Part shown: in pieces, positions 1 to 49,989 of the stretch
Layout: each line of letters starts with the position of its first letter
Position numbering within the stretch: the stretch's first letter is position 1
Assembly: GCA_937949535.1 (NCBI GenBank)
Contig: CALEDI010000003.1
Coordinates: 1 to 49,989 of the forward strand
DNA: 49,989 nucleotides
Direction: 5' to 3'
DNA from: an uncultured Lewinella sp.
GTDB taxonomy: Bacteria; Bacteroidota; Bacteroidia; Chitinophagales; Saprospiraceae
Translations under genes and position numbers: made by a program
Notes under the pieces: model-generated
Seen by the model: the letters and a program-made list of their open reading frames with translations, nothing else
What the model was told of the DNA's origin: nothing
Databases searched by the model: none

Positions 1-141
1 AAAATTTCAATTTTGATACCATGTCATAGAGTAGTTGGTAGTGATGGAAATCTAACTGGTTATGGAGGTGGATTAAAAAGGAAAGAATGGTTATTGAATC
101 ACGAAAAAAATGCCGCTAAAACACTAAAAGCTGAAAGGTAG
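1..141 (+). CDS. ogt: Methylated-DNA--protein-cysteine methyltransferase, C-terminal end (partial)
   Basis: Frame 1 is open from the first base to a TAG at 139-141 and gives 46 residues. They contain the alkyl-acceptor motif PCHRV (Cys8 of the fragment) followed by [20 protein letters not shown], the hallmark C-terminal end of Ogt/MGMT proteins. These transfer the alkyl group from O6-alkylguanine to their own cysteine and are consumed in the act. The N-terminal part lies outside the window. The stretch is clearly more AT-rich than the genes that follow, so it may have a separate history. It sits just before an IS21 remnant. The family assignment is firm from the motif; completeness cannot be judged. 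Confidence 0.93.
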
Positions 142-308
142 CCTGAGCGCAGCGAAGCCTACCGTTCCGCTTTTGTTGGACGAACCCGCCACCCCACGAT
201 TTGGCCCTATGGGCATTGAACCAAAGTGGCCTGTCCGAACCGCGAGGCGGAGGGCGTAAAACCTCCACCTTCAAGGTCAAAAGCGCGGAGAGCAGAAAAC
301 CACTGCAT

Positions 309-353
309 ATTCCGCCCCATCTGACCCCCCCAATTCCGCAACTTTGACCCCCC
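309..353. repeat. IS21-type terminal repeats, two tandem units
   Basis: Two copies of the unit ATTCCGC-n(5-6)-TGACCCCCC lie head to tail, at 309-330 and 333-353. IS21-family elements carry such multiple short repeats at their ends as transposase binding sites. They lie directly outside the stop of the istB remnant, where the right end of such an element is expected. The boundary of the element to the left is not certain; it is probably close to 300. Confidence 0.6.
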
Positions 354-379
354 TGCTGATCTAGCGCGTAAAATGGATG

Positions 380-520
380 CTATGAAGATAAGTGTTCGGG
401 CCGTTTACGCAAGCTTTCTCCTTTAAGTTCGATGCGATGGGCTTTAGGGATGAGTCGGTCGAGGATGGCGTCGGCGACGGTGGGTTCGTCGAGGTAGGCG
501 TGCCATTTGGCGGCAATTTG
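380..520 (-). pseudogene. istB: istB 3' fragment (IS21-family transposition helper), truncated
   Basis: Read on the minus strand, the frame ending at a TAG (complement of 380-382) gives [20 protein letters not shown] followed by [20 protein letters not shown]. This is the well-known C-terminal end of the IstB ATPase, which helps the IstA transposase of IS21 elements. Similarity stops near 520, where the upstream region of the SNF2 gene begins, so about 45 of the usual 250 residues remain and there is no istA. The insertion is dead. Its right-end repeats are still present at 309-353. Confidence 0.82.
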
Positions 521-586
521 ATTTACACCTCCCCGCCCCCAACCAAACTTCCCCTATCTTCCCCCCTGCAAAAAGCAAAGCAGCAG

Positions 587-3148
587 ATGGCCAAGAAAAC
601 AGCTACGAAGAAAAAGAAAAAAGTCTCCTACCACCGCCAGCCAGAAGACCTGTCTAACCGAGAATACCAGTTGGAGCTGCGGCGGCAGTTTGGCCCAAAG
701 CAGCAATTTTCGTTGGAGAACCACGGAGACCACCGCGTTTGGTCAGATTTTACCGTAACCAACCTTGAGCGAAAAACCGCCTACCGCCTCGCCATCCGAG
801 GCACTGAAGTTGGGGATAACTTCTGCAGCTGTTACGACTTCCGAACCAACCGCCTCGGCACCTGCAAACACATAGAGTGGGCGCTCTTCAAGCTTGCCAA
901 CACCCACGGCAACAAACAGTACTTCAAAAAGCCGCCGCTCGTTGCGGCCTATTCCTCTCTGTACGTAGACTATCTGGGCGAGCAGCCCAACCTCCGCCTC
1001 CGCATCGGAGACGATCGGCGGGAAGACTTCGAGGCACTCGCTACCGATTACTTCACCGCCGACGGCGAACTCCTGCCCCACGCTTGGCTACAACTCGATG
1101 GGTTCCTGAAAAAAGCCCGCGCACTAGACGCAGGCTTCCGGTGTTACCCCGATGCGCTAGACCTCATCATCCAGCGGAGAGAAGACGAGCGCCGCAACAA
1201 AATAATCCAACGGGTAGACGCCGACCCCGCCAGCCTAGACAAGATCGTGAAGGCAACGCTCTACCCCTACCAACGCGAAGGCGCCCTCTTCGCCTTCCAA
1301 GCAGGCCGCGCCATGATTGCCGACGAGATGGGCCTCGGCAAAACCCTCCAAGCCATCGCCTCGGCCGAGTTGTTCCGGCGCGAGCTGGGCATCGACTCGG
1401 TCTACATCGTTTGCCCAACCTCGCTGAAGTACCAATGGAAGGCAGAAATTGAAAAATTCACCGACTCTACCGCCAGCGTTATTGAGGGCAGCCAAGTGAA
1501 AAGAAGGGAACAATACGCTAAAACCGATGCGTTCTACAAAATCCTTACCTACAACGTTGTCGCCCGAGACATCACCTACCTCAACAGCCAAAACCCCGAC
1601 CTCATCATCCTCGATGAGGCCCAACGGATCAAGAACTACGACACCAAAATATCCCACGCCGTAAAGCGGCTCGAAGCGCCGCACCGCATCGCCCTCACCG
1701 GTACGCCGCTGGAGAACAAAATCGAAGACCTCTACTCCATCGTGCAGTTCCTAGACCAGTACCGGCTCGGGCCGCTGTGGTTGCTCTACGCCCGCCACGT
1801 TGCCCGCGATGAGCAGGGCATAGTGCGCGGTTACCGCTACCTCGACGAAATAAAGGGCAAGCTCTCCGACCTCGTCATCCGTCGCCTCAAAAAAGACGTA
1901 GCCCACCAACTGCCGGAAAGGGTGGACAAGAACTTCTTGGTCCCGATGACCCTACCGCAGAAAGACATGCACGATGGCTACCAGAACGACGTAGCCCAGC
2001 TCGTCGCCAAATGGCGCCGCCACAACTACCTGAGCGAAACCGACCGCCAGCGGCTGATGGGGTACCTGCAACTGATGCGGATGAGCTGCAACAGCACCTA
2101 CATCGTAGACCAGAAAACCCACCACGACACCAAGATCGACGAGCTGTTCTACCTGCTGGAAGAGCGGCTGGCCGAGCCGGGGCAAAAGGTGGTCGTGTTT
2201 AGCCAATGGGCCCGGATGACGAAGCTCGTCGGGGATCGGCTAACCGAGAAGGGCGTCCCTTTCGCCAGCCTCCACGGTGGCGTGCCGAGCGCAAAACGAG
2301 GCGCTTTGTTGGATCGTTTTCGGGATGAAGACGATTGCCGGATTTTCCTAAGTACCGATGCCGGAGGTGTTGGGCTCAACCTTCAGCAAGCCGCCTTGGT
2401 CGTCAACCTAGACCTGCCCTGGAACCCGGCGGTGCTGGAACAGCGCATCGCCCGCGTTCACCGCTTGGGCCAGAAGCGCGGCGTGCAGGTCGTCAACCTC
2501 ATCAGCGAAGGCACCATTGAGCATCGTATGGTGCATACCCTGCGCTTCAAATCGCAGCTCGCTTCGGCTGTGCTGGATACGGGACAAGACAGCGTATTTA
2601 TGTCTGACCGGAAGTTCAGCGAATTCATGGAGCACTTGGAGAAAGTACAAGGCACGCCACTCGCCACTTCCGGCGGCGGAGAGCCCGTCTCGGACGACAA
2701 CCTAGAAAACCCCAAAGGGCAGGCCGCCGCGCCCGCACCGGAAGACGATTGGATGGACGAGCCAAATGCTGCCCCAACGCCATCTCCGGGGGGAGAAGCT
2801 GGCGGAACGGGACCAAATACTTCGCCCGATCCGGCGACTTCGGCGGAGAATGTTTCTCCAAAAACCAACCCTGCACCTGCGGCCCCGCCCCCCAATACAG
2901 TGCCCGAAACCCAGGCCAATGTGCCAGCTAAGGCCGCCGCTACTTCGGCGGCAGGTTTGGTCAGTGAAGGCGTAGGTTTTCTGGAGCGGCTGACCAAAAC
3001 ACTGGCCGACGAAGCGGCCACCCGCGCGCTCGTTGGTGAAATCACCGAAACCGATACGGAAGGAAAAACCTACTTGAAAATACCCGTAGAAAGCCAAGAA
3101 ACGGTCACGGGCGTCCTGAAATTATTGGGCGGCCTTTTTGGGCGGTAG
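587..3148 (+). CDS. SWIM zinc-finger SNF2-family DNA helicase/translocase
   Basis: 853 residues from the ATG at 587. The open frame runs further upstream to 392, but that part translates the antisense of the istB remnant and is not protein-like; the K-rich MAKKTATKKK start is the natural one. A SWIM zinc finger (C80-x-C82, C93-x-H95) is followed by the two RecA-like SNF2 lobes: Walker A GLGKT at about 249-253, DEAQ at about 343, TGTPLENK, and the QRIARVHRLGQ arginine-finger motif near 615. A Pro/Ala/Gly-rich linker of about 130 residues and a short C-terminal domain follow. Such proteins are ATP-driven DNA translocases, probably acting in repair or transcription-coupled remodelling. The linker contains one copy of the 17-bp motif (2873-2889), and another copy lies just after the stop. 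Confidence 0.9.
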   Translation: MAKKTATKKKKKVSYHRQPEDLSNREYQLELRRQFGPKQQFSLENHGDHRVWSDFTVTNLERKTAYRLAIRGTEVGDNFCSCYDFRTNRLGTCKHIEWALFKLANTHGNKQYFKKPPLVAAYSSLYVDYLGEQPNLRLRIGDDRREDFEALATDYFTADGELLPHAWLQLDGFLKKARALDAGFRCYPDALDLIIQRREDERRNKIIQRVDADPASLDKIVKATLYPYQREGALFAFQAGRAMIADEMGLGKTLQAIASAELFRRELGIDSVYIVCPTSLKYQWKAEIEKFTDSTASVIEGSQVKRREQYAKTDAFYKILTYNVVARDITYLNSQNPDLIILDEAQRIKNYDTKISHAVKRLEAPHRIALTGTPLENKIEDLYSIVQFLDQYRLGPLWLLYARHVARDEQGIVRGYRYLDEIKGKLSDLVIRRLKKDVAHQLPERVDKNFLVPMTLPQKDMHDGYQNDVAQLVAKWRRHNYLSETDRQRLMGYLQLMRMSCNSTYIVDQKTHHDTKIDELFYLLEERLAEPGQKVVVFSQWARMTKLVGDRLTEKGVPFASLHGGVPSAKRGALLDRFRDEDDCRIFLSTDAGGVGLNLQQAALVVNLDLPWNPAVLEQRIARVHRLGQKRGVQVVNLISEGTIEHRMVHTLRFKSQLASAVLDTGQDSVFMSDRKFSEFMEHLEKVQGTPLATSGGGEPVSDDNLENPKGQAAAPAPEDDWMDEPNAAPTPSPGGEAGGTGPNTSPDPATSAENVSPKTNPAPAAPPPNTVPETQANVPAKAAATSAAGLVSEGVGFLERLTKTLADEAATRALVGEITETDTEGKTYLKIPVESQETVTGVLKLLGGLFGR
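2873..2889 (+). repeat. Copy of the dispersed 17-bp motif (one mismatch), inside a CDS
   Basis: GCACCTGCGGCCCCGCC, in the low-complexity linker of the SNF2 protein, read as codons for A-P-A-A-P. See the motif finding. Confidence 0.7.
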
Positions 3149-3153
3149 TTGTT

Positions 3154-3170
3154 GGCGCGGCCGCAGGTGC
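3154..3170 (-). repeat. Copy of the dispersed 17-bp motif (exact)
   Basis: Exact GCACCTGCGGCCGCGCC on the minus strand, 6 bases after the stop codon of the SNF2 gene and outside any gene. Confidence 0.75.
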
Positions 3171-3255
3171 AAGGGGAGGTTTTAGGGGTGCGCTCTGTCG
3201 CGGCGGCTGTTTTTTAACTGGATTTAGTCCGGCCGCCCGCAGGCGTTGAAGGTGT

Positions 3256-3330
3256 GGATGCTCGCTGCGCTCGTAACCTCACCCCCAGCCCCTCTCCATC
3301 GGAGAGGGGAGCATGACATCGCTGCGGCTT
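3256..3330 (-). repeat. Hairpin element family A, inverted copy
   Basis: On the minus strand this copy reads GGAGAGGGG-type hairpin, GGGGGTGAGGTTAC and then ACGAGCGCAGCGAGCATCC. It matches the plus-strand copies at 3470-3553 and 14051-14129. Confidence 0.6.
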
Positions 3331-3469
3331 CGCCTTGCTAGATTGATTGTTTAGAATGAAAATTGTACGAATGCCCTTCATAGAAATACAAGCTCGAACA
3401 TGGCACACCTAACGCAATCTGCATAATAAGTAACTTCTAGCGAAGGCGAAGCCGCAGCGGTTTAGTTAA

Positions 3470-3553
3470 ACGAGCGCAGCGAGCAGAGCCGTCTCCCCTC
3501 TCCACCGGAGAGGGGTCGGGGGTGAGGTTACGAGCGCAGCGAGCAGAGCCGTC
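3470..3553 (+). repeat. Hairpin element family A flanked by 24-bp direct repeats
   Basis: The unit beginning ACGAGCGCAGCGAGCA occurs at 3470-3493 and again, identical over 24 bp, at 3530-3553. Between them is a perfect 9-bp stem, CCCCTCTCC/GGAGAGGGG (3495-3515, loop ACC), followed by TCGGGGGTGAGGTT. A related copy is at 14051-14129. The function is unknown. Confidence 0.65.
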
Positions 3554-3694
3554 CTCCAACGCCTCCCTCATGATTAAAGAAACGCAAGGATTTACTGGGC
3601 CTGCGAGCGTCCAGTTGGTGAATTTGCGCTAAAATAAAACTTAAGCAGCTAGCCGCCACTATCACCTCCTTATATATGGTCTTAACGGCAGATT

Positions 3695-3756
3695 CCTATT
3701 TTGAGCAAACTGATGGGTAGCGGCGAGCCGCTACCCATCAGTTTGCTCAAAACAGG
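3695..3756. other. Very long perfect hairpin upstream of recA
   Basis: Arms 3699-3724 and 3727-3752 are perfect reverse complements over 26 bp with only two bases between them. Three more outer pairs follow after one mismatch. No T-run follows that would make it a classical terminator. A 79-codon open frame through it is an artefact of the palindrome. Confidence 0.75.
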
Positions 3757-3878
3757 AACTCGCCGCCAGAACTACAAACATTTGTTTTATTTCAAACATT
3801 TTTTGTACGCAGTAAATTTACATTTAGCCATAAATAGACAAAAAGTGAAAATAATTTGCTTTTATTGCTGTCGAAGTG

Positions 3879-3909
3879 TTGTGTGGTATTGTTTGAGTGT
3901 TTATATTTG
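3879..3909 (+). promoter_or_regulatory. Bacteroidota-type promoter of recA
   Basis: TTG at 3879-3881 and TATATTTG at 3902-3909 are separated by 20 bp. This fits the TTG-N(19-21)-TAnnTTTG promoter read by the primary sigma factor of Bacteroidota. The predicted start near 3916 gives a leader of about 37 bases. I see no LexA-type palindrome. Confidence 0.6.
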
Positions 3910-3952
3910 TACCATCGCAAAACAAAACAAGTTCTTTTAAACAGCAGCTATT

Positions 3953-5017
3953 ATGGCAAACAAAGAAAAGGATACCGCCGCAAAAATGAAGGCGCTCCAA
4001 ATGACGATCGACCGTCTTGACAAAGCCTACGGAAAAGGCACCATCATGCGCCTCGGCGAGTCGCAGGCCGCCAATGTGGAGGCCATCCCAACTGGTTCTC
4101 TCGGGCTAGACGTTGCCGTCGGCATCGGCGGCTTCCCTAAAGGCCGGATCATCGAGATCTACGGCCCAGAATCTTCCGGTAAAACTACCCTCGCCATTCA
4201 CGCCATCGCTGAGTGCCAGAAGCGTGGCGGCATCGCCGCCATCGTCGACGCCGAACACGCCTTCGACCGTTTCTACGCCGAAGCCCTTGGCGTAGATACC
4301 GACAACCTCCTCATCAGCCAGCCCGACAACGGAGAGCAGGCCCTGGAGATCACCGAAAACCTCATCCGCTCCGGCGCTGTCGACATCCTCGTCGTTGACT
4401 CCGTTGCGGCCCTCGTTCCTCGCGCAGAGATAGAAGGCGAAATGGGCGACTCCAAGATGGGCCTCCAAGCCCGCCTCATGAGCCAGGCCATGCGTAAGCT
4501 CACCGGTACCATCGGCAAAACGGGATGTTGCTGCATCTTCATCAACCAGCTCCGCGAAAAGATCGGCGTTATGTTCGGCAACCCCGAAACCACCACCGGT
4601 GGTAACGCCCTGAAATTCTACGCTTCCATGCGGATTGATATTCGCCGCTCCGGCGCTGCCATCAAAGACAAGGAAGGCAACGTGATCGGTAACCACGTGA
4701 AGGTGAAAGTAGCCAAGAACAAACTGGCCGCTCCTTTCCGTATCGCTGAGTTCGACATCATGTACGGGCAAGGCATCTCCAAGACAGGAGAGATCGTAGA
4801 CATAGGCGTAGACCTAGACATCATCAAGAAATCCGGCGCATGGTATGCCTACGGCGATGCCAAAATCGCGCAAGGCCGCGAAGCGGCCAAGACCTTCATG
4901 ATGGACAACCCAGAAGTGGCCGCCGAAATCGAAGCCCGCGTAAAAGCCAAACTGATGGGCACCGAAGAAGAAGAGGCACCCGAACTGGACAAGGCCCCGG
5001 ATGCCGTTGAAGCCTAG
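3953..5017 (+). CDS. recA: RecA recombinase
   Basis: 354 residues, the normal length. The protein shows Walker [10 protein letters not shown] (about 70-78), the [10 protein letters not shown] Walker B strand, the MRKLTG helix, the [29 protein letters not shown] loop region of RecA in parts, and an acidic tail ([17 protein letters not shown]). RecA forms the ATP-dependent filament on single-stranded DNA for homologous recombination and repair. It is transcribed alone from the promoter at 3879-3909. Its stop codon lies inside a 14-bp duplication created next to a small repeat element (5018-5179). A hairpin with a T-rich tail at 5256-5294 is the likely transcript end, so the mRNA would carry the element in its 3' untranslated part. 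Confidence 0.98.
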
Positions 5018-5179
5018 GGTGTGTAGTCTGCCTATAAATTAGTCCGCTGACTATCATCAAAACGCGAAGCGTTTTTATAAGCCCCTCCCCCGTGGGGAGG
5101 GGTTTAGCTGCGCTGCTGCCTACGGCGGTGGGGAGGGGGTTTGCGCGCGGAGACAATTCATTACAGATTACATACCCTG
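5018..5179 (+). mobile_element. MITE-like element B, copy 1 (after recA)
   Basis: About 161 bp. The ends are GGTGTGTAGTCTG and CAGATTACATACC, imperfect inverted repeats. The inside carries a CCTCCCC/GGGGAGG hairpin and no gene. CGTTGAAGCCTAGG occurs on both sides (5005-5018 and 5180-5193), which looks like a target duplication; the recA stop is part of the left copy. Copies 2 and 3 are at 46330-46493 and 49641-49784, all in the same orientation. Confidence 0.75.
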
Positions 5180-5255
5180 CGTTGAAGCCTAGGCTTCCCA
5201 CCAAGAAGTTTTACTTGTTATCGTTTTAGCGACGATAATCCCTGAACTGAAATCA

Positions 5256-5294
5256 GTGCCCGTTTCTACTCGTAGAAGCGGGCACATTTCTTTT
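5256..5294 (+). terminator. Probable recA transcription terminator
   Basis: A 14-bp stem (GTGCCCGTTTCTAC with GTAGAAGCGGGCAC, one G-T pair, loop TC) spans 5256-5285 and is followed by ATTTCTTTT. Confidence 0.65.
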
Positions 5295-5421
5295 GGCTCA
5301 GCTGCTTGAAAATAAACAGAATTGAAAAAAAACGAGCATACAGACAACTAACCTTCCTTCCCAAGCCTTTAGAAAGGGTTACCACCGACCGAACAGCGTC
5401 GTGTATAATCCCCCTATCTGA

Positions 5422-8400
5422 ATGAACGGATCTTTCCGCGACTCCTGGAGTAAGCTTTCCCCCACTGAACGTGACGTAGTTACGGCTCTCAGCATCGTGT
5501 ATGAGGAGCGTTCCGTATTAGACCTCTCCCGGCTACTGAACAAAATCGGGCTGCGCCCGCCAGTGGGCGAATCTCGTTTCACCCACGCGGGAACCGAAGA
5601 GATCATCCATAAAGTCTACGAGCTTGGGGTAGTGATAAAACACGACGACCGAACTTGGCGCATCAACACTGATTTTTCCGAAGAGATCATGCGCCTCGCC
5701 CACCGGCGGCCAGACTTTGAGCACCTGCTCAATGAAGTGCGCCGAGAGCTACCCTACAAAACGTACTGGCAGCCTTCGAGTCATTTAGCACTGATGCGCG
5801 AAATCCGGATCGCTTTTTATTTGCAGAATGAGTCTGGCTTTGACCGGCTCCAGAACGAGACCGAGACATTTTACCCAGATAAAGCCAAAGCGGGCCTTTT
5901 CATTGATCCGCTCTTTGGCTTCTTTGAGCCGCGTTGGGTGGAGCAATTGCCGCCCGCTTGGCAGGAAATCAATGTGCGCAAAGCCTTCCGCCGTGCCATC
6001 CGGGAGATGGAGCCGCTGGATGCGTTGGTTGAGTTCCTGGAGCAACACGAAAACATCCGCGAAGGCGTCGCTGGCCCGCTGCGTGAACTACTCACCGAAG
6101 CCTTCGTACTTCAGGGCGCATGGAGCCGCCTTCGCCTGTGGGGAGATTTGGAAACCGACGAGTGGCGCAAAGCTGCCATCAGCCTGATTTACCACGTACT
6201 GCGCGATGACGACGAAGGGGCTGCGGCTTTCATCGAAGATGTCCGTAAGGGCTATCGCCGCGACTACGAAGACAAATTCCCCGTTCACCTTTCGGGCTAC
6301 CTCTATTTGCTGTCTTTGCTTCGTCATGGAGGCGTAAAGAGCGCCGAAAAAATTGGGCAGCACCTAGAGAACATGGACCCGACGCACAACCTGCGCCTCG
6401 GCGGAACATACCTCGTTTTCCAAGCCCTTTTCGCCTACCTGCGCAACGACGAGACCGCTCAGGTTATCGCCGACGATGGCCTACTCCGTACCGAAAACAA
6501 CGCCTTCACGTTTACCTTCCACGCCATGTACCGGATGTGGACGGACAGCTCCGCAAACCCAGCAACCGAAGCTTACCTTGCTGAGCTTGATGCGCTACGA
6601 GACAAAGCCCAAACCAACGGTTACCGTTGGGTAGAGATGGAGCTTACCCGCGTCTTGGCCGTGCGCCACCCCAACGAAAAAGCCCGCAAGGCTTTCATGG
6701 GCCGGGCTGAAACCCTAAGCAAAGAACTACACATCTACTCCCTAGCCGATGCGATGCCCCGCATCGAGCCCTGGGAGCGCGCACTGGAAGTATTGGCCAG
6801 CATGGGCAACCAAGAACAACGCGCAGAAAAACGGGCCAAAAAGACCGCCCGCTTCGTCTGGTTTGTAGACTTTGAAGCGAAAGAATTGGAGCCTCGCGAA
6901 CAGACAATGGCCAAGAACGGAACCTGGTCTAAAGGCCGCAAGGTTGCCCTAAAACGGGTAAAACAAGGCGATGTAGCCGGCATGACGCCGCAAGACGTCA
7001 CCGTAGCCCAAGCCATTGAAGAAGACTTTAGCAAGTACCACCCCAACGGCCATTACCAGATTAAATACGAGAACGCCTTATTGGCCTTGGTTGGCCATCC
7101 CAACCTTTACCTAAAGCAAAACCCGGCAGTGGGTGTAGACTTGGTACGGCGCAATCCGCAGTTACTGATTGAGGAAGGAGACAACCGCCTTTACCTACGC
7201 TTCGCGCAGGAGTTTGAAGGTACTGGCGTACAGGTAGTGAAGGAAACCCCAACTCGCTACCAAGTAATTGAGGTGAACGATAACCACAACAACATCCACC
7301 GCCAAATAGGGGATGGGCTCGAAATACCGAAGCGTGCCCGCCACCGCCTAACCGAGGTGAGCCGCAACCTCAGCAAGATCGTTGAAGTGCAGAGTACCCT
7401 CAATGGCGTAATCGATGATGTAGACGAAACCAAGGCAGACCAACGGACCTACGTTCACCTGCTCCCGATTGGGGAAACTTTTAAAGTGGAGTTCTTCGTG
7501 AAACCACTTAGGGAAGAAGACCAATACTTCAAGCCCGGCAAAGGCCGCAACAAAGTAATCGGGGATACCGACGGCCACCGACGCCTCGCAGAGCGCAACC
7601 TCGCCAAAGAGATTGAAGCCGCCGAAAACGTAATCCTCGCCTGCCCAACCCTCCAACGGATTGTTCACCGCGACTACGAATGGCAGGTAGACGAAGTGGA
7701 AGAATGCCTGAGCATCCTGCTCGAACTACAGCCCGTTCGTGCGCTAGACCAGATCGTGTTGGAGCACCCTCGGGGAGAACGGATCCGTTTGGTTGGCAGC
7801 GTAGATTTTGGCGACCTATCCCTTGGCGTAAAAGAAAAAGCTGGTTGGTTCGACGTAGAAGGAGAACTGGTAGTAGACGACAACCAGGTCATCAACTTCC
7901 GCGAACTAATGGAAAAGGTAGCGGAGAACGAACAGAGCAAGTTCATCCAGCTCAGCGAAGGGCAATACGTTGCCCTCACCGAAAACCTTCGTCGTAAACT
8001 GCGCGAGATGGAAGGCTTGATGAGCCAGGGCAAAGATGGCCTCCAGCTCCACCCCCTCGCAGCGGGTATCCTAGACGATGTGGCCGACCAACTCGGTGGT
8101 TTCGAAGCAGACGTTGCTTGGCGAGAGAGCCTCCAACGCATCCAAAACGTAAACCGGACCATCGCGCGCGTACCGTCTACCTTCCGGGCGGAGCTGCGGC
8201 CTTACCAGCTAGACGGCTTCCGCTGGCTGATGCGCTTGGCAGATTGGGGCGTAGGAGCCTGCCTTGCGGATGACATGGGATTGGGTAAAACCGTTCAGGG
8301 CCTCGCAATGCTGCAAGCACGCGCAGAGCTCGGCCCCGCACTGGTCATTGCACCTGCATCCGTGACTAGAAATTGGGTGCGTGAGTCTGCGAAGTTTGCG

Positions 8401-9558
8401 CCTACGCTCAACCCCGTTTTGCTTGGCCAGGGAGACCGCAAGGAAGTCATCGGTGCCGTTGGCCCCTATGATATGCTCGTGGTTAGCTACGGCCTCTTGC
8501 CCTTTGAAGGCGAAGCCCTCGCGGCGAAGCGTTTCGGTACCATCATCCTTGATGAGGCCCAAGCGATCAAGAACCGGGGCACGAAACGCAGCCAAGTGGC
8601 GATGAGCCTTCAGGGCGATTTCCGAGTAGCCACCACCGGTACGCCCATTGAGAACCACCTCGGGGAACTTTGGAACCTCTTCCAGTTTCTCAACCCTGGC
8701 TTACTCGGCAGTTTCAAGCGTTTCAACGAGAAGTACACCGTCCCGATAACGAAGAACAACGACAACGAGCGTCGCCAGCAACTGCGCCGGCTCATCCAAC
8801 CCTTCATCCTCCGGAGACGGAAAGAAGAAGTGCTGGAAGAACTGCCACCGAAAACGGAAGTCACCCTCACGGTGGAGCTCTCCGACAAGGAGCGGGCTTT
8901 CTACGAAGCCCTCCGCCAGCGCGCCCTGGAGAGCATTGACGACAGCGACGGCCAAAACCGCCGCTTCCAAATCTTGGCGCAGTTGATGAAGCTCCGCCAA
9001 GCAGCTTGCCATCCGCAGATGGTAGACCCGAATGTTGATATTGGTAGTTCCAAGCTGGAACTACTGGCCGAAACCGTCCGAGAAATTACCGAAAGCGGCC
9101 ACAAAGTGCTCATCTTTTCCCAGTTCGTTCGCCACCTCAAGCTGGTGGAGAAATGGGTACAGGACGAAGGCATTGAGTACCAATACCTCGACGGCAGCAC
9201 GCCGGGCAAGAAGCGAGACGAGGCCGTGCAGGCTTTCCAGCGAGGCGAAGGCGACGTGTTCCTCATCAGCCTCAAGGCAGGCGGAACGGGCCTTACCCTC
9301 ACGGCAGCCGACTACGTCATCCACCTCGATCCGTGGTGGAACCCCGCCGTGGAAGACCAAGCAAGCGACCGCGCGCACCGCATCGGGCAGCAGCGCCCAG
9401 TTACCGTGCTCCGTTTCGTGAGCGAGAACACCATCGAGGAGAAGATCGTCCAACTCCACGCCAAGAAGCGGGATTTGGCGGATAGTTTGCTGGCCGGTAC
9501 GGAGCAGAGCGCTTCGCTTTCTGCTGATGACTTGCTTGATTTGATTAAGTTTGGGTAA
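5422..9558 (+). CDS. Large SNF2-family DEAD/DEAH-box helicase
   Basis: 1378 residues. The first 900 or so are not a recognised catalytic domain; a K/R-rich segment lies near 475-520. The SNF2 core is at the C-terminus: DDMGLGKT (about 949-956), DEAQAIKNRG (about 1044), TTGTPIENHLGELW, LRRRKEEVLEELPPKTE, and DRAHRIGQ (about 1316), which completes the helicase C lobe. The protein is an ATP-dependent DNA translocase, likely in nucleoid or transcription-complex remodelling. It differs from the helicase at 587 in lacking the SWIM finger and in its long N-terminus. The ATG at 5422 is the first in frame. It lies a few bases after TATAATCCCCC and has no TAnnTTTG box. Confidence 0.9.
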   Translation: MNGSFRDSWSKLSPTERDVVTALSIVYEERSVLDLSRLLNKIGLRPPVGESRFTHAGTEEIIHKVYELGVVIKHDDRTWRINTDFSEEIMRLAHRRPDFEHLLNEVRRELPYKTYWQPSSHLALMREIRIAFYLQNESGFDRLQNETETFYPDKAKAGLFIDPLFGFFEPRWVEQLPPAWQEINVRKAFRRAIREMEPLDALVEFLEQHENIREGVAGPLRELLTEAFVLQGAWSRLRLWGDLETDEWRKAAISLIYHVLRDDDEGAAAFIEDVRKGYRRDYEDKFPVHLSGYLYLLSLLRHGGVKSAEKIGQHLENMDPTHNLRLGGTYLVFQALFAYLRNDETAQVIADDGLLRTENNAFTFTFHAMYRMWTDSSANPATEAYLAELDALRDKAQTNGYRWVEMELTRVLAVRHPNEKARKAFMGRAETLSKELHIYSLADAMPRIEPWERALEVLASMGNQEQRAEKRAKKTARFVWFVDFEAKELEPREQTMAKNGTWSKGRKVALKRVKQGDVAGMTPQDVTVAQAIEEDFSKYHPNGHYQIKYENALLALVGHPNLYLKQNPAVGVDLVRRNPQLLIEEGDNRLYLRFAQEFEGTGVQVVKETPTRYQVIEVNDNHNNIHRQIGDGLEIPKRARHRLTEVSRNLSKIVEVQSTLNGVIDDVDETKADQRTYVHLLPIGETFKVEFFVKPLREEDQYFKPGKGRNKVIGDTDGHRRLAERNLAKEIEAAENVILACPTLQRIVHRDYEWQVDEVEECLSILLELQPVRALDQIVLEHPRGERIRLVGSVDFGDLSLGVKEKAGWFDVEGELVVDDNQVINFRELMEKVAENEQSKFIQLSEGQYVALTENLRRKLREMEGLMSQGKDGLQLHPLAAGILDDVADQLGGFEADVAWRESLQRIQNVNRTIARVPSTFRAELRPYQLDGFRWLMRLADWGVGACLADDMGLGKTVQGLAMLQARAELGPALVIAPASVTRNWVRESAKFAPTLNPVLLGQGDRKEVIGAVGPYDMLVVSYGLLPFEGEALAAKRFGTIILDEAQAIKNRGTKRSQVAMSLQGDFRVATTGTPIENHLGELWNLFQFLNPGLLGSFKRFNEKYTVPITKNNDNERRQQLRRLIQPFILRRRKEEVLEELPPKTEVTLTVELSDKERAFYEALRQRALESIDDSDGQNRRFQILAQLMKLRQAACHPQMVDPNVDIGSSKLELLAETVREITESGHKVLIFSQFVRHLKLVEKWVQDEGIEYQYLDGSTPGKKRDEAVQAFQRGEGDVFLISLKAGGTGLTLTAADYVIHLDPWWNPAVEDQASDRAHRIGQQRPVTVLRFVSENTIEEKIVQLHAKKRDLADSLLAGTEQSASLSADDLLDLIKFG

Positions 9559-9641
9559 GCACATTGTCATACTCTTGCGTCTTATTGGCCTGAGAGCCAG
9601 AAGAAGAGAATGTAATGATGCGGCGTTCCTAAGTCTCGCCG

Positions 9642-9649
9642 TATCTTCG
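9642..9649 (+). promoter_or_regulatory. -7 promoter box of the flavoprotein gene
   Basis: TATCTTCG, followed by CCCCC and the ATG at 9655. It is a variant of TAnnTTTG. Transcription would start almost at the start codon, giving a very short or absent leader. No clear -33 TTG is seen. Confidence 0.4.
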
Positions 9650-9654
9650 CCCCC

Positions 9655-10938
9655 ATGTCGTCAAAGAAAACAAACATCTTCATTATTGGTGCAGGCCCCG
9701 GTGGCGCAGCTACCGCCCTTCGCCTCTCCTACCTCAACATCCCTTGTGTCTTAGTAGACAAGGCGACCTTCCCTCGGGATAAGGTCTGTGGGGATGCGCT
9801 ATCTGGTAAGGTTCCGACCTTGCTTAACCGGTTAGATCCGGCTATCATGGAGCGGTTTCGGCAACGGTTCACCCCCATTGATGTATGGGGAATCCGCTTC
9901 ATTCCGCCCAGCAAGAAGCTGATTGAACTGCCCTTCAAGGTCGGTTATGAGCGCGTCCCAGACGCAGCCCCCGGCTACGTCTCCAAACGAATAGATTTTG
10001 ACGCCTTCCTCATTGAAGAAGTAAAACGACGAGACAACATAGAGCTTCGCCTCGGCACCGAAATTGGTAGCTGGGTAAAAACGGCCGAAGGCTATACGGT
10101 TACCACCAAAGACAAGTCGGAAAGCTGGGACTGCCGCCTACTGGTAGACGCCAGCGGTGCCCACTCCCGCTTCAGCCGCAAAGAAGCAAAACAGGAGATG
10201 GACCACGACCACTACGCCGCCGCCGTGCGTGCCTACTGGAAAGGAATCACTGGTTTCCATAAAGACAACTTCATCGAGCTGCACTTCCTAGAGAAGTACA
10301 ACCCCGGGTACTTCTGGATATTCCCACTACCAAACGGAGAAGCCAACATCGGCTTGGGGATGCGCTCAGACATCGTAAAGAAAAAAGACATCAACCTACG
10401 CGAAGCCTTAGACGAAATCGTCGCCTCAGACGAATTCAAGGACCGCTTCAAAGATGCCGAACAGATTGACCCAACCGTTGGCTACGGCCTCCCGCTGGGC
10501 TCCAAAGACCGTGTGCTTTCAGGAGACAACTACCTCCTCGTCGGAGATGCAGGCCACCTCATTGACCCCCTAACGGGCGAAGGCATCGGCAACGCCACCT
10601 ACTCCGGCTTTATCGCTGCGGAGCTGGCCGAAAAGTGCTTAGCCGAAAACCGTTTCGACGCTAAGTTCCTCGCTGATTATGATGTCCGGATTGAGCGCGT
10701 ACTCCGCACAGAACTCCGCCTCAGCTACCGGATGCAACAGATCATGCAAATAAAATGGCTAACTAATTTCCTTACCGGCATCGTCGCAGCCAACCCTAAG
10801 GTGATTGAAGTACTCTGTAGAATGTACACCGACTTTGAACTGCGCAAACAATTGGTAAAACCAATGTTCTGGTGGAAGCTTTTCCGAGCTAAATCTGGTA
10901 AGCTTCCCGCAATAGATTCTCCAGTGTCGGAGCAATGA
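9655..10938 (+). CDS. Geranylgeranyl-reductase-family FAD-dependent oxidoreductase
   Basis: 427 residues. The N-terminus has the FAD-binding GAGPGGAATA fold and DKATFPRDKVCGDALSGK, typical of the geranylgeranyl reductase/halogenase-like group. GDAGHLIDPLTGEGIGNA near 290-310 is the second FAD motif. Members reduce isoprenoid double bonds or hydroxylate quinone precursors. In Bacteroidota, similar enzymes sit in menaquinone, carotenoid or lipid pathways, but nothing here tells the substrate. A one-gene transcript is likely: a short leader in front, a terminator at 11042-11079 behind. The ATG at 9655 is preferred over the frame starting at 9551, which is in a different frame. Confidence 0.88.
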   Translation: MSSKKTNIFIIGAGPGGAATALRLSYLNIPCVLVDKATFPRDKVCGDALSGKVPTLLNRLDPAIMERFRQRFTPIDVWGIRFIPPSKKLIELPFKVGYERVPDAAPGYVSKRIDFDAFLIEEVKRRDNIELRLGTEIGSWVKTAEGYTVTTKDKSESWDCRLLVDASGAHSRFSRKEAKQEMDHDHYAAAVRAYWKGITGFHKDNFIELHFLEKYNPGYFWIFPLPNGEANIGLGMRSDIVKKKDINLREALDEIVASDEFKDRFKDAEQIDPTVGYGLPLGSKDRVLSGDNYLLVGDAGHLIDPLTGEGIGNATYSGFIAAELAEKCLAENRFDAKFLADYDVRIERVLRTELRLSYRMQQIMQIKWLTNFLTGIVAANPKVIEVLCRMYTDFELRKQLVKPMFWWKLFRAKSGKLPAIDSPVSEQ

Positions 10939-11041
10939 CATAAAAAATACGTTAATTTATTACTAATAAAGTAACAAACGGCCCTCAACAAGGGTTAAAG
11001 ATTTAGTTGATTAAGTTTCATATACTAGTGAGTGTAAAGTG

Positions 11042-11079
11042 AGCCTCCGACCCTATTTGATGGGTACGGGGGTTCTTTT
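11042..11079 (+). terminator. Terminator after the flavoprotein gene
   Basis: The stem CCTCCGACCC / GGGTACGGGGG has a short loop and is followed by TTCTTTTTTT. Confidence 0.65.
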
Positions 11080-11105
11080 TTTGAGTCAGGTAGTGGCTGC
11101 CGCTA

Positions 11106-11214
11106 AAGGGATGCTCGCTCCGCTCGTGAGTTAGGCAAAGTAATTTCACTCAAATTTGGTTTACTGCCCAGCAGCACAGATTTTGCCACCAGACTACTTG
11201 ACTATCTGACTACC
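11106..11214. repeat. Repeat fragments upstream of the methyltransferase
   Basis: GATGCTCGCTCCGCTCGTGAG near 11113-11133 is a degenerate piece of element family A. AGACTACTTGACTATCTGACTACC at 11191-11214 is the reverse complement of the GTCAGATAGTCAAG phrase that also occurs at 28068-28111, 39592-39650 and 41242-41267. Confidence 0.5.
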
Positions 11215-11223
11215 TCCCTCCCC

Positions 11224-11862
11224 ATGCGCGACGACATTGACCCCCTCTACGAATACGCTCAAGCCCTATCCGGCCCTATCCCCGCTTACTTGCTAGAGGT
11301 AGAACGACAGACTTTTCTGAAAACCATGGCCCCGCAGATGCTTAGCGGGGCATTGCAGGGCAGGATTCTTTCGCTGCTTAGTAAGCTTCGCAGCCCGAAG
11401 ACAATTCTCGAAGTTGGCACCTTCACGGGATACGCCGCACTGTGCATGGCGGAAGGCTTAGGCCCTGAAGGCAAGCTTCATACCATTGAGGGGAACCAAG
11501 AAACGGCTTTCTTAGCGCGTCAAAATTTCAAAAACTCTCCCTTTGCCCACCAGATCGAACTCCACGTTGGGCAAGCCCTGGAGCTGCTGCCTACGCTACC
11601 CCCAACCTTCGACTTGGTCTTCCTAGACGGGGACAAACGCGGCTACCCAGAGTATTTTCACCAACTCATAAACCGCCTCTCTGCGGGCGGTCTTTTACTC
11701 GCCGATAATATTCTTTGGGATGGGAAAGTAAGCGCCTCCGGCAAGCCGAACCCAGACGTTCAGGCGCTGCGCGCCTACAACCAATTACTCGCCCAAGACC
11801 CCCGCGTAGAGGTAGTTGTACTACCCCTACGCGACGGGCTTAGCGTAGCGAGGAAATTATAA
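11224..11862 (+). CDS. Class I SAM-dependent O-methyltransferase (caffeoyl-CoA/COMT type)
   Basis: 212 residues, the full length of the family. Motif I is LEVGTFTGYAALCMAEGL (about 58-75); the acidic metal and SAM residues are in LVFLDGDKRGYPEY (about 132-145); LLADNILWDGKV follows (about 160-171). These enzymes transfer a methyl group from SAM to a catechol-like hydroxyl, with a divalent cation. The bacterial substrate cannot be read from the sequence. The gene stands alone, with a convergent dipeptidase gene 8 bases after its stop. The ATG at 11224 begins directly after a CCTCCCTCCCC stretch, and the true leader is unclear. Confidence 0.9.
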   Translation: MRDDIDPLYEYAQALSGPIPAYLLEVERQTFLKTMAPQMLSGALQGRILSLLSKLRSPKTILEVGTFTGYAALCMAEGLGPEGKLHTIEGNQETAFLARQNFKNSPFAHQIELHVGQALELLPTLPPTFDLVFLDGDKRGYPEYFHQLINRLSAGGLLLADNILWDGKVSASGKPNPDVQALRAYNQLLAQDPRVEVVVLPLRDGLSVARKL

Positions 11863-11870
11863 GCCTAAGC

Positions 11871-13121
11871 CTAAGCCTTAGCCGCAGCTTCTACTGCGCG
11901 CCAAACGCGCAATACATTGCCGGAGCAAATCTTCTCAATGTCCTCGTCTGTATAGCCTCGTTTGAGGAGGGTGTAGATGAGGTTGGGGAAGTCAGACACA
12001 TCTTTGAGGCCGGTAGGCAGGGAGTCTCCCACACCGTCGAAATCGGAGCCGAAGCCTACGTGGTCGATACCCGCAAGCTCTACTACTCGGTCGATGTGGT
12101 CGGCTACCATTTCTAGGTCTGAGTAAAGGGCGGGGAACTCTTTCTCGAATGCTTCCTGCATCTCGTCGGTTCCTTCATCGCCGTACTTCATGTCTTTGGC
12201 GGCGAGGCGCTCCATGAAGATGCCCCGGAGGCTATCCTGCCGGCTGCGCAGTGCGCCGTCTAGGAAGGTAGAGCCGAAGTTGATCTGGATAACGCCGCCT
12301 TCTTCGCCGAGGCGGGTGATCATCTCGTCGTTCATGTTCCGCTCAAAGCCTGGGGTGAAGTGGCGCACGCTGGAGTGGCTCGCAATCATCGGCACGTCGG
12401 TCATTTCTACTACTTGCCAGAAGGTGGAGTCGGATACGTGGCTGATGTCTACCATGATGCCAACGCGGTTCATCTCCATCACTACATCGCGGCCGAAGTT
12501 GCTCAGTCCGCCGTGGGTGGCGGTAGTGTCGTAGCTAGAGTCGCAGATCAGGTTGTCCTTTGCGTGGGTGAGGGTGATGTAGCGAATTCCTTTGTCGTAG
12601 TATTCTTGTACGCGCTCGATTTTGTCTTCGATCGGTGATCCGTTTTCCATGCCCATTGGTAGGCTCATTACGCCGTCCTCGAAGTTTTGGAGGAGTTGTT
12701 CGGTGCTGGTCGTGATGCGGAATTTATCGGGGTGGGCATCGGCGATGCCCTTCACCATCGTGATGAGGCTATCGGCCAGTGCGGGGCTTTCGCCGGGCTC
12801 TTTTTGTAGGCCACTGGGGATGTAGATAGACATGAAGGGCGCGTCTAGGCCGCCTTCTACGGCGCGGACGTAGTCGAAGTCTCCCGCATCGGTTTCGATG
12901 GGGATGCCGAGGTATTCCTTGTCGAGTTTAAAGTTTTTCACCTTTAGGCGGTAGGGCAGGTCTACGTGGCCGTCGGTGATGAGGTATTGCTTGGCCAGTG
13001 TGTTGGCGTGGGCGCGCAGCTCGTCGTCGGTCATGGCTTCCGGAGCGTCACTTTGGGCGGGGCCGCAGGTGCAAAGTAAGCACCCCAGGAGAGCAAGGAG
13101 AGGTAAATGGATGGTTTTCAT
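11871..13121 (-). CDS. Membrane dipeptidase (peptidase family M19), lipoprotein
   Basis: 416 residues from the ATG at 13121, chosen because it begins a clean signal peptide, MKTIHLPLLALLGC, with lipobox LLGC (Cys14). The longer open frame to 13226 has no such start. Zinc-site and family motifs are DGHVDLPYR (HxD), ENGSPIEDK, THAKDNL, VDISHVSD, IASHSSVRHF, and HVGFGSDFDGVGDSLP near the end. Renal-type dipeptidases cleave dipeptides, including D-amino-acid ones; this one would act outside the inner membrane, lipid-anchored. The signal peptide region CTCGPAQ is encoded by a copy of the 17-bp motif. The upstream region shares a 12-bp box with the next gene. Confidence 0.92.
   Translation of the reverse strand: MKTIHLPLLALLGCLLCTCGPAQSDAPEAMTDDELRAHANTLAKQYLITDGHVDLPYRLKVKNFKLDKEYLGIPIETDAGDFDYVRAVEGGLDAPFMSIYIPSGLQKEPGESPALADSLITMVKGIADAHPDKFRITTSTEQLLQNFEDGVMSLPMGMENGSPIEDKIERVQEYYDKGIRYITLTHAKDNLICDSSYDTTATHGGLSNFGRDVVMEMNRVGIMVDISHVSDSTFWQVVEMTDVPMIASHSSVRHFTPGFERNMNDEMITRLGEEGGVIQINFGSTFLDGALRSRQDSLRGIFMERLAAKDMKYGDEGTDEMQEAFEKEFPALYSDLEMVADHIDRVVELAGIDHVGFGSDFDGVGDSLPTGLKDVSDFPNLIYTLLKRGYTDEDIEKICSGNVLRVWRAVEAAAKA
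13056..13072 (-). repeat. Copy of the 17-bp motif (one mismatch) in a signal-peptide region
   Basis: GCACCTGCGGCCCCGCC on the minus strand, preceded by TTACTTT. It is read as C-T-C-G-P-A, a frame different from the copies in linkers. Confidence 0.7.
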
Positions 13122-13147
13122 GCTGGTTGGTTGATTAACGTTCTTTG

Positions 13148-13159
13148 AATGTAAGGCTA
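13148..13159 (-). promoter_or_regulatory. Shared upstream box TAGCCTTACATT, copy 1
   Basis: TAGCCTTACATT (minus strand), 27 bases before the dipeptidase start, recurs at 13709-13720 before the next minus-strand gene. TACATTCA within it resembles a -7 box. Whether it is a promoter or an operator is open. Confidence 0.4.
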
Positions 13160-13207
13160 CAAGTAATACTGATGTATTTGCAGGATGCTTTGTAGCGTTC
13201 CTGCCCC

Positions 13208-13265
13208 CAAAAAACAAAAAAAGCAACTAACCTTCAAGCCCAGTTGGTTCTGAAGGTTAGTTGCT
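13208..13265 (-). terminator. Rho-independent terminator of the 13316-13651 gene
   Basis: AGCAACTAACCTTCA (13222-13236) pairs perfectly over 15 bp with 13251-13265. On the minus strand the stem is followed by TTTTTTTGTTTTTT. Confidence 0.8.
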
Positions 13266-13315
13266 GATCTTAAAACCGGTCTTTTCAGCCGGTATGGTTT
13301 CGCTTTACGCTTGCC

Positions 13316-13651
13316 TTAGGCGTTAAACGTTTTCGTAACCAGTTGTCCTTTTTTGCGCGTCATCACGATGCGGCTGCCGTTCTGGGCAACGTACTCGAAG
13401 TGGTACCCACGGATTCCCCTTTTTCGCTTAACGAGGCGAGCAGGCTGGAAGGCTCGGACGTCGTTGGCGGAGATGTAAGCGGATGCGCCCAGTTGGGCGT
13501 AGAAGTGCTTAAGGTGCTTCTCTTCGTTCTGCGCCAGCTCGAAGGCGCCCGAGCTTTGCTGACCGAAGGAGCTTGCACTTAGTTGCCCAGCCATGAGGCC
13601 TAGACCAACGCCACCGAAGGTTTTCAGGAAGGTTTTTCTATTGATTGCCAT
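13316..13651 (-). CDS. Small exported protein of unknown function
   Basis: 111 residues. It begins MAINRKTFLKTFGGVGLGL, a signal resembling a Tat signal (RKTFLK in place of RRxFLK) with a glycine-rich hydrophobic stretch, then GQLSASSFGQQSS. The mature part is small and basic, ending in RIVMTRKKGQLVTKTFNA. I do not recognise a family. It is a monocistronic gene with its own strong terminator. The second Arg of the Tat motif is Lys, so Sec export is also possible. Confidence 0.65.
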   Translation of the reverse strand: MAINRKTFLKTFGGVGLGLMAGQLSASSFGQQSSGAFELAQNEEKHLKHFYAQLGASAYISANDVRAFQPARLVKRKRGIRGYHFEYVAQNGSRIVMTRKKGQLVTKTFNA

Positions 13652-13708
13652 ATGGGTTGATTTTTGGTTGTTCTAGTCGCTAGACTAAACAGATGGTGAA
13701 TGTCTTTT

Positions 13709-13720
13709 AATGTAAGGCTA
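13709..13720 (-). promoter_or_regulatory. Shared upstream box TAGCCTTACATT, copy 2
   Basis: Same 12-mer as at 13148-13159, here 58 bases before the small exported protein's start. Confidence 0.35.
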
Positions 13721-13962
13721 TCCCTTCTTAGGAGATAGTTGATATGAGTTACAATAATAGGCAACCATCTCTATTTAGACACCACACTTGAACACTTTTG
13801 TGCTAAACGACAGGGTTTTAGGCTATAACAGGGGCTATAAACAGGTATTTTTACGGGGTCATCTTTGAGTGGATTTTGCGAAGTATCACATTGTTGGCAC
13901 CTGTCTTCTTAAGACAATTTTTTACCGACAAGACAAGGTGGCGGACGCGGGAGACTACCTTT

Positions 13963-13979
13963 GCACCTGCGGCCGCGCC
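13963..13979 (+). repeat. Copy of the dispersed 17-bp motif (exact)
   Basis: GCACCTGCGGCCGCGCC, intergenic, immediately preceded by TACCTTT. The first bases of the motif therefore complete a promoter-like TACCTTTG. Confidence 0.75.
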
Positions 13980-14050
13980 TCCTAAAATGCCACCCCCATG
14001 ACGAAGCCAACAAACTAACTCAATACCTTTACCCCCCCAAGCAATACCGC

Positions 14051-14129
14051 ACGAGCGCAGCGAGCATCCGCGTCTCCCTTCTCCACCGGAGAGGGGGCGG
14101 GGGTGAGGTTACGAGCGCAGCGAGCATCC
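14051..14129 (+). repeat. Hairpin element family A, third copy
   Basis: ACGAGCGCAGCGAGCATCC at 14051-14069 and again at 14111-14129 flanks a CCTTCTCC-ACC-GGAGAGGG stem and GGCGGGGGTGAGGTT. Confidence 0.65.
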
Positions 14130-14169
14130 AAATGCGGTAACCTCCACCAAGACACAAGACTACCATACC

Positions 14170-15156
14170 ATGCTATCTCGTCCCCGCCGCAACCGCCAGT
14201 CTGCCGCCATCCGCGCCCAGATCCGTGAAACGGAACTAACCCCCGGCCACCTCGTACAACCGATCTTCCTGATGCCCGACCCCACGGCGCGCCTCCCCAT
14301 CACGAGCCTGCCGGGAACCTTCCGCCTCGGCATCGAGGAAGTCGTTCGGGAAGTAGGCGAATGCCGCAAGTTGGGCATCCACAGCTTCATCATGTTCCCC
14401 GCCGTGCCGGAGGCACACAAAGACAAAACCGGTACCTACGCCACCAGCAAAGACAACTTCTACCTCCACGCCGCTACCCGCCTGAAAACGGAATACCCCG
14501 ACATCTGCCTGATCTCCGATGTCGCCCTAGACCCCTACAGCACCGACGGCCACGACGGCCTCGTCGTGAACGGAAAGATCGACAACGATCAAACCCTGCC
14601 GCTGGTAGACGCCATGGCCGTAGCCCAAGCCCGCGCCGGTTTCGACGTCATCGGCCCCAGCGAAATGATGGATGGCCGCATCGCATCCATCCGCCGCGCA
14701 CTCGATGCCGAAGGCTTCACGGATACCTCCATCATGAGCTATTGCGCCAAGTACGCCAGCGCCTTCTACGGCCCCTTCCGCGACGCGCTAGACTCCGCCC
14801 CCCGCCAGCTCGAAGACGTCCCGACCGATAAAAAAACCTACCAGATGGACCCGGCCAACCGCCGCGAAGCTCTCCGCGAAGCCGCCCTAGACGCCGCCGA
14901 AGGCGCCGACTACCTGATGGTGAAACCCGCCATCAACTACCTCGACGTCATCCGAGAACTCACCGATGCCCACCACCTCCCCATTGCCGCCTACCACGTC
15001 TCCGGCGAGTGCGCCATGCTGCTGGCTGCCGCCGAAAAAGGCTGGCTAGATTATCGGTCTGCGGCAAGCGAAGCCCTGCTCTCCATCCGGCGGGCGGGCG
15101 CGAGCGTGATCATCAGTTATTTTGCTAAGGATTTTGCTACTTGGTATAATGAGTAG
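14170..15156 (+). CDS. hemB: Porphobilinogen synthase (delta-aminolevulinate dehydratase)
   Basis: 328 residues, full length. Family motifs are LVQPIFL near the N-terminus, SDVALDPYSTDGHDG (about 117-131, first active-site region), PSEMMDGRIASIRRALD, and YLMVKPAINYLDVI (about 250), which carries the Schiff-base lysine. HemB joins two 5-aminolevulinate molecules to porphobilinogen in heme synthesis. The cysteine-rich zinc triad of some HemB proteins is absent from the DVALDPYS loop, which suggests the magnesium-dependent type; that is inference. hemW (33323) is the other heme-linked gene in the window. The gene appears to be alone. Confidence 0.96.
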   Translation: MLSRPRRNRQSAAIRAQIRETELTPGHLVQPIFLMPDPTARLPITSLPGTFRLGIEEVVREVGECRKLGIHSFIMFPAVPEAHKDKTGTYATSKDNFYLHAATRLKTEYPDICLISDVALDPYSTDGHDGLVVNGKIDNDQTLPLVDAMAVAQARAGFDVIGPSEMMDGRIASIRRALDAEGFTDTSIMSYCAKYASAFYGPFRDALDSAPRQLEDVPTDKKTYQMDPANRREALREAALDAAEGADYLMVKPAINYLDVIRELTDAHHLPIAAYHVSGECAMLLAAAEKGWLDYRSAASEALLSIRRAGASVIISYFAKDFATWYNE

Positions 15157-15191
15157 CCCCCGGAGCGAGTTGCCTCCGGTTTCAACGTCAC

Positions 15192-15554
15192 CTACCTAAA
15201 ATAGTCGAGGTAAAAGAAGGTAGCCGTTCTGAGCACACTGATGAGTAGCAACAGAGCGCCCAACAAGATGACAATCGAGCGCAGAGAACTCTTCGGCTCT
15301 TTATGAACAATAGTGAGCACTACGCCTAGCAGGATTATCCATGTAGAAAGACGGGATAAAACATGCACCCAACTGGGTATTGACATTATGTCTCTTACCG
15401 AAATTTCACTCAGGAAGAAATTGGAATAGTACAACAGGATTCCCGTACTTAAGCTTCTTCCAATAATTCCTGCGGCCCCCACTTTTGCCCAGATAGCGGA
15501 CTTCTTAGGCGAGGAGATTGGTGCGTCAAGGATTTCGTCTTTAAAGTCGCTCAT
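15192..15554 (-). CDS. Small membrane protein of unknown function
   Basis: 120 residues with about three membrane helices (around 24-45, 68-82 and 90-115), separated by short loops, and an acidic N-terminus MSDFKDEILDAP. No family recognised. The gene begins 18 bases after the decayed DUF6807 copy on the same strand. Base composition is more AT-rich than in the neighbouring hemB. Confidence 0.6.
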   Translation of the reverse strand: MSDFKDEILDAPISSPKKSAIWAKVGAAGIIGRSLSTGILLYYSNFFLSEISVRDIMSIPSWVHVLSRLSTWIILLGVVLTIVHKEPKSSLRSIVILLGALLLLISVLRTATFFYLDYFR

Positions 15555-15572
15555 TTCGTTGCTTTAGCGTGT

Positions 15573-15761
15573 CTATTCCCAAGCATGGGTATCCATGTCT
15601 GGAACCTCTCCATCAAAAACCACCACTCGGTACCGAGACACATAGATCTCTCCCGGCACGATGTGAAAGCCTTCCTCCGTCACGTCTTTACTTTCTTGGG
15701 CGCGGCCGCAGGATGCAAGGAGAAGGACAAAAGAGCAGAGAAGGTATAAGCATCGGATCAT
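15573..15761 (-). pseudogene. DUF6807-type lipoprotein, internally deleted copy
   Basis: The open frame of 62 codons joins the signal peptide MIRCLYLLCSFVLLLASC-GRAQ directly to VTEEGFHIVPGEIYVSRYRV and VVFDG. In the full-length paralogue at 24781-25770 these two pieces are some 270 residues apart. The tail, GEVPDMDTHAWE, differs from the paralogue but matches the fragment at 20660-20722. The start region and upstream bases are also alike. It is best read as a gene copy that lost its middle; translation may still occur but the domain is gone. Confidence 0.8.
15699..15716 (-). repeat. 17-bp motif variant with one extra base, in a lipobox
   Basis: GCATCCTGCGGCCGCGCC on the minus strand; it encodes A-S-C-G-R-A around the lipobox cysteine. 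Confidence 0.5.
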
Positions 15762-15851
15762 CCGGTAGAGTATGTCGTCCAGTTAAACGTTGGAACAAGT
15801 ATGAAAATTTTTCTTTAACTTTATCTTACTTCTCACCGCAATCCTACGCTT

Positions 15852-16592
15852 ATCTCTCCCAAAATCCTGATCGTCGAAGACGAAATGGTCATTGCTGCTA
15901 AAATCCAACTGCACCTGGAGCAGTTTGGCTACGTCGTTACGGGCATCGTAGCGGATGGCGTCGCTGCGGTACGGGCCGCAAGGGCCGACCCGCCAGATCT
16001 GATCCTGATGGATGTGAACCTTCAGGGAGATCTCGATGGCATCGAAACGGTACAGGTATTGCGGCGAGAGACCCAAGTGCCCATCGTTTACCTCACAGCG
16101 AATACCGACGACGGTACCTTCAAACGTGCCCGGGCAACTTTGCCGGAAGCTTTCTTGAGTAAACCTTACCGGAAGGGGGAATTGCAGCGCGTTGTGAGCT
16201 TAGCTTTGCTACGCAACCTTGCTTCATCAACCTCCTCTGCACCTGCGGCCGCGCCCCTTCAAAATGCGCACTTGCTGAGTGATCGCATTTTCGTGCGCCA
16301 CAAAGAAAGAATGGTAAAGCTGTACCTAAAAGACATCCTATACATTGAGGCCGAACGCGCCTACTGCAAAATCACCACCGCAGATTCGGAGTACCTACTC
16401 AGCATCGCCCTTGGCCGGCTGGAAGAGCAGCTCACTTCCCCCGACCTGTTACGGGTACACCGCTCTTACATGATCAACCTGATTCATATCGATGAGATCG
16501 GCGACAACTACGTTGCCATCGCCGGTAAAGCGGTACCCATCGGTAAATCCCACCGGGAAACTTTCGCCGCCCGGGTAAAATTGATCCGCTGA
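15852..16592 (+). CDS. LytTR-family response regulator, apparently with an ATC start
   Basis: The receiver domain begins SPKILIVEDE, but the first standard start in frame is the ATG at 15885, which would remove the first beta strand and the acidic pocket. Upstream to the in-frame TAA there is no ATG, GTG or TTG. An ATC at 15852 lies exactly where Met of M-SPKILIVEDE is expected and puts the phosphorylated Asp at residue 54 (LILMDVNLQG), the normal place. A linker (about 118-136) contains the 17-bp motif; the LytTR DNA-binding domain follows (RIFVRHKERMVKLYLKDILY to the end). 246 residues. Its stop overlaps the start of the kinase gene by one base (TGATG), so the two form an operon. The alternative annotation start is 15885. 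Confidence 0.85.
   Translation: MSPKILIVEDEMVIAAKIQLHLEQFGYVVTGIVADGVAAVRAARADPPDLILMDVNLQGDLDGIETVQVLRRETQVPIVYLTANTDDGTFKRARATLPEAFLSKPYRKGELQRVVSLALLRNLASSTSSAPAAAPLQNAHLLSDRIFVRHKERMVKLYLKDILYIEAERAYCKITTADSEYLLSIALGRLEEQLTSPDLLRVHRSYMINLIHIDEIGDNYVAIAGKAVPIGKSHRETFAARVKLIR
16239..16255 (+). repeat. Copy of the dispersed 17-bp motif (exact), inside a CDS
   Basis: GCACCTGCGGCCGCGCC in the interdomain linker of the LytTR regulator, read A-P-A-A-A-P. Confidence 0.75.
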
Positions 16593-18406
16593 TGCGTCCT
16601 GTACTATTATATATTTTATTCCTATGTGCTTTTTCGTCACTAGCCGCGCAATCCCAGAAGCTGACGGCATCGGAAATAGCAGCACTGAAAGAGAAAACCT
16701 CTGTTAACTACGACGGCGTTCATGCTGACATTAATCTTCTATTCCGTCACTATTGGCAACGAACGGAAGTCGGCTACATCGATTCTTTGATAAAGTACGC
16801 CAAGCTGGGTCTCCGATACGCCGAAGCTGGCGGAGATGAGAAAATCATTGCCGACCAAAGGCGGAATATGGGAGATGCTTTATTGGAAGCCAACCATTTC
16901 ACGGAAGCCCAGAAACACTTTTTTCTAGCACTGGAATACTACGAAAGAACTAGTAATTACGATGAGCAAATCGTACTTCACAACGGGCTGTGTTTTGGCT
17001 ATTTTCAGGTGGAAGATTTCAAAAAAGCACTATTTCATGGTGAAAAAGGAGCTGCATTAGAAAACAGAGCGAGTTCTACCGACATTCGTTTTCGCAGCCT
17101 AGAGCACTTACCTATGCTTTACTGCACGCTGAATGAACTGGAAAAATCACTAGCGGCGAGCAAGCGTATGTTAGCGTTGGTGGAGGAACTGAAATTGAAT
17201 GATAACGACGACGAAGACCACCTTGTCTCACACTGGTATATTGCCTATTCAGCAATAATAACGGTACTGGGCGATCAAGGAAAGTATGAGGAAGCCGTCA
17301 AAACAGCTGAGAAAGCCCTGCAACCACCGGAAGGCTGGGAAAATGAATTGCGGGATGGGGAGCTACGCGCCCGACTTGCATTCATTCAGATGGAGGAAGG
17401 ACACTACGCGGAGGCAGTAGGGAACTTCATGCCTTTCCTAGATTATATGTCCGCTAAAGGTGATAGTACTTACTTAGACAGCCACTTATTAGCCCTTGGC
17501 CAATGCTACCAAAATTTAGGCCAGCCCGATAGCGCTCTTCATTACTATCAACACGCCTGGAAACTACAGGGCAAACAAACGCAGGATCGTATCACCAGCC
17601 TCGAGACAGAACTGGGCACCCGCTACCAAACACAAGAAAAGGAACAACGCATTGCTACGCAAGAGTCCCAGATTGCCACCCAGCAACTCCGCCAAAACAT
17701 CACCTACGGCGGGGCAGGAGTTCTGGCCCTTGGGCTGATCGGTTTGTTATTCGGTCTCCGAAACAACCGCCGGAAAAACGCCTTATTAGCCGAACAAAAC
17801 ACCCGCAATGAACTCCTGCTCAAAGAAATCCACCACCGCGTAAAGAACAACCTCGAAACGGTTTCCAGCCTGCTGGAACTCCAGTCTGCCGGCCTCACTG
17901 ATGAAGCCGCACGCGATGCCATGCAGGCCGGGCAGGGCCGCGTACAGAGCATGGGCTTGCTGCACCAAAAGCTCTACCAAGGCAAGAACCTCGCGGCCAT
18001 TGAGATGAAGGATTACTTCCAGAACTTGGCCCTCGGTCTGCTGGACAGCTATGATGCCGAAGACCGGATCAAAGTCAGCGTCAGTATGCAGCCGTTGGAG
18101 TTGGACGTAGACACTGCCGTACCTCTCGGCCTCATCGTCAATGAGCTACTGACCAACACCATCAAGTACGCTTTTGAGGGCGCTGCCGCAGGTGCAGTGG
18201 AGGTTGAACTGAGCAAGGTCGCCAACAAAGAATACCTCCTCTCAGTAGCCGATAACGGCCAGGGCAAGAATTTTGACCAAGCCCCGACCGGTACCGGCTT
18301 CGGTAGCCGCCTCGTTAAGATGCTGACCAGTCAGTTGCGCGGCCAGCTAATCGAGGTCAATGATGGCGGCCTGCGTACGGAGTTAAGATTTCCGGAACGG
18401 AGGTAA
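16592..18406 (+). CDS. Sensor histidine kinase with TPR sensor region (HisKA_2 type)
   Basis: 604 residues. A signal peptide (MRPVLLYILFLCAFSSLAAQ) is followed by an outer TPR-like helical region to about 330, a Gln-rich coiled coil, a membrane helix near 372-388, then EIHHRVKNNLETVSSLLELQ (His about 414, HisKA_2 domain). The ATPase domain has NELLTNTIKYAF, DNGQGK and GFGSRLVKML. It would phosphorylate the LytTR regulator encoded just before it. The start codon overlaps the regulator's stop by one base. A near copy of the 17-bp motif (18179-18195) lies in the N-box loop, encoding the GAAAGA insert. Confidence 0.93.
   Translation: MRPVLLYILFLCAFSSLAAQSQKLTASEIAALKEKTSVNYDGVHADINLLFRHYWQRTEVGYIDSLIKYAKLGLRYAEAGGDEKIIADQRRNMGDALLEANHFTEAQKHFFLALEYYERTSNYDEQIVLHNGLCFGYFQVEDFKKALFHGEKGAALENRASSTDIRFRSLEHLPMLYCTLNELEKSLAASKRMLALVEELKLNDNDDEDHLVSHWYIAYSAIITVLGDQGKYEEAVKTAEKALQPPEGWENELRDGELRARLAFIQMEEGHYAEAVGNFMPFLDYMSAKGDSTYLDSHLLALGQCYQNLGQPDSALHYYQHAWKLQGKQTQDRITSLETELGTRYQTQEKEQRIATQESQIATQQLRQNITYGGAGVLALGLIGLLFGLRNNRRKNALLAEQNTRNELLLKEIHHRVKNNLETVSSLLELQSAGLTDEAARDAMQAGQGRVQSMGLLHQKLYQGKNLAAIEMKDYFQNLALGLLDSYDAEDRIKVSVSMQPLELDVDTAVPLGLIVNELLTNTIKYAFEGAAAGAVEVELSKVANKEYLLSVADNGQGKNFDQAPTGTGFGSRLVKMLTSQLRGQLIEVNDGGLRTELRFPERR
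18179..18195 (-). repeat. Copy of the 17-bp motif (one mismatch), inside a CDS
   Basis: GCACCTGCGGCAGCGCC on the minus strand, within the ATPase domain of the histidine kinase. Confidence 0.6.
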
Positions 18407-18428
18407 GCCCCGGCCTTCGAGGCGAAAA

Positions 18429-19367
18429 TCACTTGCCAAAGTTCGTCAACGGAACTACTGCCGGACTAAAGCTAATACCCAGGTCCCGCCGGGCAGCATC
18501 ATTTTTGTAGACTATACTCGCCTCTCCCGCTGGGGTATTTCCGTTCAGCATAGCCGAGATGTCAGAAACCTTCCAGCTTTCACTACTCAGTAGATAATTC
18601 TTTCCGTGCAATCCTGTCCTGATGCCCGCAGCGTAAATGGCTTCGGCAACGTCCTTAACATCGACCAGCGCAAACGCAACGTCGTGGTCGTACAACATCT
18701 GAATGAAGGGGTTGGGGGCCAGCTTGTTCTTAAACAGGAATTGCAGCCCGCCGGAAGTCGAATCTTGTCGGGCGGATAAGGCCTTGCCCATCACCGCTAC
18801 GGGAGCGACGCTGGTTACTTCAAAACCTAGGTTCGGGTAGTCTTTCAGAAACCGCTCAACGGTTTGATTGGCGATGAACTTGGCTTGGCCATAAGGATGG
18901 CTCTCTTCGCTCATGAAGGGCACATCGCTTTCATCGAAGGTGTCTCCGAGGGCTTTGTTTCCCGGCGGCATTGGAAAATCGGAGTTGTAGGCGGCTACGG
19001 AAGCGATGAAGACGACCTTATCGATGTTCGGCGTCTGGCTAACGACTTGAAGGAAGTTCTCCGTTCCCTTTATTGTTGGGTCAAACAGTTCTGTTTTGGG
19101 GTCTTTTACGTCCAACTGAAAAGGCGTGCCACCGTGGACGACAATGTCGCAGCCTCGGACGAATGCTTGCAACTGCTCTTTATTCTCGACCCTGAGCGGG
19201 AGGATTTCCAGATTTTTGGCATTTATTAAAGCCTTTAGGTGGGTGTACTTCTCCGACTTAGAGATATCCGTAGTAGATACCCTGACCCGGAAGCCTTCGC
19301 GTAAAAATTTCTGAGTGATGTAGCTTCCAATGAAGCCTGAACCACCGATGATACCAACGGTTTTCAT
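18429..19367 (-). CDS. NAD(P)-dependent epimerase/dehydratase-like SDR
   Basis: 312 residues. The N-terminal GIIGGSGFIGSYI is the extended-SDR nucleotide-binding motif; S...YGQAK (near 152-156) is the catalytic Y-x3-K. The overall pattern (DIVVHGGTPF, VVFIASVAAY) resembles dihydroflavonol-4-reductase-like and nucleoside-sugar epimerase-like proteins of broad substrate range. The substrate is not readable. It stands before a SnoaL-like gene on the same strand, 93 bases apart. The spacer starts with a short poly-G run, so joint transcription is uncertain. Confidence 0.85.
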   Translation of the reverse strand: MKTVGIIGGSGFIGSYITQKFLREGFRVRVSTTDISKSEKYTHLKALINAKNLEILPLRVENKEQLQAFVRGCDIVVHGGTPFQLDVKDPKTELFDPTIKGTENFLQVVSQTPNIDKVVFIASVAAYNSDFPMPPGNKALGDTFDESDVPFMSEESHPYGQAKFIANQTVERFLKDYPNLGFEVTSVAPVAVMGKALSARQDSTSGGLQFLFKNKLAPNPFIQMLYDHDVAFALVDVKDVAEAIYAAGIRTGLHGKNYLLSSESWKVSDISAMLNGNTPAGEASIVYKNDAARRDLGISFSPAVVPLTNFGK

Positions 19368-19460
19368 ATTGTTTGTTTTATGAGGCTAATCAAAAGGGGG
19401 GGGGAGGATAAGTAGGAGAGCCGAGAAATTGATACTCTCTGGCTCACCTACTCAAAAAGC

Positions 19461-20423
19461 TTAGTGCATCCCAATTAGGCGGCCCATCACGTCGCGCGGT
19501 GTCTCCGCCTTACCGCTGATGTTCATCTGCTCGAAATAGGTATACCAGCCGCTACCCGCTACGGCCTGCTCGAAGGTTTTAACCATCTCAGCGTTGGGGA
19601 AACTCCAGACGGCGAAGAAATCGTAACCGGCCCGCTGATCGGTTGCGTTGGTGTTGGAACCCCAACTCAGAATTTCTACTCCGCTTTCCATCATGCCGGA
19701 GATGGGGCCGGAGAGTGCTTTAAGGTATTCGGTTTGCTTTTCAGTGGAGAGTGCCTTCCAAGCTGGGGTTGCGTTCCAAGCTTCGATGAAATGTACGGGT
19801 GGGTTTAGCTGCTTCCGGGCGTTTCCCAGCGCATTCTCCATCGGAATTTCGTTGTAGTAGGCGTATTCCTCGATGATTTTGCCGTCCACGAGCTGGTAAG
19901 TGGCGTGGACGGGGAATCTAATTTCCTCCTTGGTAGCGGCCACGGTACCAGCCCAGTAGCTCCAAAAATTGACCCACATCTCGCCCTTATCGTCAATCAC
20001 TTGTTCAATGATGAGGGCCTCGCCTAGATCGATCCGGTAGCTACTGAACTGCTCCGCAACAGCCCGAAAACTGTTGGTCATTTCTGCGGCGTTTCGTTGG
20101 GGAGCGTTGTTGTGGGTGATCTTCGCACCCGGGCCGTAAGACTTCTCCATCGTGGCCCAGTCGCTTGTGTTGTAGGCCGCATGAAATGCTTTGACGAAGT
20201 CAATACCAGGAGATTGTTGGGTGTAGCGCGGGTCTTTTCGAGGTAAAGTCGTCTGCGGACCGTCGAAGTTAAGTGTTATACCTACCTCATCGTAGATCGC
20301 ATCTTCGATATCGTAGGAGTCCATTGTTTTGAACTTACTCTCGTCCATTTGCGCCGTAAGGCTAAAGGAGAATAGTAGGCTAAATGAAATAACTAAGGAG
20401 AGGGTGAAAAGGGGAGACTTCAT
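19461..20423 (-). CDS. Exported SnoaL/NTF2-like protein
   Basis: 320 residues from the ATG at 20423, which starts a signal peptide (MKSPLFTLSLVISFSLLFSFSLTAQ); the longer frame to 20555 has no signal at its start. FVKAFHAAYNTSDWATMEKSYGPGAKITHNN and the strand-rich part after it look like a SnoaL/NTF2 fold, a small alpha+beta cone that binds hydrophobic ligands or is a polyketide-type cyclase. The C-terminal 100 residues (EILSWGSNTNATDQRAGYDF onward) look like a second, dimeric alpha-beta-barrel-like domain. Likely located in the periplasm. The role is not known. Confidence 0.7.
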   Translation of the reverse strand: MKSPLFTLSLVISFSLLFSFSLTAQMDESKFKTMDSYDIEDAIYDEVGITLNFDGPQTTLPRKDPRYTQQSPGIDFVKAFHAAYNTSDWATMEKSYGPGAKITHNNAPQRNAAEMTNSFRAVAEQFSSYRIDLGEALIIEQVIDDKGEMWVNFWSYWAGTVAATKEEIRFPVHATYQLVDGKIIEEYAYYNEIPMENALGNARKQLNPPVHFIEAWNATPAWKALSTEKQTEYLKALSGPISGMMESGVEILSWGSNTNATDQRAGYDFFAVWSFPNAEMVKTFEQAVAGSGWYTYFEQMNISGKAETPRDVMGRLIGMH

Positions 20424-20659
20424 GGTGAAGGAATTATGGGTGATAAGATGAAGAAGAAACGGAATTATTCTTCTCGTTTGCCCTCCAAATTTCAGGTCAA
20501 ACAAACCCTGAAATGGCCCACTTTTTCCGAACGTTAGTATTTGCCTTCCGAACACCCCTGTGGGTTTCCGATCGGTCCTTAAAACTTCATCTTTTCCCGT
20601 CCTTTATTGAGTTCTCTTTTCAAGATTTTCTTCAGTTTTGCTTTAAACCAGTTCCATAC

Positions 20660-20722
20660 CTACTTCCAGACATGGGTATCCATGTCTGGCACCTCTCCAT
20701 CAAAAACCACCACCCGGTACAT
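20660..20722 (-). pseudogene. DUF6807-type lipoprotein, 3' end fragment
   Basis: On the minus strand YRVVVFDGEVPDMDTHVWK and a stop. It is almost identical to the end of the decayed copy at 15573-15761 and nothing upstream is kept. The end contains CCAGACATGG-GTAT-CCATGTCTGG, a perfect 10-bp palindrome with a 4-base loop, so it may survive as a transcription end signal. Confidence 0.75.
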
Positions 20723-20830
20723 GGAACGTGGTGACTTTATCCGATGCAACCATATTTATGGCAGCTTTCACTAAGGAGCAGCTTCCCAAAGGTATTTGAA
20801 ACTGGTAACTCCTAAAAATGAAAAAGAGCA

Positions 20831-20867
20831 GTAAACTCGATACAACGCGAAGCGTGATCGAGTTTAC
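20831..20867. terminator. Hairpin downstream of the globin gene
   Basis: GTAAACTCGAT (20831-20841) pairs with 20857-20867; an inner ACGC-GAA-GCGT stem caps it. On the minus strand TTTTT follows at 20821-20825. It is a plausible end of the globin operon transcript. Confidence 0.6.
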
Positions 20868-20917
20868 TACCCTTATAAAAGTAATGTATTCAGCTAAGTC
20901 TTCGTCTTAGTAGAAGA

Positions 20918-21388
20918 CTACTTCCAGAATTCGTACCATTTCTTCTCGGCTGGTGGAGCCGTCTTAGCAGGAACGGATTCTGCGGCGTCGATCATAGTGG
21001 TGGCCATTACGCCATAAACTTCCGTCCATGCCGCTTTAACCTCTGGGGTGAACGCCTCGCCCAGTCCCGCGTCGAGGGTGCCAAGCAGGGCTGCGCCCAC
21101 GTCGTCGTAGTGGCTGGAGGTTACGCCATAATCTACATGACGACGCCCCAGCCCTTGCAGGGCAGGCACAAGGGTGTCGAGGTCGTTCAGGCCGCGTACC
21201 GCGACGACCAGCATGTCGCGAAGTTTATTCCGCTGACCAGCCATTTTTTCTTCATCCTGCGGAAAGATGGCTTTCAGGGTAGGATTGCGTTCCATCAGCT
21301 TATCGTAGAAGATAACCATCGCGTCATCAGCGATAGGAACGACTTTTGCCCAAGAGTCTTGGACGAGGGATATTGTTTTAGCATCCAT
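20918..21388 (-). CDS. Single-domain globin of the flavohemoglobin lineage
   Basis: 156 residues. The globin domain aligns with the heme domain of Hmp-type flavohemoglobins: Tyr28 in IFYDKLMERNP is B10, Gln52 is E7, His84 in GRRHVDYGV is the proximal F8 ligand. This Tyr/Gln distal pair is the one used for NO dioxygenation. The FAD reductase domain normally fused behind it is missing; the gene instead ends in a spacer and KKWYEFWK, an aromatic-basic tail that could rest on the membrane. It is the last gene of a four-gene operon whose first gene encodes a reductase. The NO role is inferred from the lineage and needs the reductase partner. Confidence 0.9.
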   Translation of the reverse strand: MDAKTISLVQDSWAKVVPIADDAMVIFYDKLMERNPTLKAIFPQDEEKMAGQRNKLRDMLVVAVRGLNDLDTLVPALQGLGRRHVDYGVTSSHYDDVGAALLGTLDAGLGEAFTPEVKAAWTEVYGVMATTMIDAAESVPAKTAPPAEKKWYEFWK

Positions 21389-21411
21389 TGTACTTTAATT
21401 TAGTTGGGCGA

Positions 21412-21888
21412 CTATTTATAGTAAAATACCACCCAGATGTGAAGAAATGATAGCACCGTGATCACCACCGTACCCAGAATGTGAATGACGTACCACAGCC
21501 GGAAGGCGTTTTGCCCCCAAGCCCGAATCACGTTCGTATTCAGCAAGCCTAGAAAGAAGGTGAAGAAAAAGGTGATGGCTAAAATCATCAGGTAGCCAAA
21601 GCCGAGATTATGGGCATGGACATAAAAAGCCAGTGGCATCAATGCGCCACTCCACTTGTGAATACTGAGTAGTCGGTCACTCGCTTTTCCGTGTGGCTTG
21701 CGCAAACGTACCAGGGTAAGCAACCACTGAAAAAGGATGTAGAGAATCAGGAAAAGCCCCGACCAACGCCGGTACTCTTCCTGCACTTGCAATTCATGCA
21801 GGAATGGAACGGGAATGGATAAAGCATACTGGGCGATGAAGGCCAGCAACAACCCGTATCCGATGATTTTAGTAATACGATCCGACAT
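21412..21888 (-). CDS. Membrane di-heme cytochrome b-like protein (ferric-reductase type helices)
   Basis: 158 residues with about five hydrophobic helices. His77 and His91, and His136 and His150, are each spaced 13 residues apart (H-x13-H) on two helices; this is the bis-histidine pattern that holds two stacked b hemes in ferric reductases, NADPH oxidases and related proteins. No flavin or NAD domain is present. It would carry electrons within the membrane between the c-heme proteins outside and cytoplasmic partners. The start lies 3 bases after the stop of the c-heme lipoprotein gene. Family name uncertain; heme ligation is inferred from the spacing. Confidence 0.7.
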   Translation of the reverse strand: MSDRITKIIGYGLLLAFIAQYALSIPVPFLHELQVQEEYRRWSGLFLILYILFQWLLTLVRLRKPHGKASDRLLSIHKWSGALMPLAFYVHAHNLGFGYLMILAITFFFTFFLGLLNTNVIRAWGQNAFRLWYVIHILGTVVITVLSFLHIWVVFYYK

Positions 21889-21891
21889 TCG

Positions 21892-22728
21892 TTAGATGTT
21901 ATCGACGAAAGCCATGATTTCCTTGAAGGTTTCTGCGCCAACCTCCTCGTTGACAGCTTCCAGGAAGAAGTCTTTTGCGGGAACGACGTAACCTTCACTG
22001 GACCACTTACCCGTGATCTCTGGAACGTCCTTTTCTTTGAATGCACGAACTTCCTGGAGGAAGGTTTCGTAGGTGTTCGCTACGCCTTCTCGGTATACTT
22101 TGACCATAGCAAGCGTCTCGTTCATGGTCAGGGAATCCTCGGGGTACGTCCAAGTAGTTGCTCCCATAATGTCGCCCAGTGCCCAGTCGGTCTTGGAAGT
22201 GTTGGGGTGGTCGTTGTGGCAGCTAACACAGGGTGCTGCGCCGGCAAAATCTGGGAACATCGCCGTGTAGAGCTCGTTCTCTTCGTCGTAGAAGAATTCC
22301 GGTTCTGCCGTTTCACGTATGGCCTCGAATTTTTCAGCCTGAACACCAGTGAATTTGTTCGCCTTCACGATCGGAAAGTCAGAGCCGAGGTAGAGTCCGA
22401 GAGGAACATTAGACTTCTGAATTTCATTCGATGTTCCGCGTAGGAATAGCGCGGGAAGCGGACCGGCCTCTACATCTGCTTTTTCCCAATCTTCGTGGAA
22501 GCCGATGCCAGCAGTTTTACCGAGACCAACGATCTTTTTGGTGTAAAGCGTACGGGTTTTTTCGTTTTCGTGAGCGATGATGCGGAACGCGTCCTCAACC
22601 GAGAGTACTTTAGCTTCCGTTGGAGCGGTTTCTGCAAAAGGATCCGCGCCGCCGCCGCCGCCACAGGAGGTGAAAAAGGCTCCTGCCACTAAGGTGGTGA
22701 AGACAATGAGCAATGAAATTTTTTTCAT
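21892..22728 (-). CDS. Tll0287-like (DUF3365) c-heme lipoprotein
   Basis: 278 residues. A signal peptide ends in the lipobox FFTSC (Cys22), followed by a Gly tract. The body matches the Tll0287-like domain (DUF3365), a PAS-like sensor fold that holds one covalently bound heme: CVSCH is at 167-171, with NDHPNTSKTDWALGDIMG behind it. Such domains occur in periplasmic sensors and electron-transfer proteins. Here it is free-standing and probably lipid-anchored on the outside of the inner membrane. It lies 30 bases after the reductase gene and 3 before the cytochrome b gene, so translation is likely coupled. Confidence 0.85.
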   Translation of the reverse strand: MKKISLLIVFTTLVAGAFFTSCGGGGGADPFAETAPTEAKVLSVEDAFRIIAHENEKTRTLYTKKIVGLGKTAGIGFHEDWEKADVEAGPLPALFLRGTSNEIQKSNVPLGLYLGSDFPIVKANKFTGVQAEKFEAIRETAEPEFFYDEENELYTAMFPDFAGAAPCVSCHNDHPNTSKTDWALGDIMGATTWTYPEDSLTMNETLAMVKVYREGVANTYETFLQEVRAFKEKDVPEITGKWSSEGYVVPAKDFFLEAVNEEVGAETFKEIMAFVDNI

Positions 22729-22758
22729 AATAAGCCTATTTAAAAGTGGATGATTAAA

Positions 22759-24522
22759 TTATTTCCGCATCTTCTTGATCGCCTCGCCTATGGCCTCCAC
22801 GGAGTGGGTCTTGACGTCCCCGTAGGGATCCTGACCGCCATTGGCGTAATCGATGATGGAAGTGACGGGAATCGTGTCCTTCATTAGGTGGGCCACCTCT
22901 GTTACGTGATTGCCATGAAAGTCATGGCACTGTAGGCAGGTAACCCATTGGTTGGAATGAATCAGCTCAGCATGGGAAATATCTAAAGGGTCATCGGTCA
23001 ATTCGGTATCCTGATGACAGTGGGAACAAAAGGTTAAATCGGTAACCGTAAGACGGACGCCCTGGTGCTCTGAATGGCAGCTTTCGCAGCGTTCCACTCC
23101 AATGGCTTGGCGGGCGTCTTTAAATCTTGGTTCTTTGAACCGGTGCATCGGGTGGCGGTCTGTTGGTCTTTTGTGACAGCTTTCACATTTTTTATTGTCG
23201 ACGTTGTTGGAGCCGAAGGTGACGGCTTGCGCTCGGTTACCAATTAAGTGCTGAAAATTGGCTTGTAGTTGCTGGGCTAGGGTCCCTTTTGCCAGCGAAT
23301 GGCAATCTTCACAGCTTAGTGTTTCATGTCCCGTATTCATAGGGCCAGGTGAAATCATATTGGTTGGTGCCGGAAAGGTCATCGCCCCAAGCAGAAGCAT
23401 CCCAAAAAAAAATCCAGCCATCAAAGCCAACCGGCGGTTGCCTCGGCGTTTTGATCCGGTGTTAGACGGGATATCACGGCAGTCAACGCTCACATCCCCC
23501 GACATGGGGTAAGCACAACAAGTCAGAATATAGCCCTCTTTTTTATCTTTATCACTCAGTGCTAAGTCAACGGTTTGTTCAATTTTTCCGCCCAGCAATT
23601 TCATCTTACACGAAGAGCAAACGCCTTGCTTACAACTGTAAGGCAAGTCAACACCGCCCGCCAGCGCGCCGTCTAGTATCGACTGGTTTGGTTTTACTTC
23701 AATGGTCTCCCGCTTACCGCCGGGCAGCAATAGTACCACCCCACGGCTTTGGCCCGTCTGCACTGAACTCAGCGCAACGTCGGCCTGGAAGTATTCCGCA
23801 TTCACCTGGCTAGCTGGTACACCGAGGCCGGCGAAGGCCTGTTTGGCGTTGTCCATCATTGGCTTTGGCCCACAGATGTAATACTCCGCCGTATCATAGC
23901 GCAGCGGAAGCCCCTGGATGAGGGCATAAATTTTTTCGTGGGTAAGCAAGCCCGTTTCCCCCGTCCAGCCTGAAGGGGGATACTGCAAGCAGTTGATTAG
24001 TGTAAAACGGTCGTTAGCCGTCAGGCCAGAAAAATAGTCCTTAAAGATGATGTTTTCCTCATCGCGGTTGCCGTAGATCAGCGTCGCCTTTGAAAGTGGT
24101 TCTCCTTCCAGAATATGACCAATCATCGACCGGATGGGCGTTATGCCACTCCCCCCTGCAACGAACACATATTGCCTAGCACGAAGGGGATTAACGGACA
24201 AACGAAAATTTCCCTCCGGCACCTTGATGTCAACTGTCTGACCAACCACCGCTTCGTCCACGAGGTAGCTAGACATTACCCCACCGGGAACCTTTTTTAC
24301 CCCAATCCGCAAACCATCTTCACCGGGTACGGAACAGATAGAATAGCAACGGCGTACGTTTTCGTTTCCCGGCATCGTCAGTGTCAAATACTGGCCTGGG
24401 TCGTATCGGAACGCCTCCTGCATCTTTTCAGGGATGCCGAATGTGATTACCCGAGCACTGGGTGTCGTTTCGGTAATGGCCTCAATACGTAAACGATAAG
24501 TATTCTCCACGGTAAAAGTCAT
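22759..24522 (-). CDS. Ferredoxin-NAD(P)H reductase / 2Fe-2S / pentaheme cytochrome c fusion
   Basis: 587 residues in one chain. An FNR-type flavoprotein (RCYSIC 58-63 for FAD, GGSGITPI 123-130 and CGPKPMM 217-223 for NAD(P)H) is followed by a plant-type 2Fe-2S ferredoxin (Cys297, 302, 305 and 335 or 336). A single membrane helix (about 364-384, preceded by SKRRGNRR) leads to a c-type domain with five CxxCH sites (404, 446, 479, 499, 529). The positive-inside rule puts the flavin and 2Fe-2S part in the cytoplasm and the hemes outside, so one protein would move electrons from NAD(P)H through the membrane. The reductase half resembles the Hmp/phenylacetate-oxygenase reductase type. First gene of the operon, with a palindrome at its start. 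Confidence 0.9.
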   Translation of the reverse strand: MTFTVENTYRLRIEAITETTPSARVITFGIPEKMQEAFRYDPGQYLTLTMPGNENVRRCYSICSVPGEDGLRIGVKKVPGGVMSSYLVDEAVVGQTVDIKVPEGNFRLSVNPLRARQYVFVAGGSGITPIRSMIGHILEGEPLSKATLIYGNRDEENIIFKDYFSGLTANDRFTLINCLQYPPSGWTGETGLLTHEKIYALIQGLPLRYDTAEYYICGPKPMMDNAKQAFAGLGVPASQVNAEYFQADVALSSVQTGQSRGVVLLLPGGKRETIEVKPNQSILDGALAGGVDLPYSCKQGVCSSCKMKLLGGKIEQTVDLALSDKDKKEGYILTCCAYPMSGDVSVDCRDIPSNTGSKRRGNRRLALMAGFFFGMLLLGAMTFPAPTNMISPGPMNTGHETLSCEDCHSLAKGTLAQQLQANFQHLIGNRAQAVTFGSNNVDNKKCESCHKRPTDRHPMHRFKEPRFKDARQAIGVERCESCHSEHQGVRLTVTDLTFCSHCHQDTELTDDPLDISHAELIHSNQWVTCLQCHDFHGNHVTEVAHLMKDTIPVTSIIDYANGGQDPYGDVKTHSVEAIGEAIKKMRK

Positions 24523-24548
24523 TTTTACGTAACAAACGTACGTAAAAA
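24522..24548 (-). promoter_or_regulatory. Palindromic operator-like site at the start of the redox operon
   Basis: TTTTTACGTA (24522-24531) and its exact reverse complement TACGTAAAAA (24539-24548) are separated by 7 bases. The site begins at the start codon of the first operon gene, and two AAATACTTA direct repeats follow. A regulator bound here would block transcription or translation start. I do not recognise the binding protein. Confidence 0.55.
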
Positions 24549-24780
24549 AATACTTAGATAAATACTTAAAACGAACAAAAGCAACTACTCAAAGCAACAG
24601 AAAAGTTCGAGTAAATAATTTTAAACCGCAAAAATTAAAAAATGCCAAATTTAAAATTGATAAACAGCTAAATTGTCGTGAAATAAATCTTATTTGACAC
24701 CAAATAAAAAATCAACTACAAGCCGACACGACCTTTCGGTTCAGTTTCGTAAGACGGCAAAACCGTACACAGGCAGGTTG
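24549..24780. other. AT-rich regulatory gap, no gene
   Basis: Upstream region of the redox operon. On the minus strand a TTTTG and a TAAGTATT about 19 bases apart could be its promoter. No coding frame is credible. Confidence 0.4.
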
Positions 24781-25770
24781 TCAGTTATACGCTTCGAGCA
24801 CTCTCTCCACTCGATCACTAAACGACCTCTCCCCTGCAAAACCATCAAAAACCACCACCCGGTACCGAGACACATAGACCTCTCCCGGCACGATGTAAAA
24901 GCCTTCCTCCGTCACGGGAGAAACGGAGAAGTAGGGCAACTCTGGGTGTACCCGCACCGCTACGGGCCAGCGGAAATTTTCGGGGTGGGGCACTACGACC
25001 ATGCCGGCCTTGCCCTTGGGCAAGTCGCCGTAGATCGCCGTCCATTCTGGGTGGGTGTGGTTGGCGGAGTCGCGCGTGAGGCCGTCGCTCGTCAGGAAGT
25101 TGGCGAGGCCCATGAAGTTGGTGGTGTCCTTTTTGTTCCAGTGCTTGCTGCCCCGGATGCCGAGGCTGCCGTAGAGGTGTTTGTTGAGGAAGAGCGTGTC
25201 TTGGGTTACGTTGGTTTGCTCGCTGCGGACGTCCCAGACGAAGACGCCGTTTGTGTCTTTGTCTGTAGTAGGCGTATGTACGCGCACGGTGAGGTTCTCG
25301 GTCAGGACTTCCCCATGAGCGTTGCTGAGGTGCGCAATTTTTGCTTTGAACCCAACAACGCCTTCTTCCGCTACCGTTTCTATGATTTCCTGATTTCGGA
25401 GCGTGGCCAGTTGTTTGTGCGTATTCCAGAAATCGACAAAGCTGTCTCGGAAAGTAGTGTTGACCCAAGCGTTGAAAAAGCCGTTTTGGTGGGAATAGCC
25501 CGCCGGGAAACCGTCGGAAACCACTTGGCCGCTTGGGCTCCAAATCGGGTGAATGAACCCGCTGCGGGTATAGTGTTCCGGTATTCCTTCGGGCAGTTGT
25601 GGTGTTAGCCAATAGTTGAGCACCGGCTGGTCGCCTTGCATTATGCGCAGGTAATCGGTTGTTTGTTCAATACGGAGTTCTCCTTCAATCCCTTCTTTAT
25701 TTTCTTGGGCGCGGCCGCAGGATGCAAGGAGAAGGACAAAAGAGCAGAGAAAGTATAAGCATCGGATCAT
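24781..25770 (-). CDS. DUF6807 (PmoA-like) family lipoprotein
   Basis: 329 residues from the ATG at 25770, which starts a signal peptide (MIRCLYFLCSFVLLLASC, lipobox LLASC, Cys18). The frame upstream to 25836 adds only non-signal sequence. Conserved pieces of the DUF6807/PmoA family are VLNYWLTPQLPEG, SGFIHPIWSPSGQVV, GYSHQNGFFNAWVNT, ANHTHPEWTAIYGD and YVSRYRVVVFDG. Members are often with carbohydrate-active or oxidoreductase genes; no activity is established to my knowledge. Upstream TACTTTGCGG is a -7-like box. It is the only intact member of a local trio (fragments at 15573 and 20660). Confidence 0.78.
   Translation of the reverse strand: MIRCLYFLCSFVLLLASCGRAQENKEGIEGELRIEQTTDYLRIMQGDQPVLNYWLTPQLPEGIPEHYTRSGFIHPIWSPSGQVVSDGFPAGYSHQNGFFNAWVNTTFRDSFVDFWNTHKQLATLRNQEIIETVAEEGVVGFKAKIAHLSNAHGEVLTENLTVRVHTPTTDKDTNGVFVWDVRSEQTNVTQDTLFLNKHLYGSLGIRGSKHWNKKDTTNFMGLANFLTSDGLTRDSANHTHPEWTAIYGDLPKGKAGMVVVPHPENFRWPVAVRVHPELPYFSVSPVTEEGFYIVPGEVYVSRYRVVVFDGFAGERSFSDRVERVLEAYN
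25708..25725 (-). repeat. 17-bp motif variant with one extra base, in a lipobox
   Basis: Same GCATCCTGCGGCCGCGCC as at 15699-15716, at the lipobox of the full-length DUF6807 protein. Confidence 0.5.
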
Positions 25771-25858
25771 ACCGCAAAGTACGCCATCCGAAGGATATCG
25801 ACGAAAAACAGTCGGAGCAATTTCTAGGCATACCACTATGCCTCAAAACCTTCACCTT

Positions 25859-25875
25859 GCACCTGCGTGCGCGCC
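25859..25875 (+). repeat. 17-bp motif with altered centre (TG)
   Basis: GCACCTGCGTGCGCGCC, intergenic. Confidence 0.65.
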
Positions 25876-25911
25876 ACCTTGACAAATTGCGTCTTCGTCT
25901 GAGGCGTTCAA

Positions 25912-25950
25912 CGGACAGCATTCAGAGCAATTTTGCCTGAATGCTGTCCG
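25912..25950. terminator. Hairpin between DUF6807 and prohibitin genes
   Basis: CGGACAGCATTCAG and CTGAATGCTGTCCG pair perfectly over 14 bp, capped by an inner GCAATTTTGC stem. It has no long T-run, so its role as a terminator is inferred. Confidence 0.5.
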
Positions 25951-26083
25951 CTGATCGCTAAAAATCTTGTCAAATACTGCCAAACATGGCCATTTTAATC
26001 AAAAATTAGGGATGACTCATGTTTAGGGATGTCTATCAGCACGAACGCTGACGAATGTGCTCGGCATAAATGCCGGGGAACCA

Positions 26084-26908
26084 TTAGTTGCCTCCACCAA
26101 GAATCAGTGGAAGGCCACCATTCTCACTACCGCCAACAACGATCACCTTACTATTCGGCGACTTGGCCAACTCAAGGGTAGCCTCGATGCCTTTGTCTTG
26201 AAGGATTTTGTCGGAGAGGCTAGCGGAAAGGATGCGGTTGGCGTCGGCCTTGGCCTGGGCTTCGATGAGGCGGCGCTCAGCTTCTTGCTTCTCACGGGTG
26301 AGGATGTACTCATACTTCAGGGAACCCTGCTCGGCTTCCAGCTTTTCCTCGATGGCGGTCCGGACTTTTTCGGGCAGCTCGATGTCTCGAATCAGGATGG
26401 CCCGCAGGTCGATAAAGTTTGTTGCAAGAACTTTAGTGAGCTCGTCCGTGATCAGGGTTTGCACTTCATCGCGCTTGGTGGAGTAGAGTTCCTCTGGTGT
26501 AAATTTGCCGATCACTTGACGGACGGCGGAGCGGACTTCTGGGCGCACCAAGCGATCCATGTATTCTCGGCCGAAGGTCTCGTGGATGTTGCCGATCTGG
26601 TCGTAGTTGGGGCGGATACGGGCCGTAACGTCTACCTTAATGTTGAGGCCGTTGCTGGAGAGGACTTCCATTTCTTCTTCTAGTTGTTGCTCACGCACTT
26701 CATAGACGTACATTGTATTCCAAGGCGCCACGACGTGGAAGCCGGGCTGGTAGATGTTCTCCTTGTCCAGTCCGTCGCCGAAGGTGCGGAAGAGTACGCC
26801 ACGCTCGCCCGAGTCGATGGTCAGGAAGGTAGCGTTGCTGAACATGATGATGGCGATGAGGATGAAGAAGCCCACGATGCCGAGGGTCATGTATTTTTTC
26901 TGGTTCAT
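26084..26908 (-). CDS. SPFH/prohibitin family membrane protein
   Basis: 274 residues from the ATG at 26908. That start places MNQKKYMTLGIVGFFILIAI directly at the membrane anchor; the extra 41 codons upstream look untranslated. The SPFH core follows (SGERGVLFRTFGDG, IYQPGFHVVAPWNTMYVYEV, EVRSAVRQVIGKFTPEELY), then a long helical region rich in E, K, A and R (LTREKQEAERRLIEAQAKAD). Prohibitin-like proteins form large ring or cage assemblies at the membrane and control proteases such as FtsH. Diverges from the fused E1 gene; the gap contains promoters for both. Confidence 0.9.
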   Translation of the reverse strand: MNQKKYMTLGIVGFFILIAIIMFSNATFLTIDSGERGVLFRTFGDGLDKENIYQPGFHVVAPWNTMYVYEVREQQLEEEMEVLSSNGLNIKVDVTARIRPNYDQIGNIHETFGREYMDRLVRPEVRSAVRQVIGKFTPEELYSTKRDEVQTLITDELTKVLATNFIDLRAILIRDIELPEKVRTAIEEKLEAEQGSLKYEYILTREKQEAERRLIEAQAKADANRILSASLSDKILQDKGIEATLELAKSPNSKVIVVGGSENGGLPLILGGGN

Positions 26909-26963
26909 TGTCTTGATCTTTGGTGGAAAGGTAACACATCTAAACACGAAGTGTTTTGTACAA

Positions 26964-26992
26964 TTTGTTTCCCATCCCTTGGCGTAAATTTG
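26964..26992 (+). promoter_or_regulatory. Promoter of the fused E1 gene
   Basis: TTTG (26964-26967), 17 bp, TAAATTTG (26985-26992), a perfect TAnnTTTG. The leader would be about 65 bases. Confidence 0.6.
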
Positions 26993-27062
26993 CCCTACCA
27001 CGCTCTTCCGCAAAGTTTGGAGAGCGACCAACTCGTTTCACGCCCCACCACCAAGTTCGTAA

Positions 27063-29069
27063 ATGACCACCACCACACTACCTCCACTGACCTACAAGAA
27101 ATACCGCACCAAGAAGGCTACCCAACAGGCCCTCTTCCAGCAGCTCCTTCGCCCTCGGCTGATTGAGGAGAAGATGCTCAAGCAACTCCGCCAAGGGATC
27201 ATCTCCAAGTGGTTTGCGGGCATCGGTCAGGAGGCCATCAGCGTCGGCTGCGCCGCCGCCTTGGAAGCCGACGAGTATATGTTCACCATGCACCGCAACC
27301 TCGGCGTGTTCACGACCCGCGAGGTGCCGCTGGAGCGGCTCTTCGCCCAGTGGCAGAGCAAGCCCGGAGGCTTTACGCAGGGCCGAGACCGGAGCTTCCA
27401 CTTCGGTAGCCAAGAGCATAAAATTGTGGGCATGATCTCTCACCTCGGCCCCCAGCTAAGTTTGGCGGCAGGCGTGGCGCTGCGGCACAAACTGCTGGGC
27501 GAAAAGAAAGTTAGCCTCGCCTTCACCGGCGATGGCGGTACGAGCCAAGGCGAATTCCACGAAGCCCTCAACACGGCCTCGGTCTGGAAGCTGCCAGTGC
27601 TCTTCGTGGTGGAGAACAACGGCTGGGGTTTGTCTACGCCCGTATCCGAACAATACGCCTGCAACCAATTGGCCGACCGGGGCGCAGGCTACGGCATGCG
27701 CTCGCTCACCATTGATGGCAACAACATCCTGGAAGTCTACGAGACCGTAACGAAGCTCGCCGCAGAGATGCGCGAAAACCCCGAGCCCGTCTTGCTAGAA
27801 TGCCTAACCTACCGCGTTCGGGGCCACGAAGAGGCGAGCGGCGTGAAGTACGTCCCGAAAGAAGAAATCGAAGCCTGGCAGCAGCGCGACCCCGTCAATA
27901 ACTTCGCAGACCACCTCATTGAGAAAGGTTGGCTTACGGCCGAAGAACGAAAGGCGATGGAGAAGACCATCAAAAAAGAAATCGAGACGGGCCTGAAAGT
28001 GGCTGAAGCGATGCCCGCTACCGAAGGCGATGTTGCTCGGGAGCTGGAAGAGATGTTTGCCCCAGTTGAGTCAGATAGCCAGGTAGTCAAACAGTCAAAC
28101 AGTCCGACTACGGAGATGCGGGTGATTGATGCGATTTCTGATGGTTTGCGCGAAGGAATGCGCGCCCACGACGACCTCGTGCTGATGGGGCAAGACATCG
28201 CCGACTACGGCGGCGTTTTCAAGATCACCGATGGTTTCATGAAGGAGTTTGGCGCAGGCCGCGTCCGTAATACCCCGCTCTGCGAAAGTGCCATCATCGG
28301 TATCGGCTTGGGGCTCAGCATCGCTGGCGGAAAGGCGATGGTGGAGATGCAGTTTGGCGACTTCGTCACCTGTGGCTTCAACCAAATCGTGAACAACCTA
28401 GCCAAGCAGCACTACCGCTGGAAGCAGAACGCCGACGTGACGGTGCGCCTACCGGTAGGCGGCGGCGTAGGCGCCGGCCCCTACCATAGCCAAACAATGG
28501 AAGCTTGGTTTACTTCCGTCCCCGGCCTAAAAATTGTCTACCCCAGCAACCCCGCCGATGCGAAAGGCCTGCTCATCGCAGCCCTGGCCGACCCCAACCC
28601 AGTGCTGTTCTTCGAGCACAAAGCCCTTTACCGGAGCCTACTGGGCGAAGTCCCTACCGGCTACTACCACACCGAAATAGGTAAAGCCGCCGTTGCCCGC
28701 TCGGGCAACGACCTGAGCATCATCACCTACGGCATGGGCGTACGTTGGGCGCTCAAGGCGGTGAAAGAACTTGGTGTTGATGCCGAAATCATCGACTTGC
28801 GCAGCCTCGCTCCGCTAGATCATGATGCCATCGCGGCCTCGGTGAAGAAGACCTCCCGCGCCCTCATCCTCCACGAAGCCTCCCTAACCGGCGGATTCGG
28901 TGGCGAACTCGCCGCCTGGATCGGAGAGCACTGCTTCGAAGACCTAGACGCGCCGGTGCGCCGCCTAGCGGCGCTAGACACGCCGGTACCTTTCGCCGCT
29001 GCGCTGGAAGCGGACTATATGCCGGAAGCGCGGTTGGCGGTAGCGATTGAGGAACTACTAAAGTATTAG
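27063..29069 (+). CDS. 2-Oxo acid dehydrogenase E1, fused alpha and beta subunits
   Basis: 668 residues. The first 330 are the E1 alpha subunit with the thiamine diphosphate motif GDGGTSQGEFHEALN...VVENNGWG (about 158-188). The second half, from MRVIDAISDGLREGM (about 353), is the beta subunit (VLMGQDIADYGG, EMQFGDF, GAGPYHSQTMEAWF). Fusions of this kind are known in Bacteroidota and serve the branched-chain or pyruvate complex; the E2 and E3 subunits are not in the window. The linker, ESDSQVVKQSNSPTT, is written in DNA by a GTCAGATAGTC-type repeat phrase that otherwise lies between genes. pdhA at 42845 is a separate, unfused alpha subunit. Confidence 0.93.
   Translation: MTTTTLPPLTYKKYRTKKATQQALFQQLLRPRLIEEKMLKQLRQGIISKWFAGIGQEAISVGCAAALEADEYMFTMHRNLGVFTTREVPLERLFAQWQSKPGGFTQGRDRSFHFGSQEHKIVGMISHLGPQLSLAAGVALRHKLLGEKKVSLAFTGDGGTSQGEFHEALNTASVWKLPVLFVVENNGWGLSTPVSEQYACNQLADRGAGYGMRSLTIDGNNILEVYETVTKLAAEMRENPEPVLLECLTYRVRGHEEASGVKYVPKEEIEAWQQRDPVNNFADHLIEKGWLTAEERKAMEKTIKKEIETGLKVAEAMPATEGDVARELEEMFAPVESDSQVVKQSNSPTTEMRVIDAISDGLREGMRAHDDLVLMGQDIADYGGVFKITDGFMKEFGAGRVRNTPLCESAIIGIGLGLSIAGGKAMVEMQFGDFVTCGFNQIVNNLAKQHYRWKQNADVTVRLPVGGGVGAGPYHSQTMEAWFTSVPGLKIVYPSNPADAKGLLIAALADPNPVLFFEHKALYRSLLGEVPTGYYHTEIGKAAVARSGNDLSIITYGMGVRWALKAVKELGVDAEIIDLRSLAPLDHDAIAASVKKTSRALILHEASLTGGFGGELAAWIGEHCFEDLDAPVRRLAALDTPVPFAAALEADYMPEARLAVAIEELLKY
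28068..28111. repeat. GTCAGATAGTCAAG-type phrase inside the fused E1 gene
   Basis: The phrase AGTCAGATAGCCAGGTAGTCAAACAGTC is repeated in part and coincides with the linker between the alpha and beta halves. Related phrases are intergenic at 11191, 39592 and 41242. Confidence 0.6.
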
Positions 29070-29112
29070 AGCACCTCGTAAACTTTTAGTACCTTGGGAA
29101 ACATAGTACAAT

Positions 29113-29451
29113 ATGAAAGAGACTAGAAAACACCGTGGAAGGGTGCAAGCTCAAGGAGGAGGCATCGAAGAGTCGGAGAGCTGGTCTCAAGATAAGCCAT
29201 TGACTAAATCGTCCGGACTAGCATTGTTAGAAAATTTGTGGAACAAACTTTCTAAACGTGCTCAAAAGGACAGGAAAGAGCAATTTGATAGTGCTAGACG
29301 ATTCATAGAGAATGTTGATGGTGGTGTTGACGCTCCACTTGGAAAGTCTTTTGTCAACCGTAAAAAACGTGGCGTTCGTGTAGACATAGAAGTTTTGGCT
29401 GGGACGGCTTTCGTTCTCGCTATTTGCTTGATTTACTTTTTAAAAGCCTAG
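29113..29451 (+). CDS. Unrecognised basic protein with C-terminal hydrophobic helix
   Basis: 112 residues. The start is rich in K, R and Q (MKETRKHRGRVQAQGGG), with GGVDAPLGKSFVN in the middle and a hydrophobic helix at the end (VLAGTAFVLAICLIYF). No family recognised. The base composition is clearly lower in GC than in the E1 gene before it. Its stop is 6 bases from the start of the next gene, an acidic protein of immunity-protein size. A TACCTTGG at 29090-29097 could be its promoter box. A toxin/immunity-type pair is a guess; it rests only on the charge pattern and linkage. Confidence 0.6.
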   Translation: MKETRKHRGRVQAQGGGIEESESWSQDKPLTKSSGLALLENLWNKLSKRAQKDRKEQFDSARRFIENVDGGVDAPLGKSFVNRKKRGVRVDIEVLAGTAFVLAICLIYFLKA

Positions 29452-29456
29452 TTCCA

Positions 29457-29897
29457 ATGAGTACATTATATCCTTATGTTGATTTTCTCGAAAACGAAGA
29501 AACTTACCTAATCGTACAGGAGGTATGGTCTGATCTTATTGGTAGAATTGCAGCAGTACACGGACTGGAAACCGTGGGCTACATGAACTTGAGTCAAAAC
29601 GGCAACCCGGTGAGAGACGGTAATCCGGTTGTTGCAGATAAAATCAGAGGGACTCAAAAAGGCATACGAGTAGTTCTAATAGATCCGATTGATGACAGTG
29701 GAAGCTTTTCGGCTTGGTTTAATAATTTTGGCGTTAAAGGTTCCGATGAAGCCGTGGAAGAGCTGGTGTTAGACATGAAAATGTCGCACGCTACCCTTGG
29801 TATCTCCTCCATCTTGATTGAACTCTGGATGACAGACCGGTTAACAGACGAAGCACTAGATGATTGGCTGCGCCCTTGGAGTTTTGAGGAGGAGTAA
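29457..29897 (+). CDS. Unrecognised acidic protein
   Basis: 146 residues from the ATG at 29457 (MSTLYPYVDFLENEETYLIV). The open frame can be read from 29424, but that would overlap the neighbour's stop by 28 bases. It is acidic with no signal peptide or membrane helix, so cytoplasmic. Ends in DEALDDWLRPWSFEEE. Low GC like its partner at 29113. Likely transferred in as a pair. No family recognised. Confidence 0.6.
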   Translation: MSTLYPYVDFLENEETYLIVQEVWSDLIGRIAAVHGLETVGYMNLSQNGNPVRDGNPVVADKIRGTQKGIRVVLIDPIDDSGSFSAWFNNFGVKGSDEAVEELVLDMKMSHATLGISSILIELWMTDRLTDEALDDWLRPWSFEEE

Positions 29898-29924
29898 ATA
29901 TGATGGGGCCACCCCCCTATCCAT

Positions 29925-29932
29925 TACCTTTG
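29925..29932 (+). promoter_or_regulatory. -7 box of the DUF5606 gene
   Basis: TACCTTTG, exact TAnnTTTG, 17 bases before the ATG at 29949. Confidence 0.55.
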
Positions 29933-29948
29933 CAAAAAAACAACCAAC

Positions 29949-30350
29949 ATGAAACTAAGTGAAGTTCTTGCAGTAACCGGCCTGCCCGGCCTCTACAAAG
30001 CCGTAACCGAACGTAAAGGTGGCCTCATCATTGAATCATTGGCCGACGGCAAGCGGCGCTTCGCGCCGCAGCGCAAGCACCAGTTCGCTCCCCTAGAGAG
30101 TATGGCTATGTATACCGACGACGGCGAAGCCGAGCCCATCAAGAAACTCTTCAGCCGCATGAACGAACAAGCTGAAGACAACCCCGCTCCAAAACACAAC
30201 GCCGCCAAGGACGTCCTCTTTGAGTACGTCGCAGACATCCTCCCGAACTACGACAAAGAACAAGTCCACGTCTCCGACATCAAGCGCCTCCTGAAGTGGT
30301 ACCACTTCATGAACGACAACGATCTCTTCGGCGGAGACGAAGAAGAATAG
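29949..30350 (+). CDS. DUF5606 family protein
   Basis: 133 residues. MKLSEVLAVTGLPGLYKAV with ESLADGKRRFAPQRKHQFAPLESMAMYT is the N-terminal signature of DUF5606, a small family typical of Bacteroidota. No function is known to me. It is cytoplasmic, with an acidic C-terminus (FGGDEEE). Own promoter and a strong hairpin after it, so monocistronic. Confidence 0.85.
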   Translation: MKLSEVLAVTGLPGLYKAVTERKGGLIIESLADGKRRFAPQRKHQFAPLESMAMYTDDGEAEPIKKLFSRMNEQAEDNPAPKHNAAKDVLFEYVADILPNYDKEQVHVSDIKRLLKWYHFMNDNDLFGGDEEE

Positions 30351-30372
30351 AACGCAGAGCCTAGTAAACATC

Positions 30373-30408
30373 AGAAGCCCCCACTACAAGCTTGTAGCGG
30401 GGGCTTCT
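30373..30408. terminator. Bidirectional hairpin after DUF5606 and OmpA genes
   Basis: AGAAGCCCCC and CGGGGGCTTCT flank CTACAAG/CTTGTAG in an almost perfect stem. It lies between two converging genes, though a T-run is weak. Confidence 0.6.
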
Positions 30409-30420
30409 AATTATACCGTG

Positions 30421-30455
30421 CAACCTGCAACCTGCAACCTGCAACTTGTAACCTG
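30421..30455. repeat. Five tandem 7-bp repeats (CAACCTG)
   Basis: CAACCTG three times exactly, then CAACTTG and TAACCTG, just outside the stop of the OmpA gene. Confidence 0.8.
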
Positions 30456-30458
30456 CTA

Positions 30459-31664
30459 TTACTTAGTCTTCCGAATCTTAAGGATTTTTACTTCCACTCG
30501 TTGGTTGCGGCGGTTACAGTCTTTGGTGTCGTCTAAGCAGACGGGCTTGCTTTTGCCGTAGCCCTTGGCTAGCAACCGCTCGAAACCGATGTTGTACCTC
30601 TTCAGGTAAGAGACTACGGTTTTTGCTCGGTTGGAGCTAAGGTCCGTAGCAAAGTAGTTGGTCGCCATCCGGCTTGCGTGGCCGCCGATCTCGACGATCA
30701 CATTGTCGTTCTCTTTGAGGAAACCGACAATTTCTTGCAGTGCGTCTTCGCTCTCTTCTTCCAGCTCTGCACTGTTGCTTTTAAAAGCGATGTTTTCTAC
30801 CGTAAAGACTTCGCCTTCCTTCAAGATGGCTTCCGTTTTGCCGAGGCGGACAGTCGGCTCCTGCGGAGCTTTAGGGACGAAGGCGTTTGGAGGAGCCGTT
30901 GTCTTACCTGGGTTTACCTTTCTCCTTTCTGGTATTTCACGGGTTTCAATATCATCGTCTGGGTTGGTAGGGGCTGGGGTGTCCTCCATTGCTACAGCGG
31001 GAAACATATCTGCTTCGTTGTTGCAGTCGATGGGGGTGAGCGGCAGGGCATTGTCCACGAGCACGTTTCCGTTGGTAGCCAACAGGATGGCTTCGGGGTA
31101 GTAGGCTTCGATGATGATGTGGGTAAAATCATCTTCTGGGCTCAGCTTGATATTGTACTGCTTCCATTTTGGGTTGTGAACCAAGCCGGAGGAGCCGAGC
31201 AGTTGGGCGCGGTCGCAGACGGAGTAGCCGCCCCAGACACGCAACCGTGAGGGCGTCACATAGTTGGTGGGTTGGCCCGTCATGCGGCTCATGCTCAAAT
31301 AGGTGAGTGAGCGAGCGAGCTGCACATCAAACCGGTAACACTGGCCTGCTACGAAGGGCTGCGCGAGCTGTTGCCCAACGCTTTCCCAGGTTTCTGTATC
31401 GCGGGTCACCATACCCAAAAAGGTGTTATCGTGTTGGGCCTTCATGCCTACCTTGAACAATTTTTCTGGGTCTGGGTGGACATCGGGAGGGGTTTCACCT
31501 GGGGCGCCGCAGTTTGTCCAACCGCGAGGCGGTTGACTGTTGCGGGGCAGGTCTTCAAAGGATGGGTTATTGAGGAAAATCAGCCCTTCATCGTCTTGAG
31601 CGGTAAGCGCGCCAGCGGCGAGCGTACAACAGACAAAAAACAGCAGACGTAGTGGATGCAGCAT
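30459..31664 (-). CDS. OmpA-family outer-membrane-associated protein
   Basis: 401 residues from the ATG at 31664 (MLHPLRLLFFVCCTLAAGALTAQ, signal peptide); the longer frame to 31817 lacks one at its start. A carbohydrate-binding-like strand region comes first (IFLNNPSFEDLPRNSQPPRGWTN, known from many Bacteroidota gliding/cell-surface proteins). A Pro/Thr linker precedes the OmpA C-terminal domain (VENIAFKSNSAELEEESEDA, GHASRMATNYFATDLSSNRA, YGKSKPVCLD), which binds peptidoglycan non-covalently. Likely a surface-anchoring protein. The last residues are very basic. Confidence 0.88.
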   Translation of the reverse strand: MLHPLRLLFFVCCTLAAGALTAQDDEGLIFLNNPSFEDLPRNSQPPRGWTNCGAPGETPPDVHPDPEKLFKVGMKAQHDNTFLGMVTRDTETWESVGQQLAQPFVAGQCYRFDVQLARSLTYLSMSRMTGQPTNYVTPSRLRVWGGYSVCDRAQLLGSSGLVHNPKWKQYNIKLSPEDDFTHIIIEAYYPEAILLATNGNVLVDNALPLTPIDCNNEADMFPAVAMEDTPAPTNPDDDIETREIPERRKVNPGKTTAPPNAFVPKAPQEPTVRLGKTEAILKEGEVFTVENIAFKSNSAELEEESEDALQEIVGFLKENDNVIVEIGGHASRMATNYFATDLSSNRAKTVVSYLKRYNIGFERLLAKGYGKSKPVCLDDTKDCNRRNQRVEVKILKIRKTK

Positions 31665-31823
31665 AGGTGCGTAGCCTTGGTTTGGGTTTATAACGCACAA
31701 GGTGGGGTTGCTGTTGCTAAGGGATGCCGTGAAAATAGCGGTCGTTCGCACAACAGCTTGGAGGTTCTGCGGCAGATGCTCGGAATTTACTGGCTGGCCC
31801 ACCAGCGGGCGTGGCACATACTA

Positions 31824-33206
31824 CTACATCTCTTCAAGCGCCAGAATATCCCCAACCTTGTCCTGTACGTTCACCACTTTACGGTATCCGCGAGATTTTA
31901 GCAAACTGGTAGCAATTGTAGACCGGTAACCGCTACCACAGTGGATGTAAACGGTAGTCTCTTGGTCAATTTCGTTCATTCGGGCATTGAATTCAGACAC
32001 TGGCAGGTTGATGGCCGTACGGAGGTGGCCGTTGGCAAACTCGGTTGGTTTGCGGGCGTCAATTACATTTTTTGCAGCGCCGAAGGCGAGCGCATCTCCG
32101 AAGGTATCGGCTTTGATGGTCGCGATGCTGTCTACCTCGCCGCCGTAGCTTTTCCAAGCTTCGAGGCCTCCGTCTAAGTACCCCAGCGTATTGTCGTAAC
32201 CAACACGGCTGAGGCGCTCAACGGCTTCGGCTTCCCTGCCCGCATCGGTAACGAGCAGGATGGGTTGGTCTAGGTTAGGAATCATCTCTCCGGCCCAAGG
32301 CGCGAAGCTACCGTCGAGGCCGATGAAGATACTGTTCGGGACGAAGCCCGCAACGAACGCTTCCTTGGCCCGAACGTCCAGAATTAATGGACGTTCGGCG
32401 TTGGCGACCTGTTCAAAATCAGCGGGAGCCAGCGCGACGTTTCCAGTTTTCATTACTTCGCCGAAAGATTCATAGCCTTGTTTGTTCATTCTGACGTTTT
32501 CGCCGAAGTAGGCGGGCGGCGGTAGGAGGCCATCGGTAACTTCCTTGACGAACTCCTCGCGCGTCATGTCTGCCCGCAGGGCGTAGTTGGTTGCTTTCTG
32601 GTTGCCGAGGGTGTCTTGGGTTTCTTGGCTCATTTTTTTGCCGCAGGCGGAGCCTGCGCCGTGGGCTGGGTAAACGATTACCTCGTCGGGCAAGACCATA
32701 ATCTTACGGCGGAGGCTTTCGTAGAGGAGGCCAGCGAGGTCTTCCGTTGTAAGGGCTCCTTGTTTCTGCGCTAAGTCTGGGCGGCCTACGTCACCAATAA
32801 AGAGCGTATCTCCGGAAAAGATCGCCTTCGGCGTTCCTTTTTCATCCAGCAGTAGATAGGTCGTACTCTCCAGTGTATGCCCAGGGGTGTGTAGGGCACG
32901 GATGGTGAGGGTTCCTACTTTAAATTCTTCGCCGTCGGTGGCTTCATGTTTCTCGTAGTTCGTCTTTGCGCCGGGCCCATAGACAATGGTTGCGCCGGTC
33001 TTTTGGGCCAGATCCAAATGCCCGCTCACGAAATCAGCGTGGAAGTGGGTCTCAAAAATATACTTGATGGTCGCGCCGTCTTTGGCCGCTCGTTTGAGGT
33101 AGGGCTCGGGGCTCCGTAAAGGGTCAATGATAGCGGCTTCTCCGCCGCACTCAATGTAATAGGCGCCTTGCGCTAGGCAGCCGGTATAAATTTGATCGAT
33201 AGTCAT
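31824..33206 (-). CDS. MBL-fold hydrolase with two rhodanese domains (persulfide-dioxygenase-like)
   Basis: 460 residues from the ATG at 33206 (MTIDQIYTGCLAQGAYYIE); upstream codons to 33272 would read through the promoter. The metallo-beta-lactamase motif THFHADFVSGH (about 57-67) matches the persulfide dioxygenase (ETHE1/Blh) and glyoxalase II group. Two rhodanese domains follow (about 265-345 and 365-460); the second has the active Cys in YIHCGSGYRS. The first shows no cysteine at its active loop. Such proteins oxidise glutathione- or protein-bound persulfides, coupling sulfide removal to sulfur transfer. It diverges from hemW; their -7 boxes are 61 bases apart. Confidence 0.85.
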   Translation of the reverse strand: MTIDQIYTGCLAQGAYYIECGGEAAIIDPLRSPEPYLKRAAKDGATIKYIFETHFHADFVSGHLDLAQKTGATIVYGPGAKTNYEKHEATDGEEFKVGTLTIRALHTPGHTLESTTYLLLDEKGTPKAIFSGDTLFIGDVGRPDLAQKQGALTTEDLAGLLYESLRRKIMVLPDEVIVYPAHGAGSACGKKMSQETQDTLGNQKATNYALRADMTREEFVKEVTDGLLPPPAYFGENVRMNKQGYESFGEVMKTGNVALAPADFEQVANAERPLILDVRAKEAFVAGFVPNSIFIGLDGSFAPWAGEMIPNLDQPILLVTDAGREAEAVERLSRVGYDNTLGYLDGGLEAWKSYGGEVDSIATIKADTFGDALAFGAAKNVIDARKPTEFANGHLRTAINLPVSEFNARMNEIDQETTVYIHCGSGYRSTIATSLLKSRGYRKVVNVQDKVGDILALEEM

Positions 33207-33210
33207 AAGG

Positions 33211-33218
33211 CGAAGGTA
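33211..33218 (-). promoter_or_regulatory. -7 box of the MBL-rhodanese gene
   Basis: TACCTTCG on the minus strand, then CCTT and ATG. It is the same layout as the TATCTTCG box of the flavoprotein gene at 9642. Very short leader. Confidence 0.45.
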
Positions 33219-33278
33219 CGGACATATGATCGTTTTGTCATGTGTTAGCAGGTGGCCTGCGTATACCCCCAATATCCG

Positions 33279-33285
33279 TACTTTG
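33279..33285 (+). promoter_or_regulatory. -7-like box of hemW
   Basis: TACTTTG followed by CGG, as upstream of the gene at 49909 and of DUF6807. It lies 37 bases before the ATG at 33323. One base short of TAnnTTTG. Confidence 0.4.
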
Positions 33286-33322
33286 CGGCGGCAGGCCCAA
33301 GCGGTGTGCGGCCAAACTAAAA

Positions 33323-34522
33323 ATGCTCTACCTCCACATTCCTTTTTGCAAACAAGCCTGCAGCTACTGCAACTTCCACTTCAGCACCAGCATGAAGACC
33401 CGGAAAGCAGTGCTGAATGGCATCTGCCGAGAGCTGGAATTGCGCAGGGCAGAACTTCCCCAAGGAAGGGTACCTTCGGTATACTTCGGCGGCGGAACAC
33501 CCTCGTTGCTAACAGCGACGGAGCTGGGACGGATATTTGATGTCCTTTATGCGCAGCAATACATCGCTCCCCCCGAGCAAACAGCTCCCAACTTGGCCCA
33601 GCCGGAGACCGGCTTACCCGAGATCACGCTAGAGGCGAACCCCGATGATTTAGACGAGGCCACCATCCAAACCCTTACCGCCTCTCCGGTCAATCGCCTC
33701 AGTATCGGGATTCAATCTTTCTTCGAGGAAGACCTTCGGTTCATGAACCGCGCCCACAACGCTACCGAAGCCCGCGCTGCTGTAGAAAAAGTAACCCGCG
33801 CCGGCTTCGCCGACGTCAGCATCGATCTCATATATGGCGGGCAAACCACCACCGATGAGATGTGGGCAGAGAACCTCCGCATCGCTACCGACCTCGGCGT
33901 TACCCACATCTCCGCCTACGCCCTCACCGTGGAACCCAAAACGGCTCTTGGCGTAAACGTAGCCAAAGGCAAGGTACCCGATACCGACGATGCTAAATTC
34001 AACCGCCACTTCAACATGCTGGTAGACCACCTGACCACCCACGGCTACCAACACTACGAAGTATCCAACTTTTGCTTACCAAAACACGAAAGCCGCCACA
34101 ACTCCGGCTATTGGAGCGGCCAAGCTTACCTCGGTATCGGGCCTGGGGCCCACGGCTTCGATGGTGTGCGGACAAGAAAATGGAACGTAGCCAACAACGC
34201 CAACTACGCCAAAGCCCTAGCAGAAATAACCTCCCCCGAAGACTACGCCGCCGCCAACAGCTTCCTCTACGAGACTGAAACCCTCACCGACGCAGACCGC
34301 TACAACGAATACATCATGACGGGCCTCCGCCGAGACGTCGGGGTCTCCGTTTCCGAACTGAAACGGTTGTTTGGGGAAGAGAAAGCCCGCTACTTCATGA
34401 AGAGCCAACAGGGAAACATTTCCGCTGGCTTATTTCACGATGTATCCGAAGGAATATACCGCCTGAGCAGGGCTGGAATTATGCGGGCCGATGGCGTTGG
34501 GGGAGACGGGTTTTGGGTGTAG
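33323..34522 (+). CDS. hemW: Radical SAM heme chaperone HemW
   Basis: 399 residues from the ATG at 33323 (MLYLHIPFCKQACSYCNFHF): the CxxxCxxC motif is Cys9, Cys13, Cys16. The start at 33242 would put 27 unlikely residues before it. FGGGTPSLL, LEANPDDL and the C-terminal HemN-like domain are all present. HemW carries heme to target proteins and uses a 4Fe-4S cluster; it was earlier annotated as oxygen-independent coproporphyrinogen oxidase. The CNFHF signature with only three Cys at the N-terminus fits HemW better than HemN. Confidence 0.92.
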   Translation: MLYLHIPFCKQACSYCNFHFSTSMKTRKAVLNGICRELELRRAELPQGRVPSVYFGGGTPSLLTATELGRIFDVLYAQQYIAPPEQTAPNLAQPETGLPEITLEANPDDLDEATIQTLTASPVNRLSIGIQSFFEEDLRFMNRAHNATEARAAVEKVTRAGFADVSIDLIYGGQTTTDEMWAENLRIATDLGVTHISAYALTVEPKTALGVNVAKGKVPDTDDAKFNRHFNMLVDHLTTHGYQHYEVSNFCLPKHESRHNSGYWSGQAYLGIGPGAHGFDGVRTRKWNVANNANYAKALAEITSPEDYAAANSFLYETETLTDADRYNEYIMTGLRRDVGVSVSELKRLFGEEKARYFMKSQQGNISAGLFHDVSEGIYRLSRAGIMRADGVGGDGFWV

Positions 34523-34549
34523 CCCAAGAACAACCCCATCCACACAAAT

Positions 34550-35464
34550 CTATTTCTTGCGGAGCCTACGCAGTACGGCCAAGTCTTTGAAAGCCGTTCG
34601 GGCCTCCTGAGCGGGGTAGCCGAAATACTCCTTGCCGCCCTCCAAGTCTTTAGACACGCCGCTCTTCGCGAGAATGATCGTGTGGTCTCCGATGGTTAGG
34701 TTTTGCGCAATCCCGACTTGGCCCTGAAAAATACACCAGTCTCCTACTTTGGTGTTGCCCGCAATCCCGACCTGGGCGGCAATGATACAGTGCGCTCCGA
34801 TTCGGCAGTCATGACCGATCTGAACCTGAGCATCTAGTTTGGTCCCTTGCCCGATGGTAGTGACCGACGATACGCCCCTTGCGATGGTGCAATTGGGGCC
34901 TACCTCCACGTCGCTTTTCAGCAATACACTACCCCCACTTCGCCACTGGACGAAGCCCTCGGCGGTCTTCTTGAAGTAAAAAGCCTCTTCGCCGATTACT
35001 GAGCCTGCCCCTACAACGACCTTGTCTTCCAACACGACGCCTTCCCCGATCACGGCGTTGGCGTTGATGCGGCAATTGGCCCCAATGATGGCTCCGGGGC
35101 CAACGATGGCGCCGGCCGCAATCCAGCTTCCTGCCCCAATGGTTGCGGTAGGGGAAACGTTGTGTGCCCACTGTTGCGCTGGCCGCTCCGCGAGGACCAG
35201 ACCGTTGTATGCCTTGAAGGGCGCGTCTACGATCAAGAGGGCCTTGCCCGGAGGGCAGGGGCGCAACTGGTCAATCAGGATGACCGAAGCAGCCGAAGAG
35301 AGGGCTACGTCGTAGTACTTATGGAAGTCCACAAACGTAAGGTCTCCCGTTTCTACGTGATGGATTTCGTTGATGCCCGTAACGACCAGTTCCCCGTTGC
35401 CAACGAGGGTAGCATTGAGTTGGGCAGCAAGTTGGGCGGCAGTGATTGGTTCGCGTAGGCGCAT
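34550..35464 (-). CDS. lpxD: UDP-3-O-acylglucosamine N-acyltransferase LpxD
   Basis: 304 residues. The N-terminal uridine-binding domain (MRLREPITAAQLAAQLNATL, LTFVDFHKYYDVALSS) is followed by left-handed beta-helix hexapeptide repeats (GAGSWIAAGAIVGPGAIIGA, IGHDCRIGAHCIIAAQVGIA). His in QIGHDCRIG is the likely catalytic residue. It acylates lipid A precursors in the third step of lipid A synthesis. It is about 35 residues shorter than the E. coli enzyme at the C-terminus, common in Bacteroidota. Convergent with hemW. Confidence 0.9.
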   Translation of the reverse strand: MRLREPITAAQLAAQLNATLVGNGELVVTGINEIHHVETGDLTFVDFHKYYDVALSSAASVILIDQLRPCPPGKALLIVDAPFKAYNGLVLAERPAQQWAHNVSPTATIGAGSWIAAGAIVGPGAIIGANCRINANAVIGEGVVLEDKVVVGAGSVIGEEAFYFKKTAEGFVQWRSGGSVLLKSDVEVGPNCTIARGVSSVTTIGQGTKLDAQVQIGHDCRIGAHCIIAAQVGIAGNTKVGDWCIFQGQVGIAQNLTIGDHTIILAKSGVSKDLEGGKEYFGYPAQEARTAFKDLAVLRRLRKK

Positions 35465-35526
35465 GGGGTGCTTTTTAGGGGCTTTTGAATATTTACAGTT
35501 TGCCTAAGGGCAGGGTCTTGTTGGCC

Positions 35527-36105
35527 TCAATCAGTGACTACGCCCTGTAGTTGAAATTTGTAGTAAGATACGCAGGCTCCGAAGACCCAGCCTTCTTTGC
35601 CGTTCTTGAGTTTTACCTTCACCCAAGGGGCGGTTGGGGCAATTTCGCCTAGGTCGATGGTGTAGAGCGAGTCGGTTACTTCCCCCGCAAAGGTCACCTC
35701 TTCGTAGAGGCCGAGGCGGGCGATCTTGCTGTTTCTTATACTGGGGCCGGTCCGGACGTTGAGGCCGTTGATGGTGGAGTAGAGCGGAGTTACCCGCTGC
35801 ACCACAATGTCTGCGGCAGGAACACGGACGATGCTGTCTCCGGGCAACGGTTGCGTGCGCGCGCGCTGCAAGGCGGCGTCTCGCGCTTCCTGCTCGGCGT
35901 TTATTTCGGCCCGTATTCTACGCTCTTGCTCGGCGCGGCGCATGGTGTCGATGTAGGTTTCGCGCGCTTCGCGCTCGGCAATCATAGCGTAGTCGCCGTC
36001 GTCGCGGCTACATTGCTGCATCGCCCAGATCAGGAAGATCAGGGTAAGCAACGACATGATGATGAAGGGCACGAGGCGGGCGTTGTTCGTTTTTTTTGTG
36101 GCCAT
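35527..36105 (-). CDS. Membrane-anchored SH3-domain protein
   Basis: 192 residues. One membrane helix (LVPFIIMSLLTLIFLIWAM, 11-29), then a charged coiled-coil (EREARETYIDTMRRAEQERRI region, 40-85), then a bacterial SH3 domain (INGLNVRTGPSIRNSKIARL, about 113-132, to WVFGACVSYY). SH3b domains bind cell wall peptides. The small size suggests a scaffold or wall-contact role; nothing else is readable. Its start codon is flanked by a K/N-rich beginning MATKKTNNARLV. Confidence 0.75.
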   Translation of the reverse strand: MATKKTNNARLVPFIIMSLLTLIFLIWAMQQCSRDDGDYAMIAEREARETYIDTMRRAEQERRIRAEINAEQEARDAALQRARTQPLPGDSIVRVPAADIVVQRVTPLYSTINGLNVRTGPSIRNSKIARLGLYEEVTFAGEVTDSLYTIDLGEIAPTAPWVKVKLKNGKEGWVFGACVSYYKFQLQGVVTD

Positions 36106-36305
36106 TGACTTTGTAGGGATGGGTTATGCTGGGCAAAGATAATGGTTGCGGCGGCAGGGCAACTAGGGTTCAGGGTTCAGCAACCAGGATTCAGACTGCC
36201 GCTGTTGCATTCTGTTCTCTGACTGCTGAACGCTGAATACTACAACCAAACGGTAGAAAGGCGAAAAACGGCAACCCGCTATGCTCGGCGTATTGGCCTC
36301 CCCAT

Positions 36306-36977
36306 TCACTTCCTCCCAAAATCTGCCGGAATCTCTCCCCAGCCCTTGGTGTTCCACTTATAAATTGGGTTGGTAACCTTATTGGCTTTCAACCACGCTT
36401 CGGCCCGGTCGATGTATTCGAAGAGTTCTTCGGTTTTTTTCCCGCGCGCTAGGGTTGTTTTGCATTTTGCTTTTTTTACCCAACCGATGGCGATTTGGGA
36501 GTCGCTGTAGATCGGCAGTTCCAGCATGTCTTGTCCTTTCAGGAAAGCAAGGGCGTGGACGAGGGCGAGAAACTCGCCGATGTTGTTCGTCCCGAGCGGG
36601 AAAGCACGGTGGAAGAGCTGTTTTTTACCACTGGTCGTTACGCCCTGGTATTCCATTTTTCCGGGATTTCCGGAGCAAGCCGCATCAACGCTGATGCTTT
36701 GGCTGATGATGCTGGGCGTAGACGGCGCATTGCCTCGGCGGGGTGTTTTGGGGCGCGAACGCAGGTGCGAAGATGGGTTTTTGATGCCCGCCGCTGCCGA
36801 CTTGATGTAGTTGTTGAAGCTGTTGGCGTAGGCCGCTTCGGCTTGGGCGCGGGAGGGGAAAGATTTGTACTTCGCCCCTTTATAGCCATCAATTTGGCTC
36901 TTGGCCTTCCCCCATTCTGTGTACACGCCGGGCTCATGCCCAACCCAGACGACGTAGAACTTTTTTGCTTTTGCCAT
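36306..36977 (-). CDS. Ribonuclease HI with N-terminal hybrid-binding domain
   Basis: 223 residues. The viroplasmin-like RNA-DNA hybrid-binding domain (FYVVWVGHEPGVYTEWGKA with SFPSRAQAEAAYA) occupies 1-52; the RNase H fold begins near SISVDAACSGNPG (first Asp), with NNIGEFLALVHAL (Glu) and LPIYSDSQIAIGWV (Asp). It cleaves the RNA of RNA-DNA hybrids. The linker (about 65-85) is encoded by a 17-bp motif copy (36752-36768), in yet another reading frame (HLRSRP). Upstream is a giant hairpin. Confidence 0.88.
   Translation of the reverse strand: MAKAKKFYVVWVGHEPGVYTEWGKAKSQIDGYKGAKYKSFPSRAQAEAAYANSFNNYIKSAAAGIKNPSSHLRSRPKTPRRGNAPSTPSIISQSISVDAACSGNPGKMEYQGVTTSGKKQLFHRAFPLGTNNIGEFLALVHALAFLKGQDMLELPIYSDSQIAIGWVKKAKCKTTLARGKKTEELFEYIDRAEAWLKANKVTNPIYKWNTKGWGEIPADFGRK
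36752..36768 (-). repeat. 17-bp motif with altered centre (TT), inside a CDS
   Basis: GCACCTGCGTTCGCGCC on the minus strand in the RNase HI linker, read H-L-R-S-R-P. Confidence 0.65.
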
Positions 36978-36988
36978 AATGTAAAGGA

Positions 36989-37065
36989 CGGTTTTCTCTT
37001 TGAATTTTCCGGCAGGCGAAGCGACTAAGTCGCTTCGCCTGTCGGAAAATTCAAAGAGAAAACCG
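36989..37065. other. Very long hairpin between RNase HI and aconitase genes
   Basis: Arms 36989-37026 and 37028-37065 are reverse complements over 38 bp with one G-T pair. Both genes point away from it, so it is not needed as a terminator for either. A similar, shorter hairpin is upstream of recA. Confidence 0.75.
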
Positions 37066-37095
37066 CTCTTCCCTCACAAAATGGACTAATCTTGA

Positions 37096-37103
37096 TACAT
37101 TTG
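37096..37103 (+). promoter_or_regulatory. Candidate -7 box upstream of aconitase
   Basis: TACATTTG, exact TAnnTTTG, about 200 bases before the ATG. No -33 TTG is clear. TAACCTTC at 37183-37190 is a nearer candidate and is followed by a 17-bp motif copy. Confidence 0.35.
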
Positions 37104-37194
37104 TCGACTTTTCCCCAACTAAACTGTTAGGGTTAAGAGTTGGCGCAAGCAAAGGGTGCTTTTAGGAAGAGATCGCTTCTCTTTAACCTTCATT

Positions 37195-37211
37195 GCACCT
37201 GCGATCGCGCC
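37195..37211 (+). repeat. 17-bp motif with altered centre (AT)
   Basis: GCACCTGCGATCGCGCC, in the aconitase leader. The centre is GCGATCGC. Confidence 0.65.
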
Positions 37212-37299
37212 TTCTTATAAAGAAACATGTGGTCCTTGATGAGGCATTGCCGGAACTCAGGACTGCGCCCAAATTATTACGCATAACGAAACGCACATC

Positions 37300-39579
37300 A
37301 TGGCATTTGACATCGATCTGATTAAGAAGGTTTACGCTGACCTTCCCGGCAAAGTTGCCGCAGCCCGCAAAACGCTGGGGCGCCCGCTCACCCTGTCGGA
37401 AAAAATACTTTACAGCCACCTACACGCAGAAAGCCCGCTAGACAGCTACAAGCGCGGAAAAGATTATGTAATGTTTGCGCCAGACCGCGTAGCGATGCAA
37501 GATGCTACCGCCCAGATGGCCCTGCTCCAGTTCATGATGGCGGGCCGCGACAAAGTCGCCGTGCCTTCCACCGTTCACTGTGACCACTTGATCCAAGCCA
37601 AAATTGGGGCAGATACGGACCTTCAGCACGCGATCAATACCAGCAACGAGGTCTTCAACTTCTTGGAGTCAGTTTCCGACAAATACGGCATCGGCTTCTG
37701 GAAGCCCGGCGCAGGTATCATTCACCAGGTTGTACTGGAAAACTACGCCTTCCCCGGCGGCATGATGATCGGTACGGATAGCCACACGGTAAACGCCGGC
37801 GGCCTCGGTATGGTCGCTATTGGTGTTGGTGGCGCAGACGCCGTCGACGTGATGGCCGGTATGGCTTGGGAGCTCAAGAACCCAAAACTGATCGGTGTAA
37901 AACTGACCGGAAAACTATCTGGTTGGTCTGCTCCGAAGGACGTAATCCTGAAAGTAGCCGACATCCTGACCGTGAAAGGCGGAACGGGAGCCATCGTTGA
38001 ATACTTCGGCGAAGGCGCTAAAAGCATGAGCTGTACGGGCAAAGGCACCATCTGTAATATGGGCGCCGAGATCGGGGCAACCACCTCTACCTTCGGTTAC
38101 GATGACAGCATGGACCGCTACCTACGGGCAACCGGCCGCGCAGACGTTGCTGATGCCGCAAAGGAAGTAGCAGAGCACCTCACCGCCGACGCGGCGTGCT
38201 ATGCCGAGCCAGAAAAATACTTCGACCAAGTTATCGAGATCAACCTCTCGGAGTTGAAGCCACTGATCAACGGGCCTTTCACGCCAGACCTTTCTACTGC
38301 TGTTGGCTCCGAAATGACGGAAAAAGCAACAACCAACGGTTGGCCACTCGACGTAGAGTGGGGCCTCATCGGGTCTTGTACCAACTCCAGCTACGAAGAT
38401 TTGTCTCGGGCTGCTTCCATCGCGCGCCAAGCTGTCGATAAAGGACTGACGACCAAAGCAGAGTTTGGCATCAACCCCGGCTCCGAGCAGGTTCGTTTCA
38501 CGACGGAGCGCGACGGCATCATCAAGACCTTCGAAGACCTCAACGCCAAGATCTTCACCAACGCATGTGGGCCGTGTATCGGCCAGTGGGCGCGTTACAA
38601 CGACCCCATCAATGCGCCGAAGAACAGCATCATCCACTCCTTCAACCGCAACTTCTCTAAGCGTGCCGACGGCAACCCGAACACCCACGCTTTCGTAGCT
38701 TCTCCGGAGATGGTAGCCGCTATCGCAATTGCCGGTCGTCTGGATTTCAACCCGATGACCGACACCCTCACCAACGACAAAGGCGAAGAAGTGATGCTCG
38801 ATGAGCCAACCGGCTTCGAGCTCCCACCCAACGGTTTCGACGTGAAAGACCGTGGCTTCAACCCGCCGGCAGAAGACGGCAGCGGAGTAGTAGTAACCGT
38901 TGAGCCAACATCTGATCGTTTGCAGTTGCTCACACCGTTCACCCCGATCACGAAAGACGACTTGACCGATATGCGCGTCCTCATCAAGGTGAAGGGCAAG
39001 TGTACAACAGACCACATCTCTATGGCTGGCCCTTGGTTGAAGTACCGTGGCCACCTCGAAAACATTTCTGAGAACTGTTACACGGGCGCCATCAACTTCT
39101 TCAACGAGAAGCCGAACAAGGTCCTCAACTTCGTCAACAACGATTACGTAGCCGTACCAGACTCCGCGAAAGCTTACCAAGCCAAAGGCATCGGCACGGT
39201 AGTATTCGGTGAGGAAAACCTTGGTGAAGGTTCTTCTCGCGAGCACGCTGCAATGGAGCCTCGCTTCTTGGGCGTAAACGCGGTGATCGTGAAGTCATTC
39301 GCGCGTATCCACGAAACGAACCTGAAGAAGCAAGGCATGTTGGCCCTCACTTTCGTAGACAAAGCCGACTACGATAAAGTGCGCCAAGACGACATCGTTA
39401 CCATCAAGGACTTCGACCAAATGGCACCGGGTAAAACCCTGACCATCAAGTTGGACCACCACGACGGCACCAACGATGAGTTCGAGGTAGCCCACACCTA
39501 CAACGCTGCCCAGATCGACTGGGTCCGCGCTGGTTCTGCCCTGAACAAGATTCGGGAGGATGTGGCTGCTGGGAAATAG
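37300..39579 (+). CDS. Aconitate hydratase
   Basis: 759 residues. The three 4Fe-4S cysteines are in [10 protein letters not shown] (one) and [10 protein letters not shown] (two). The swivel domain ends the protein ([20 protein letters not shown]). It interconverts citrate and isocitrate in the TCA cycle. By length and by motifs it is the mitochondrial-type aconitase. It stands alone; a terminator follows at 39651-39690. Confidence 0.95.
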
Positions 39580-39591
39580 TTACACAGTCTG

Positions 39592-39650
39592 CTAATCAGA
39601 TAGTCAAATAGCCGTTCGTAACTGTTTGACTATATGACTGCTTGACTTTG
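39592..39650. repeat. GTCAGATAGTCAAG-type phrases before a terminator
   Basis: ATCAGATAGTCAAATAG and TGTTTGACTATATGACTGCTTGAC; ATAGTCAAA pairs with TTTGACTAT. The arrangement, including the terminator behind it, is repeated at 41242-41338. Confidence 0.55.
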
Positions 39651-39690
39651 AAAACCCGCTTCTGAGCTTCGGCTTGGGAGCGGTTTTTTT
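39651..39690 (+). terminator. Terminator after aconitase
   Basis: AAAACCCGCTTCTGAGC is partly paired with GCTTGGGAGCGGTTTTTTT and ends in a T-run. Confidence 0.65.
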
Positions 39691-39790
39691 ATGTCTTTTC
39701 ACGACTACTTGGAGGTGAAATCAACTGCCCAACAAGAAATAGAACGATAAGCTGAAGCAGCAACTTCTCATCAAGCAACGTTCTTGAAGT

Positions 39791-40462
39791 ATGTACCGAC
39801 AAATCCTTTTCTTCGTTTCTGTTTGTTTGCTATTTACCAATTTCTCGTGCCCAGAGGAGTGTGAAAGCCTATTCTTTGGTGGAAACGCTGGTGCTACGTT
39901 GGCCATAGAACTTTCCGACGCTACGGAGATTCATGCCGTGAACGATGTTTTAGAGCTAAACGCTCAGTTCTCCGCCATCATTGATGCTCCCGGAGGGCAG
40001 ACCTACCAAATCAGTGAAAACGGCGGGCTGATCATTGCCGAAGTGTATCGGATCAACCCGGATACATTTCTTCTGGAGCCTGCACTGGATGCTTTTACGG
40101 TAGAAATTCAAGCGGGGGAGCTACTTCCTACCCCTGTAGAAGACAACCTCAACGGGGTTGTACGTACGCAGTACCGCTGCCCCGATCAAAGCTGCTCCTT
40201 TCGTCAGTCTTTTCGCGTCCTTACTCCGGGGTCTTACGTCATTCGTGTATCTGGCGGGCCGATAGATGAAATTCAGGCAAGCTTTAATTACTGCGAATCC
40301 CCTAATCTATCGGTCACTACCTTAGCTGGCGGAGGAAATTTAGGACCAGCTAGTACAGAGACTTTCTTTGAGACACCTTACGGCAGGGGCTTCGGGCCTT
40401 TCTTCAATTCGTGGATCCCCATGGAGGGCGCCCCTAATGCCTATTTTTTCACCGTAGAATAA
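39791..40462 (+). CDS. Hypothetical lipoprotein
   Basis: 223 residues. The signal peptide MYRQILFFVSVCLLFTNFSC ends in a lipobox-like NFSC (Cys20), then a strand-rich body. Cys residues (about 24, 136, 141, 165) could make disulfides. No family recognised. The next gene begins 6 bases after its stop, so the two form an operon; both look like surface proteins of a type found only in related Bacteroidota. Confidence 0.6.
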   Translation: MYRQILFFVSVCLLFTNFSCPEECESLFFGGNAGATLAIELSDATEIHAVNDVLELNAQFSAIIDAPGGQTYQISENGGLIIAEVYRINPDTFLLEPALDAFTVEIQAGELLPTPVEDNLNGVVRTQYRCPDQSCSFRQSFRVLTPGSYVIRVSGGPIDEIQASFNYCESPNLSVTTLAGGGNLGPASTETFFETPYGRGFGPFFNSWIPMEGAPNAYFFTVE

Positions 40463-40468
40463 ACAGCA

Positions 40469-41251
40469 ATGAGAGCATTTTATCTGGTAAGCTGTTTGTT
40501 GATCGCCTGTGTATTGAGCGGGCAGTCTGACCGTGGAGAATACCGTTCTACCATTTGGGCCGCAGAAGTAACGGCTGGAAGCAATGTTGCGTTGGGCTAC
40601 AAGCCCCTACTGAGCCGAATTACGGTGAGCGGCCGTACGCCGTTACCCAGCTGGCGGGCTGGCGTCTGGGCAACCATGGCCGGGCGGCAAAGCAGAAGTG
40701 TATTGCTGTTTGGGTTGGATGTTTTTCGGGATGAGACCGATTTGCTCGACTATCGCCAGGCCTCTCGATCTCTTTTAAACCTCTTCGAAACGGTAGACGG
40801 TGCCGAAACCCGCGTCCGGGAAGGAACCTTAGCGGTTCGCGAAACTCATCTACGAGTAATAATCGCGCACCGAATCACCATTAGAAAGTTTGACGTCCAG
40901 TACGGTTTATCTGTTTCTGGCCGTGTTGGTGGTGAGCAGACGTACGATTTCCAGCAAACTACCACCTCTTGGCTGGACCCAGCAACTGGTGGGCATATTG
41001 TATTTGCAGAGCCGCTGGTCAGCAACGGCAGCCTAACCTTCTCTGAAAATCAGCTGGCTAAGAACACTTACCTCGGTTTATCATTGGGCGGCGGCTACTC
41101 CATCAGGCCACGGCTGGGGGTACGCATAGAGTGGGAGCTGGGGGTTCACCTACGCAACGGTGCTTTAATCAGTAACCGATATAAACAGTCTCATCAGCGG
41201 CTAGGCCTATTCTTGAGCTATAGGCTCTTCGGTGAGTCTGAAGTCAGATAG
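40469..41251 (+). CDS. Hypothetical exported protein, probable beta-barrel
   Basis: 260 residues with signal peptide MRAFYLVSCLLIACVLSGQ. The rest alternates hydrophobic and polar residues in short strands and ends with LGLFLSYRLFGESEVR; this resembles an outer-membrane beta-barrel, though barrel proteins usually end in an aromatic residue. No family recognised. Downstream of a lipoprotein gene (39791), so the two could form a small outer-membrane unit. Confidence 0.55.
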   Translation: MRAFYLVSCLLIACVLSGQSDRGEYRSTIWAAEVTAGSNVALGYKPLLSRITVSGRTPLPSWRAGVWATMAGRQSRSVLLFGLDVFRDETDLLDYRQASRSLLNLFETVDGAETRVREGTLAVRETHLRVIIAHRITIRKFDVQYGLSVSGRVGGEQTYDFQQTTTSWLDPATGGHIVFAEPLVSNGSLTFSENQLAKNTYLGLSLGGGYSIRPRLGVRIEWELGVHLRNGALISNRYKQSHQRLGLFLSYRLFGESEVR

Positions 41252-41267
41252 TCAAGCAGTCAGATAG
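41242..41267. repeat. GTCAGATAGTCAAG-type phrase
   Basis: AGTCAGATAGTCAAGCAGTC then AGATAG, overlapping the end of the 40469 gene by 10 bases. Confidence 0.55.
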
Positions 41268-41298
41268 TATCTCATGGCTGTTTGACGATATGACTTTA

Positions 41299-41338
41299 AA
41301 AACCCGCTTCTGAGCTGAAACTCAGAAGCGGTTTTTTT
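41299..41338 (+). terminator. Terminator after the exported-protein pair
   Basis: CCGCTTCTGAG (41304-41314) pairs perfectly with CTCAGAAGCGG (41321-41331), then TTTTTTTA. Confidence 0.8.
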
Positions 41339-41474
41339 ATGCCATCAATAGATTCTTCTTTGTTAAGGGTGTATTCTGTGCAACATCAAAACAAATTGGT
41401 GGCATTTTGCGACAACTTTTGTCTCAAAATAGGGGTTAATATGGTATAATCTATCCACGTACTGCTTTATCTGA

Positions 41475-41807
41475 CCTAAAAAGCTGGAAGGCTCCTGTCT
41501 GTTATTTCTTGATGAAATTCAGGAATCGCCGGAAGCCATCTTTCGGCTGCGGTATTTTTATGAGAGACTGCCCCATATTCATGTGATCGCAGCGGGATCC
41601 TTGCTTGAATTTTCCTTTGGAGGAGTAAAAAGTATGCCGGTTGGCAGAATAAGTTATTACTATTTGTATCCGCTTACTTTCGAGGAATACCTGCGGTGGG
41701 TTGGTCAGGAAATAATAGCAGATCGGCTCAACGAAGTTCCGTTACCCAAGTTCATGCAAGACTTAGTTTTTACTGAATTTCACAGGAGTAAGTGGCTAGG
41801 CCATTAG
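41475..41807 (+). pseudogene. AAA_14-type ATPase remnant
   Basis: The frame open from 41475 reads LLFLDEIQESPEAIFRLRYF, HVIAAGSLLEFSFG, PVGRISYYYLYPLTFEEYLR, the middle of the AAA_14/DUF4143 ATPase family (Walker B region LFLDEIQ and sensor AAGSLLE). The Walker A part before it is gone and the frame ends at LGH after about 110 codons, against about 400 in the family. No start codon of a proper gene is near. A decayed copy of an ATPase, not expressed as such. Confidence 0.8.
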
Positions 41808-41822
41808 TGGAACAAGTTCAAT

Positions 41823-41865
41823 AAAAAAAACCGCTCAAAAGCCGTGGCTCTTGAGCGGTTTTTAT
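41823..41865. terminator. Bidirectional terminator before the TPR gene end
   Basis: AAAAAAACCGCTCAA pairs with TTGAGCGGTTTTTAT around AAGCCGTGGCTC. A/T runs on both sides let it work in both directions; the TPR gene ends at 41884 on the minus strand. Confidence 0.75.
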
Positions 41866-41883
41866 CCTATTGAGGTTTTGCGC

Positions 41884-42639
41884 TTACTGCGCCATCTCCA
41901 GCATAGAGATGTACTTGTCTGCTTGTGCGGCTTCGGGGCTTTGCCCGAAGTCCGTTTTGAGGCGTTTGAATACTTCTAGTGCTTCGGCGGTCTTGTTTTC
42001 GTGGCGTAGCAGTAGGCCGAGCTTATTGAGGTAGTAACCAGCGGTTACGAAGTTCTTACCGGCGGCATCTACAGCTTTGTTGTAGTTGCTGGCGGCGGCG
42101 TCCATATTCCCGAGTTCGCTTTCAGCATCCCCCATTACGCCATACTTCATGGCGGGGAGAAGTTCTCCTTTAGCATCGAACGACTTGGCGTAGTCTAGTG
42201 CGGCTTCGTACTTACCTACGTTGAGGTAAGAAACGGCGGCGTAGTAGTTAGCTAGGTTACCAGCTTCGGTGCTGCCGTACTCGTCAACGATCTGGACGAA
42301 GCCGAGGCCTCCTTGTCCGGGGTTTACGAGTGCTAGGTTGAAGCTGTCGCGCTCAAACTGAACCTGCGCCTGCTGCATTTCTGCCATAGCGTTTTCCTCA
42401 GCAGGAGCCTGTACTAAAGTCTTGTAGATGAAGTAACCAGCGATGAGCAGAGCGATGGCGATGGCTCCGAAGACGATGGCGTTACGGTTGCGTTCAAAAA
42501 AGTCGAGACCTTGATCGCGCACCTCTACAAGGTCAACAAGGGTTTCATCACCCTCAAGAACGGGGGCGGAGGTGCCGCGTGGGCGGCCAGTACTTGGCGT
42601 GCCCTGTGGGCGGCGGCCGATGTTATTCTTCTTTGCCAT
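41884..42639 (-). CDS. Membrane-anchored TPR protein (YfgM-like)
   Basis: 251 residues. A Gly/Pro/Arg-rich N-terminus (RRPQGTPSTGRPRGT) precedes a membrane helix (IVFGAIAIALLIAGYFIYKT, about 55-74) and TPR-type repeats (NLANYYAAVSYLNVGKYEAALDYAK onward). The topology and size resemble YfgM, which works at the Sec translocon as a chaperone-like anchor. The assignment to YfgM is by architecture only. pdhA is upstream on the same strand, 205 bases away. Confidence 0.75.
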   Translation of the reverse strand: MAKKNNIGRRPQGTPSTGRPRGTSAPVLEGDETLVDLVEVRDQGLDFFERNRNAIVFGAIAIALLIAGYFIYKTLVQAPAEENAMAEMQQAQVQFERDSFNLALVNPGQGGLGFVQIVDEYGSTEAGNLANYYAAVSYLNVGKYEAALDYAKSFDAKGELLPAMKYGVMGDAESELGNMDAAASNYNKAVDAAGKNFVTAGYYLNKLGLLLRHENKTAEALEVFKRLKTDFGQSPEAAQADKYISMLEMAQ

Positions 42640-42709
42640 TTTCTCTTAATTTAGCAAGGCCCGAATCAGCGGGGCCCATAAAGCGAGCGCAAAGATAAGT
42701 AATGTCGTC

Positions 42710-42765
42710 GTATTCTGTTTGTCTGGATAAAAATCCTTCGGATTTTACTCAGACAAACAGAATAC
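42710..42765. other. Long hairpin upstream of the TPR gene
   Basis: GTATTCTGTTTGTCTG (42710-42725) pairs with its reverse complement ending at 42765; the inner AAAATCC-TTC-GGATTTT continues the stem past a short bulge. It could end transcription from pdhA on the minus strand, but no T-run follows. Confidence 0.65.
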
Positions 42766-42844
42766 AACGCCGCCGCCCCCTTCCTGATGTTCAGCAAGGG
42801 GGCGGCGAAATTAAAACTCTGTGTAGGCCCAGAGGGCTGCTTCC

Positions 42845-43903
42845 TTACGTCAGGAATGGGTAAGGCGCAGAGTAGTTGTCGGTGTAAAGTGTGTCTGCGG
42901 AAGGGAAGTCGCTTTCTTCGGCGAACTTAGCTGCTTCTGCCACTTCGGCTTTCACGCTGTCCTTGATTGCTTTGACTTCGGCTTCGGTAGCGAGGCCGTT
43001 GTCGATGATCAGTTTTTCGGTGACTTTGATGGGGTCACGCTCTTGGTACTGGCGCAGTTCGGTTTTTTCGCGGTACTTGGCCGGGTCGGAAACCGAGTGG
43101 CCTTTGTAGCGGTAGGTTTCGATGTTGAGGTAGTATGGGCCTTTACCAGCGCGGATGTGCTCTGCGGCACGGCTGATGGCCTCGTGTACGGCGGCGGGGT
43201 CCATGCCGTCTACGCTTTCGCTTGGCATGTTGAAGCTAGCACCGAGATTGGTCATGTCGGTTACGTTACTGGTCCGTTCTACGGAAGTACCCATCGCGTA
43301 GCCATTGTTCTCACAAATGTAGAGTACGGGGATTTTCCAGGTCATGGCCATGTTCCAACTTTCCCAGAGTGCGCCTTGGCGGCTTGCGCCGTCGCCAAAC
43401 ATGGTAACACAGAGGTTCTTGGTGCCTTTGTAGCTTTCGGCCATCGCAATGCCCGTACCGATAGGAATCTGTGCACCAACGATGCCGTTGCCCCCGAAGT
43501 ACTTATTCTCTTTGCTGAAGAAGTGCATAGACCCACCTTTGCCTTTCACAATACCGGTCTCTTTGCCGAACAGCTCGGCCATGGCTTCCTTCATCGTTAC
43601 GCCTCGGCCAATGGCCGTGCCGTGCTGGCGGTACGCCGTCACGATACCGTCATCTTTTGTGATGGCACTTTCCATTCCGGCAGCAACGGCCTCTTGGCCG
43701 ATGTAAACGTGGCAGAAGCCACGAATCTTCTGCTGACCATAAGCCATCAGTGCGCGCTCCTCAAAACGGCGAATACGCAACATCAAGGTATACCATTCTA
43801 TGTACTGCTCAGCGCTGTACTTGAGGCCTTTAGCCGTTCCGTTCTTCTTGGCGGTCGTGGATTTTTTTGCCCGCGTTGTCGTTTTCTTTGTTGCTGTTGC
43901 CAT
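42845..43903 (-). CDS. pdhA: Pyruvate dehydrogenase E1 component, alpha subunit
   Basis: 352 residues. A K/T/A-rich start is followed by the E1 alpha signature: GDGASRQGALWESWNMAMTW...ICENNGYAMGTS (about 168-205, thiamine diphosphate), ETYRYKGHSVSDPAKYR (the phosphorylation-loop region). It decarboxylates pyruvate together with the beta subunit, which is not next to it. The nearest beta subunit sequence is the fused E1 at 27063, which has its own alpha half. Confidence 0.93.
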   Translation of the reverse strand: MATATKKTTTRAKKSTTAKKNGTAKGLKYSAEQYIEWYTLMLRIRRFEERALMAYGQQKIRGFCHVYIGQEAVAAGMESAITKDDGIVTAYRQHGTAIGRGVTMKEAMAELFGKETGIVKGKGGSMHFFSKENKYFGGNGIVGAQIPIGTGIAMAESYKGTKNLCVTMFGDGASRQGALWESWNMAMTWKIPVLYICENNGYAMGTSVERTSNVTDMTNLGASFNMPSESVDGMDPAAVHEAISRAAEHIRAGKGPYYLNIETYRYKGHSVSDPAKYREKTELRQYQERDPIKVTEKLIIDNGLATEAEVKAIKDSVKAEVAEAAKFAEESDFPSADTLYTDNYSAPYPFLT

Positions 43904-44169
43904 ACTGAGTTAGCGAATTTTCGCAGATTAAGGTTACGTTACTCGTTAAATATAGGTTGCCTGACGGAGAATCAGCACTGACCTCCAGTTTTATAACCCA
44001 CGTTTGGCTGCTTGGTTTGCAGTGGGCGAGGTGAATTGGGAAAATAATTGGATGTTTCCGGGCGCAGAATTAGGCTCGGCAGCGGGTGCAATGATGGTTG
44101 AGGCGTTCTTAGGGGCAACTTGTAGGACAGCGAGGTAGCGTATGTATTCTAGCTTGTAGGGCAAACTAT
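43904..44169. other. Gap between pdhA and xisI, possible gene trace
   Basis: On the plus strand a frame ending at a TAG (44136-44138) reads WFAVGEVNWENNWMFPGAEL and GSAAGAMMVEAFLGA. This looks protein-like but has no start and no family I can name; it could be a decayed end of a gene. Confidence 0.3.
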
Positions 44170-44511
44170 TTATGCTGCCTCTTTTAGTAATTTGGCTTGA
44201 ATTACTGGCGGAACCCAACCTACTTTTAGGAAGTCAAATGTTACTCCTTTTTTCATGAGCTCTTCAAAAGGCTCTTCTTCAGTAGTGTTTTCGAGCAAAA
44301 CAATCTTACCATCTTCTTCTAGCAAAAAATGGAGTAGTACTAAGAAAACCCAGCGCGCTTTGGTGTGGCCATACTCCAGTACTTGAAAATGACGCTTATC
44401 AGCACTGATGATTACATTAGCGACTGTTTCTGATTCGCCATTGTTACATAGGCTAGTGAATTCATAAAGGTAGGATTCCAGTATTTCCTGATGCTTCTCT
44501 ACTCTATCCAT
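44170..44511 (-). CDS. xisI: XisI-family protein
   Basis: 113 residues, the normal length for XisI. Pieces of the family are MDRVEKHQEILESYLYEF, VIISADKRHFQVLEYGHTKA, RWVFLVLLHFLLEEDGKIVLLEN and KVGWVPPVIQ. XisI is known as a control factor of fdxN-element excision in heterocyst cyanobacteria. No excisase or recombinase is nearby, so its role here must be another. The start overlaps the end of xisH by 13 bases. The pair is lower in GC than its neighbours and was likely acquired. Confidence 0.85.
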   Translation of the reverse strand: MDRVEKHQEILESYLYEFTSLCNNGESETVANVIISADKRHFQVLEYGHTKARWVFLVLLHFLLEEDGKIVLLENTTEEEPFEELMKKGVTFDFLKVGWVPPVIQAKLLKEAA

Positions 44512-44918
44512 TTTACTATACTTTGGTCAACTTCGTTAAAAACAAACATTTGGAGCTGTTTGTTTTCAAAGACTCTTTTCAGAAATGGCTTTTCGTTTAG
44601 GAGGTTATAAAAAGTCTGTGGTAATGCCGCAAACAGCTCTCTCTCTGGGTCTTGTTCTTCTAATACAAGCAAGTACATGTCTATTTGACCCAAGAGCTTT
44701 TGGGTCTCGTTGATGATACTTGCTCCGGTGAAACTCTTTATCTCGACAGCTATTCTTCTATCTTTTAGCTCTGCACCGATAATGGTCATTTCGGCTGCTA
44801 AGTCAATCTCAAGCTTGGTGTCGTCAATGTAGAACCTAAGCGGATCGTCAGTGATCGTCCAGCCATCTTTTACAAGTGCGGCAACAACTATATCATGATA
44901 AACATCTTTTCGGGCCAT
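44499..44918 (-). CDS. xisH: XisH-family protein (PD-(D/E)XK nuclease-like)
   Basis: 139 residues. MARKDVYHDIVVAALVKDGW and RIAVEIKSFTGASIINE match XisH; the acidic-then-ExK arrangement (EIDLAAEM, AVEIKSF) is the PD-(D/E)XK nuclease core. Full length and probably functional. It occurs as a two-gene unit with xisI, as in cyanobacteria. With no recombinase beside it, a nuclease/regulator or defence-type pair is a reasonable guess. Confidence 0.87.
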   Translation of the reverse strand: MARKDVYHDIVVAALVKDGWTITDDPLRFYIDDTKLEIDLAAEMTIIGAELKDRRIAVEIKSFTGASIINETQKLLGQIDMYLLVLEEQDPERELFAALPQTFYNLLNEKPFLKRVFENKQLQMFVFNEVDQSIVKWIE

Positions 44919-44940
44919 GTCCTACAAATATACGAAGGTG

Positions 44941-46317
44941 TTACCCAATCCCATGTTTCTCAATTCGCCGATAAAGCGCAGCCCTCGTCAGGCCCAACTC
45001 GCGTGCGGTAGCGGCAATTTCTCCGCCGTTGCGGCCCAGCGCGACTTTGATCATCTTCACTTCCATCTCTTCTAGTGTCATGCCGCCGGGGGCGAAGGCC
45101 TTGTCTGAGGCCATCGTTTGGCCCCGGTCCATGTCTTCTACTTGAACGACGGTTGCGGGGGCGAGAATGGCGGTTCGTTCTACAAGGTTTTGTAACTGAC
45201 GGATGTTGCCGGGGAAGGGCTGCCGGCGGAGCCAAGCCTTTGCCTCGCGGCCCAGCTCTAGTTTTGGCCGGTCGTAGCGTTTTTTAGCGCCAGCGAGGAA
45301 GTGTTCGGCGAGCGGTACGATGTCGTCTGGCCGCTCCCGGAGGGGCGGCAAGTGGAGATGGATTAGGTTGATGCGGTAGAGGAGGTCTTCGCGGAAGGTA
45401 CCAGCGGCTACCATGCTCTGCAAATCTCGGCTGGTAGCCGAGACGATGCGGACGTTGGTCTTGCGCGCTTTGCTTTCGCCCAAGCGTTCGTATTGGCGCT
45501 CTTGCAATACACGGAGGAGCTTTACTTGGGCAGCGGGGTCGAGATCACCGATCTCGTCGAGGAAGAGCGTGCCGCCTTCGGCTAGTTCAAAGCGCCCCTT
45601 GCGGTCTGAGCGAGCATCGGTGAAAGCGCCAGCTTTATGGCCGAAGAGTTCGCTCTCAAACAGCCCCTGCGGTACGCCGCCTAGGTTGACGGCCACGAAG
45701 GGCTTCGCCGCCCGCTTCGAGGCGAGGTGAATGGCCTCCGCAACGAGTTCTTTGCCCGTGCCGCTCTCGCCGGTAATGAGGACCGAGGCTTGGGTCTGGG
45801 CAACGCGCTTGGCTTGCTCTAGTACGGAGAGTAGGGCCGAAGATTCACCAACGATGCCAGCAAAGGGTTCATTGCTTTCGTTAACCTGCTCTGCACCTAC
45901 GGCCGCGCCCGTATTGACACCTAAGAAATCGTGCCAAACCGGGTACTTGTCTAACTGAATGGCTACTGCGTTGAGCAGCTCCCTATTGTCCCATGGCTTA
46001 GCGATGAAGTCGCGCGCACCAGCTTTCATTCCCTCTACCGCAAGCTGAACGGTAGCCCAGCCCGTCATCTGAATTATCGGCAAATTGGGGTACTGCCCAA
46101 GGATTCGTTTCAGCAGCCCCATACCATCTTTCCCACTGGTGTCAATGGTGAAATTCATGTCTAGTAAAACCAAAGACGGTCGGTGCTCCACGATGGCGGG
46201 CATTGCTTCGGCTGGTCTTGAAACACTCTTAACACCGTAGCCCGCCCGCTTCAGCAGCAGCTCCAAACTGGTGGAAACCATGGTGTCGTCGTCGATGATG
46301 AGGATGTTGTGAGGCAT
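44941..46317 (-). CDS. Sigma-54-dependent response regulator (NtrC family)
   Basis: 458 residues. Receiver domain 1-120 with Asp53 (LVLLDMNF), a linker (about 133-152) that carries a 17-bp motif copy, AAA+ sigma-54 activator with Walker A GESGTGKE (183-190), GAFTDA (near 233) and the switch loop, and a Fis-type helix-turn-helix at 420-458 (GEIAATARELGLTRAALYRR). It activates RpoN-dependent promoters upon phosphorylation. No kinase is in the window. Its upstream region carries element B copy 2, directly before the start. Confidence 0.94.
   Translation of the reverse strand: MPHNILIIDDDTMVSTSLELLLKRAGYGVKSVSRPAEAMPAIVEHRPSLVLLDMNFTIDTSGKDGMGLLKRILGQYPNLPIIQMTGWATVQLAVEGMKAGARDFIAKPWDNRELLNAVAIQLDKYPVWHDFLGVNTGAAVGAEQVNESNEPFAGIVGESSALLSVLEQAKRVAQTQASVLITGESGTGKELVAEAIHLASKRAAKPFVAVNLGGVPQGLFESELFGHKAGAFTDARSDRKGRFELAEGGTLFLDEIGDLDPAAQVKLLRVLQERQYERLGESKARKTNVRIVSATSRDLQSMVAAGTFREDLLYRINLIHLHLPPLRERPDDIVPLAEHFLAGAKKRYDRPKLELGREAKAWLRRQPFPGNIRQLQNLVERTAILAPATVVQVEDMDRGQTMASDKAFAPGGMTLEEMEVKMIKVALGRNGGEIAATARELGLTRAALYRRIEKHGIG
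45893..45909 (+). repeat. 17-bp motif (one mismatch), inside a CDS
   Basis: GCACCTACGGCCGCGCC; on the gene's (minus) strand it encodes G-A-A-V-G-A in the interdomain linker. Confidence 0.6.
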
Positions 46318-46329
46318 GGGGTTTAGTAT

Positions 46330-46493
46330 TAGGTTGTGTAATCTGCCTATAAATTAGTCCGCCGACTATTATCAAAACGCGCAGCGTTTTTATAAGCCCC
46401 TCCCCCGTGGGGAGGGGTTTAGCTGCGCTGCTGCCTACGGCGGTGGGGAGGGGGTTTGCGCGCGGAGACAATTCATTACAGATTACACACCCC
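46330..46493 (+). mobile_element. MITE-like element B, copy 2 (before the sigma-54 regulator)
   Basis: 164 bp, nearly identical to copy 1 inside. Ends TAGGTTGTGTAATCTG and CAGATTACACACCC. GGGTTTAGTAT (46319-46329 and 46494-46504) is repeated on both sides, an 11-bp target duplication. It separates the regulator gene from its upstream region. Confidence 0.78.
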
Positions 46494-46602
46494 GGGTTTA
46501 GTATATGAATTAGGCAGTTTTGGGGCGGCTTAGGGATGCAGGAGTGTGGTAGTCTTGAAGTCGGTGCCAACCGTTACAAGATTACCAGACCACAAAACTA
46601 TT

Positions 46603-48087
46603 CTACTCTCCAGCAGCTTCAAAAGCAGCAACCACCTTCCCCATCCGGCGGGCGTTAGCGCCCATATCGCTGTGTCCTACGCGGCTTGCGCTGCGGTAGT
46701 GAATCAGTTTTGCTTCTTCATCGAAGAGGAACTCTACGTCGTCGATGAAGGGGATGATGCGGGTCTTGAAGGTGTAGTGGAGGTAGTTGTCGGCTTCCGT
46801 TTTGAGGCTGGTGCGCGGCATTCCGTCAATGGCCTTCATTAGGCGGGCTTTTGCGTCTGCCATAGAGCCGGTGTAGGCGATGGGGTCGTGCTTTTTGGCT
46901 TCTTGGTCTGTTTGTGTACTTACGCAGTTGGGGCTTTGGGGGCAAGGCTTAAGAGCGGTGGGCATATTGAAGCTGGCGTAGATTGTACTAGAGAGGGCTT
47001 CTTTGTCGGCAGCGGTAAGGGCTTGGTTTAAGCTAAGACTGGCCAGCCGCTTGTCGTCGTCGATGCCGCGTACTTCGGCAAGGAGCTCAGGGCCTTCGCT
47101 CTTCCAGACGTAATGAATTAGGCCATAGTTTTTCACCCCAATCAGTGGGCTAATCCGGTAAGCATTGTCTTCGTCTGCCTTTTCGTAGGAATGGGTAAGG
47201 CCGCTGGAGGTAACTTCGTAAACGGGGTAATCTCCTACGTTCACTTGGCTAATTTCGGCAATGTGCCGGTCTCCGCTAATGAGCAGCGGCAGGTTTGGCC
47301 GGGTGGTATTCAGTAGGGCCAGGATTTTTTTGCGAGCGTTGGGGAAGTTAGCCCATTTCTCGAAGCCATGCTCTTCGGGCAGCACCTGTATGCTGCTTGC
47401 TATCAGGTGGGCTGCGGCTTCGTTTTTTTGCAGTTCAGTCTCCAGCCAAGTCCATTGGGCTTCGCCCAATATGTCGCCGTTTTCGTTTTGGCCGTAGCGG
47501 TGGCCTTCTTTGGTGGGCGGTACTACGGCGTCGCGGAAGTAGCGGCTGTCTAGCAAGATGACCTTCACGGTTCGTTCACCTTCTCCTACTAGGTAGCTTT
47601 GGTATCCGCCCTCTCGTTCGCGCACGGCCGCATCTGCGGGGACATCCAAGAACGCAAGCAAGTGGTCCTTTGCCGCAACCTTGTGTTCGTATTCTTTACC
47701 GCCGTCGTTTAATCCGTAATCGTGGTCATCGTAAATGCCGTAGACGTGGTCTACTTCTTGGATGAACGCCGCGTATTTGGGCGCCTTCTTCTGGATGCTG
47801 TATTGTTCCGGGATGCCGTCAATGCCATACTTGTCGGCATAAATAATATCTCCCAACCAGAGCCAAGCGTCGGGCTTGTGGGCACTGATCATGGGCCAGT
47901 AGTCTTGGGGTTCGCTCTGGCGGTTGCAACTGCCGAAGGCAATGGTGGTCACGTCTGTACCAGACGGAGCGGCCTCCATTTGCAATACTGCGGGGCGGAC
48001 GGACTCCGAGACTTTCGCCTGCCAGTAGAGGAAAGCAAAAGCGGCAAGCACTAGGGCGAGAATGATCTTCAAACTTGTTTTAAACAT
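46603..48087 (-). CDS. PhoD-like phosphatase fused to a DUF1499 domain
   Basis: 494 residues. An N-terminal membrane anchor or signal (MFKTSLKIILALVLAAFAFL) is followed by a PhoD-type metallophosphatase: FGSCNRQ (about 52), LGDIIYADKYG, YGIYDDHDYGLNDG (near 120), LISGDRHIAEI (about 268). From about 375, LKPCPQSPNCVSTQTD, HYTFKTRIIPFIDDVEFLF and SASRVGHSDMGANARRM make a complete DUF1499 domain, usually a separate protein. The fusion is unusual. The enzyme would be an extracytoplasmic phosphodiesterase/phosphatase. The start overlaps the preceding gene's stop by 8 bases. Confidence 0.88.
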   Translation of the reverse strand: MFKTSLKIILALVLAAFAFLYWQAKVSESVRPAVLQMEAAPSGTDVTTIAFGSCNRQSEPQDYWPMISAHKPDAWLWLGDIIYADKYGIDGIPEQYSIQKKAPKYAAFIQEVDHVYGIYDDHDYGLNDGGKEYEHKVAAKDHLLAFLDVPADAAVREREGGYQSYLVGEGERTVKVILLDSRYFRDAVVPPTKEGHRYGQNENGDILGEAQWTWLETELQKNEAAAHLIASSIQVLPEEHGFEKWANFPNARKKILALLNTTRPNLPLLISGDRHIAEISQVNVGDYPVYEVTSSGLTHSYEKADEDNAYRISPLIGVKNYGLIHYVWKSEGPELLAEVRGIDDDKRLASLSLNQALTAADKEALSSTIYASFNMPTALKPCPQSPNCVSTQTDQEAKKHDPIAYTGSMADAKARLMKAIDGMPRTSLKTEADNYLHYTFKTRIIPFIDDVEFLFDEEAKLIHYRSASRVGHSDMGANARRMGKVVAAFEAAGE

Positions 48088-48778
48088 AACGGCGGCGTAC
48101 TAATTCGATAAATTCACGAGCGGTTTCTTTCTTGTCTTCTTCTACCCAGTCAAAGCGGCGGGCCAAACTCTCCATCACTGGCTGTGCGGCGGCTTCCGAG
48201 CCGGAGGCGTTCAGTGTGCGCAGGGTGGTGTTTAGGAGTTCGTTGTCTCCGCCAAAAAGGTCACGGGTAAACAATACCCGGTTGTTGATGGTGAGCGATT
48301 TGGTCAAATCTTTCAGCGGTTGGCGGCCGAAGGGGCTGGCGTGTGGGTCTTCCACGAAGAGTTCTTTCACTGGGCCAGACGCTGCGGGAGCGGGCGGAGG
48401 AGGAGGTGTTGGGGCTGGGCTTGGTGTTGGCGCGGGGGGAGGCACCGGTTTTGGCACTTCCGCAGCAGGTGGCGGCGGCGGTGGCGGGGTAGGAGCCGGA
48501 GCAACTACGGGCGGCTTCACGGCAGCGACCGTAGGAGTTGGCGGCGGAGTATAAGCCGGAGCCGGAGGCGCGGCCGCAGGTGCGGGGGCCGGTGGAGGCG
48601 CTACGGTCTTCTCCCTCCGAGCAACCCCTCCCTCGGCGTACAGCTCGTACAATTCCCTCAAGTACCCAAGCATCAAATCTCGTTCCATAGCGGAGAGCTT
48701 GCCCCCTTCGTCTAGTTGAAGGCTCTTGTGCAGGGCCGTAATGCGGCTGATAAGACGGTTGGCGGAAGATTGAGACAT
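48080..48778 (-). CDS. Hypothetical protein with a Pro/Ala-rich linker
   Basis: 232 residues. A short helical N-terminus (RDLMLGYLRELYELYAE) and a C-terminal domain (FVEDPHASPFGRQPLKDLTK to REFIELVRRRYV) are joined by about 85 residues of Pro/Ala/Thr repeats. The linker DNA carries an exact 17-bp motif copy (48567-48583). No family recognised, though such small proteins occur widely in Bacteroidota. It is translated just before the PhoD fusion (8-base overlap), so the two are coexpressed. Confidence 0.7.
   Translation of the reverse strand: MSQSSANRLISRITALHKSLQLDEGGKLSAMERDLMLGYLRELYELYAEGGVARREKTVAPPPAPAPAAAPPAPAYTPPPTPTVAAVKPPVVAPAPTPPPPPPPAAEVPKPVPPPAPTPSPAPTPPPPPAPAASGPVKELFVEDPHASPFGRQPLKDLTKSLTINNRVLFTRDLFGGDNELLNTTLRTLNASGSEAAAQPVMESLARRFDWVEEDKKETAREFIELVRRRYV
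48567..48583 (-). repeat. Copy of the dispersed 17-bp motif (exact), inside a CDS
   Basis: GCACCTGCGGCCGCGCC on the minus strand, encoding A-P-A-A-A-P in the linker. Confidence 0.75.
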
Positions 48779-48965
48779 ATAAGTTTGGGGGTTGGTTAGT
48801 TAGTAAACTGGTTCGTTGGCAAGACAGTTTCGGATGCCATACTTAAGCGGTACTTTTACGCGAAGATAATTTATCCTTTCGGTTCGGTCGTCGCGTAATC
48901 AGTCGCATTTTGATAAAGCGACCATCCTTAATTAAAAGACTAACGAACTAAAACACTAAAAAACT

Positions 48966-49550
48966 ATGTTTCTGGAGCCTCACTTCAGCGGTCAACGCAG
49001 CGGATGGATAGAAGTTATCTGTGGTAGTATGTTTTCTGGGAAAACGGAAGAACTAATCCGCCGCCTAAAACGCGCCCGCATCGCGGGCCAACACGTAGAG
49101 GTCTTTAAACCCCGAATTGACACCCGCTACGGAGAGTCTGAGGTAGTTTCCCATGACCGCAACTCCCTGCTAGCAACCCCGATCTCCGACACCAAAAAAC
49201 TCCTCAACGTCTCCGCCGATGTAACCGTCGTTGGCCTAGATGAGGCACAGTTCTTCGAAGACGCCGTAGTTGACAACGTCATAGAACTCGCCAACCGGGG
49301 CAAACGGGTCGTCATTGCTGGCCTTGATATGGACTTCCGGGGCAAGCCCTTCGGCCCCATCTGCCAATTGCTGGCCGTAGCGGAATACATCACTAAGGTA
49401 CACGCCATCTGCTCCCACTGCGGCGCACTGGCCACCCATTCCTACCGCAAAACCCAAAACCAAGACACCGTCGTACTCGGCGAAACGGACCTCTACGAAG
49501 CCCGCTGCCGGCGGTGCTACGGCATGGGCAACATCCTAGATTTGAAGTAG
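48966..49550 (+). CDS. tdk: Thymidine kinase
   Basis: 194 residues. The P-loop GSMFSGKTEELIRRLKRA (about 20-37), the Asp/Glu-rich LDEAQFF (about 90), and the zinc ribbon (CSHCG and CRRCYG) are all present, the type II TK signature. It phosphorylates deoxythymidine in the salvage pathway. The gene is monocistronic and diverges from the Pro/Ala-rich gene; a hairpin at 49581-49615 follows. Confidence 0.95.
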   Translation: MFLEPHFSGQRSGWIEVICGSMFSGKTEELIRRLKRARIAGQHVEVFKPRIDTRYGESEVVSHDRNSLLATPISDTKKLLNVSADVTVVGLDEAQFFEDAVVDNVIELANRGKRVVIAGLDMDFRGKPFGPICQLLAVAEYITKVHAICSHCGALATHSYRKTQNQDTVVLGETDLYEARCRRCYGMGNILDLK

Positions 49551-49580
49551 CCCGCGCTACAGATGTTCTACTTTCATGCA

Positions 49581-49615
49581 GTGAAAATAGACGCTTTATT
49601 ACGTCTCGTTTTCAC
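49581..49615 (+). terminator. Hairpin after tdk
   Basis: GTGAAAATAGACG pairs, with one bulge, with CGTCTCGTTTTCAC. No long T-run follows; termination is inferred. Confidence 0.45.
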
Positions 49616-49640
49616 ATGCGCGAAACGTGAGCCTCAAAAG

Positions 49641-49784
49641 CTAGGGTGTGTAATCCGCCTATAAATTTAGTCCGCCGACTATCATCAAAACGCGCAGCGT
49701 TTTTATAAGCCCATCCCCCGTGGGGAGGGGTTTGGGGAGGGGGTTTGTGCGCGGAGACAATGCACTACAGATTACACACCCTAG
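49641..49784 (+). mobile_element. MITE-like element B, copy 3 (after tdk)
   Basis: 144 bp. The ends CTAGGGTGTGTAATC (49641-49655) and GATTACACACCCTAG (49770-49784) are perfect inverted repeats. The middle has lost about 20 bp relative to copies 1 and 2 (the TAGCTGCGCTGCTGCCTACG part). No clear target duplication. Confidence 0.75.
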
Positions 49785-49804
49785 GCCTAAGCGCTCTAAT
49801 AACC

Positions 49805-49826
49805 CTTCGGGCTGAAGCCCGAAGAA
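49805..49826. repeat. Small hairpin with a nearby repeat
   Basis: CTTCGGGCT-GA-AGCCCGAAG is a perfect 9-bp stem. GTGCTGAAGCTCGAAC, about 10 bases on, repeats its second half roughly. Looks like a degraded REP-type repeat. Confidence 0.5.
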
Positions 49827-49871
49827 CCTTCACGTGCTGAAGCTCGAACAACCAATTAAGCGAAAATTCGC

Positions 49872-49878
49872 TACTTTG
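49872..49878 (+). promoter_or_regulatory. -7-like box of the last gene
   Basis: TACTTTG followed by CGG, 30 bases before the ATG at 49909, like the box before hemW. Confidence 0.4.
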
Positions 49879-49887
49879 CGGATCTAA

Positions 49888-49989
<102 letters not shown>

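Follow-up and report, generated by a model that had tools for sequence, protein, structure and literature searches.

What does a globin do in an operon that also encodes a reductase joined to c-type hemes? The question is raised by a 49,989-nt stretch of DNA from an uncultured Lewinella sp. (hereafter the window), in which four open reading frames separated by gaps of 30, 3 and 23 bases form one minus-strand operon (20918–24522). The initial annotation had recognized this tight arrangement, which stands as described, and had interpreted it as a split flavohemoglobin. The first gene (22759–24522) encodes a 587-aa protein in which FAD_binding_6, NAD_binding_1 and Fer2 all exceed their Pfam cut-offs, and in which the reductase domains are followed by one hydrophobic stretch and then by five CxxCH motifs, bearing out the fusion originally proposed. 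Its PaaE-like FAD- and NAD-binding part occupies residues 1–250 (23773–24522; Pfam residues 12–227), the plant-type 2Fe-2S domain residues 269–339 (23506–23718; PF00111, 61.5 bits), the probable single transmembrane helix, judged by eye from the sequence, residues 365–382 (23377–23430), and the pentaheme c domain residues 393–571 (22810–23346). Genes for a 278-aa Tll0287-like c-heme lipoprotein (21892–22728), a 158-aa four-His membrane protein (21412–21888) and a single-domain globin (20918–21388) follow on the same strand. Directly 3′ of the globin gene, a hairpin followed by a T run (20824–20874, minus strand; −29.6 kcal/mol; z −8.5, equalled by 0 of 200 shuffles) is the probable operon terminator; it was spotted by eye, its stem being longer than the short-loop terminator scan covers. 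That scan and a sigma-70 promoter scan returned nothing above shuffles.

The four families are kept together in many genomes, the co-occurrence that the initial annotation had suggested checking. Among 80 loci, collected with the reductase-pentaheme protein as the query of the first scan and thus favoring the parts of that query by design, the pentaheme part and the Tll0287-like protein are each present in all 80, the four-His membrane protein in 79 and the globin, the least constant member, in 64. Reductase and pentaheme parts are encoded by separate genes in 67 and fused in 11 of the 78 loci that have both. Conservation on this scale rules out chance clustering of this set, which we refer to as the module. 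One of the loci, L023, comes from Maribacter zhoushanensis, a culturable member of the Flavobacteriaceae. In phylum samples, the module was detected only in the window's own genome among 395, a rarity that may be overstated because few candidates were scored per genome in the first look (at most 9 for the membrane protein and 6 for Tll0287). Four weak matches (E 3.5e-5 to 7.9e-4, 31–62 residues) and a partial match in G301 (E 1.7e-21) were set aside as non-members.

The case for a split flavohemoglobin begins with the globin pocket. The only Pfam match of this protein above cut-off is PF00042 (65.9 bits; cut-off 22), and its Y28, Q52 and H84 fall opposite Y29, Q53 and H85 in an alignment with E. 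coli Hmp, in agreement with the Tyr, Gln and His first read from the sequence. These residues, which we take to be positions B10, E7 and F8, are retained in all 59 single-domain module globins, the window's included; module globins do not conserve the proximal-site Glu of Hmp (E137). The pocket, together with an FNR-type reductase as likely partner, is what the module has in common with Hmp. The best PDB matches of the globin are 3s1i (104.7 bits) and 3ubc, versus 58.5 bits for Hmp (1gvh), and on the Hmp model NF009805 the globin and reductase score 81 and 118 bits against a cut-off of 432. In a tree with many long branches, HGbI itself among them, and weak forks, the module globin groups with HGbI-type single-domain globins, and a branch with 100/100 support separates the globin domains of Hmp. 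Module globins do not form one clade in this tree (2 changes), and SD_L104, SD_L103 and the halves of double globins are placed among or beside them. By sequence, we classify the protein as a single-domain F-type globin with one globin domain, closest to HGbI.

The reductase likewise points away from Hmp. Aligned with E. coli PaaE it scores 211 bits (36% identity over 347 aligned positions), versus 67 bits with E. coli Hmp, and its NCBIfam score for PaaE (TIGR02160) is 274 bits, well above that for Hmp but below the curated cut-off of 420.8; its architecture is accordingly best described as PaaE-like, rather than as that of PaaE itself. In a tree of FNR-type reductases, six Hmp reductases form their own group with 100/100 support, and the branching does not separate module reductases from PaaE or Hcr, nor these two from each other. 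A 2Fe-2S domain is normal in the PaaE-like family, and the cluster ligands Cys297, 302, 305 and 335 are invariant in 79 of 79 module reductases. Since the reductase belongs with a family that normally carries this domain, no half of Hmp appears to have moved and gained a 2Fe-2S cluster, as had been supposed. Globin and FAD/NAD domains lie on separate genes, neither of them derived from Hmp by the trees, and are accompanied by a 2Fe-2S domain and c hemes foreign to Hmp. An Hmp that broke into globin and reductase halves, the latter acquiring 2Fe-2S and c hemes, is therefore a most improbable origin, largely refuted despite the Hmp-like heme pocket.

It had also been considered that the globin's partner in related genomes might always be a separate Hmp reductase encoded elsewhere. 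The operon's globin is the single globin-domain protein of its own genome (88% complete), so that no Hmp was found among the globin-domain proteins there, and an Hmp-sized globin protein occurs in 2 of 30 module genomes (G417 and G419). The C-terminal KKWYEFWK, proposed to hold the globin at the membrane, is found on the window's globin, with locus L001 carrying the variant KKWYEVWK, but lacks general conservation among module globins. Double globins that we examined end in KPWWKVW or KPWWKFW, and some other module globins have a basic amphipathic N-terminal piece. Because most have neither tail nor N-terminal piece, membrane tethering would be lineage-specific at best.

A link to nitrate, absent from the initial annotation, emerges from gene neighborhoods and promoters. 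Nitrate-assimilation genes occur on 50 of the 80 loci, and many module operons are marked by the palindrome TAAGTA-N4-TACTTA, which has 98 exact sites versus 0.18 expected, lying before globins (42), nrtA (17), crp (11), nasC (6), Tll0287 (6) and narK (4). The window's operon has no such palindrome: a scan allowing up to 2 mismatches gave 3 matches versus 2.9 expected, none of them at the operon. On the own genome's nitrate contig, which is a different contig from the window's, matches were likewise at chance level (3 versus 0.83 expected). In its place, an operator-like site, CTAAGTATTTTTTTACGTA (24539–24557, minus strand), lies 16 bases upstream of the operon's first start codon and recurs letter for letter in the own genome's nasC promoter region. 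This 19-mer, with an N6 spacer, was picked by eye from comparing the two promoters, so that the pair itself is post hoc; independent support comes from its genome-wide scarcity, a nirB site and a same-genus genome. The 4.09-Mb genome has two exact copies and no more, one ahead of this operon and one ahead of nasC; a third place, with 2 mismatches, lies before nirB, and the reversed control gave none. In the same-genus genome, where no module was detected, the promoters of nasC and nirB both bear the relaxed N6 site. The relaxed pattern occurs at 15 places in six genomes versus 5 for the reversed control (5 versus 1 in the own genome); it was not found near NasC in three genomes of the same order that encode NasC (G033, G091 and G391), and the L001 genome has no N6 form, the N4 form standing before its operon. 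Operators are thus common to the module operon and nitrate genes. Across 30 module genomes, globin and NasC fusion are both present in 16, one without the other in 2 and 2, and both absent in 10 (p 1.2e-4), an association confounded by descent, as 7 of the 10 lacking both are L035–L039, L041 and L042, mostly Flavobacteriales MAGs.

These observations favor a reading, to which we assign a probability of about 0.5, in which the operon belongs to the nitrate regulon and shields the cell from the NO that nitrate assimilation gives rise to, perhaps together with further reactive nitrogen. Electrons from NAD(P)H would enter the PaaE-like reductase at its FAD and leave it singly, through the 2Fe-2S cluster, along two branches. 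In one, the cytoplasmic single-domain globin would be kept ferrous and convert NO and O2 to nitrate; in the other, the four-His membrane protein would carry electrons over its two b hemes, the tethered pentaheme cytochrome would take them up, and they would arrive at the c heme of the periplasmic Tll0287-like lipoprotein, which might remove or sense periplasmic NO or nitrite-derived species. The route from NAD(P)H across the membrane drawn in the initial annotation fits the gene content, in which c hemes are fused to a reductase and a four-His membrane protein is encoded nearby, although we infer the flow itself and its direction. Among the functions listed there (NO or O2 defense, heme-redox sensing, extracellular reduction), NO defense is favored because of the nitrate-gene context and the shared operators.

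The closest known system, on the excerpted text of PMC4724949, is Bjgb-Flp-NasC of Bradyrhizobium japonicum, where NasC can produce NO and the single-domain globin Bjgb and the flavoprotein Flp protect against it. Both systems combine a single-domain globin with a separate FAD/NAD(P)H reductase, controlled there with assimilatory nitrate reductase, an ABC transporter and NarK; in the module, control of the globin together with assimilatory nitrate reductase is judged from shared operators and neighborhood. Unlike Flp, the module reductase has a 2Fe-2S domain and is joined or adjacent to pentaheme c, a four-His membrane protein and a Tll0287 lipoprotein, a membrane branch that does not figure in the Bradyrhizobium system as that text describes it. 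The own-genome nitrate cluster also carries a PilJ-type kinase and response regulator, at most a candidate counterpart of NasS-NasT. Flp is required for Bradyrhizobium growth on nitrate (PMC4724949, excerpted text), and with the operon placed in the nitrate regulon by its operators, the reductase might, in line with the proposal made for Flp, serve mainly as donor to nitrate or nitrite reductase, with the hemes as overflow. NasC on the module side differs from its Bradyrhizobium counterpart, however, in having its own fused reductase: the own-genome protein and those of relatives, among them the representative scanned, end in a NirB-type FAD and BFD part, which renders this donor role less likely, and the joint absence of NasC fusion and module globin from 10 of 30 module genomes likewise speaks against it. 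We regard it as very unlikely.

The membrane and periplasmic components carry cofactor motifs that fit such an electron route. The membrane protein has the two H-x13-H pairs first reported (H77/H91 and H136/H150), kept in 79 of 79 proteins, the window's included, and its model is all helical (pLDDT 93.7), making it a probable di-heme b cytochrome. PF01794 (ferric-reductase-like) scores 14.9 bits (cut-off 28), no Foldseek match was obtained at E 0.001, and the profile found no PDB sequence match. In a second structural comparison, cytochrome b6 (Z 9.3, rmsd 3.2, 124 aligned) fell within helical-bundle noise, with talin (Z 10.7) and a designed bundle outranking or equaling cytochrome b. The pentaheme proteins carry five CxxCH in 81 of 81 (six in one), the window's included, and six further His are invariant in all 81. 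A possible but less likely identity for the window's pentaheme part is an NrfA-like nitrite reductase: it has only CxxCH and no CxxCK, and comparison with profiles of octaheme nitrite reductase and NrfH gave weak matches (E 0.014–0.031). The structure model of this part (pLDDT 49.5) was unusable.

The Tll0287-like protein is, as annotated, a c-heme lipoprotein, with PF11845 at 31.3 bits (cut-off 24.1), one CxxCH (79 of 81 such proteins, the window's included) and a lipobox-like Cys22, the presumed lipid site; its profile has no meaningful PDB sequence match (best E 0.49). A second Cys beyond residue 35 is absent in 75 of 81, including the window's, the other six having one further Cys each at differing positions. 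Because this Cys is missing, Cys/His axial heme ligation of the stand-alone type is predicted to be unavailable in those 75. According to the excerpted text of a preprint (PMC12889525), the heme-c Cache (Tll0287) domain of a signaling protein binds NO, and signaling-fused domains release it slowly. The module might then be a sensing unit: the Tll0287-like protein would respond to NO or redox state in the periplasm, would be reset by the reductase and hemes, and the globin would tune cytoplasmic NO. Such a unit would accord with the behavior of the signaling-fused domains and with the missing Cys. Pfam detected no signaling domain in the Tll0287-like protein, however, and the stand-alone member tested in that preprint bound NO weakly and looked redox-like; since its C59A variant still bound NO weakly, losing this Cys is not by itself enough to create an NO sensor. 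Such a sensing unit seems distinctly unlikely. The module protein shares with this family a stand-alone PF11845 domain with CxxCH, but differs in the missing Cys and in its ties to a pentaheme protein and nitrate genes; the excerpted preprint makes no mention of an operon, globin, lipoprotein or Bacteroid.

Another explanation reverses the order of importance, with the membrane branch (2Fe-2S, two b hemes, five c hemes and the Tll0287 heme) as the main machine, an NAD(P)H-driven transmembrane reductase serving an extracytoplasmic acceptor or redox balance, and the globin as an add-on that, in nitrate users, keeps NO or O2 away from this branch or from the cell as a whole. The constancy of Tll0287 and pentaheme parts relative to the globin agrees with this, as does a porin-like gene within the operon in L036, L038, L041 and L042, and because other module parts occur without globin and NasC in 10 of 30 genomes, the membrane branch probably has some role of its own. 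The counts, however, favor the reductase and pentaheme parts through the choice of query, and most module genomes hold the set among nitrate genes or under the same operator; we consider this explanation possible but doubtful. Under the preferred reading of NO protection, a bolder version, in our view unlikely, would have NO cleared on both sides, the globin oxidizing cytoplasmic NO and the same electrons reaching an open-site Tll0287 heme that reduces periplasmic NO or nitrite-derived species. If true, the heme-c Cache fold would gain an enzymatic role within a two-sided machine, and a globin system would be wired to the cell exterior.

Other relatives share single elements. HGbI of Methylacidiphilum, which binds lipids (PMC11203436, excerpted text), and other single-domain F-type globins are the closest solved relatives of the module globin, which is likened to HGbI at the protein level only and has fixed neighbors and a nitrate operator. 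According to PMC3820574, it has been proposed that single-domain globins receive electrons from separate FNR-like reductases, and the Legionella GlbN-ferredoxin reductase operon under NsrR, cited there, also combines co-operonic globin and ferredoxin-reductase with nitrogen-oxide control; GlbN, however, is a truncated globin in a two-gene operon for which the excerpted text describes no heme route. Among the matches listed in open-licence PMC, no title or abstract start describes the four-part set. With a probable donor, a globin and an unexpected transmembrane heme route in one regulated unit, the globin donor question becomes directly testable; the heme-c Cache protein is placed in a metabolic context with a constant pentaheme partner, and nitrate genes of Bacteroidota receive named operators as markers. 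The protein cluster of the porin-like gene also holds Alginate_exp proteins, a Pfam assignment made to the cluster's representative, L075, and not to L036.

The four-gene set is a real, conserved, nitrate-linked redox module. Four minus-strand genes lie in the positions and order given by the initial annotation, each confirmed as an open reading frame: first a fusion (22759-24522) of a PaaE-like reductase (FAD/NAD and 2Fe-2S) with a pentaheme c part, then a Tll0287-like lipoprotein (21892-22728), a four-His membrane protein (21412-21888) and, fourth, a globin (20918-21388). Immediately 3′ of the globin gene lies a stable hairpin followed by a T run, and the operon is flanked by a DUF6807 protein upstream and a SnoaL/DUF6616 protein downstream. 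Elsewhere in the window (392-9558), recA is flanked on both sides by SNF2-type helicase genes (two).

When the fusion protein served as query in a single scan of genome_contigs (84,980 species), the 178 pattern matches included 135 relatives; the open reading frames of the best 80 loci were then searched five times with phmmer (E up to 1e-3). By record title, these loci derive from Bacteroidota, except L052 and L060 (the latter Chloroflexota). The Tll0287 and pentaheme parts were detected at 80 loci, the membrane protein at 79, the reductase at 78 and the globin at 64, the initial scan being biased towards reductase and pentaheme and the other three parts being independent of it. Single-domain globins accompany the module at 58 of the 64 globin loci, and at the other six a double globin lies on the opposite strand, some kilobases off. 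Among the 16 globin-less loci, the sequence of L002 stops 63 bases past the membrane protein gene, and the available stretches of L013, L044 and L060 start or stop at the module itself; a module-type globin is present in the genomes of L013, L044 and L056. The L060 stretch, titled as a Chloroflexota MAG, contains the module pentaheme and Tll0287 genes (5983-7025) without the reductase, and stops inside the Tll0287 gene. At L032 (9678-11126), a phage-integrase-family gene 0.7 kb past the module hints at mobility, and at L005 the module globin has next to it a second globin gene (3680-4159) that is more divergent.

The commonest gene order in relatives is globin, Tll0287, membrane protein, reductase, pentaheme. 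Reductase and pentaheme are fused and placed first in the window and at 11 loci; of these 11, L001 alone has a globin, there the last gene, as in the window. Such fusions argue that the reductase and c hemes are parts of one electron chain. A cytochrome c assembly gene sits between the reductase and pentaheme genes at L044, L046, L051 and L052.

Key positions are conserved in alignments that include the window. These comprise Tyr28, Gln52, His84 and Tyr94 of the globin (59/59 rows, double globins of >200 aa left out), His77, His91, His136 and His150 of the membrane protein (79/79), five CxxCH motifs plus six further His in the pentaheme part (81/81) and four Cys in the 2Fe-2S domain (79/79). 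The Tll0287 protein retains its CxxCH in 79 of 81 rows. In contrast to stand-alone Tll0287 proteins, for which PMC12889525 reports Cys/His heme ligation, it has no other Cys past residue 35 in 75 of 81 rows, so ligation of the stand-alone type is not available. That the membrane protein is a di-heme membrane cytochrome is supported by its two invariant pairs of His and by a helical model of high confidence, although it reached no family cut-off and gave no clear fold match.

In the proposed mechanism, electrons would pass from NAD(P)H through FAD to the 2Fe-2S cluster of the reductase, and from there either to the globin or, by a second branch, through two b hemes of the membrane protein to the pentaheme part and on to the heme of the Tll0287 protein. 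Of this scheme, only the parts and their shared operators are shown by sequence; the electron path itself is proposed.

Genes of clusters labelled NrtA, NrtB, NasC, NarK, NirB or nitrite reductase occur on 50 of the 80 loci, labels being taken from one representative each and NrtA/B partly from context. NasC near modules is a fusion of about 1,170 aa with a C-terminal NirB-type FAD and BFD part. A Crp/Fnr-type gene is present on 33 loci, 5′ of the globin wherever order was read. In the first 3 kb of L017, L033, L043, L069 and L075, multiheme c, 4Fe-4S and DsrP-like (NF045798, 418 bits) genes lie immediately 5′ of the module's Crp/Fnr gene. A count of every short palindrome in 79 upstream regions (78 loci plus the window) put TAAGTA-N4-TACTTA foremost, with exact copies in 45 of them. 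Across the 1.02 Mb of the 80 loci it has 98 exact sites on 52 loci, versus 0.18 expected from dinucleotide frequencies; related loci are non-independent and the motif was chosen as the most frequent, the excess nevertheless being very large. By downstream gene, 42 sites precede globin, 17 nrtA, 11 crp, 6 nasC, 6 Tll0287 (where that gene comes first) and 4 narK, with 12 elsewhere.

The module's own genome (4.09 Mb, 88% complete) shows a single globin, that of the operon. Its nitrate cluster, on contig C93, comprises NirB-like, PilJ-domain histidine kinase, response regulator, ABC transporter, Alginate_exp, NasC fusion and rubredoxin/NIR-domain genes. PilJ also occurs in a periplasmic protein adjoining the module in Aquimarina (L006, L059, L062 and L065, about 3.3-4.2 kb). 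An exact 19-mer is common to the upstream regions of module and nasC; at up to 3 mismatches it occurs genome-wide at three places, the module, nasC and nirB (reversed control, 0), the nirB copy lying ~40 bases 5′ of the likely GTG start. The relaxed form TAMGTA-N6-TACKTA occurs at five places, three being these sites (control, one), and, in another genome of the genus, where no module was found, at three, two of them at the nasC and nirB promoters. In this genus the operator thus belongs to nitrate genes, and the module carries it as well. It was not seen near NasC in three same-order genomes with NasC and so is not general.

Thirty module genomes were compared: that of L016 and those of 29 loci lacking nitrate genes nearby (there are 30 such loci; L014 was left out). 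The NasC fusion was found in 18 of them (as a 481-aa piece in the L010 genome) and a module-type globin, scoring at least 199 bits, likewise in 18: both in 16, NasC only in 2, globin only in 2 and neither in 10 (p 1.2e-4, confounded by descent). That the periplasmic branch occurs with neither globin nor NasC in 10 of the 30 indicates that the branch has a separate role. Among 395 genomes sampled across the phylum, the module's membrane and Tll0287 proteins were found only in the own genome, a globin of at least 190 bits there and in one further genome, and the NasC fusion in 33. The globin is thus a marker of the module together with nitrate use, rather than of nitrate use by itself.

A putative NO-dioxygenase role for the globin rests on its residues, the nitrate link and a Bradyrhizobium precedent. 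Relative to globin-plus-reductase NO-protection systems of nitrate assimilation, the module would be a new version that adds a transmembrane heme branch, a feature described in no title or abstract start among the literature matches listed.

The initial annotation had read the operon as a split flavohemoglobin (Hmp). The best PDB match of the globin is HGbI (3s1i), a single-domain globin of Methylacidiphilum, and in a tree a branch supported at 100/100 separates it from the globin domains of six Hmp proteins. The reductase is closer to E. coli PaaE (36% identity over 347 aligned positions, 211 bits) than to Hcr (26%, 106 bits) or six Hmp reductases (56-77 bits), which form their own group at 100/100. 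The system was thus probably not made by splitting Hmp.

The double (tandem) globins, about 292-296 aa, are encoded on the other strand close to modules that lack a globin gene, at L006 (11596-12486) and L008 (8987-9865), with similar ones at L015, L059, L065 and L078 (Aquimarina); the nitrate palindrome is upstream in 6/6, with 0 or 1 mismatch. Two Bacteroidota proteins, L116 (442 aa) and L119 (488 aa), combine by eye 2Fe-2S ferredoxin-like, nucleotide-cyclase-like and C-terminal globin parts in one chain and may represent a globin-coupled cyclase that takes redox input.
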